NCBI GenBank assembly: GCA_022701635.1
Contig: JAKOOD010000607.1
Location: 1-33,707 of the forward strand
Length of the DNA: 33,707 bases
Source: Burkholderiaceae bacterium
GTDB taxonomy: Bacteria > Pseudomonadota > Gammaproteobacteria > Burkholderiales > Burkholderiaceae_D
Reading direction: 5' to 3'
Below are positions 1-33,707 of this stretch, one piece after another. The notes beneath the pieces are model-generated. The model saw only the letters and a list, made by a program, of their open reading frames with translations, did no database searches and was not told the DNA's origin. Made by a program: the position numbers and the translations under genes. How positions within the stretch are numbered: position 1 is the stretch's first letter; the number at the start of each line of letters is the position of its first letter.

Positions 1-2
1 TC

Positions 3-2222
3 ATCGCCATCAACAAGTTCGACCGCAAGGGTGCCCAGGATGCGCTGCGCGACGTGGCGAAACAGGTCCAGCGCAACCGCGAGCTGTGGAGCCTGAGCCC
101 CGAGCAGATGCCGGTGTACGGCACCCAGGCTTCGCGCTTCAACGACGATGGCGTCACCGCGCTGTACCACGGCCTGCTGCCGGCCCTGGCCCGTCTCGGC
201 CTGCAGGTCGAGACGCCGAAGCTGCCGCAACCGGCACAGCACTACTCGAGCGGCAAGCACGTGATCGTGCCCCCGGCACGCATCCGCTACCTGGCCGAGA
301 TCGCCGACACCGTGCGCGGCTACCACCGCAATGTCGACAAGCAGGTGAAGCTGGCGCGCGAGCGCCAGCAGCTGAGCGAGACCAAGCGCATGCTGGCGGC
401 CGTCAACCGGGAAGTGGTCCTCGACGACCTGATCACGGAACGCGACAGCGCCATGGACGCCGGCGCCAAGAAGCTGCTGGCGATGTGGCCCGACATGCAG
501 GCGGCCTACGCCGGCGACGATTACGTGGTCAACATCCGCGACAAGGAAATCCGCACCCGGCTGGTACAGAAAACCCTGTCCGGCACCACCATCCGCAAGG
601 TGGCGCTGCCGAAGTACGAAGACCACGGCGAAGTGCTGCGCTTCCTGATGCTGGAAAACGTGCCCGGCTCCTTCCCGTTCACGGCCGGCGTATTCCCTTT
701 TAAACGCGAGGGTGAAGACCCGACCCGCATGTTCGCCGGCGAGGGCGATGCCTTCCGCACCAACCGCCGGTTCAAACTGGTCTCGACCGGCATGGATGCG
801 AAACGCCTGTCGACCGCCTTCGACTCCGTCACCCTGTACGGTGCCGACCCGGCGCTGCGTCCCGACATCTACGGCAAGGTCGGCAACTCGGGCGTCTCGA
901 TCGCCACGCTGGACGACATGAAGGTGCTGTACGACGGTTTCGACCTGTGCAGCCCGAGCACGTCCGTGTCGATGACGATCAACGGCCCTGCGCCGACCAT
1001 CCTGGCGATGTTCATGAATACCGCCATCGACCAGCAGATCGACCGGTTCGTGCGCGACAACGGGCGCCAGCCGAGCGCCGATGAAGCGGCCAAGATGGAG
1101 GAATGGGTGCTGGCCAACGTGCGCGGCACCGTGCAGGCCGACATCCTGAAGGAAGACCAGGGCCAGAACACCTGCATCTTCTCGACCGAGTTCTCGCTGA
1201 AAGTGATGGGCGACATCCAGGAATATTTCGTGCGCCACCAAGTGCGCAATTTCTATTCGGTGTCGATCTCGGGCTATCACATCGCCGAAGCCGGCGCGAA
1301 TCCGATCTCGCAGCTGGCATTCACCCTGTCGAATGGCTTTACTTTCGTCGAAGCGTATCTGGCGCGCGGCATGCACATCGACGATTTCGCGCCCAACCTG
1401 TCGTTCTTCTTCTCGAACGGCATGGACCCGGAATACACGGTGCTGGGCCGCGTGGCGCGCCGCATCTGGGCGGTCGCCATGCGCGACAAATACGGCGCCA
1501 ACGACCGTTCGCAAAAGCTGAAGTACCACGTGCAGACCTCGGGCCGCTCGCTGCATGCCCAGGAAATCGACTTCAACGACATTCGCACCACGCTGCAGGC
1601 GCTGATCGCGATCTACGACAACTGCAACTCGCTGCACACCAATGCGTACGACGAAGCGATCACCACGCCGACCGACGAATCGGTGCGGCGCGCCCTGGCG
1701 ATCCAGCTGATCATCAACCGTGAATGGGGCCTGGCCAAGAACGAGAATCCGAACCAGGGCGCCTTCATCATCGACGAACTGACCGACCTGGTCGAGGAAG
1801 CGGTGCTGCAGGAGTTCGAGCGCATCGCCGAGCGCGGCGGCGTGCTGGGGGCGATGGAAACCGGCTACCAGCGCGGCAAGATCCAGGAAGAGTCGATGCT
1901 GTACGAGCACAAGAAGCACGACGGCTCGCTGCCCATCATCGGTGTCAACACCTTCCGCAACCCGAAAGGCGAAGGCGCGCCGGCCGTCATCGAACTGGCA
2001 CGCTCGACCGACGACGAAAAGCAGTCGCAGCTGGCACGCCTGGACGCCTTCCACGCCCGCAACGCCCAGGCGGCGCCCGCTGCCCTGGCGGCGCTGCAGC
2101 AGGCGGCGATCGACAACGACAACGTGTTCGCGTGCCTGATGGATGCCGTGCGCGTGTGCTCGCTGGGGCAGATCACCACGGCGCTGTTTGAAGTCGGCGG
2201 CCAGTACCGGCGCAATATGTAA
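3..2222 (+). CDS. icmF: Fused isobutyryl-CoA mutase IcmF, 5'-truncated by window edge
   Basis: This is the C-terminal 739 residues of an adenosylcobalamin-dependent acyl-CoA mutase that interconverts isobutyryl-CoA and n-butyryl-CoA in the cytoplasm. The reading frame is open from base 3 and begins inside the fused GTPase chaperone domain: the G4 motif NKFD is at visible residues 4-7. The mutase (TIM barrel) part follows, with [24 protein letters not shown] around residues 220-245, then [14 protein letters not shown] and [22 protein letters not shown]. Full IcmF proteins are about 1,090 residues, so the N-terminal B12-binding domain and most of the G domain lie outside the window. The G-domain/mutase fusion separates it from plain methylmalonyl-CoA mutase; substrate preference is inferred from family resemblance. 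It has no evident link to the EPS genes and probably marks the edge of that locus. Confidence 0.93.
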
Positions 2223-2231
2223 GCGATGGAG

Positions 2232-2260
2232 GCAGGGTGGGCGGAGGCGGCCCACCCTGC
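2232..2260 (+). terminator. GC-rich hairpin after icmF
   Basis: An 11-bp perfect stem (GCAGGGTGGGC paired with GCCCACCCTGC, 7-nt loop) begins 10 bp after the icmF stop codon. No T-run follows, so it may act as a weak or factor-assisted terminator or as a 3'-end stabilising hairpin. Confidence 0.5.
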
Positions 2261-2328
2261 GTCAATCCTGTGGGCAATGCTCGACGGCGTGGCCTAGAAT
2301 GGTTCCGCCACCACCACGGAGCCTTGCC

Positions 2329-2649
2329 ATGCCGATCAAGCCGGAAGACCTCACCGCCCTGATGCAGGAAGTCGAGCAGGAAGACCCGATCGATTTCGCC
2401 GACCTGCCCTTTCCCGAAGACGAACTGCGCCAGCTTGTCGCCATCCAGTTGTGCGAGATGGCGGCGTCGATGGACAGTTTCAGTACCGAAGACAAGTTGA
2501 TGACCCTGCTGGCCGTGTCGGCCAAGCTGGTGCTGGAGAACATGGTGCTCCATATACAACTGCTGCGCCGCGACGGCCTACCAGTCGGCAACGACGTCGA
2601 AGCCCTGCTCCAGCGCTTGAAAAAAGGGGAAAACGATGAGAGCCAGTAG
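2329..2649 (+). CDS. Small acidic hypothetical protein (106 aa)
   Basis: I do not recognise this protein. The ATG at 2329 is chosen because a GGAG ribosome-binding site lies just upstream and because the longer upstream frame (from 2143) overlaps icmF and reads as non-protein-like sequence. The product is rich in Asp and Glu in its first half, appears helical throughout (two Leu-rich helices at about residues 50-80) and ends in a charged tail (RLKKGENDESQ). There is no signal peptide or membrane segment, so it is probably a small cytosolic protein. It sits alone between icmF and prsT. A short hairpin (2686-2701, GTGGCG/CGCCAC) lies 36 bp downstream and could end its transcript. Confidence 0.72.
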   Translation: MPIKPEDLTALMQEVEQEDPIDFADLPFPEDELRQLVAIQLCEMAASMDSFSTEDKLMTLLAVSAKLVLENMVLHIQLLRRDGLPVGNDVEALLQRLKKGENDESQ

Positions 2650-2834
2650 TTAGTATCGCGAATAAGCGACAAACGGTGGTAAACGGTGGCGCATCCGCCA
2701 CTACTGTCTTTACAAATAGCCGATTTGTGAGGCATAGCCTGCCAAGGGGGCTTAAAATCTGTTCCTTAAGGTATTATTGTTGAGAGGAATCCGCTCAGCC
2801 AGCGCCTCTCATCTCCATCCTCGAGGAATCCCGA

Positions 2835-5612
2835 ATGTCGCGTCACGCCAACAAGCTCAAACTCACCGCCGCCCTAGTTTCCAGCGCTTTCCTGATCGCA
2901 GGCCTGGGTGCCTGCGGCAAGACCCAGACTACCGAATCGCTGCTTGCCGAAGCCCAGCAATACCAGCAGAAAGGTGATGTCAAGGCAGCCCTGATCCAGC
3001 TGAAGAATGCCGTCGAGAAGAGCCCGGAGAATGGCGAAGCCCGTATCGCGCTCGGCAATCTCGAACTGGCCATGGGCGACGTCCCCTCGGCCGAGAAGGA
3101 ATTCCGCAAGGCGCGCTCGCTCGGCATCCCTGCAGAGCGTGTCCTGCCGATGATGGGCAAGGCGATGGCGCAGCAAGGCAAATTCAAGGACATCCTGCAG
3201 GAAGTCACGCCGGAGATAGCGGCCAAATCGGCGCCGCTGATGTCGCTGCGCGGCGAAGCCCTGCTGACCACCGGCCAGCCGGGCGACGCCAAGGCGGCCT
3301 TCGATCAGGCGCTGGCGATCAACCCGAACTCGGGCGATGCCCTGCTGGGCCTGGCACGCTTGGCCGTGCTGGCGAAGGACCGCGATGCGACCGAGCGCTA
3401 CGTCAACGAGGCAGTGGCCAAGGATCCGAAGAATCCCGAAGTCTTCATGGCGCAAGGTACCCTGCTGCGTATGCAGAACAAGCCGGACGAGGCGCTGGCC
3501 GCGTTCAACCGCACGCTGGCGCTGGACCCGGCCCATCGCACCGCCCACATCGAAAAAGCCTATATCGAGATCGGCCGCGGCAAGTTCCCGGCAGCGAAGA
3601 CGGAAATCGATGCCGCACAAAAGAATGCGCCGGGCAACCTGCTGGTCACCTACACCAGCGCCCTGTATGAATTCACCCAAGGTAAATTCTCCGCAGCCCA
3701 GGAACAGTTGCAGCGTGTGTTGAAAGTGGCGCCGGATCACATGCCGAGCGTCTTGCTGGCCGGTGCATCCGAGCTGCAGCTGGGCGCGACCCAGCAGGCC
3801 GAACAGCACCTGCGCAAGTACCTGGAGGCGGCGCCCAACGACACCTATGCGCGCAAGCTGCTGGCCCAGGTCCAGCTGAAGAATGCCCAGCCGGCCGACG
3901 CCGCCGCCACGCTGGCGCCGGCACTGAAGAACGATGCCGCCGATCCGCAGCTGCTGGCCCTGGCCGGCGAATCCTATATGCAGGTGCGCGATTTCAACAA
4001 GGCCAGCAGCTACCTGGAAAAAGCCGCCGAACTGGCGCCGAAAGCGGCCGGCGTGCGCACCTCGCTCGGCCTGTCCAAACTGGCCAGGGGCGACCAGTCG
4101 GGCGGCCTGAGCGACCTGGAAATGGCGACCTCGCTCGATCCCAAGTCCTCGCGTGCCACCATGGCGCTGGTGCAGACCGAAATGGGTCTCAAGCACTACG
4201 ACAAGGCGCTGGCCGCGGCCGACGCCCTGGCCAAGCAGGAACCGAAGAACCCGCAGGTCTACAACCTGAAGGCTGCGGTCAACATGGTCAAGGGCGACAT
4301 CCCGGCCGCGCGCACTGCCCTCGACCAGGCGCTGGCGCTCGATCCGACCTTCGCACCGGCCGTGAAAAACATGGCGCGCCTGGATCTGCTCGAGAAAAAG
4401 CCGGACGCCGCCAAGCAGCGCTATGAAAAAGTCCTGGAAAAGGACAAGAACAACGTCGAGGCGATGACTTCGCTGGGCCAGCTGGCCATGCTGCAGAACC
4501 GTCCTGAAGAAGCCACCTCGTGGTTCGAAAAGGCCAGCAACGCCAGCCCGAACGCGGTGAACCCGGCGGTTACGCTCGGCATGCACTACCTGCGCACCAA
4601 CCAGCCGGCCAAGGCCTTGAACCTGGCGCGCAAGTTCCAGACCACCAATGCCACCAGCCCCGAGCTGCTGGACATGCTGGGTCAGGCGCAGGTCGCCAAC
4701 AAGGACTTGAACGGTGCACTGGAAACCTACAGCAAGATGTCCAACGTGGTGCCGAAGTCGGCCACGCCGCAGATGCGCCTGGCCGCCGTCCACATGGCGA
4801 TGAAGAACAATGCCGCCGCCACCGAGGACCTCAAGCGTGCCGTCGAGCTGCAGCCTGAACTGGTGCCGGCACGCCTGGCCCAGGTCGAGATGGCGATGCG
4901 CAGCGGCCGTCCGGACGAGGCGCTCGGCATCGCACGCCAGATGCAGAAGATGAACGACAAGTCGCCGGTCGGCTATGCCACCGAAGGCGACATCCTGCTG
5001 GCGCAGCGCAAGGCGGCGCAGGCGGTGCCGGCCTACGACAAGGCACTGGCCCTGGCCAAGTCGCCGCAGTTGCTGGTGCGCTCGATGCAGGCACTCAACA
5101 TGGCCGGCAAGGGCAAGGAAGCCGAGGCGCGCGGCAACGCGTGGCTGAAAGAGCACCCGAGCGATCCGATGGTCACGATGTTTGTCGCGGAAACCAACCT
5201 GGCGCGCAAGGACTACCCGACCGCGATCCGGATGCTGGAAGCCGTGGCCAAGCAAACCCCGGACAATGCAGCCGCCCTGAACAACCTGGCTTACGCCTAT
5301 CAGCAGGTCAAGGATCCGCGCGCACTGCCGACCGCCGAACAGGCGTTCAAGCTGGCCAGCACCAATGCGGGCGTCATGGATACCCTCGGCTGGATGCTGG
5401 TGGAACAAGGGAACACCAGTCGCGGTTTGCCGCTGCTGCAAAAAGCCAGCAGCATGGCGCCGAATGCAACCGAAATCCGCTATCACCTTGCGGTCGGTCT
5501 GCACAAGTCCGGCGACAAACAGGGGGCGCGCAAGGAACTGGATACCTTGCTCGCCGATGGCAAGCCGTTCCCGCAAGCCGACGACGCACGCGCATTGCTA
5601 AAGACCTTGTAA
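2835..5612 (+). CDS. prsT: XrtA/PEP-CTERM system TPR-repeat lipoprotein PrsT
   Basis: A 925-residue protein matching the TPR protein PrsT that accompanies exosortase A EPS loci, often beside the PrsK/PrsR two-component pair. The start at 2835 has a good Shine-Dalgarno (GAGGAA, 7 nt spacing). Residues 1-27 form a lipoprotein signal with lipobox LGAC (Cys27), so the mature protein should be membrane-anchored in the cell envelope. The rest is tandem 34-residue TPR-like repeats with the typical ALxLDP signature (for example ALAINPNSGDALLGLARLA, ALALDPTFAPAVKNMARLD), about 22-25 repeats in all. Such a scaffold suggests assembly of EPS or PEP-CTERM secretion components; the mechanism is not established. 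Here prsT stands alone, more than 9 kb from the main EPS operon and without prsK or prsR next to it. It is followed by a probable terminator. Confidence 0.92.
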   Translation: MSRHANKLKLTAALVSSAFLIAGLGACGKTQTTESLLAEAQQYQQKGDVKAALIQLKNAVEKSPENGEARIALGNLELAMGDVPSAEKEFRKARSLGIPAERVLPMMGKAMAQQGKFKDILQEVTPEIAAKSAPLMSLRGEALLTTGQPGDAKAAFDQALAINPNSGDALLGLARLAVLAKDRDATERYVNEAVAKDPKNPEVFMAQGTLLRMQNKPDEALAAFNRTLALDPAHRTAHIEKAYIEIGRGKFPAAKTEIDAAQKNAPGNLLVTYTSALYEFTQGKFSAAQEQLQRVLKVAPDHMPSVLLAGASELQLGATQQAEQHLRKYLEAAPNDTYARKLLAQVQLKNAQPADAAATLAPALKNDAADPQLLALAGESYMQVRDFNKASSYLEKAAELAPKAAGVRTSLGLSKLARGDQSGGLSDLEMATSLDPKSSRATMALVQTEMGLKHYDKALAAADALAKQEPKNPQVYNLKAAVNMVKGDIPAARTALDQALALDPTFAPAVKNMARLDLLEKKPDAAKQRYEKVLEKDKNNVEAMTSLGQLAMLQNRPEEATSWFEKASNASPNAVNPAVTLGMHYLRTNQPAKALNLARKFQTTNATSPELLDMLGQAQVANKDLNGALETYSKMSNVVPKSATPQMRLAAVHMAMKNNAAATEDLKRAVELQPELVPARLAQVEMAMRSGRPDEALGIARQMQKMNDKSPVGYATEGDILLAQRKAAQAVPAYDKALALAKSPQLLVRSMQALNMAGKGKEAEARGNAWLKEHPSDPMVTMFVAETNLARKDYPTAIRMLEAVAKQTPDNAAALNNLAYAYQQVKDPRALPTAEQAFKLASTNAGVMDTLGWMLVEQGNTSRGLPLLQKASSMAPNATEIRYHLAVGLHKSGDKQGARKELDTLLADGKPFPQADDARALLKTL

Positions 5613-5647
5613 CTGGTTAATATACGTTATCCATAATAAAACAATAA

Positions 5648-5669
5648 GCCACGCCAGAATGGACGTGGC
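5648..5669 (+). repeat. Short inverted repeat downstream of prsT
   Basis: GCCACG and CGTGGC are separated by 10 nt, 36 bp after the prsT stop codon. It is probably part of the 3' end structure of the prsT transcript; no T-run follows. Confidence 0.35.
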
Positions 5670-5681
5670 AAGCTAACCTGG

Positions 5682-5706
5682 CGCCGGCGCCACCGCCGGC
5701 GTTTCT
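5682..5706 (+). terminator. Probable rho-independent terminator after prsT
   Basis: A perfect 8-bp GC stem (CGCCGGCG on both sides) with the 4-nt loop CCAC is followed directly by TTTCTC. It lies about 70 bp after the prsT stop and just before the ribosome-binding site of the next gene, so it either ends the prsT transcript or attenuates transcription into the acyltransferase set. Confidence 0.5.
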
Positions 5707-5723
5707 CAATGGGGAATCCTGCG

Positions 5724-6503
5724 ATGGCGACTTTTGACGATTTCAAGGACCCAGAGGGTGAATCGGCCGTATCCCTATCGGACGCTCATGATTTCAATGA
5801 TCGCGATAATATTACGCCCTCTCAATATGAGGATGTGATCGTGAACCACGATTCGTACGGAATCCGGCTTACCGATACGGCGGACGGGCGTAATTCAGCA
5901 AGCATGTTAATCAACAAGATGTATGCCTGGCGTGGCTACGCCGGTACGCATCAGCTGAGTGACGACCCCAATCGCATCACCCTCACGGCAACCGACAAGG
6001 GCGAAGTGGTGGGCACGCTCACCATCGGCATCGACTCTCCGATCGGCCTGATGGCCGACCAGATTTTCAAGGAAGAACTCGATTTTCATCGCAACAAGGG
6101 CGCGCGCCTGTGCGAGTTCACCAAACTGGCCTTCGATCCGTCGGTGCGCTCGAAAACCTCGCTGGCCAATCTGTTTCACCTGGCCGTGATCTACGGCCGC
6201 GATATCCATAAATGCACCGATATCGTGATCGAAGTCAATCCGCGTCATCGCCGTTTTTACGAGCGCATGCTGGGCTTCAAGCAGGAAGGCGATCTGAAAA
6301 TCAATCCGCGCGTCGACGCGCCGGCCTTTCTGCTGCGCGTCAACCTGGAATACGTGACGGAGCAAATCGAAAAATTCGGCGGCACCTTCACTGCCGACAA
6401 TAACGTCACCGAACGTTCGTTTTATCCGTATTTCTTTTCGCCGCGCGAAGAAATGGGTATTCGCAACCGCCTGCTGCGCATGGACGACCAGCACGCGGGA
6501 TGA
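5724..6503 (+). CDS. FeeM-like N-acyl amino acid synthase (GNAT-fold acyltransferase)
   Basis: A 259-residue protein resembling the FeeM/PEP-CTERM-associated acyltransferase group of the GNAT and acyl-homoserine-lactone-synthase fold. These enzymes typically move a fatty acyl chain from acyl-ACP to an amino acid amine. Visible features are a polar, acidic N-terminal tail (about 40 residues), a core beginning SYGIRLTDTADGRNSASMLINKMY, the central strand/turn GARLCEFTKLAFDPSVRSKTSLANLFHLAVIYG, and the family-like motif VNPRHRRFYERMLGF. The ATG at 5724 is preferred over 5709 because GGGGAAT sits at the right distance before it. No signal peptide or membrane segment is present. It is followed by ThiF-like and nitroreductase-like genes, which suggests that an N-acyl amino acid is made and then modified. 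The acyl and amino acid substrates cannot be read from the sequence. Confidence 0.75.
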   Translation: MATFDDFKDPEGESAVSLSDAHDFNDRDNITPSQYEDVIVNHDSYGIRLTDTADGRNSASMLINKMYAWRGYAGTHQLSDDPNRITLTATDKGEVVGTLTIGIDSPIGLMADQIFKEELDFHRNKGARLCEFTKLAFDPSVRSKTSLANLFHLAVIYGRDIHKCTDIVIEVNPRHRRFYERMLGFKQEGDLKINPRVDAPAFLLRVNLEYVTEQIEKFGGTFTADNNVTERSFYPYFFSPREEMGIRNRLLRMDDQHAG

Positions 6504-6588
6504 CCTTGCGCACAGGCGTCGCGTATTCCCGATGCCGGCGCCTTCCCGTCTTGCGATTCTCTTCTGACCTTCTGTATTTCCCCCATCG

Positions 6589-7467
6589 ATGAATAATCCG
6601 TTCCGTTATGAACAGGCGTTTTCACGCAACATTGGCTGGGTCACGCCGGCAGAGCAATCCACGCTGCGCGGCAAGCGCGTCGCCATCGCCGGCGGCGGCG
6701 GGGTCGGCGGTGTCCACCTGCTGACCCTGGCGCGCCTGGGTGTCGCCAACTTCCATATCGCCGATTTCGACAGTTTCGACATCGTCAACTTTAACCGCCA
6801 GGTGGGCGCCATGATGTCGACCGTCGGCCAGCCCAAGGCCGAGGTGCTGGCGCGCATGGCCAAGGACATCAACCCCGAAATCGACATCAAGATCTTCGAC
6901 CAGGGCGTCCACAAGGACAACCTGAACGATTTCCTGGCCGGTGTCGACCTGTACGTCGACGCGCTCGATTTCTTCGCCTTCGACGCCCGCCAGCAGACCT
7001 TCGCGGCCTGCGCCCGCCTCGGCATCCCGGCCACCACCGCGGCGCCGCTCGGCATGGGAGCCGCCCTGCTCAACTTCCTGCCGGGCCAGATGACCTTCGA
7101 GGAATACTTCCAGTGGGGTGACCTGCCCGAGCTCGACAAGGCGATCCGGTTCGTGGTCGGGCTGGCCCCGGCAGGCCTGCACCGGCCTTACCTGGTGGTC
7201 CCGGAAGCCGTCAATTTCGCCGAGCGCCGCGGTCCGTCGACCTTCATGGCCTGCCAGCTGTGCGCCGGCATCGTCGCCACCGAGGCCCTGAAGATCCTTC
7301 TCGGGCGCGGCAAGATCCTGGCGGCGCCGCATGGCATGCAGTTCGACGCCTACCGCAACAAACTCAGCCATACCTGGCGTCCCGGCGGCAACGGCAATCC
7401 GCTGCACCGCCTGATGATTGGCGTCGCCAAGCGCCAGATGACCAAGCAACTGGTGCCGCAAGCATGA
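6589..7467 (+). CDS. ThiF/MoeB/E1-like adenylyltransferase
   Basis: A 292-residue Rossmann-fold protein of the ThiF/E1 superfamily, which adenylates a carboxylate (usually a protein or peptide C-terminus) using ATP. The nucleotide-binding glycine loop GGGGVGG is at residues 35-41, the ribose-binding acid D59/D61 follows strand 2, and the E1 signature N-x-N-R-Q is at residues 67-71. The usual zinc-binding CxxC pair is absent and there is no obvious ubiquitin-like sulfur-carrier gene nearby, so it is unlikely to be a thiamin or molybdopterin enzyme. It may instead activate a small carboxylic acid, possibly the N-acyl amino acid made by its neighbour (inference). The Shine-Dalgarno is poor. The stop overlaps the next start (ATGA at 7464), showing tight translational coupling to the nitroreductase gene. 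Confidence 0.82.
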   Translation: MNNPFRYEQAFSRNIGWVTPAEQSTLRGKRVAIAGGGGVGGVHLLTLARLGVANFHIADFDSFDIVNFNRQVGAMMSTVGQPKAEVLARMAKDINPEIDIKIFDQGVHKDNLNDFLAGVDLYVDALDFFAFDARQQTFAACARLGIPATTAAPLGMGAALLNFLPGQMTFEEYFQWGDLPELDKAIRFVVGLAPAGLHRPYLVVPEAVNFAERRGPSTFMACQLCAGIVATEALKILLGRGKILAAPHGMQFDAYRNKLSHTWRPGGNGNPLHRLMIGVAKRQMTKQLVPQA

Positions 7468-8531
7468 ACATCCCGCCGAGCCTCCACCGCATCCTCGAAC
7501 TGGCGCGCTGGGCGCCGAGCGGTGACAATACCCAGTGCTGGCGCTTCGAAATCGCCGCGCCCGACCATCTGGTCATCCACGCCTACGACACCCGGCACGA
7601 CACCGTCTACGACCTGGATGGCCATCCGAGCCAGATTTCCATGGGTGCGCTGCTGGAAACCATCGACATCGCCGCCAGCGAACAGGGCTTGCGCGCCCAC
7701 ACCCTGCGCCGTGCCGATAGCGCGCCCGACCGCCCGCTGTTCGACGTGCGCTTCAGCCCCGACGCCACGGTGACGCCGAGTCCCCTGCTCGGCGCCGTCG
7801 AAACGCGTACCGTGCAGCGCCGTCCGATGCATACGCGTCCACTGACTGCGGCCGAGAAGCGTGAGCTGGAAACTTGCGTCGGTCCCGGCTTCGCCGTGAC
7901 CTGGATCGAAGGCTTCGGCCCCAAGCTCAAGACGGCACGCCTGATGTTCAATAACGCCAGGCTGCGTCTGACCATGCCGGAAGCCTTCGAGGTGCACCGC
8001 CGCATCATCGACTGGAATGCCAGGTACAGCCCGGACAAGGTGCCGGACCAGGCGCTCGGCGTCGACAAGGCGACGCTGAAACTGATGAAATGGGCGATGG
8101 TGAGCTGGACGCGGATGTCGACCATCAATACCCTGATGGGCACCTGGGCGCCGCGCCTGCAGATGGATTTACTGCCGGGTATCGCCTGTGCGGCCCACTT
8201 CGTGCTGAAGGCGAAGCAGCAACCGCGGACGATCGACGATTACGTGCAGGCCGGGCGCGCGGTCCAGCGCTTCTGGCTGACCCTGACCCGGCTCGGGCTG
8301 TTCATGCAGCCGGAAATGACGCCGCTGATCTTTGCCAAGTATGTGCGCGAAAACACGCCTTTTACGCGTAAGACCCGCCTGCATGCGCCGGCGCGCCGCC
8401 TGCAGCAGCAAGGCGCCGAACTGATCTTCAACGACGCACTGTACCCGGTCTACATGGGCCGCCTGGGTGCCGGCCCCGCCCCTGCCGCACGGTCGCAGCG
8501 CCTGCCGGTCGAGCAGCTGCTGAAGCGCTGA
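7464..8531 (+). CDS. Nitroreductase-family flavoprotein
   Basis: A 355-residue protein with nitroreductase-like signatures: LELARWAPSGDNTQCWRFE at residues 9-27, in the place where FMN-binding nitroreductases carry A-R-x-A-P-S-x-x-N-x-Q-P-W, and SQISMGALLETIDIAASEQGL at about residues 56-76, matching the family's central helix. It is longer than the usual 200-residue enzymes and resembles the large, divergent nitroreductase relatives found in biosynthetic settings. The start overlaps the thiF-like stop by 4 nt, so the longer upstream frame (from 7260) is not needed. FMN-dependent oxidation or reduction of the product of the two preceding enzymes is inferred. A Pro/Ala-rich C-terminal tail ends the protein, and a strong bidirectional terminator follows within 70 bp. 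Confidence 0.78.
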   Translation: MNIPPSLHRILELARWAPSGDNTQCWRFEIAAPDHLVIHAYDTRHDTVYDLDGHPSQISMGALLETIDIAASEQGLRAHTLRRADSAPDRPLFDVRFSPDATVTPSPLLGAVETRTVQRRPMHTRPLTAAEKRELETCVGPGFAVTWIEGFGPKLKTARLMFNNARLRLTMPEAFEVHRRIIDWNARYSPDKVPDQALGVDKATLKLMKWAMVSWTRMSTINTLMGTWAPRLQMDLLPGIACAAHFVLKAKQQPRTIDDYVQAGRAVQRFWLTLTRLGLFMQPEMTPLIFAKYVRENTPFTRKTRLHAPARRLQQQGAELIFNDALYPVYMGRLGAGPAPAARSQRLPVEQLLKR

Positions 8532-8597
8532 TCGCACCGTTCGGCGCATTTTCTTCGGGTTGCCACTTTTCGTTCGAAAAGATAAAAATTTGGTTAG

Positions 8598-8640
8598 GCA
8601 ATAAAAAAAGAGCAGGGAAACCCTGCTCTTTTTTTATTGC
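8598..8640. terminator. Bidirectional rho-independent terminator
   Basis: A 20-bp perfect inverted repeat with a 3-nt AAA loop. The GC core AGCAGGG/CCCTGCT is flanked by A7 on the left and T7 on the right, so both strands read as stem plus U-tract. It lies between the converging nitroreductase gene (plus) and PEP-CTERM gene (minus) and should end both transcripts. Confidence 0.9.
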
Positions 8641-8641
8641 T

Positions 8642-8667
8642 TTTATCCGGTCAGACGACCGGATAAA
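8642..8667. repeat. Second hairpin beside the bidirectional terminator
   Basis: A perfect 11-bp stem (TTTATCCGGTC/GACCGGATAAA) with a 4-nt loop lies immediately next to the main terminator. On the minus strand it is the first hairpin after the PEP-CTERM stop codon and may protect the 3' end of that mRNA or add to termination. Confidence 0.55.
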
Positions 8668-8690
8668 TAGAAGACCTTTTCGTTACGATC

Positions 8691-8728
8691 AGGCCTTCTT
8701 ATCGCAATTAGGCCTTCTTGTTGCGCTT
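8691..8728 (-). repeat. 19-bp tandem near-duplication at the 3' end of the PEP-CTERM gene
   Basis: AGGCCTTCTT begins two adjacent 19-bp units (8691-8709 and 8710-8728) that match at 15 of 19 positions. The right-hand unit encodes the last residues (NKKA and stop). The left-hand unit, just outside the gene, repeats the same codons (DKKA and stop) in a shifted frame. Confidence 0.6.
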
Positions 8729-9580
8729 GCGTGCAGCGACGCCGGCGCCCAGCATGGCGATGCCGAACAGGGCCAGCGAGCCCGGCTCAGGCACTTCAGC
8801 CAGTTTGAACTGACCGTTGTTGCTGACGAAGAAGTTCTGGCCCGGGACGTTGGCATAGGTGGTGCCGGTGGTGCAGCCTGCGCCGGTGTAGCCGCCGAAT
8901 TGGCAGGCAACTTCCGACACCAGGTTCGCGTTGGCCGGGCTATTGAAGTTGGTCAGGCCATTGGCGTTGGTGAACGCGAATGCCAGGATGTCTTCCGAGC
9001 TCAGGTCTTGACCATTGCCACGGAAGAAGTAACCCGATGCCAGGTCGCCAGCGTTGGCCTTGGCGTACACGGTGACTTGACCGTTGCTGATCGGGTTGCC
9101 CGATGCGTCGACGTTGCCGCCGCCGCCTACCAGCACGTCGAAGCTGGCGATCAGCTTGCCGTCGTTAGCACCATAGATGCCGGCGGTCGAACCGTAGTTG
9201 GCAACGGTGTCCTGGTAAATGTTGATGGTACCGCCGGTGAACTGGAACTGGCCATTGAAAGTGCCGGTGCCGGTTGCCGCGAAGGTTGCGGTGATGTTAC
9301 CGCCCGGGTAGTTGACCGGGAACAGTTGGCCGTTGCTGTCAGCCTGAACGATGTTGAAAACAGCGTTCTCTTGGAAGTTGAAGGTGTTGTTGCCGTTGTT
9401 GGCCAGCTGGATGAAGGCGTTGCCGTTCACGTCCAGGTATTCGCCGATGGCTTGGCCGCTCGCGTAACCGGCGCCGACCGGGTTGAAGACCCAGTTGGTC
9501 AGCACGTCTTCTGCATGCGCAGCACCGGCCATGGAAAGAGCTACAGCTGCAGCGCACGACAGTTTTTTCAGAAATTTCAT
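8708..9580 (-). CDS. PEP-CTERM sorting-domain surface protein (PepA-like)
   Basis: A 290-residue exosortase target. Residues 1-23 are a Sec signal peptide (MKFLKKLSCAAAVALSMAGAAHA). The body is Gly/Asn/Thr-rich and beta-type, and contains EYLDVNGNAFIQL and NAVFN..QADSNGQLFPVNYPGGN; to my memory these resemble the flocculation-associated protein PepA of Zoogloea and relatives. The C-terminus is a complete PEP-CTERM signal: VPEP at 263-266, a hydrophobic helix, then the basic tail ARKRNKKA. XrtA, encoded at 23186-24769, should cleave at the PEP motif. Only two Cys lie in the mature body (VACQFGG and GAGCTTG), perhaps a disulfide. Translation starts after AGGAAAA, and transcription probably depends on sigma-54 (site at 9630-9644). 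The PepA assignment is less sure than the PEP-CTERM assignment. Confidence 0.93.
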   Translation of the reverse strand: MKFLKKLSCAAAVALSMAGAAHAEDVLTNWVFNPVGAGYASGQAIGEYLDVNGNAFIQLANNGNNTFNFQENAVFNIVQADSNGQLFPVNYPGGNITATFAATGTGTFNGQFQFTGGTINIYQDTVANYGSTAGIYGANDGKLIASFDVLVGGGGNVDASGNPISNGQVTVYAKANAGDLASGYFFRGNGQDLSSEDILAFAFTNANGLTNFNSPANANLVSEVACQFGGYTGAGCTTGTTYANVPGQNFFVSNNGQFKLAEVPEPGSLALFGIAMLGAGVAARKRNKKA

Positions 9581-9629
9581 GATTCGTTTTCCTCGCTTAG
9601 TTGATTGGTGGTGCTATGCCTCTTTATAA

Positions 9630-9644
9630 GCAAGCCGTGTGCCA
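9630..9644 (-). promoter_or_regulatory. Sigma-54 (RpoN) promoter of the PEP-CTERM gene
   Basis: The minus strand reads TGGCACACGGCTTGC, matching the -24/-12 consensus TGGCAC-N5-TTGC with the required GG-N10-GC spacing. The predicted transcription start is near 9618, giving a leader of about 38 nt before the ATG at 9580. Confidence 0.85.
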
Positions 9645-9706
9645 GCTTTCGGAAAATGTTTAAGATCAATGACTTACCTAAAATCAATTAAAGCAAAAAG
9701 CAGCAA

Positions 9707-9725
9707 CTGTAAAAAATGCCGACAG
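9707..9725. promoter_or_regulatory. Candidate enhancer-binding-protein site (copy 1)
   Basis: Plus strand CTGTAAAAAATGCCGACAG, an imperfect dyad (CTGT-N11-ACAG). It is centred about 86 bp upstream of the -12 of the sigma-54 promoter at 9630-9644 and matches the copy at 12851-12869 at 15 of 19 positions in the same orientation. The likely binder is a sigma-54 activator such as PrsR; this is inferred. Confidence 0.55.
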
Positions 9726-9737
9726 AACATTTGACTA

Positions 9738-9759
9738 ATAATTTCGTTATGGAAATTAT
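9738..9759. repeat. AT-rich hairpin after the nucleotidyltransferase gene
   Basis: ATAATTTC and GAAATTAT form an 8-bp perfect stem with a 6-nt loop, about 20 bp beyond the stop codon of the minus-strand HPr-rel-A operon. It lacks a GC core, so terminator function is uncertain; it could also be a regulatory dyad upstream of the PEP-CTERM gene. Confidence 0.35.
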
Positions 9760-9777
9760 ATGATTTGTTGCCACCCA

Positions 9778-10863
9778 TTAAGACGATTGTTTCTTTGAGA
9801 GGAAAGCCTTGTAAAACAGATGGCGTGCCAGCATCAGCGGCGGCATGCGCAGCCAGTTGCCGCGCACGTACAGTGCAAAACGCGCGGCGCCGGTGAATGC
9901 GTCGGCGCAGCTGGCATGCATCGGCAGCAGCGCGCGTTCGAACAGGGCATCCATCACGGCCAGCAGCGCCCGGTTTGGCGCGGCCGCGGCAAGCGCATCC
10001 AGCACCGCGTCCGGCACTGGCGTGCCGAGCAGGCGCCGGCCGTAGCGCAGCGCATAGAACAGCGGCCGTTCCAGTTCGAGCGCGCGCGCCCGTGCCGGCA
10101 GCGCTTCCCAGAAGCCGGCACGACCACCGAACTCGTGGAACAGGAAGTGCAGGTCGAGCAGGTCGCGCAAGCCCTTGTCGAATTCGCCGTCGAAGAACAG
10201 GTGCACCGCACTGTGCAGCACCATGTCGGCCGGCGCCAGCGTGGCCAGGCCGGGCGCGTGCGCGATCGGCACGGCGGCGGCGCGCAACAGTGCTGGATCC
10301 GGATGTACGGGTGCGGTCTGCGGCAGGATCGCGTGGTGGACGTCGATGCTGCTCTGCCGGCGCACGTGCTGCATCGGCGGCAGTTCGTGCATCCACTGGC
10401 GGTAATAGCGCTGGTCGTAGGCGTCGGTCTGGCTGCTGGCCCAGCCATGCAGCATCAGCGCCGACTCCACATCGTCCAGGCGCGCCTGCGGCACCATGAT
10501 GTCGATGTCGCTGAACAGGCGGCCGGCGCCAGCGCGCAGGCCGGCCATCGCGTAGGCCGCGCCTTTCAGCAGCAGCAGCGGCGCCACGTCGTCCACCCGG
10601 GCAAGCGCGGCCTGGATGCATTCGACTTCGAAACCCACCGCCTGGCGGTGGCGCGTGGCCAGCGCGCGCACCCATTCCAGGTGGGCGCGCGGCTGTGCCG
10701 GTACGGCGTCCAGCAGACCATGCTCCTCGATCAGCGCCAGCAGCGTCGGACTCAGGTTGACGCTGGTCGACTGGCGCAGCAGCAGGTCCCAGTCGGCCAG
10801 ACCCAGGCTCGGCAGCAGGCCGGGATCGCGCAGGACCGCCACCAGGATCGGCGGGCGCTTCAC
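9778..10863 (-). CDS. HPr-rel-A-associated nucleotidyltransferase family protein
   Basis: A 361-residue protein of the PF14907-type uncharacterised nucleotidyltransferases. The diagnostic stretch is LLLLKGAAYAMAGL (about residues 96-109) followed by AGRLFSDIDIMV (113-124), where K100/G101 and the acidic pair D119/D121 fit the nucleotidyltransferase G-S/D-x-D catalytic pattern. Relatives occur beside HprK-like kinases and PqqD-like proteins, including in lasso-peptide tailoring clusters. Its start overlaps the kinase stop by 4 nt (ATGA), so it is the last gene of the four-gene minus-strand operon. It probably transfers a nucleotide or sugar-like group onto a product of the system; the acceptor is unknown. 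No signal peptide is present, so it should be cytosolic. Confidence 0.82.
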   Translation of the reverse strand: MKRPPILVAVLRDPGLLPSLGLADWDLLLRQSTSVNLSPTLLALIEEHGLLDAVPAQPRAHLEWVRALATRHRQAVGFEVECIQAALARVDDVAPLLLLKGAAYAMAGLRAGAGRLFSDIDIMVPQARLDDVESALMLHGWASSQTDAYDQRYYRQWMHELPPMQHVRRQSSIDVHHAILPQTAPVHPDPALLRAAAVPIAHAPGLATLAPADMVLHSAVHLFFDGEFDKGLRDLLDLHFLFHEFGGRAGFWEALPARARALELERPLFYALRYGRRLLGTPVPDAVLDALAAAAPNRALLAVMDALFERALLPMHASCADAFTGAARFALYVRGNWLRMPPLMLARHLFYKAFLSKKQSS

Positions 10864-11774
10864 CGCGGCGCCTCCAGCGCGGCGAACAGCGCCATCGCTT
10901 CGTCCAGGTTGCTGTAGCGGAAATCGTAGCTGGCGCAGCCTTCGATCGCGCCGGCCAGGGTGGCGAACCCGCGCGCGCCCATGTGGCTGTAATTGAAGGC
11001 ATTATCGGCCACGCGGAAAAAGGCGCGGGCGCGCGGGATCGGGGTAAGCGAGGTGGCGGCGCCGGCTTCGTACTTGGGAAACACGATCCAGGCCGGGCGC
11101 GCGGTCTCGTGGGCGCGCGCGACGCTGTCCGCCGGGGCCTTCAGGTGCGCCACCGTGCCCTTGGTGGTGTTGCTGACCGGACGGCTCAATACGGCGTCGG
11201 CGACGTAGCCGCGGATCACGTCGATCGAGCGGTTCTTGAGGCTGACCGGACGCGGCACCGGCACCAGCAGGCCGTCTTGCGGACGGAACAGCGCCAGCTC
11301 GTCGGACAGCAGGCGCCAGCCGCGGTTGACGAGCGCCGCGCACAGCGTGCTCTTGCCCGATCCCGGCGGCGCCGGCAGGATCGCCGCCAGGCCGCCGCGC
11401 TCGACCACCGCGGCATGGATCATCAGGTAGGCATGGGCGCGTGTCGAGATGCACCAGTTCAGGCCCCATTCCAGCATCGGGAAGGCATGCGCTTCGGGCA
11501 GGGGCTCGAACGGCAACTGGCCGTCGAGGTCGAAATTCACCTGCGGCTGGTACCAGCGGCGCAGGCCGCCGGGGTGCTGCAGGCCAACGTGGAAATCGGC
11601 GAAGCCATCCTCGCCGTGGACCGGGTAATCGCCGTACAACAGGGCGATGCCGTCGGCCACGTGGCGGATCGGCGAACGGATGCGGCTGACGAAGGCGCCG
11701 GTCTGCACCAGCAGGCCAGGGCCCGCCAGGCGCGTCTCGAGCTGGCGGCGGCTGAGCGATGCGACCGTCAGCAT
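10860..11774 (-). CDS. HprK-related kinase A
   Basis: A 304-residue relative of HPr kinase/phosphorylase that keeps the C-terminal P-loop kinase domain. His120 (YLMIHAAVV) starts the domain, the Walker A motif GSGKST is at residues 138-143, and the acidic LLSDELAL at 155-162 matches the metal-binding strand of HprK. It matches the HPr-rel-A family, which is defined by genomic association with a small PqqD-like protein and a nucleotidyltransferase, exactly the neighbours seen here. It does not lie next to an HPr or PTS gene, so a role in carbon catabolite control is unlikely. Phosphorylation of a peptide or secreted protein is an inference by analogy with the HprK-like kinases of lasso peptide clusters. 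The start overlaps the upstream stop (ATGCTGA). Confidence 0.88.
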   Translation of the reverse strand: MLTVASLSRRQLETRLAGPGLLVQTGAFVSRIRSPIRHVADGIALLYGDYPVHGEDGFADFHVGLQHPGGLRRWYQPQVNFDLDGQLPFEPLPEAHAFPMLEWGLNWCISTRAHAYLMIHAAVVERGGLAAILPAPPGSGKSTLCAALVNRGWRLLSDELALFRPQDGLLVPVPRPVSLKNRSIDVIRGYVADAVLSRPVSNTTKGTVAHLKAPADSVARAHETARPAWIVFPKYEAGAATSLTPIPRARAFFRVADNAFNYSHMGARGFATLAGAIEGCASYDFRYSNLDEAMALFAALEAPR

Positions 11775-12055
11775 GCGAGGGTGTCGATGAGGTTCAGGTG
11801 TTGCAGGTCGCGCAACAAGGTGTCGGTCTCGAGGTCGAGTTCGTCCGGTTCGAGGTCGAATTCGGCCTGCAGGACGACGGCCAGCGCAGTGCGCGTGGCC
11901 GGGCCGCGGCGCAGCGCCAGCAGCAGTTCGATGGCGCCATCGCCCAGCAGGTGGGTGTCGCCGGACAAATCGTTATACAGGATGTACTCGCCGTCCCACT
12001 GCCGGTACTGCAGGGTCTGTCCGGGCCGCAGGCGCCACGTCTCGCTGGCGGCCAC
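11768..12055 (-). CDS. HPr-rel-A system PqqD-family peptide chaperone
   Basis: A small protein (95 residues from the GTG at 12055) with the PqqD fold pattern: a beta hairpin TWRLRPGQTLQYRQWDGEYILYNDLSGDTHLLGDGAIELLLAL, then a winged-helix C-terminus with two acidic helices ending LNLIDTLAC. PqqD-like proteins bind leader peptides of ribosomally made, modified peptides. No radical SAM gene is present; the partner here is the HprK-like kinase. The GTG lies 4 nt after the upstream stop codon and places the conserved hairpin near the N-terminus. An ATG at 12103 would add 16 unconserved-looking residues and overlap the preceding gene by 44 nt, and cannot be excluded. Confidence 0.8.
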   Translation of the reverse strand: MAASETWRLRPGQTLQYRQWDGEYILYNDLSGDTHLLGDGAIELLLALRRGPATRTALAVVLQAEFDLEPDELDLETDTLLRDLQHLNLIDTLAC

Positions 12056-12059
12056 CGGA

Positions 12060-12686
12060 TCAATCCATGGTGCCGTACAGGTAGGCGACGATGTCGTTGG
12101 CATACCACTTCTGGCCGGCCATCGGGGCGTAGTAGCCTTTCGCCACCCATTCGCTCCATACGCTGCGCAAGGACTCGATGGTGAGGAAATTGACGCGGCC
12201 CGACAACACGTTCAGGTAAGCGGCCAGCATGTACTTGGCCATCTTGGTGCTGTCGAAAGGGGCGCCATGCACGATCTGGTTGCAGCTCGCCCCGGCGTAA
12301 GCGCTGCCGATATTGCAGCTGAAATGCTTGGAAAAAGGATCGGTCGGGGAGCAGCCAGCCGGCCACGCCGTCTTGCTCCAGGCAAGCGGATCGAGGCCAT
12401 TGCACACTGCCGCCGGACCGTGGTGACTGAGCGTGCCCACGGCCTTGTTCTGGCCGACCGCCGACACTGCCGCCGAAGCCGACACGCCGCAGTAGGTACA
12501 TGCCATGCCGGGCTGGCTGTGCAGGGTCAGCAGCACACCTGCGGCACCTGCACCGGCTCGGGTAAAGCGCCGGCGTGAAGCGCCCTTGGCAGACATCGCG
12601 TCCGATGCCGCGGGCTGCGCAGCGTCCACTTGCGGAATCGATGCGACAGGATCAGTTTCGCTAGGGTGACGGTTTTGGGTAGCCAC
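12060..12686 (-). CDS. Secreted-looking Cys-containing unknown protein, first gene of HPr-rel-A operon
   Basis: A 208-residue protein I cannot assign to a named family. The start is GTG with a strong AGAGGA site 5 nt upstream. An unusual polar N-terminal extension of about 37 residues (Ala/Asp/Pro-rich) precedes SRRRFTRAGAGAAGVLLTL, which looks like a Tat-type twin-arginine signal with a short hydrophobic helix. Six Cys follow: C-x2-C in GMACTYCGV, then VCNG, AGCS, FSCN and ASCN, so three disulfides or a metal site are possible. The C-terminal part is helical and Trp/Tyr-rich (RSVWSEWVAKGYYAPMAGQKWY). It leads the operon behind a sigma-54 promoter and directly precedes the PqqD-like chaperone, which makes it a candidate substrate of the kinase and nucleotidyltransferase. 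Function unknown. Confidence 0.8.
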   Translation of the reverse strand: MATQNRHPSETDPVASIPQVDAAQPAASDAMSAKGASRRRFTRAGAGAAGVLLTLHSQPGMACTYCGVSASAAVSAVGQNKAVGTLSHHGPAAVCNGLDPLAWSKTAWPAGCSPTDPFSKHFSCNIGSAYAGASCNQIVHGAPFDSTKMAKYMLAAYLNVLSGRVNFLTIESLRSVWSEWVAKGYYAPMAGQKWYANDIVAYLYGTMD

Positions 12687-12750
12687 GTGGGTCCTCTTCG
12701 GTTTTCAGAACAGTCGGGCAGCAGCACAATGCCAGATTACGCAAAAACAA

Positions 12751-12765
12751 GCAATCCTTGTGCCA
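12751..12765 (-). promoter_or_regulatory. Sigma-54 (RpoN) promoter of the HPr-rel-A operon
   Basis: The minus strand reads TGGCACAAGGATTGC, an exact TGGCAC-N5-TTGC with GG-N10-GC spacing. The predicted transcription start is near 12739, about 53 nt before the GTG start at 12686. Confidence 0.87.
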
Positions 12766-12850
12766 GAAGCAAGCTGCCCAAAAGCAACGCTTAATAATCA
12801 GCGACTTAGGCGGCGTGCGACGATTACCCGTATTTCGCTATGCTAATCGA

Positions 12851-12869
12851 CTGTAAAGAAAACTGACAG
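12851..12869. promoter_or_regulatory. Candidate enhancer-binding-protein site (copy 2)
   Basis: Plus strand CTGTAAAGAAAACTGACAG, centred about 109 bp upstream of the -12 of the sigma-54 promoter at 12751-12765. It matches the copy at 9707-9725 at 15 of 19 positions, with the same orientation relative to its promoter, and lies right after the stop codon of the export lipoprotein gene. Confidence 0.55.
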
Positions 12870-12872
12870 CGA

Positions 12873-13505
12873 TCAGAAATAGCTTTCCGGGATGACCAGC
12901 ACATCACCCGGGCGCACCGGCACGTTGGCCGAGATGTCGCCGTCCTTGACCAGGTCGTCGATGCGCACGTTGAATTTCTGCTGCTTGCCGTCGACAGTGC
13001 GCACCAAGCTGGCGCGATTACCAGCCGCAAATTCGGTAGTGCCGCCGACTGCGATCATCACGTCCATCAGGCTCATGTCGCGGCGGTAAGGCAGCGCTTG
13101 CGGCCGGGCGGCTTGGCCGATCACGCGGATCTGCTCGCCGTAGGTGCCGACGAAACTCGACACGACCACGGTCACGACCGGCTGCTGGATGAATTTGGCC
13201 AGCGCCTTCTCGATATCACGCGCTAGTTCGGTCGAGGTCTTGCCGGACGCCGGCAGGTCTTCGACCAGCGGCGTGGTGATCTTGCCGTCCGGACGCACCG
13301 GCACCGACATCGAGACTTCCGGATTGCGCCAGACGATGATGTTGATGCTGTCGCCTGGCCCGATCAGGTAGTCCGGATTGGCCGACACCTGCGCGTCGGT
13401 CGGTGCCGGCAGCGGGCGGGTGGCACAGCCGCCCAGCGCCAGCGTGCTGGCGGCGACGAGCGCGATTGTCGAATATTTGATCAGGTTCGCCTTGTACTTG
13501 CCCAC
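12873..13505 (-). CDS. XrtA/PEP-CTERM system EPS export lipoprotein (Wza/EpsL-like)
   Basis: A 210-residue outer-membrane polysaccharide export protein. The GTG start at 13505 follows the Shine-Dalgarno GAGAGGGATC and gives a clean lipoprotein signal with lipobox LGGC (Cys27); a longer frame from 13586 lacks such support. The mature part opens with the polysaccharide export domain (DYLIGPGDSINIIVWRNPEVSMSVPVRPDGKITTPLVEDLPASGKTSTELARDI, about residues 46-100), followed by SLBB-like segments (IRVIGQAARPQALPYR) and the closing RPGDVLVIPESYF. It should form the outer-membrane pore for the EPS made by the plus-strand operon. In most XrtA loci this gene directly precedes the chain-length gene; here it is inverted and separated from it by a protease gene. 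Confidence 0.9.
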   Translation of the reverse strand: MGKYKANLIKYSTIALVAASTLALGGCATRPLPAPTDAQVSANPDYLIGPGDSINIIVWRNPEVSMSVPVRPDGKITTPLVEDLPASGKTSTELARDIEKALAKFIQQPVVTVVVSSFVGTYGEQIRVIGQAARPQALPYRRDMSLMDVMIAVGGTTEFAAGNRASLVRTVDGKQQKFNVRIDDLVKDGDISANVPVRPGDVLVIPESYF

Positions 13506-13608
13506 GTGAGATCCCTCTCGGATTGTTATTAAGCCATTAACAGCCGCATATTGTATATCAATGTGCTTTAGGACAAGGGGACGCACGATACAAATTGTTT
13601 CTCAATAT

Positions 13609-14385
13609 TTATTTCTGTTGCAACAGCTCGCGCACATAATTCCCTGGCACGGCATAGGTAATGCCGCTTGGGTTGGTGATGGCGGTTTCCTTCAGTCCCT
13701 TGACGAACACGGCGTTGATCACGCCCCACACTTTGCCGCTGGCGGGATCGTACAGGGGACTGCCGCTATTGCCCGGATAGGCAGTCGCGTCGAGCTGGAA
13801 GATATTGAAGGGCGCACGCTGCAATTGCACCAGCTGGCGCACGTCCAGCTTACGCGAGTTGAGCGACGGGGTTACCACCGGCGTGATGGCGGCCAGGGTG
13901 GCGCGGTGGGTGGCGGCATGCAGGCCCAGCACCATGCCCAGCGGATAGCCGGTAAATGCCAGTGCCTGCCCTTCGAGCGCCTTGTCCGAATCGACCAGCT
14001 CGAGCGCCGGTAGGGGCGTGCCGGTGAGGCGCAGGTGAGCCAGGTCGTGTTCGGCGTCGCGCGCCACCAGCTGGGCCGGACGGAAGCGCACCATGTCGCC
14101 GTCCGCGGTCACGATGCCGATCTGTTCCATGCGTTCGGAATCGACCGTGGCCGGCACCACATGGGAATTGGTGATGATGCTGAGGCCGTCGCCGACCACG
14201 AAGCCGGTACCGACGAACACCGTGGCCGGGCTGCGGGTGCGCTCGAAGGTGCCGACGCCGACCACCGAACGCTTGACGGTGGGCACGACGGCCGTGAGAT
14301 CGGCAGCCTGCACTACACCCGGCAGCGTCGGCAAAAAAGCAACAGCAGCACAGAGCAGCGCAATACCAGGCAGGCTCGTCTTCAT
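13609..14385 (-). CDS. Trypsin-like (S1/HtrA-type) serine protease
   Basis: A 258-residue secreted protease. The ATG at 14385 gives a Sec signal peptide (MKTSLPGIALLCAAVAFLPTLPGVVQA, cleavage near residue 27); a TTG at 14433 would add 16 residues and is less likely. The chymotrypsin-fold triad is intact: His75 in TNSHVV, Asp114 in EHDLAHLRL and Ser207 in YPGNSGSPLY. There is no PDZ domain, so it is shorter than DegP/HtrA. It is probably periplasmic or secreted and lies 103 bp upstream of the export lipoprotein gene on the same strand, possibly co-transcribed with it. A role in processing surface or PEP-CTERM proteins is only suggested by location. Confidence 0.88.
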   Translation of the reverse strand: MKTSLPGIALLCAAVAFLPTLPGVVQAADLTAVVPTVKRSVVGVGTFERTRSPATVFVGTGFVVGDGLSIITNSHVVPATVDSERMEQIGIVTADGDMVRFRPAQLVARDAEHDLAHLRLTGTPLPALELVDSDKALEGQALAFTGYPLGMVLGLHAATHRATLAAITPVVTPSLNSRKLDVRQLVQLQRAPFNIFQLDATAYPGNSGSPLYDPASGKVWGVINAVFVKGLKETAITNPSGITYAVPGNYVRELLQQK

Positions 14386-14541
14386 CCGGGCACGCACTCG
14401 ATCAGTGAAATTAATATTTCGATAAGGCAGCAAACGTGCACCCCCTTTTGCATTTAAGACATTACAATTAAGCGCTTGTTCTGGAGCAAAGCACCCAACG
14501 CAAGTCTACGCGATGACATCCTATCCTGCACGGATAAGGTG

Positions 14542-14569
14542 TTGATTTCATGCAATAAAAAGCTATGAT
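14542..14569 (+). promoter_or_regulatory. Candidate sigma-70 promoter of the EPS operon
   Basis: TTGATT (14542-14547) and TATGAT (14564-14569) are separated by 16 bp. Transcription from about 14576 would give a leader of roughly 225 nt before the chain-length gene. The prediction rests on consensus resemblance only. Confidence 0.4.
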
Positions 14570-14750
14570 TTTATTAACATAGCAGAACTAATTGCTGAAA
14601 TACAATGCAGACGACATGTGGTTTTTGGGTGCGGGAACAAGATTTGTGTTGTAGCGAGGGCACGCCTGGCCAAGCACTTCACATTTTTCTCGTGCGTAAT
14701 TGCAATTGCTCCCACTACAAGCGATCATGCGACGTATTTAATTATTTTTC

Positions 14751-14779
14751 TGACCCTGCTCAACAAGCTTGAGGGGTCA
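14751..14779 (+). promoter_or_regulatory. Leader hairpin before the EPS operon
   Basis: TGACCC-TG-CTCAA pairs with TTGAGGGGTCA: 11 bp with a 2-nt bulge and a 5-nt loop. It ends 20 bp before the ATG at 14800 and is preceded by a T-rich stretch. It could be an attenuator, a protein-binding site or a translation-control element. Only a short TTTAT follows, so it is not a standard terminator. Confidence 0.4.
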
Positions 14780-14799
14780 TTTATCGCGAGACTGACGAG

Positions 14800-16332
14800 A
14801 TGGCAGAACTTACCGCCGTACTTCTAAACTTCCTGAAAGCAATCGGCAAGTACCGCTGGTACGCGGTCGTCATCGCCTGGACCGTGGCCTTGATCGGCTG
14901 GGCCGTGGTATTGCGCCTGCCGCCCCAATATGAAGCATCGGCACGGGTGTATGTCGACACCCAGAGCATGCTGCGTCCGCTGCTGTCAGGCATGACCAGC
15001 ATGCCTGACGTTAACCAGCAAGTGATGTTCATGCGCCGTACCCTGCTCAGCCGTCCGAACATCGAACGCCTGATGCGTGACGTCGACCTCGACGTCAAAG
15101 CCAAGAACACCAAGGAACACGAGAGGATTGTCAATGAACTGATGTCCAATCTCAGGCTCGGCGGCACCGAACGCGACGACATCTACACGATCAGCTATGT
15201 ATCGGACAACCCGCAGCTGGGCAAGGCCGTTGTGCAGGGCTTGCTGACCATCTTCGTCGAAGGCAGCTTCGGTGGCAAGAAACAGGATTCCGACAAGGCG
15301 ATCCAGTTCATCGACGACCAGATCAAGACCTACGAGGACAAGCTGGCTGCCGCAGAAAATTCCTTGAAGGAATTCAAGATCAAGAACATGGGCATGCTGC
15401 CCGGCTCCGGCGACTTCAACGGCCAGATGAGCACGGTCAGCGACCAGCTCAGCCAGGCCCGCCTGGAACTGGCCGAGGCCGAGCAGGCGCGCAACGCGAT
15501 CCGCCGCCAGATCAACGGCGAGCCGGCCCAGCCCGGCACCAAGACAATCGATCCGGCCCTGCTCGACCCCGAACTGGAAGGCCGCATCCAGGCGGTCCAG
15601 AAGAACCTGGACGGCCTGCGCCTGCAATACACCGAGCAGCACCCCGACGTGGTCGCCAACAAGCGCCTGCTCGAGCAGCTGCTGGCGCAGAAGGCGGACC
15701 TGTCCAAGACCAAGAAACGCAGCTCTGATCCGGGCGCCGGTTACAGCCCGATGCTGCAGCAACTGACCGTGGCGCTGTCGGCGGCCGAAGCGCGCGTGGC
15801 CTCGATGCGTGCCCGCGTCGACGAATTCTCGGCTCGCATGGCGCGCCTGCGCTCGCAGAGCACCACGGCGCCGGAAATCGAAGTCCAGCTGACCCAGCTG
15901 AACCGCGACTACGACATCAACAAAGCCAATTACCAGCGCCTGGTCGAGCGTCGCGAACAGGCCCGCCTGTCGGGTGACCTGACCTCGGCCACCGACATGC
16001 TGGCCTTCCGCATCATCGATCCGCCGACCGTGCCGAACCAGCCGAGCGGCCCGAACCGCCTGCGCCTGTTCTCGATGGTGTTCGGTGGCGCGCTGGTGGC
16101 CGGCCTGGCCGTGGCTTTCCTGATGAGCCAGTTCCGTCCGACCTTCATGAGCCAGGCCGCGCTGCGCGACACGACCGGCCTGCCGGTGCTCGGTTCGATC
16201 GGCATGAACTGGACCAACGAACAGACCGTCCGCCGCAAGCGCCGCCTGATCGCCGTCGGTGTATCGGTGCTGCTGCTGCTGGGGGCCTATGCCGCCGGCG
16301 TGGCCGCTATCCTGGTCCGCCCCACGCTTTAA
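14800..16332 (+). CDS. XrtA system polysaccharide chain-length determinant (Wzc/Wzz-like)
   Basis: A 510-residue inner-membrane protein of the PEP-CTERM locus chain-length family. It has an N-terminal membrane helix (about residues 20-40, YAVVIAWTVALIGWAVVLRL), then a periplasmic Wzz domain (YEASARVYVDTQSML). A long coiled-coil region (about 170-390, with repeated Gln/Glu/Ala heptads such as LSQARLELAEAEQARNAIRRQ) leads to the Pro-rich motif IIDPPTVPNQPSGPNR near residue 408, and two C-terminal membrane helices follow (about 425-447 and 480-505). It has no fused kinase domain; the kinase is the next gene. It should control EPS polymer length and link the synthase to the export lipoprotein. 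First gene of the plus-strand EPS operon. Confidence 0.92.
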   Translation: MAELTAVLLNFLKAIGKYRWYAVVIAWTVALIGWAVVLRLPPQYEASARVYVDTQSMLRPLLSGMTSMPDVNQQVMFMRRTLLSRPNIERLMRDVDLDVKAKNTKEHERIVNELMSNLRLGGTERDDIYTISYVSDNPQLGKAVVQGLLTIFVEGSFGGKKQDSDKAIQFIDDQIKTYEDKLAAAENSLKEFKIKNMGMLPGSGDFNGQMSTVSDQLSQARLELAEAEQARNAIRRQINGEPAQPGTKTIDPALLDPELEGRIQAVQKNLDGLRLQYTEQHPDVVANKRLLEQLLAQKADLSKTKKRSSDPGAGYSPMLQQLTVALSAAEARVASMRARVDEFSARMARLRSQSTTAPEIEVQLTQLNRDYDINKANYQRLVERREQARLSGDLTSATDMLAFRIIDPPTVPNQPSGPNRLRLFSMVFGGALVAGLAVAFLMSQFRPTFMSQAALRDTTGLPVLGSIGMNWTNEQTVRRKRRLIAVGVSVLLLLGAYAAGVAAILVRPTL

Positions 16333-16356
16333 CGCGACGATCGCAAGGAGTACACC

Positions 16357-17331
16357 GTGAGCATTATTGAAAAAGCAGCAAGCCGGATCGACCAGCAGCG
16401 CAGCGCCGCCGCGACCGCCACCGGCCCTGCCACCGTGCCGGACACCGATGCCGTCCGCGCCATCCCCCCGGTCGCCGTAGCCGCCCCGCCCGTCGTCCCG
16501 CCCGCAACCGCCATCGTGATGCCGGCTGCAGAAGCGGTCGCGGTGCCGGCCGCCGCGCCGGCCCAGCCGGCAAAGGAAGCGGAGCGCCCGCCACAGAAGT
16601 TTTCGACCCGCCGCGTCGAGCTCGACCTGGCGCGCATGCGCGACCTGGGCATGGTCACCGCCGCCGCCGGCCGCACCCGCCTGCTGGAAGACTTCCGCGT
16701 GATCAAGCGCCCGCTGCTGCAGCGCGCCTTCATCGAACGTGCGCCGGGCGCCCGTCCGAACAACCTGATCATGATCACCAGCTCGCTGCCGGGCGAAGGC
16801 AAGACCTATTGCGCGATCAACCTGGCGATGAGCATCGCCATGGAACTCGACCACACCGTGCTGCTGGTCGACGCCGACGTGGCGCGCCCGTCGGTGCTGC
16901 GTACGCTCGGCCTGCCGGCGCACCGCGGCCTGATGGACATCCTGGTCGACGACAAGCTCGACATGGCTGACGTGATGCTGCGCACCAACGTCGATACGCT
17001 GTCGATCCTGCCGGCCGGCACCAATACCCCGCGCGCCACCGAACTGCTGGCCAGCTCGACCATGACCAACCTGGTGCACGAGATCGCCAACCGCTATCCG
17101 GACCGGATCGTGATCTTCGATTCGCCGCCGCTGCTGCTGACCTCGGAATCGCACGTGCTGGCGTCGCACATGGGCCAGATCGTGATGATGGTCGAAGCCC
17201 AGACCACCACCCAGCATGCGGTCAAGGAAGCACTCCAGCAGCTGGAAGGCTACCCGAACGTGAATCTCATCTATAACAAGACCAGGGAAATCCCCGGCAT
17301 CGAAGAAACGTATGACTATCACTACGGCTAA
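16357..17331 (+). CDS. XrtA-associated tyrosine autokinase (BY-kinase)
   Basis: A 324-residue cytoplasmic bacterial tyrosine kinase. The start is GTG after AAGGAG. Residues 15-80 form an Ala/Pro-rich low-complexity linker. The kinase core has Walker A SSLPGEGKT (G146-T150), Walker A' LLVDADVARPS (169-179) and Walker B IVIFDSPPLL (251-260). The protein ends in a short tyrosine cluster (Y319, Y321, Y323 in ETYDYHYG), the likely autophosphorylation site. Such kinases work with the preceding chain-length protein to control EPS assembly through cycles of phosphorylation. The 24-bp gap to the previous gene and the overlap with the next are consistent with one operon. Confidence 0.92.
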   Translation: MSIIEKAASRIDQQRSAAATATGPATVPDTDAVRAIPPVAVAAPPVVPPATAIVMPAAEAVAVPAAAPAQPAKEAERPPQKFSTRRVELDLARMRDLGMVTAAAGRTRLLEDFRVIKRPLLQRAFIERAPGARPNNLIMITSSLPGEGKTYCAINLAMSIAMELDHTVLLVDADVARPSVLRTLGLPAHRGLMDILVDDKLDMADVMLRTNVDTLSILPAGTNTPRATELLASSTMTNLVHEIANRYPDRIVIFDSPPLLLTSESHVLASHMGQIVMMVEAQTTTQHAVKEALQQLEGYPNVNLIYNKTREIPGIEETYDYHYG

Positions 17332-18898
17332 GATGCCGATTTCCGGGCCGGCACTCAGGCTGCTGCCGCTGGCCCTGGCAGCGATGCTGCTGTCGGCCGA
17401 ATGCCACGCGCAATGGCGCATCAGTCCCCGGGTCGACCTGCGCGAAACATATTCCGACAACGTCGGCTTGCAGAACAGCGCCGACGCGCGCAGCAGCTTC
17501 GTCAGCGAAGCCGATCCCGGCATCAGTATCACCAAAGTTGGGCCGCGCCTGAAGGTGAGTGCGGATGCCGGCTGGCGCCTGTATTCATACAGCAACAACG
17601 ATGCACCGAATCTGCGTAACAGCGAACGCCACTACAGCGGCGCCGTGCAGGCGACGGTGGTCGACCAGTTGCTCTTCGTCGATGCCAACGCCACGGGTTC
17701 ACGCCAGGCCGTGTCGGCCTTCGGCCCGGTATCGAACAACACGTTCTCGAATACCAACCGCACCGACGTCAGCACCTGGCGCATCAGCCCTTACCTGCGC
17801 CACCGCTTCGGGTCGACCGCGGACATGTCGCTGCGCTACATGCGCGACTCGGTCGACAGTGGCGTGGGCGGCTACGGCAGCAGCAGGGCCAGCACGCGCT
17901 CGGCCGACCTGAACAGCGGCACTGCATTCGACACCCTCGGCTGGAACCTGTCGTATTACCACCAGGACCTGAGCGAACGCCTGGACAATGTCGGTACCGT
18001 GCCCACGCTGGCCAACGATTCGATGTCCGAGAACACCTCGGCCGGGCTGCGCTGGCGCCTGATCCGCCGTCTTGCCCTGACCGCCAGCGTCGGCTACGAC
18101 AAGTACGAATACCCGACCCTGGGCGAAGCCACCAGCGGCCGCAGCTGGTTGGGCGGTTTCATCTGGACGCCCTCCACGCGTACCAGCGTGCAGGCCTCGT
18201 TCGGCCGGCGCTATTTCGGCAAGACCGGCTCCCTGGTCTCGAGTTACCGCACCCAGCGCAGCATCTGGAACCTGAACTACAGCGACGCCGTGACCACCAC
18301 ACGCTCGCAATTCGTGCTGCCGTCCGCGATCGACACCGCCGCCATGCTCGACAGCCTGTTTGCCGCCAGCATCCCGGATGCGGTGCAGCGCCAGCAGGCG
18401 GTACAGGCCTACATCGCCGCCGCCGGCCTGCCGCCGACCCTGGCCAACAGCATCAATTACCTGAGCAACCGCTATATCCGGATCCAGCGCCTGCAGGGCG
18501 CGGCCATCTTCCGTGGTCCGCGCAGCAACCTGACCTTCAGCGTGTTCAACGAAAAGCGGCTCGCACTGTCGAGCCAGGAAAGCGACAGCGCCCTGCTGCT
18601 GGGGCAACTGGCCTCGCTGAACGACGACACCAGCCAGCGCGGCGCCACCGCCAACCTGGACTACCAGCTGTCGCCGCGCTCGAACGCCTACGGCGCCCTG
18701 TCGCTGTCGCGGGTACACTCGCTGTCGGCCGACTTCTCCAGCAACAACAGCGAAATGCGCCTGGGGCTGAATCACCGCTTCGCAAAGCGGATGCAGGGCA
18801 GCGTCGAGCTTCGCCACACGCGCGGGCGCCAGAACCTGGTCAACAGCGACACCTACCGCGAGAACGCGCTGGTCGCGACTCTTTCCGTCGTCTATTAA
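17312..18898 (+). CDS. XrtA-system outer-membrane beta-barrel protein (TIGR03016-like)
   Basis: A 528-residue protein that starts by overlapping the kinase gene by 20 nt; an in-frame ATG at 17333, one base after the kinase stop, is an alternative. The N-terminus is a Sec signal peptide (LPLALAAMLLSAECHA). The mature sequence begins QWRISPRVDLRETYSDNVGL, a typical first strand of the family, and continues as alternating amphipathic beta strands rich in Arg, Tyr, Ser and Asn up to a final strand ENALVATLSVVY ending in aromatic Tyr, as outer-membrane barrels do. This family sits at this place in XrtA EPS loci. A role as a secretion or anchoring porin for EPS is plausible but not proven. Confidence 0.87.
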   Translation: MTITTAKMPISGPALRLLPLALAAMLLSAECHAQWRISPRVDLRETYSDNVGLQNSADARSSFVSEADPGISITKVGPRLKVSADAGWRLYSYSNNDAPNLRNSERHYSGAVQATVVDQLLFVDANATGSRQAVSAFGPVSNNTFSNTNRTDVSTWRISPYLRHRFGSTADMSLRYMRDSVDSGVGGYGSSRASTRSADLNSGTAFDTLGWNLSYYHQDLSERLDNVGTVPTLANDSMSENTSAGLRWRLIRRLALTASVGYDKYEYPTLGEATSGRSWLGGFIWTPSTRTSVQASFGRRYFGKTGSLVSSYRTQRSIWNLNYSDAVTTTRSQFVLPSAIDTAAMLDSLFAASIPDAVQRQQAVQAYIAAAGLPPTLANSINYLSNRYIRIQRLQGAAIFRGPRSNLTFSVFNEKRLALSSQESDSALLLGQLASLNDDTSQRGATANLDYQLSPRSNAYGALSLSRVHSLSADFSSNNSEMRLGLNHRFAKRMQGSVELRHTRGRQNLVNSDTYRENALVATLSVVY

Positions 18899-18913
18899 GC
18901 GGAGCCCATCAAG

Positions 18914-19978
18914 ATGTACGAAACCTATTACGGATTATCCGCCAAGCCCTTCCAGCTGCGTCCCGACCCGCACTTCTTCTACGGCAGCAAGGGACACAAG
19001 CGCGCCATGGCCTACCTCGAGTACGGCCTGTCGCAGGGCGAAGGCTTCATCGTCATCACCGGCGAGGTCGGCGCGGGCAAGACCACGCTGGTGCGCAGCC
19101 TGTTCAACCGGCTGCCGTCGGACCAGATCGTGGCCGCCCACATCGTCAACACCCACCTGGATCCGGACGACACGCTGCGGATGGTGGTGTCGGCGTTCGG
19201 CCTGCCCTACGAGGGGGCCAGCAAGACCGACCTGCTGACGCGCCTGGAGCGCTTCCTGTGCGACGTCGACCACCAGGGCAAGCGCGCCCTGCTGGTCATC
19301 GACGAAGCCCAGAACCTGTCGGCGCGCACGGTGGAAGAACTGCGCATGCTGTCGAATTTCCAGACCGACGACAAGTCGCTGCTGCAGACCTTCCTGCTCG
19401 GCCAGCCCGAGTTCCGCGCCACCCTGCACAGCCCCGGCATGCAGCAGCTGCGCCAGCGCGTGATCGCCAGCTACCACCTGGGCCCGATGGATGCGCAGGA
19501 AACCCACGCCTACATCGAGCACCGCCTCGCCACCGTCGGCTGGAACAACGATCCTTCCTTCGACGACGGCGCCCATGCGGCGATCTTCGCCTACAGCGGC
19601 GGCATCCCGCGCAAGGTCAACACGCTGATGGACCGCGTGCTGCTGATGGGTTACCTGGAAGAGATGCACACGTTCACGGAAGAAGACATCAATACCGTGA
19701 TCCGCGACATCAACGAAGAATACAAGGTGCCTGAAATCATGGGTACGCCGGCCGAAGACGCCATGCCGGCGCGTGCGGGCCTGGACGACGACCTGCGTGC
19801 CGGCGGCATGCGCATGATCGACCAGCGCACCGGCGACCGCCGCGCCAACAGCGTCGAAATGCTGGACGAACGCATGATGCGACTCGAAAAATCGATCGTG
19901 TCGGTGCTGTCGATCCTCAAGAAGATCGTGGCCACGCCCCAGGGCGCGCCCACCCACCACGTGGACAACCAAGAATGA
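18914..19978 (+). CDS. XrtA/PEP-CTERM system-associated ATPase (ExeA-like AAA)
   Basis: A 354-residue ATPase that opens MYETYYGLSAKPFQLRPDPHFFY, the signature of the ExeA/GspA-like family. Walker A GEVGAGKTT is at residues 50-58 and Walker B LLVIDEAQ at 126-133; the sensor/arginine-finger region is QLRQRVIASYHLGPM. The last 80 residues are a polar linker and a coiled coil, with no peptidoglycan-binding domain or membrane helix. It probably powers or regulates assembly of the EPS/PEP-CTERM machinery at the inner membrane (family inference). Its stop overlaps the next start (ATGA at 19975). Confidence 0.92.
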   Translation: MYETYYGLSAKPFQLRPDPHFFYGSKGHKRAMAYLEYGLSQGEGFIVITGEVGAGKTTLVRSLFNRLPSDQIVAAHIVNTHLDPDDTLRMVVSAFGLPYEGASKTDLLTRLERFLCDVDHQGKRALLVIDEAQNLSARTVEELRMLSNFQTDDKSLLQTFLLGQPEFRATLHSPGMQQLRQRVIASYHLGPMDAQETHAYIEHRLATVGWNNDPSFDDGAHAAIFAYSGGIPRKVNTLMDRVLLMGYLEEMHTFTEEDINTVIRDINEEYKVPEIMGTPAEDAMPARAGLDDDLRAGGMRMIDQRTGDRRANSVEMLDERMMRLEKSIVSVLSILKKIVATPQGAPTHHVDNQE

Positions 19979-20859
19979 ACATGTACGAACTCGCCGCGCG
20001 CCCCGCGCCGGCCCCGGGTGAACGCATCCGCAATGCCATGACCTGCGACGTCGAGGATTACTTCCAGGTCTCGGCCTTCGCGCCCTACATCGACCGCGCC
20101 AGCTGGCCGGCGCGCGAATGCCGCGTCGAAGCCAACATGGACCGCATCCTGGCCCTGTTCGAGCGCACCGGCGTGCGCGCCACCTTCTTCACGCTGGGCT
20201 GGATCGCCGAGCGCTACCCGAACGTGGTGAAACGCATCGTCGCCGGCGGCCACGAGCTGGCCAGCCACGGTTACGGCCACCTGCGCGCCTCCGACCAGAC
20301 CCGCGCCGAATTCGACAACGACATCCGCTCGGCCAAGGCCCTGCTGGAAGACATCGGCGGCCAGGCGGTGCTGGGCTACCGCGCCCCGAGCTTCTCGATC
20401 GGCCGCGACAACCTGTGGGCGCTCGACGCGCTACTCGAAGCCGGCTACCGCTACAGCTCGAGCATCTACCCGGTGCAGCACGACCACTACGGCATGCCGG
20501 AAGCGCCGCGCTTCGCGTTTTACCCGAACGGTACCGACGGCTTGCTGGAAGTGCCGATCACCACGGTGCAGATGATGGGCCGTAACCTGCCGGCCGGCGG
20601 CGGCGGCTATTTCCGCCTGCTGCCGTACGCGCTGTCGCGCTGGATGATGGCCAAGGTCAACCAGGACGACCGCCAGCCGGCCCTGTTCTACTTCCACCCG
20701 TGGGAAATCGACACCGAGCAGCCGCGCCCCGAAGGCGTGGGCGCCAAGTCGCGCTTCCGCCACTACGTCAACATCGAGCGCATGGAAAGCCGCATCGAAG
20801 CATTGGCCCGCGATTTCGCGTGGGACCGGATGGACCGGATCTTCCTTAATCAGCCATAA
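19975..20859 (+). CDS. XrtA-system polysaccharide deacetylase (DUF3473 type)
   Basis: A 294-residue NodB-fold deacetylase. The modified motif 1 reads MTCDVEDYFQ (Asp25 and Asp28), and the metal-binding histidines are His98 and His102 in ELASHGYGH. The later motif GYRAPSFSIG and the C-terminal DUF3473-type segment (FYFHPWEIDTEQPRP) identify the XrtA-locus family. It should remove acetyl groups from N-acetylated sugars of the EPS. No signal peptide is visible, which is normal for this family and suggests action on lipid-linked intermediates in the cytoplasm. It is translationally coupled to the ATPase gene by a 4-nt overlap. Confidence 0.93.
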   Translation: MNMYELAARPAPAPGERIRNAMTCDVEDYFQVSAFAPYIDRASWPARECRVEANMDRILALFERTGVRATFFTLGWIAERYPNVVKRIVAGGHELASHGYGHLRASDQTRAEFDNDIRSAKALLEDIGGQAVLGYRAPSFSIGRDNLWALDALLEAGYRYSSSIYPVQHDHYGMPEAPRFAFYPNGTDGLLEVPITTVQMMGRNLPAGGGGYFRLLPYALSRWMMAKVNQDDRQPALFYFHPWEIDTEQPRPEGVGAKSRFRHYVNIERMESRIEALARDFAWDRMDRIFLNQP

Positions 20860-20869
20860 ATTCGCAAAA

Positions 20870-21979
20870 ATGAATTCGATCATCGAAGCCGCGCAGGCAA
20901 AACGCGCCGGCCCGGCACCGAGCGCGCCTGTCGCGCCGGCGCCCCTGACCCTGCACCTGCTGCAGCGCGCCGACTATCCCCGCTGGGACGCCTTCGTGCG
21001 CGCCTGCCCCGAGGCCACCTTCTTCCACCTGTCCGGCTGGCAGAGCGTGATCGAGCAGTCGTTCGGCATCAAGACCTTCTTTTATTACGTCGAGCAGGAC
21101 GGCCAGATCCAGGGCGTGCTGCCGCTGGCCGAGATCAAGAGCCGCCTGTTCGGCCACTCGCTCGGCGCGATGCCGTTCTGCGTGTACGGCGGGCCGGTCG
21201 CGACCGGCCCGGAAGCACGTGCCATGCTGGACGGGGCCGCGCATGAGCTGGCGCAGAAGCTCGGCGTCGGCCACCTCGAATACCGCGGCATGGCGCGCTT
21301 CCACCCGGAAGACCCGGCATGGCACTCGAAGGAACTGTACGTGACCTTCCGCAAGGAGATCACGGGCGACGACGAGGCCAACATGAACGCGATCCCGCGC
21401 AAGCAGCGCGCGATGGTCCGCAAGGGCATCAAGCTGGGCCTGCGCGGCGAAGTCGACGCCAACGTCGACCGCATGTTCGACGCCTATGCGCGCAGCGTGC
21501 ACCGCCTCGGTACCCCGGTGTTCCCGAAAAAATACTTCGCCCTGCTGCAGCAGACCTTCGGCGACGAGTGCGAAGTGCGCACCATCGTCACCGACGACAA
21601 CCGCCTGGTGGCGGCCGTGCTGTCGTTCTACTGGCGCGACGAAGTCGTGCCCTACTACGGCGGCGGCACCGACCTGGCGCGCGAAGTGGCCGGCAACGAC
21701 TTCATGTACTGGAACCTGATGCAGGCCGCCGCCGCGCGCGGCTGCCGCCTGTTCGACTTCGGCCGCAGCAAGCTGGGCACCGGCGCCTACGATTTCAAGA
21801 AGAACTGGGGTTTCACGGCCCAGCACCTGCCCTACGAATACAAGCTGTACGGCGCGGATGCGCTGCCCGACAACAACCCGCTGAATCCGAAGTACCAGCT
21901 GTTCATCAAGATGTGGAAAAAGCTGCCGCTGCCGTTGGCGAATTTCATGGGGCCGTACATCGTCCGTAACCTGGGCTGA
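20870..21979 (+). CDS. FemAB-family XrtA/PEP-CTERM-associated protein
   Basis: A 369-residue double-GNAT-fold protein of the FemAB type. The first 20 residues are an Ala/Pro-rich tail. Family features follow: YPRWDAFVRACPEATFFHLSGWQSVIEQSFG at about residues 32-62, then PRKQRAMVRKGIKLGL (about 180) and the closing FDFGRSKLGTGAYDFKKNWGF (about 295-315). FemAB proteins add amino acids to peptidoglycan precursors; the XrtA-locus group is thought to modify the polysaccharide with an aminoacyl or acyl group. The substrate is unknown. It sits 10 bp after the deacetylase and 13 bp before the glycosyltransferase. Confidence 0.92.
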   Translation: MNSIIEAAQAKRAGPAPSAPVAPAPLTLHLLQRADYPRWDAFVRACPEATFFHLSGWQSVIEQSFGIKTFFYYVEQDGQIQGVLPLAEIKSRLFGHSLGAMPFCVYGGPVATGPEARAMLDGAAHELAQKLGVGHLEYRGMARFHPEDPAWHSKELYVTFRKEITGDDEANMNAIPRKQRAMVRKGIKLGLRGEVDANVDRMFDAYARSVHRLGTPVFPKKYFALLQQTFGDECEVRTIVTDDNRLVAAVLSFYWRDEVVPYYGGGTDLAREVAGNDFMYWNLMQAAAARGCRLFDFGRSKLGTGAYDFKKNWGFTAQHLPYEYKLYGADALPDNNPLNPKYQLFIKMWKKLPLPLANFMGPYIVRNLG

Positions 21980-21992
21980 TGGCTGAAACATC

Positions 21993-23195
21993 GTGGAAGA
22001 CCTGCTCCTGCTGATCCACCGGATCCCCTACCCGCCCAACAAGGGCGACAAGATCCGTTCCTACCACCTGCTGAAGCACCTGGCGCGCCATTACCGGGTG
22101 CACCTGGCCACCTTCGTCGACGATCCGGACGACTGGCAGTACGTGCCGCACGTCGAGGCGCTGTGCGCGAGCAGCCATTTCGCCGCCATGAAACCCCTGG
22201 TCGCGCGCGTAAAAAGCCTGGGCGCGCTGCTGAAGAACCGCTCGCTGTCGCTCGAGTACTACCGCGATGCCGGTATCGAGCGCTGGGTCAGGCAGGCCGT
22301 GGCCGCGCACGGCATCGAGCGCGTGCTGGTGTTCTCGTCGGCGATGGCGCAGTACGCCGATCCGTATCGCGCGGCGCGCCGGGTGGTCGATTTCGTCGAC
22401 GTCGATTCCGACAAGTGGCGCCAGTACGCGGAAAAGAAATCCTTCCCGATGAGCTGGCTTTACCAGTACGAAGCGGACCGCCTGCTCAGCTACGAGCGCC
22501 AGGTGGCGCGCGACTACGACGCCTCGCTGTTCGTGTCGGCCCCCGAGGCCGCGCTGTTCCGCCAGCTGGCGCCGGAAAGCAGCGTCAAGATCGGCCACTT
22601 CAGCAACGGCGTCGATACCGATTATTTTTCGCCGCACGACAACCACGTCAGCCCCTACGCGGCCGGCGAGCGCGCGCTGGTGTTCACCGGCGCCATGGAT
22701 TACTGGCCCAACGTGGATGCGGTGCAGTGGTTCTGCGACGACGTGTTCCCGCAGCTGCGCACGCGCTTTCCGGAACTGCGCTTCTACATCGTCGGTTCGC
22801 GCCCCAGCCCGGCGGTGCAGGCGCTCGCCCAGCGTGACGGCGTGAAGGTCACCGGCACCGTGCCCGACGTGCGGCCCTACATCGCCCACGCCGCGGTCGC
22901 GGTGGCGCCGCTGCGGATCGCGCGCGGCATCCAGAACAAGGTGCTCGAAGCGATGGCGATGGCGACCCCGGTGGTGGTGTCGCCGCAGGCGCTGGAAGGC
23001 ATCGACGCCGTCCCCGGCAGCGAACTGGTGCTGGCCGAGGATGCCGCGGCCTTCGCCGACGCCGTCGCCACCCTGCTGACGGGCCTGGACAGCGCGGCCA
23101 GCGCGATCGGCCAGGCGGCGCGCGCCAAGGTACAAAGTCAATACAGCTGGTCAAGCAATCTTGCCTGCATAGGAGAGAACCTGGAATGTTCCTGA
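21993..23195 (+). CDS. XrtA-system glycosyltransferase, TIGR03087-like (GT4)
   Basis: A 400-residue GT-B glycosyltransferase with a GTG start. The N-terminal IHRIPYPPNKGDKIRSYHLLKHLA is diagnostic for the first of two XrtA-associated sugar transferases. The C-terminal half has the family-4 nucleotide-sugar region: GERALVFTGAMDYWPNVDAVQWF, then APLRIARGIQNKVLEAMAMATPVVVS with the E-x7-E-like motif. It should add one sugar of the EPS repeat unit on the cytoplasmic side. The last 10 nt overlap the exosortase gene. Confidence 0.92.
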   Translation: MEDLLLLIHRIPYPPNKGDKIRSYHLLKHLARHYRVHLATFVDDPDDWQYVPHVEALCASSHFAAMKPLVARVKSLGALLKNRSLSLEYYRDAGIERWVRQAVAAHGIERVLVFSSAMAQYADPYRAARRVVDFVDVDSDKWRQYAEKKSFPMSWLYQYEADRLLSYERQVARDYDASLFVSAPEAALFRQLAPESSVKIGHFSNGVDTDYFSPHDNHVSPYAAGERALVFTGAMDYWPNVDAVQWFCDDVFPQLRTRFPELRFYIVGSRPSPAVQALAQRDGVKVTGTVPDVRPYIAHAAVAVAPLRIARGIQNKVLEAMAMATPVVVSPQALEGIDAVPGSELVLAEDAAAFADAVATLLTGLDSAASAIGQAARAKVQSQYSWSSNLACIGENLECS

Positions 23196-24769
23196 AGACT
23201 CCCCCCGGCGTCGCCGGTAGCGCCACCGCAGTGCCGGCGATGCCCCTCACGCGCACCAGCATGATCCTGATCGCGCTGGCCCTGCTGGCGCCGTTCGTCC
23301 TGTATTTCGGCACGGTGCGCTCGATCGTCTCGATCTGGAACAGTTCCGAGACCTTCGCCCACGGCTACATCATCCTGCCGATCAGCCTGTGGCTGCTGTG
23401 GCGCAAGCGCGAGAATTTCACCCTGTATCCGCCCAAGCCCTACGCGCCGGCGCTGGTCGCGCTGGCGGTGCTGGGCCTGGGCTGGCTGGCGGCCCAGCTG
23501 GGCGAGGTGCAGTTCGTGTCCCAGTACGCCTTCGTGGCCATGCTGCCGGTGATCGCGCTGGCCCTGCTCGGCCCGCGCCTGGCCGGCTCGCTCGCCTTCC
23601 CGCTGCTGTTCTTGCTGTTCGCGGTACCCTTCGGCGACGTGTTCGTGGCGCCGTTGATCCAGTTCACCGCCGATTTCACCGTGTGGGCCGTGCGCGCCAC
23701 CGGCATCCCGGTGCTGCGCAGCGGCACCCGCTTCGAACTCCCGACCGGCAACTGGTCGGTGGTCGAGGCCTGCAGCGGCGTGCGCTACCTGATCTCCTCG
23801 ATCACGCTGGGCTGCCTGTACGCCTACCTGACTTACCGTTCGACCATGCGCCGCGTGCTGTTCATCGGCCTGGCGATGATCGTGCCGATCATCGCCAACG
23901 GCTTGCGCGCCTATATGATCGTGATGATCGGCCACCTGTCCGGCATGGAGCTGGCGACCGGTGTCGACCACCTGATCTACGGCTGGCTGTTCTTCGGCCT
24001 GGTCATGTTCGTCATGTTCTGGATCGGCAGCTACTGGCGCGAGGACGCCCCCGAGGCATCCAGCGCTACCGATGCCGGTGCCGGTGCCGCAACCGCAGCG
24101 TCGTCCGGCATCCGGCCGGCCGGCGCGCCGCAAGGCCGCTTCGCCGCCATGGCCGCCGCCGTGCTGGCACTGGCCGCCCTGTGGCCCGCTTCCGCCCTGA
24201 TCGGCGAGCGCGTCAACCACAACCCGGCCCCGGTCGCCCTCGGCCAGATCGCGGTGAACCTGCCGCCGGCGCCCGACTTCGCCGACTGGAAGCCCGATTA
24301 CATGACGCCGAGCGCGCGCTTCCACCGGGTCTACCAGAACGGCAGCGTACCGGTCGCGCTGACCGTGCTGTACTACCGCAACCAGGACCGCGACCAGGCC
24401 CTGATCAGCTCCATCAACCGCCTGACGGCCTATGAAGACACCTGGCACGAGATCGACGCCGGCGCGCGTACCGAAAACGTGGCCGGCCACCCGGTCGCGG
24501 TGCGCGAAACGACGCTGCGCAGCGGCGGCCGCACGCTGCTGGTCTGGTCCTGGAAATGGATCGGCGGCCAGTACACCAACAGCGACATCGCCGGCAAGCT
24601 GCTGCAGGCGCGCGCCAAGGCGCTGCTGCAGGGCGACGATGGCGCCGCCGTGATGCTGTACACGCCGGTCGACGACAACCCGGACGCGGCGCGCCGGGTC
24701 CTGAGCGGCTTCCTGGCGCAACAGGGTGCGGCGCTGGACACCGCCCTGCGCGCGGAACGGACACGATGA
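23186..24769 (+). CDS. xrtA: Exosortase A fused to EpsI domain
   Basis: A 527-residue inner-membrane cysteine protease/transpeptidase that cleaves PEP-CTERM proteins. About eight membrane helices span residues 25-290. The catalytic triad is visible: Cys196 in EACSGVRYL, Arg241 in NGLRAYMIV and His262 in GVDHLIYGW. After an Ala-rich linker (about 290-325) and one more helix comes a periplasmic EpsI-like domain (about 340-527) that begins PPAPDFADWKPDYMTPSARF and includes VALTVLYYRNQDRDQALISSINRL. The XrtA-EpsI fusion is the standard form in betaproteobacterial EPS loci. Its obvious substrate in the window is the protein at 8708-9580. Start overlaps the previous gene by 10 nt; stop overlaps the next start (ATGA). 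Confidence 0.95.
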   Translation: MFLKTPPGVAGSATAVPAMPLTRTSMILIALALLAPFVLYFGTVRSIVSIWNSSETFAHGYIILPISLWLLWRKRENFTLYPPKPYAPALVALAVLGLGWLAAQLGEVQFVSQYAFVAMLPVIALALLGPRLAGSLAFPLLFLLFAVPFGDVFVAPLIQFTADFTVWAVRATGIPVLRSGTRFELPTGNWSVVEACSGVRYLISSITLGCLYAYLTYRSTMRRVLFIGLAMIVPIIANGLRAYMIVMIGHLSGMELATGVDHLIYGWLFFGLVMFVMFWIGSYWREDAPEASSATDAGAGAATAASSGIRPAGAPQGRFAAMAAAVLALAALWPASALIGERVNHNPAPVALGQIAVNLPPAPDFADWKPDYMTPSARFHRVYQNGSVPVALTVLYYRNQDRDQALISSINRLTAYEDTWHEIDAGARTENVAGHPVAVRETTLRSGGRTLLVWSWKWIGGQYTNSDIAGKLLQARAKALLQGDDGAAVMLYTPVDDNPDAARRVLSGFLAQQGAALDTALRAERTR

Positions 24770-25947
24770 ACGCTGCCGTACCGCATCCGGTCGCCAACGG
24801 CGCCGACACCCGCCCGCTGGTCGTGCACCTGGTGTACGCGCTCGGCGTCGGCGGGCTGGAGACGCTGCTGGTCGATTGCATCAACCGCATGCCGGCCTGG
24901 CGCCACGCGGTGGTCTGCCTGACCCGCTACACCGACTTCGCCGACCGCATCCAGCGCCCGGACGTGACGCTGCACGCGCTCGGCAAGGCGCCCGGCCTGG
25001 GCCTGGGCACCCATCTCGATTTCTGGCGCCTGATGCGCAAGCTGCGGCCGACCGTGCTGCATACCTATAACCTGGCGGCGCTCGAGTACGCGTTCACCGC
25101 CAGCATGGCCGGGGTGCCGGTGCGCATCCACGCCGAGCATGGGCGTGACGCCGGCGACCCGCACGGCCTGAACCCGAAGCACAACTTCCTGCGCCGCCGC
25201 ATCGCGCCCTTCGTCGACCGCTTCATTCCGGTCTCGGAAGACCTGAACCGCTGGCTGGGCGAGGTGGTGCGGATCGCGCCGGCCAAGACCCTGTTCATCA
25301 AGAACGGCGTCGACACCGATAAGTACGCCCCGGGCGGCACCCCTGCCGCGGATTCGCCCTGGCAGCCGGGCGACATCGTGATCGGCACCGTGGCGCGGGT
25401 GCAGGACGTCAAGAACCACCGTCTGCTGGTGGAGGCACTGGCGCGCCTGCATGCACGCCATCCGGCACTGGCGGCGCGCGTCAAGCTGTCGATCGTCGGC
25501 GACGGCCCGCTGCTGCCGGCGGTACGCCAGCAGGTGCAGGACCTCGGCCTGCAGGATGCCGTGTGGCTGCCGGGCGCACGCGTGGACATCGGTTCCCTGC
25601 TGCATACGTTTACAATGTTCGCCCTGCCGTCGCTGGCCGAAGGCACGCCGGTGTCGATGCTGGAGGCGATGGCCTGCGGCCTGCCGGTGGTGGCCTCGCG
25701 CGTGGGCGGCATCCCGGAAGTGGTGGACGACGGCGTCCAGGGTCTGCTGGTGCCGGTCGGCGACGTCGAGGCACTGGCGCAGGCCATGGCGCGTTATGCG
25801 CTGGATGCCGACCTGTGCGCGCGCCACGGCCGCGCCGCCCGCACGCGCGTGGAAGAACGCTTCAGCATGCGCGCCATGCTGGCCGCCTATGGCGACCTGT
25901 ACGCCGGCCTGTGCCGCCGCAAGGCCGGCCTGGCCGTGACGGCCTGA
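24766..25947 (+). CDS. XrtA-system glycosyltransferase, TIGR03088-like (GT4)
   Basis: A 393-residue GT-B family-4 glycosyltransferase. The ATG at 24766 overlaps the exosortase stop codon by 4 nt; the longer upstream frame is an artefact inside the exosortase gene. The N-terminus VVHLVYALGVGGLETLLVDCINRMP is characteristic, followed by LHTYNLAALEYA, then the donor-binding half with FIKNGVDTDKYAP, GTVARVQDVKNHRLLVEAL and FALPSLAEGTPVSMLEAMACGLPVVAS (E-x7-E motif). It should act in assembly of the EPS repeat unit. A 27-bp gap leads to the amidotransferase gene. Confidence 0.93.
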   Translation: MNAAVPHPVANGADTRPLVVHLVYALGVGGLETLLVDCINRMPAWRHAVVCLTRYTDFADRIQRPDVTLHALGKAPGLGLGTHLDFWRLMRKLRPTVLHTYNLAALEYAFTASMAGVPVRIHAEHGRDAGDPHGLNPKHNFLRRRIAPFVDRFIPVSEDLNRWLGEVVRIAPAKTLFIKNGVDTDKYAPGGTPAADSPWQPGDIVIGTVARVQDVKNHRLLVEALARLHARHPALAARVKLSIVGDGPLLPAVRQQVQDLGLQDAVWLPGARVDIGSLLHTFTMFALPSLAEGTPVSMLEAMACGLPVVASRVGGIPEVVDDGVQGLLVPVGDVEALAQAMARYALDADLCARHGRAARTRVEERFSMRAMLAAYGDLYAGLCRRKAGLAVTA

Positions 25948-25974
25948 CTTTACTACGAATCGAAAAGAGCAACC

Positions 25975-27864
25975 ATGTGCGGAATAGTCGGCATCTTTGA
26001 TACCCACGGCAACCGGGACATCGACCGCGAAGCGTTGCGGCGCATGAACGAGAGCCAGCACCACCGCGGCCCCGACGAGGGCGAACTGTACCTGGAAAAG
26101 GGCCTGGGCATGGGCCACCGCCGCCTGTCGGTGATCGACCTGGCCACCGGCCAGCAGCCCTTCCTCAATCCGGCGCGCGACGTCGCCCTGGTGTTCAACG
26201 GCGAAATCTACAATTACCGGCTGCTGCGCGACGAGCTGGTCGCGCTCGGCCATGTGTTCCGCACCAAGTCCGACACCGAAGTCGTGCTGCAGTCGTGGCT
26301 GGCGTGGGGGCCGGATTGCGTGCGCCGCCTGCGCGGCATGTTCGCCTTCGCCATCTGGGACCGCAGCCGACAGACGCTGTTCCTGGCGCGCGACCACGTC
26401 GGCGTCAAGCCGATGTTCTATTCGCTGCTGCCGAACGGCCTGTTCGTGTTCGGCTCGGAACTGAAATCGATCATGACCTTCCCCGAGCTGTCGCGCGAAT
26501 TGAACCCGCGCGCGGTCGAGGATTATTTCGCCTACGGCTACGTGCCGGAGCCGAAGACCATCTTCAATAACGCCTATAAACTCAGCCCGGGCCACTGCAT
26601 CACCCTGAAAGTCGGCGACCGCGCGGTGCAGCCGCAGCGCTGGTGGGACCTGGCCTTCCGCCCGGCACCGCAGCGTCCGGACGCCGACGTCCAGGAAGAG
26701 CTGATCGAACGCCTGCGCGAGACCGTGCACAGCCAGATGGAATCCGAGGTGCCGCTGGGCGCCTTCCTGTCGGGCGGCGTCGATTCCAGCGCGGTGGTGG
26801 CGATGATGGCCGGCGACAAGCCGGTGACCACCTGCTCGATCGGCTTCGACGATCCGGAATTCGACGAGTCCGAGTACGCGAACCAGGTGGCGCGCCGCTA
26901 CGCGACCGTCCACCACGGGCAGGTCGTCGACAAGGACGACTACGGCCTGGTCGATACGCTGGCCCACCTGTACGACGAACCGTTCGCCGACAGTTCGGCG
27001 ATCCCGACCTACCGCGTGTGCCAGCTGGCGCGGCGCCACGTGACGGTGGCGCTGTCGGGCGACGGCGGCGACGAGAATTTTGCCGGCTACCGCCGCTACC
27101 GCTTCGCGATGGCCGAGCACAGCGTGCGCTCGAAACTGCCGGAAGCGATCCGCAAGCCGCTGTTCGGCACCCTGGGCAGCCTGTACCCGAAGGCCGACTG
27201 GGCGCCGCGCATGTTCCGCGCCAAGACCACCTTCGAGGCGCTGGCGCGCGACCTGGTCGAGGGCTACTTCCACGGCGTGTCGCGCCTGACCGACCGCCAG
27301 CGCGACCAGTTGTTTTCACAAGGCTTCCGCGACGACCTGCAGGGCTACCGCGCGATCGACGTGATGCGCGAGCACGCCGCGCGCGCGCCGACCGACGATC
27401 CGCTGTCGCTGATCCAGTACCTCGATTTCAAGACCTGGCTGCCGGGCGACATTCTCACCAAGGTCGACCGCGCCAGCATGGCCCATTCGCTGGAAGTGCG
27501 CGTGCCCCTGCTCGACCACACCTTCTGCGAATACGCGGCCACGCTGCCGAACGACCTGAAACTGCGCGGCGGCGAAGGCAAGTACGTGCTGAAGAAGGCG
27601 CTCGAGCCGCACCTGCCGCACGACATCATGTACCGCGCCAAAAAAGGGTTTTCGATCCCGCTGGCGGACTGGCTGCGCGGTCCGCTGCGCCAAGCCGTGC
27701 GCGACGGCGTGCTCGGCGCGCGCCTGCTCGATACCGGCATCTTCAACCGCCGCTACCTGGAACAACTGGTCAGCCAGCACGAGTCCGGCGCGGCCGACCA
27801 CAGCGTGGCGCTGTGGTCGCTGCTGATGTTCGAATCTTTCCTGCGGGTATCGGTGGCGTCATGA
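25975..27864 (+). CDS. XrtA-system amidotransferase (asparagine synthase-like)
   Basis: A 629-residue class II glutamine amidotransferase. Cys2 (MCGIVGIFD) is the glutaminase nucleophile after Met removal. The Gln-hydrolysing domain spans about residues 2-200 (HHRGPDEG, LVFNGEIYNY). The synthetase domain carries the PP-loop SGGVDSS at residues 266-272 and DGGDENFAGY near 363. It matches the EPS amidotransferase family of XrtA loci rather than housekeeping AsnB. Homologues are required for EPS production or flocculation in related bacteria, probably through amidation of a uronic acid or other sugar carboxylate (inference). It has no signal peptide and follows the GT gene directly. Confidence 0.93.
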   Translation: MCGIVGIFDTHGNRDIDREALRRMNESQHHRGPDEGELYLEKGLGMGHRRLSVIDLATGQQPFLNPARDVALVFNGEIYNYRLLRDELVALGHVFRTKSDTEVVLQSWLAWGPDCVRRLRGMFAFAIWDRSRQTLFLARDHVGVKPMFYSLLPNGLFVFGSELKSIMTFPELSRELNPRAVEDYFAYGYVPEPKTIFNNAYKLSPGHCITLKVGDRAVQPQRWWDLAFRPAPQRPDADVQEELIERLRETVHSQMESEVPLGAFLSGGVDSSAVVAMMAGDKPVTTCSIGFDDPEFDESEYANQVARRYATVHHGQVVDKDDYGLVDTLAHLYDEPFADSSAIPTYRVCQLARRHVTVALSGDGGDENFAGYRRYRFAMAEHSVRSKLPEAIRKPLFGTLGSLYPKADWAPRMFRAKTTFEALARDLVEGYFHGVSRLTDRQRDQLFSQGFRDDLQGYRAIDVMREHAARAPTDDPLSLIQYLDFKTWLPGDILTKVDRASMAHSLEVRVPLLDHTFCEYAATLPNDLKLRGGEGKYVLKKALEPHLPHDIMYRAKKGFSIPLADWLRGPLRQAVRDGVLGARLLDTGIFNRRYLEQLVSQHESGAADHSVALWSLLMFESFLRVSVAS

Positions 27865-27909
27865 CAACGCTCCGGTTGGATCTGCCTGTTTCATTGCAAA
27901 TAAGATAGT

Positions 27910-29037
27910 ATGCTGTTGAATTCAGGCATGAACAGTTCGATCCACCCGGCACCCGATGCCGCCTCCAATGTTGACGACATAAGAATGCGTGCTCCTTTTT
28001 CCGCCCCGGTTTCGGTGCACCCAGCCGGGCGCCCGACCGGAAACGCCAGCGTTTCCCATGTCCTGCCGCGGTTCACCGCCGGCATGGTGCGCACGGCCGG
28101 CGACCTGATCGCGCCCCGTGGCAAGGGTGCCGGCCGCCTGTGCATCCTGAGTTACCACCGCATCCTGGCCAATCCCGATCCGCTGATCGACGGCGATCCG
28201 GACGTGGAAACCTTCCGCTGGCAGATGCGCCTGCTGGCCGAATGCTTCAACGTGATGCCGCTGCACGATGCGGTGCAGGCGATGGCGACCGAGCGCATGC
28301 CGCCGCGCGCCGTCGCCATCACCTTCGACGACGGCTACAGCTCGTTCCACGACCTGGCGCTGCCGGTGCTGATGGAGTACGGGCTGCCGGCGACGGTCTT
28401 CGTCACCACCGGCCACATGCAGGCGAAGGGCAGCATGTGGAACGACATGATCCTGGAAGCGGTGCGCCGCATGCCGCCGACCTCGCTCGACCTGCGCGAA
28501 ATCGGCCTGGGCGAGCTGCCGCTGCGCACCGCCGAACAGCGCCGCCGGACGGCCCAGGTGCTGACCGACCGCTGCAAGTACATGGCGCTGCCGGAACGCG
28601 ATGCCTTCACCGCCCTGCTCCAGCGCCATGCCGGCGTCGCCCTGCAGCAGGACCTGATGCTCGACGACGACATGCTGCGCACGCTGGTCAAGCACCGCAT
28701 CGAGATCGGCGGCCATACGGTCAGCCACCCGATCCTGGCGAAGATCGACGACGATGCGGCGCGCGCCGAGATCGTCGACAACAAGCGCGCGCTGGAAGCG
28801 ATCATCGGCCAGCCGCTGCGCCTGTTCGCCTACCCCAACGGCAAGCGGCGCGCCGACTATACCGCCGCCCACGTGCAGATGCTGGAAGAAGCCGGCTACA
28901 GCGCCGCCTTCACGACCGAGACCGGGGCCGCCACGCGCGCGCATCCGCGCTTCGAACTGCCGCGTGCGCGGCCATGGGATGCCACGCCGGGAATGTTCGC
29001 CGCGCGCCTGCTGCGCTGGCTCGCCGGCCTGATCTGA
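27910..29037 (+). CDS. Second polysaccharide deacetylase (NodB type)
   Basis: A 375-residue protein with a classical NodB domain: motif 1 TFDDGYSS with Asp140/Asp141, motif 2 GGHTVSHP with His269/His273, and a late motif FAYPNGKRRADY. It differs from the DUF3473-type enzyme at 19975 and resembles the PgaB/IcaB-like or 'polysaccharide deacetylase family' enzymes. The first 75 residues are polar with no clear signal peptide; ATGs at 27928 and 27985 are alternative starts, and none has a strong Shine-Dalgarno. The 45-bp upstream gap is one of the largest in the operon. It probably de-N-acetylates a second sugar or a later EPS intermediate. Confidence 0.87.
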   Translation: MLLNSGMNSSIHPAPDAASNVDDIRMRAPFSAPVSVHPAGRPTGNASVSHVLPRFTAGMVRTAGDLIAPRGKGAGRLCILSYHRILANPDPLIDGDPDVETFRWQMRLLAECFNVMPLHDAVQAMATERMPPRAVAITFDDGYSSFHDLALPVLMEYGLPATVFVTTGHMQAKGSMWNDMILEAVRRMPPTSLDLREIGLGELPLRTAEQRRRTAQVLTDRCKYMALPERDAFTALLQRHAGVALQQDLMLDDDMLRTLVKHRIEIGGHTVSHPILAKIDDDAARAEIVDNKRALEAIIGQPLRLFAYPNGKRRADYTAAHVQMLEEAGYSAAFTTETGAATRAHPRFELPRARPWDATPGMFAARLLRWLAGLI

Positions 29038-29047
29038 CGGGGCCACG

Positions 29048-30325
29048 ATGACTTTCCCCTCTTCGTCTTCCCAGGTCGCGCCGCTGGCGCCGGTCGAGCC
29101 GCTCCACGAACAGCATGCGCGGCCGGGCCCGTCGCACGGCGCCGGCCGCGCACGCAGCGGCGGCGCGCTGCGGGTGGCCTTCTGCGAAAACGGCGCCGGC
29201 TATGGCGGCGCCGTCATCTCGCTCGAAGCGCTGCTGGAAAAGCTGCCGCCCGACTTCGTCGCGCATATCTATACCGGGCTGGCGATCGATCCCTATCCGC
29301 GCCTGGCACGGCTGGGCCGCTGGCGCCACCTGCGCGCGGTGCGCGTGCTGAGCCAGCAGTGGCTGCGCCGGCGCCGCATCCCGGCCGCCTCGGCGATCGA
29401 CAACCTGGTCAACATCCTGCCGACCGCACTCGGTTACTACTGGCGCTTCAAGCGCGACGGCATCGACCTGGTCTACCTGAACAACGACGCCAGCTGCAAT
29501 CTTGCGGCCGCGCTGGGCGCCACCCTGGCCGGACTGCCGACGGTGCTGCACGCGCGCGGCTTCAACGTCGATACCCGCGGCAACCGCTGGGTCTTGTCCA
29601 AGCTGCGCCACTGCATCCCGGTCTCGACCGCGGTGCAGGCCGAATTGCTGACGCTCGGGCTGGCGCCGGAAAAATGCACGGTGGTGGCCGAAGGCCTCGA
29701 CCTCGATGCCTTTTCGCCGCGCGCGCCCCTGCCCGGCCTGCGTGCCGAACTGGGCATCGGCGGCGACGAGCCGGTGATCACGCTGGTCGGCGGCCTGGTC
29801 GACTGGAAAGGCCAGGATGTCCTGCTCGACGCCGCGCCGCGCATCCTGGAACGCTATCCGCGCGCCCACCTGCTGCTGGTGGGCGGCGCCTACGGCAAGG
29901 ACCGCGCCTTCGCCGACGAGATCGCGCGCCGCGCCGCCGCCCCCGCCTTCAAGGGCCGCGTGCGCCTGCTCGGCATGCGCGGCGACGTGCCCGACATCCT
30001 GGCCCTGAGCACCATCGTCCTGCACGCCTCGACCAAGCCGGAACCCTTCGGCCGTACCTTCCTGGAAGGGATGGCGCTCGGCAAGGCGGTGATCGCCTCG
30101 AACGAAGGCGGTCCGCTCGACGTCATCGAGGATGGGGTCGACGGCCTCCTGATCCCCCCGCGCGACCCGCAGCGGCTGGCCGACGCCGTGCTGCGCCTGC
30201 TGGACCAGCCGGCCTTCGCGGCCGCGCTCGGCAACCGCGCCGCGCTCAAGGCACGCGACTATTCGATCGAACGGCACACCGAAGCGGTGTGCGCCGTCCT
30301 GCACCGCGTCATGCGCGGCGATTGA
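29048..30325 (+). CDS. Glycosyltransferase family 4 protein
   Basis: A 425-residue GT-B glycosyltransferase. The first 45 residues are a Ser/Pro/Ala/Arg-rich tail, then the acceptor half starts LRVAFCENGAGYGGAVISLEALLEKLP. The donor half has VAEGLDLDAFSP, ITLVGGLVDWKGQDVLLDAAPRIL and STKPEPFGRTFLEGMALGKAVIAS with the retaining GT4 E-x7-E motif. I cannot assign it to a specific sugar. It starts 10 bp after the deacetylase gene and is probably part of the same EPS pathway. Confidence 0.9.
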   Translation: MTFPSSSSQVAPLAPVEPLHEQHARPGPSHGAGRARSGGALRVAFCENGAGYGGAVISLEALLEKLPPDFVAHIYTGLAIDPYPRLARLGRWRHLRAVRVLSQQWLRRRRIPAASAIDNLVNILPTALGYYWRFKRDGIDLVYLNNDASCNLAAALGATLAGLPTVLHARGFNVDTRGNRWVLSKLRHCIPVSTAVQAELLTLGLAPEKCTVVAEGLDLDAFSPRAPLPGLRAELGIGGDEPVITLVGGLVDWKGQDVLLDAAPRILERYPRAHLLLVGGAYGKDRAFADEIARRAAAPAFKGRVRLLGMRGDVPDILALSTIVLHASTKPEPFGRTFLEGMALGKAVIASNEGGPLDVIEDGVDGLLIPPRDPQRLADAVLRLLDQPAFAAALGNRAALKARDYSIERHTEAVCAVLHRVMRGD

Positions 30326-30354
30326 TTTTATAAACTTTTATATTGGCAGCAACA

Positions 30355-31512
30355 GTGCGCATTCTTTACCACCACCGTACCCGCTCGAAGGATGGGCAAT
30401 ACGTCCACATTGAGGAAATGATCAATGCGCTGCGCGCGCTCGGCCACGAAGTCATCGTGGTCGCGCCGCCCAGCGCCGACACCGAAGCCTTCGGTGCCGA
30501 TGCGGGCCTGGTGGCCGTCCTCAAGCGCCACCTGCCGAAATGGTTCTATGAAGTGATGGAACTGGGTTACTCGCTGGTGGCCTACCGGCGCCTGGCGGCC
30601 GCGGTGCGCAAATACAAGCCGGACTGCCTGTACGAACGCTACAACCTGTTCCTGCCGGCCGGCGTGTGGCTGGCGCGCCGCTTCCGCCTGCCGATGCTGC
30701 TCGAGATCAATGCGCCGATCCTGGAAGAGCGCAGCCGCTACGACGGCCTGTCGCTCAAGCGCCTGGCGCGCTGGTCGCAGGCCTACTGCTGGCGCAATGC
30801 CGACCTGGTGCTGCCGGTCACCCAGGTGCTGGGCGACATCGTGGCATCCTACGGGGTCGATCCGAAAAAGATCGTGGTGATCCCGAACGGCATCAATTCC
30901 GACCGTTTCCAGGCCAATCCCGACGTCGAAGCCGCCAAGCGCGCCCTCGGCCTGGAAGGCAGCCTGGTGCTCGGCTTCACCGGCTTCGTGCGCGACTGGC
31001 ATGGCCTGGACAAGGTGATCGACATGATCGCCCAGGATCCGCCGGAATCGCGGCGCCACCTGCTGGTGGTCGGCGACGGCCCGGCGCGCGCCGACCTGGA
31101 ACAGCAGGCGCACCGCCTCGGCATCGACAGCCGCGTCACCTTCACCGGCATCATCGGGCGCGACGACGTGGCACGCTACGTCGCCGCCTTCGACGTCGCC
31201 CTGCAGCCGGCGGTGGTGGCCTATGCCTCGCCGCTCAAGCTGTTCGAATACCTGGCCCTGGGCAAGGCCATCGTGGCCCCGGACCAGCCGAACATCAAGG
31301 AAATCCTGACCGACGAACACAACGCGGTGCTGTTCGACCCGAAACAGAGCGGCGGCCTGGCCGACGCCACCGGCCGCCTGTGCGCCGACGACCTGCTGCG
31401 CACCAAGGTCGCGGCCAATGCGCGCCGTGCCATCGGCGAGCAGAAACTGACCTGGAAAGCCAACGCCCAGCGCGTGGTGGACTTGTTCGGGACTTTGCGC
31501 ACCCATGCGTGA
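30355..31512 (+). CDS. Glycosyltransferase family 4 protein
   Basis: A 385-residue GT-B glycosyltransferase starting VRILYHHRTRSKDGQYVHIEEMINAL. The GTG at 30355 places this conserved strand at the N-terminus; a TTG at 30343 is an alternative, and neither has a good Shine-Dalgarno. The donor half contains VVIPNGINSDRFQ, LVLGFTGFVRDWHGLDKVIDMI, LLVVGDGPARADLEQQA and ALQPAVVAYASPLKLFEYLALGKAIVAP, where the E-x7 motif reads SPLKLFEYLALGK, as in GT4 enzymes such as those making capsule or O-antigen. The gene ends by overlapping the next start by 8 nt. Confidence 0.9.
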   Translation: MRILYHHRTRSKDGQYVHIEEMINALRALGHEVIVVAPPSADTEAFGADAGLVAVLKRHLPKWFYEVMELGYSLVAYRRLAAAVRKYKPDCLYERYNLFLPAGVWLARRFRLPMLLEINAPILEERSRYDGLSLKRLARWSQAYCWRNADLVLPVTQVLGDIVASYGVDPKKIVVIPNGINSDRFQANPDVEAAKRALGLEGSLVLGFTGFVRDWHGLDKVIDMIAQDPPESRRHLLVVGDGPARADLEQQAHRLGIDSRVTFTGIIGRDDVARYVAAFDVALQPAVVAYASPLKLFEYLALGKAIVAPDQPNIKEILTDEHNAVLFDPKQSGGLADATGRLCADDLLRTKVAANARRAIGEQKLTWKANAQRVVDLFGTLRTHA

Positions 31513-32848
31513 CCTCGTCATTTTCGGCATCATCTTCGGATTGCTGCCTTTCGTCTTCAAGCGGCCGGCATTGGGCGCCTTGCTGTTCACCTGGATCAGC
31601 TTGATGAACCCGCACCGCCTCGCCTACGGCGCGGCGTACAACTTCCAGTTCGCGGCGGTGGTGGCGGGTATCACGATCCTGAGCATGCTGATGTCGAAGG
31701 AGCCGAAACGCTTCCCGCTCACGCCGGTCACCGTCACGCTACTGCTGTTCTATGCCTGGATGAACCTCACCAGCCAGTTCGCCCTTGAACCGGGCCTGGT
31801 CTGGAGAGAGTGGGACCGGGTGACCAAGACGTTCCTGATGGTCGCCATCACCCTGATGGTCATCAACACCGAAAAGAACCTCAAGCTGTTCGTGTGGGTC
31901 GTCGCCCTCTCGCTCGGCATCTATGGCCTGAAAGGCGGCCTGTTCACGATCGCCTCCGGCGGCCACTACCGCGTCTTCGGCCCGGACGGCAGCTACATCG
32001 CCGAAAACAACAGCATGGCGCTGGCGTTGGTGGTGGCGCTGCCGATGATCTGGTACCTGCGCAGCCAGGTCAAAAGCAAACTGGTCTCGATGGGCCTGCT
32101 GGCGATCGTGATCTTCACCTCGGTGTCGGCGATGGGCTCCTATTCGCGCGGCGCGCTGCTCGGCGGCGCCGCGATGCTGGTATTCCTGTGGCTGAAGAGC
32201 CCGAAGAAGGCGCAGACCGGCCTGGCGGTGGTCGTGATCGGCGTCCTGATCGCCTGCATCATGCCGGAAGCATGGTATGCGCGCATGGACACGATCAACG
32301 ACTACCAGGAGGACAGCTCGGCGCTGGGTCGCATCAACGCCTGGTATTTCGCCATCAATATCGCCAACAGCCACCTGCTGGGTGGCGGCTTCAACGTCTT
32401 CACGCCACGGCTGTTCCTGCAGTATGCGCCTGATCCGCTCGGCTACCACGTGGCGCACAGTATCTACTTCCAGGTGCTGGGCGATCACGGCTACGTCGGC
32501 CTGATCATGTTCCTGTTGTTGATGCTCTTCAGCTGGCGCACCGGCACGCGCATCATCAAGTTCTGCGGGAAAAATCCCGAGCTGAAGTGGGCTTCGGACC
32601 TGGCCAAGATGGCCCAGGTCAGCATCATCGGCTATGCCGTCAGCGGCGCCTTCCTGTCGCTTGCCTACTTCGACCTGTATTACGACATCATCATCATCCT
32701 GGTCCTGCTCGAAAAGCTGCTGCTCCTGAAGCAACCCCTGTCCTTCGGCGAGCGGATGCAGGCGGCGCAGGTACCGGGCGACAAGCATGTCTCGGCCAAA
32801 CTGACCAAAGAATTACCATGTCCAGCACCGCACCCACCCTCAGTCTAG
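31505..32848 (+). CDS. Putative O-glycosylation ligase / O-antigen-ligase-like, XrtA-associated
   Basis: A 447-residue polytopic membrane protein (about 10-12 helices) of the Wzy/WaaL superfamily. The start MRDLVIFGIIFGLLPFVFKRPALGALLFTWISLMNPHR matches the exosortase A-associated ligase family. A large periplasmic loop lies at about residues 250-320 (YARMDTINDYQEDSSALGRINAW, then the His-containing HVAHSIYFQVLGDHGYVGL), as expected for the catalytic loop. It should polymerise EPS repeats or transfer glycans to protein; the 'O-glycosylation' name is a family prediction. The last 31 nt overlap the next gene. Confidence 0.88.
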   Translation: MRDLVIFGIIFGLLPFVFKRPALGALLFTWISLMNPHRLAYGAAYNFQFAAVVAGITILSMLMSKEPKRFPLTPVTVTLLLFYAWMNLTSQFALEPGLVWREWDRVTKTFLMVAITLMVINTEKNLKLFVWVVALSLGIYGLKGGLFTIASGGHYRVFGPDGSYIAENNSMALALVVALPMIWYLRSQVKSKLVSMGLLAIVIFTSVSAMGSYSRGALLGGAAMLVFLWLKSPKKAQTGLAVVVIGVLIACIMPEAWYARMDTINDYQEDSSALGRINAWYFAINIANSHLLGGGFNVFTPRLFLQYAPDPLGYHVAHSIYFQVLGDHGYVGLIMFLLLMLFSWRTGTRIIKFCGKNPELKWASDLAKMAQVSIIGYAVSGAFLSLAYFDLYYDIIIILVLLEKLLLLKQPLSFGERMQAAQVPGDKHVSAKLTKELPCPAPHPPSV

Positions 32849-33707
32849 TCATCCCCACGTACAACAGGGCGTCGCTGATCGGCGCCACGCTGGACAGCGC
32901 GCTGGCCCAGCACCTGCCGTTCCTGGAGATCATCGTGGTCGACGACGGTTCGACCGACGACACGGCCCGGGTACTCGCGCAGTACACGGGAAAGATCCGG
33001 GTGATCCGGCTGGCCAACGGTGGCGTGCAGAAGGCCCGCAATACCGGCGTGGAAGCGGCCGGCGGGGAGTATGTCGTGCTGATGGACTCCGACGACCTGT
33101 TCGAGCCGGATTACACGCAGACGATCGCGGCCTGGCTGGCCCGGCATCCTGACTACGACGCCGTGTACACCAATTTCACCACCTTCGACGAACGCGGCGC
33201 CCATGCCGACAAGTTTTCGCTGGCACCGGCCGGCTTCTTCGACGGTGCGCAGCAGAGCGACGGTTTCTGGGTCGACGTCCCGGACCTGTACCTGCGCACC
33301 CTGTCCTACCAGCCGCTGTTCCCTTCGGGCAGCATGATTCGCAAGACCCTGTACCAGCGTATCGGTGGCTACGACGTGCGCTTCAACGGCATCGGCGCCG
33401 AAGACTGGGAATTCACGCTGCGCCTGATTGGCCAGGCGCGCCTGGCCTTGTGCATCACGCCGCTGGTACGCGTGCGCAAGCACGCCACCAACGATTCGGG
33501 CGACAACATCCGCACCGTCAGCGGTTGTGTGCACATCCTCGAATTCGCCCTCGACGAGCACCCGTACGCCGCTCCCTACCGCGAGGCCATCCTGCGCGAG
33601 ATCGACGTGCGCCGCCTGGACGTGTTCGACGGCGCCTTTGCGCGCGGCGCCTTCGATACGGCAGGCGACATGCTGGCGCGCATGCGGCGCCGGCCTCAGG
33701 ACCGCAA
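32818..33707 (+). CDS. Glycosyltransferase family 2 protein, 3'-truncated by window edge
   Basis: The first 296 codons of a GT-A glycosyltransferase, open to the right edge. It starts MSSTAPTLSLVIPTYNRASLIGATLDSAL with the GT2 nucleotide-binding strand; IIVVDDGSTDDT follows, and the metal-binding DSD is at residues 90-92 (VLMDSDDLFEPDY). The GAEDWEF motif near residue 200 supplies the ED acidic pair. No membrane helix is visible so far. The start lies inside the end of the ligase gene (31-nt overlap) and is supported by the clean GT2 N-terminus. The EPS operon therefore continues past the window. Confidence 0.9.
   Translation, partial: MSSTAPTLSLVIPTYNRASLIGATLDSALAQHLPFLEIIVVDDGSTDDTARVLAQYTGKIRVIRLANGGVQKARNTGVEAAGGEYVVLMDSDDLFEPDYTQTIAAWLARHPDYDAVYTNFTTFDERGAHADKFSLAPAGFFDGAQQSDGFWVDVPDLYLRTLSYQPLFPSGSMIRKTLYQRIGGYDVRFNGIGAEDWEFTLRLIGQARLALCITPLVRVRKHATNDSGDNIRTVSGCVHILEFALDEHPYAAPYREAILREIDVRRLDVFDGAFARGAFDTAGDMLARMRRRPQDR

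Follow-up and report, generated by a model that had tools for sequence, protein, structure and literature searches.

A conserved four-gene HPr-rel-A cassette with a predicted peptide-recognition element, an HprK-related kinase and a candidate twin-arginine leader-protein substrate

Results

Gene content of the locus

The window, a 33,707-nucleotide stretch of contig JAKOOD010000607.1 from the Burkholderiaceae bacterium assembly GCA_022701635.1, carries four neighbouring genes on the minus strand (Table 1). The original prediction had described them as a first protein with a Tat-like signal, a PqqD-like chaperone, an HprK-like kinase and a PF14907-type nucleotidyltransferase, and both the coordinates and the family matches bear this out. 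The kinase (408 bits against TIGR04352; cut-off 200) and the 11768-12103 open reading frame (59 bits against TIGR04353; cut-off 35) both exceeded the curated cut-offs of the NCBIfam HPr-rel-A models, and the nucleotidyltransferase matched PF14907 with 166 bits. Judging from alignments, the kinase and transferase motifs are intact; solved relatives of the transferase were matched at E > 1 only. Because similarity to relatives begins at GTG 12055, directly after the stop of the first gene, this codon rather than ATG 12103 is probably the start of the RiPP recognition element (RRE) gene. Start codons, predicted cuts and cargo classes were set by rule or by eye.

The cassette here sits within an XrtA/PEP-CTERM exopolysaccharide locus. 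The earlier statement that no cyclase lies nearby held: the sole candidate, an asparagine-synthase relative at 25975-27864, is the XrtA-system amidotransferase (TIGR03108, 1032 bits), and scored 264 bits against the lasso-cyclase model, under its cut-off of 525. None of the 22 other main open reading frames of the window encodes a SipW-like peptidase or MsbA-like exporter, the best family of each being of another kind. At loci L220 and L175, eight of ten neighbours fell in other Pfam families and two in none.

Table 1 Features of the cassette and of the leader protein
Feature	Coordinates	Strand	Remarks
Leader protein (proposed substrate)	12060..12686	-	208 aa, GTG start; counterpart in 33/33 order-level HPr-rel-A loci
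Leader protein residues 1-37: polar N-terminus	12576..12686	-	Sequence variable among relatives
Leader protein residues 38-62: twin-arginine signal peptide, RRRFTRAGAGAAGVLLTLHSQPGMA	12501..12575	-	Conserved region; predicted signal peptidase I cut after A62
Leader protein residues 63-90: post-cut segment	12417..12500	-	67-88 with pLDDT <50; contains invariant S71 and S75
S71	12474-12476	-	Invariant; candidate phosphorylation site
S75	12462-12464	-	Invariant; candidate phosphorylation site
Leader protein residues 91-208: cargo domain	12063..12416	-	Well-predicted, mainly helical; no solved relative found
Discrete RRE (PqqD-like; TIGR04353)	11768..12055	-	Longest ORF from 12103
HprK-related kinase A (TIGR04352)	10860..11774	-	Walker A (G138, G140, K141, T143), H120 and D158-E159 invariant in 16 aligned sequences
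PF14907 nucleotidyltransferase	9778..10863	-	K100-G101 and D119-x-D121 invariant in 13 aligned sequences

Structure prediction gives the PqqD-like protein an RRE fold. The top 14 structural matches of its model were all RRE-type RiPP proteins, two of them at E <0.001, and the fold matched those of TbiB1, a lasso B1, and PqqD; by sequence, its similarity to solved RREs was weak (best E 0.0054). Given this modelled fold, leader presentation, the role first proposed for the protein, is the one to be expected.

Linkage and distribution of the cassette

We surveyed HPr-rel-A loci in three sets that overlap, the window and G050 belonging to both the order- and class-level sets and several named loci being the same strains as other genomes. 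Leader protein, RRE, kinase and transferase were all found in 33 of 33 order-level loci; one of these, G041, had seemed to lack a substrate, but its leader protein and RRE sit downstream of the transferase. The 41 class-level loci contained 41 kinases, 41 transferases, 39 RREs and 40 leader proteins, and the one locus without a leader protein is cut by the contig start. All four genes were present in 79 of 80 named loci, the best 80 of 582 confirmed ones by kinase similarity. At L165, a Nitrosospira MAG, a kinase and a transferase occur with neither leader protein nor RRE in 12.9 kb. The survey suggested at the outset, of whether a homologue of the 12060-12686 protein accompanies HPr-rel-A genes, thus came out in favour of the association. 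Its constancy alongside the other three genes makes the first gene product the likely substrate.

Of 369 genomes sampled from the class, 41 had HPr-rel-A genes, and the hosts of the cassette are Pseudomonadota together with one Acidobacteriota MAG. Within the genus (37 genomes), kinase and leader protein were both present in 28 genomes and both absent from the other nine. In two relatives pepA directly follows the export gene and the cassette is gone; in a third, a single scar fuses the start of the leader gene to the end of the transferase gene. The four genes were lost in one piece in an instance seen among these relatives. A general dependence on XrtA was rejected, since 35 of the 80 named loci (the best 80 of 582) have no XrtA-locus gene in the stretch covered, which was up to 6 kb per side and in some cases shortened by contig ends. 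A role of the cassette in the matrix would therefore not be general.

The leader protein and its signal peptide

Neither Pfam nor NCBIfam gave the 208-residue protein a match with E up to 1, Tat-signal models included; those models weakly matched some relatives. As originally described, it has a Tat-like signal and six cysteines (63, 66, 95, 112, 124 and 135), but among 51 aligned relatives only positions 66 and 95 hold Cys in 80% or more. Behind the 37-residue polar N-terminus lies an S-R-R-R-F-T-R motif of the twin-arginine type, with a hydrophobic stretch and an AxA-like site; TatC is encoded in the genome. The signal peptide is what relatives conserve, whereas the polar N-terminus shows no sequence conservation and the cargo differs between relatives. 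For the cargo of the window protein, we found no PDB fold match with E up to 0.001 and none with Z ≥2, and sequence matches at E 0.058 and above only.

Motifs were counted in 116 leader proteins (114 distinct; 78 from named loci and 38 others), a set that omits L158, which has no start codon, and L165. The strict RRx[FLMV]x[KR] pattern fitted 80 of them. None of the 116 had the lasso/LPP motif [YW]xxP in the 60 residues that precede the arginine pair; one match lay further out, in L081, in a stretch that results from a start chosen far upstream. A lasso-like PxLxxxG, noticed by eye in the polar N-terminus of Massilia relatives, was dropped as a general recognition site because it is too rare: 13 of 116 proteins have it in the 22 residues that precede the arginine pair (shuffled sequences gave a mean of 1.1 and a maximum of 5) and 14 have it anywhere in the N-terminus. 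Being above chance, it may matter in the Massilia group. The proposal that the polar extension is the presented element was therefore not supported, as that stretch varies, lacks [YW]xxP and is followed by the part that is conserved. With no lasso- or LPP-type leader motif, binding of the leader by this RRE would rest on analogy.

We built a 28-position leader profile (A4) on the twin-arginine signal peptide. Its training set included some of the proteins that it later found, so that its sensitivity is not independent; specificity suffers less from this. Among 61 genomes, each of the 31 matches with E up to 4.1e-4 was one of these leader proteins, and four weaker matches (E 0.0018-0.0036) came from genomes without the system (G016, G044, G052 and G057). 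In 369 genomes, 36 of 44 matches lay within 3 kb of HprK_rel_A and four more beside another HprK-like kinase; in 299 genomes, RRE and kinase were close to 16 of 21 matches. By these matches the leader is specific, lying mostly beside HprK-like kinases. With the profile of the first gene product, 39 class genomes had a match, and in 33 of them an HprK_rel_A gene was no more than 3 kb from one, so homologues do not occur mostly without the other genes. The remaining six comprised three larger secreted proteins without the leader, two short leader peptides and one match at a contig end.

Candidate phosphorylation sites

S71 and S75 are among seven invariant columns of 51 sequences, and lie just after the predicted cleavage site in a segment with pLDDT <50. 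In ten of ten class-3 short precursors examined by eye, a Gly-Ser lies within five residues of the predicted cut. The invariance of S71 and S75 could be structural, and a conserved C-terminal end like SCWxSF, frequent in class 2 cargo, is a competing site. The class-2 kinases form one clade (one label change, where shuffling gave a mean of 18.9) in a kinase tree made by a quick method and containing six long branches.

Discussion

We consider it probable that the four genes are a protein-modification cassette, in which an RRE-guided leader protein is phosphorylated by the kinase and exported by Tat. In the cytoplasm, the RRE would bind the leader protein by its twin-arginine signal peptide and bring it to the HprK-type kinase, which would phosphorylate one or more serines a short way past the point of later cleavage (S71 and/or S75). 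The PF14907 enzyme might then put a sugar or nucleotide on the phosphate. The folded, modified protein would exit via the housekeeping Tat translocase, general signal peptidase would take off the leader, and the modified cargo would reach the periplasm or surface, here from an XrtA/PEP-CTERM exopolysaccharide locus.

The kinase might instead act on the C-terminus of the cargo, as lasso kinases act on a C-terminal Ser (in the available part of PMC9266682), and the SCWxSF-like ends of class 2 and the Thr at position 206 in 42 of 51 class 1 sequences fit such a target. However, in class 1 this Thr varies and S71 and S75 do not, and the ten class-3 precursors have unlike C-termini but a common Gly-Ser near the cut; we regard a C-terminal target as unlikely. 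An alternative in which the RRE serves chiefly as a chaperone that proofreads export at the Tat signal, with the kinase and transferase acting on another, unlinked target, would agree with the Tat-type nature of the conserved element. We think this improbable, as kinase phylogeny tracks cargo type, although linked inheritance would give the same pattern, and the leader profile also leads to HprK-like kinases that do not belong to HPr-rel-A. Distant HprK homology and the exopolysaccharide setting could also suggest a regulatory HPr kinase for polysaccharide synthesis, with unrelated neighbours. Yet the four genes stay linked at loci with no XrtA-locus genes nearby, and a distinct HPr-kinase match lies on contig C383 of the genome (E 1.5e-58, though a 159-aa frame below cut-off), which leaves this explanation very little room.

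The closest known system makes linear polyphosphorylated peptides (LPP) in Bacillota, with an RRE, HprK and NTP transferase and no cyclase (May 2026; Popov et al. 2026, PMC13381572). In the available part of that report, LppK phosphorylates core Ser3 and LppN had no detectable effect. Both systems have a discrete RRE (here by predicted fold), an HprK-like kinase, an NTP transferase and no cyclase; precursors that vary outside a conserved N-terminal region; signal-peptidase-type cleavage (here predicted), with a Ser near the core start as phosphosite (here a candidate site); and a polysaccharide-locus setting. They differ in that LPP leaders carry YxxP (a YxxPxVL-type RRE motif), whereas the cassette leader is a twin-arginine signal without it, and in that the LPP cluster encodes a SipW-like peptidase and an MsbA-like exporter, neither of which is seen in the window. 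The cassette's hosts are Pseudomonadota (plus the one Acidobacteriota MAG) rather than Bacillota, and folded domains of some 120 residues occur among its cargo. By analogy, the best reading is of an LPP-like system whose leader is a Tat signal, general export replacing the dedicated peptidase and pump.

From the accessible text of PMC9266682, the phosphorylated lasso peptides paeninodin and pseudomycoidin share the HprK-like kinase and RRE, and the pseudomycoidin system also a nucleotidyltransferase, PsmN, which puts a hexose on phospho-Ser; the cassette differs in having no macrolactam cyclase and a substrate that is not a lasso precursor. DUF2063 RREs and DUF2282 precursors (PMC12710340) likewise combine an RRE with precursors bearing secretion signals, but these are Sec signals; words that begin with kinase, nucleotidyltransferase or Tat are absent from the main text, as far as it was available. 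In the literature searched, which most subscription papers lie outside, there was nothing on HPr-rel-A, no HprK-related kinase or PqqD family peptide chaperone ('PqqD family protein' matches only), and nothing joining twin-arginine with RiPP, precursor peptide and RRE. The system, first taken as plausibly new, is not wholly so, since NCBIfam already names the kinase and chaperone and a related Bacillota system has been published. What is added here is the substrate family with its Tat leader: we met no substrate model for HPr-rel-A in NCBIfam or Pfam, and neither part appears in the libraries and papers searched.

A broader proposal is that the twin-arginine signal doubles as a RiPP leader and is itself what the RRE reads, which would tie modification by kinase and transferase to Tat export, with proof-reading beforehand. 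Exported phospho- or phospho-glyco-proteins would then make up a class widespread among Gram-negative bacteria, ranging from folded domains of some 120 residues down to tails of 12, and a second kinase subfamily with families of short precursors would belong to it. This we advance tentatively, as a serious possibility short of a probable one.

The HPr-rel-A genes gain a candidate substrate and a testable reaction. If the interpretation is correct, RRE-guided peptide modification would be joined to the Tat export route, HprK-type phosphorylation would reach from small peptides to exported folded proteins, and the leader profile would find such substrates by sequence.

Co-occurrence of the four genes

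All four minus-strand genes of the original prediction are present as claimed (see table). Both the kinase and the PqqD-like protein (hereafter RRE) exceed the cut-offs of the corresponding HPr-rel-A models in NCBIfam (TIGR04352 and TIGR04353), and the last gene of the cassette belongs to PF14907. The 208-residue first protein has no family in Pfam or NCBIfam, and a family scan of 17 related leader proteins gave weak sub-cut-off scores only, some of them against Tat-signal models.

The prediction turned on whether a homologue of the first protein always accompanies the HPr-rel-A genes, and this was borne out: profile searches found all four genes in 33/33 order-level loci. HprK_rel_A scores above its cut-off in 33 of 61 genomes; a single-sequence search placed the first protein in 30 of the 61, all among those 33. 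Of the 37 genomes in the genus, 28 carry kinase and first protein together and the other nine carry neither. Three genomes from other families lacked the first protein at first sight in the single-sequence search; G050 and G055 carry a divergent first protein at the same position, and G041 has first protein and RRE downstream of the transferase. At class level (41 loci, profile searches), kinase and transferase were found in 41, the leader protein in 40 and the RRE in 39. Two loci (L098, L140) have an ORF at the RRE's position that fails the RRE test, and the one locus without a leader protein (L284, genome G319) is truncated by the contig start. Among the best 80 of 582 named loci, 79 have the four genes in order and one (L165) has kinase and transferase only; the closest named relative in this set is Herbaspirillum sp. 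SJZ107, with 98% kinase identity. A cassette with a differing, Gly/Asn-rich cargo occurs in an Acidobacteriota MAG (L226), through either horizontal transfer or a binning error.

Positions of features in the window and in related loci
Feature	Stretch	Positions	Strand	Remark
Match to C-terminal part of fused isobutyryl-CoA mutase (IcmF)	window	54-2222		truncated at contig edge
FeeM-like N-acyl amino acid synthase	window	5709-6503		
ThiF-like protein, then Acg-type nitroreductase	window	6589-8531		
PF14907 transferase	window	9778-10863	minus	
HprK_rel_A kinase	window	10860-11774	minus	
PqqD-like protein (RRE)	window	11768-12055	minus	
Leader protein	window	12060-12686	minus	208 aa
Trypsin-like protease	window	13609-14433		
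Cassette with Gly/Asn-rich cargo, Acidobacteriota MAG	L226	3606-4025		
Short-precursor locus	L281	4117-5349	reversed	
Open frame between export gene and pepA	L304	2240-2824	reversed	

The system also appears to be lost in one piece. In seven of the nine genus genomes without it, the neighbouring export gene is kept at 73-79% identity. Two of the seven (L308, L309) have pepA directly after this gene, and four have various other genes in this place. In the seventh (L304) the two flank a single open frame, whose first stretch resembles leader-protein residues 20-47 (E 0.008) and which then resembles transferase residues 254-360 (E 1e-24). This frame is the scar of a deletion that removed the RRE and kinase genes whole, together with the remainder of the leader gene and the bulk of the transferase gene.

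A shared leader before variable cargo

We compared the leaders of 116 proteins (114 distinct). All begin with a polar, variable N-terminus that leads up to an arginine pair. The index of this pair ranges from 5 to 129 with a median of 27, the highest values stemming from start codons picked far upstream. Then, behind a hydrophobic stretch and often TLxSRP, comes a small-x-small site, which lies 24 or 25 residues past the start of the pair in 93/116. The cargo behind this signal is variable: class 1 combines a helical C-terminal domain with a C..SG..SGN.S-like segment and often GYWKN, class 2 cargo often closes with motifs such as SCWxSF, and one precursor (L094) has just 12 residues beyond the predicted cut. 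Larger secreted proteins of 630, 290 and 475 aa (L133, L134, L135), without Tat leader or cassette, match the cargo part of profile A1; the cargo domain seems to be reused elsewhere.

We tested specificity with a profile (A4) that covers 28 positions of the leader. In the 61 genomes it gave 37 matches at E ≤0.01. The 31 at E ≤4.1e-4 all lie within the system's leader proteins; among the weaker ones, two are also leader proteins (G018, G055) and four are in genomes without the system. In 369 class genomes, 44 matches at E ≤0.001 came from 41 genomes, 36 of them within 3 kb of HprK_rel_A, four within that distance of another HprK-like kinase and four unlinked; five HprK_rel_A genomes gave no match (G075, G167, G194, G283, G319). 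In 299 phylum genomes, 16 of 21 matches have RRE and kinase nearby (13 newly read, three already known), one has an RRE only (L285), one has neither within 1.5 kb (L295) and three are unrelated proteins. From this distribution of matches we conclude that the leader signal is a marker of this kind of system, not a generic Tat signal.

The eight class-level matches outside HPr-rel-A, read with their surroundings (L130, L132, L279-L283), yielded ten short precursors of 66-87 residues from seven loci, with as many as three in tandem. In each of the ten, Gly-Ser falls at most five residues from the predicted cut (by eye). Four of the seven loci hold an HprK-like kinase that scores below the TIGR04352 cut-off, and three hold an RRE; no PF14907 relative was seen in the stretches examined around them. 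We conclude that these short Tat-leader precursors are a second precursor type, found in no library searched.

Candidate modification site and enzymes

Only seven columns are invariant in 51 sequences (M1, R38, R39, S71, S75, D145 and N159). S71 and S75, 9 and 13 residues beyond the predicted cut, are the candidate modification site; in the predicted model they lie within residues 67-88, where pLDDT is below 50, and the domain from about residue 91 onward is confident. Serine accounts for 20.5% of residues at mature positions 1-14 and for 8.0% of those beyond. The pattern C.{1,4}S[AGST]..[SA] occurs near the cut in 93/116 proteins (shuffled mean 1.2), a count from relatives that are not independent and that themselves supplied the pattern.

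The RRE model (pLDDT 93) matched TbiB1-leader complexes best (E 6e-4), followed by a lasso B1-leader complex and PqqD. RiPP proteins fill all of the first 14 rows (nine entries), with E ≤0.001 in two rows only; the ThcOx, sactisynthase and McbBCD entries carry RREs. Against 177,635 PDB sequences, the RRE profile ranked TfuB1 and TbiB1 top, weakly (E 0.0054 and 0.03). The kinase profile ranked HPr kinase first (E 0.002), with the cassette kinase's Asp-Glu falling at Asp-Asp; H120, K141 and D158-E159 do not vary across 16 sequences, and lasso kinases are reported to require a His-Lys-Asp-Asp set (PMC9266682). The transferase retains K100-G101 and D119-x-D121 in 13 sequences. In a quick tree of 126 kinases, all 20 class-2 kinases form one clade (support 99), with one change of cargo label (shuffled mean 18.9). 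Action of the kinase on the cargo would produce this pattern, and so would linked inheritance.

Comparison with linear polyphosphorylated peptides

The closest described system is that of the linear polyphosphorylated peptides (LPP), for which the source describes an RRE, an HprK kinase, an NTP transferase, a conserved leader with a variable rest, phosphates on core Ser3, occurrence in capsule loci with role unknown, and restriction to Bacillota (PMC13381572). The enzymes are in common, but the LPP leader's YxxP motif was found in none of the 116 leader proteins within 60 residues upstream of the arginine pair, and neither the dedicated peptidase nor the exporter of LPP turned up when the window's 22 other main ORFs were scanned. 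Since two LPP features are missing, we file the cassette as working like LPP and not as a member. The RRE would read the Tat signal, a serine would be phosphorylated, and the PF14907 enzyme would elaborate the phosphate, as PsmN is reported to do (PMC9266682). The Tat leader would explain why peptidase and pump are not needed; a TatC gene lies elsewhere in the genome.

Genomic setting

A trypsin-like protease gene, a possible processing enzyme, lies close to the cassette in the window and in 38 of the best 80 of 582 named loci; in L140 and L145 it immediately precedes the leader gene. Relatives of the window's FeeM-like synthase, ThiF-like protein and nitroreductase occur within flanks of up to 6 kb in 20, 23 and 7 of the same 80 loci, respectively.

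Around two loci (L220, L175), eight of ten neighbours scanned belong to unrelated families and two have no family, suggesting a self-sufficient set of four genes. In the window the cassette sits within an XrtA/PEP-CTERM exopolysaccharide locus (TIGR03027 export, PepA, chain-length protein, exosortase A, PrsT and others), and an XrtA-locus gene lies within flanks of up to 6 kb in 45 of the best 80 of 582 named loci, which suggests a possible matrix role for the cassette in the window's relatives.
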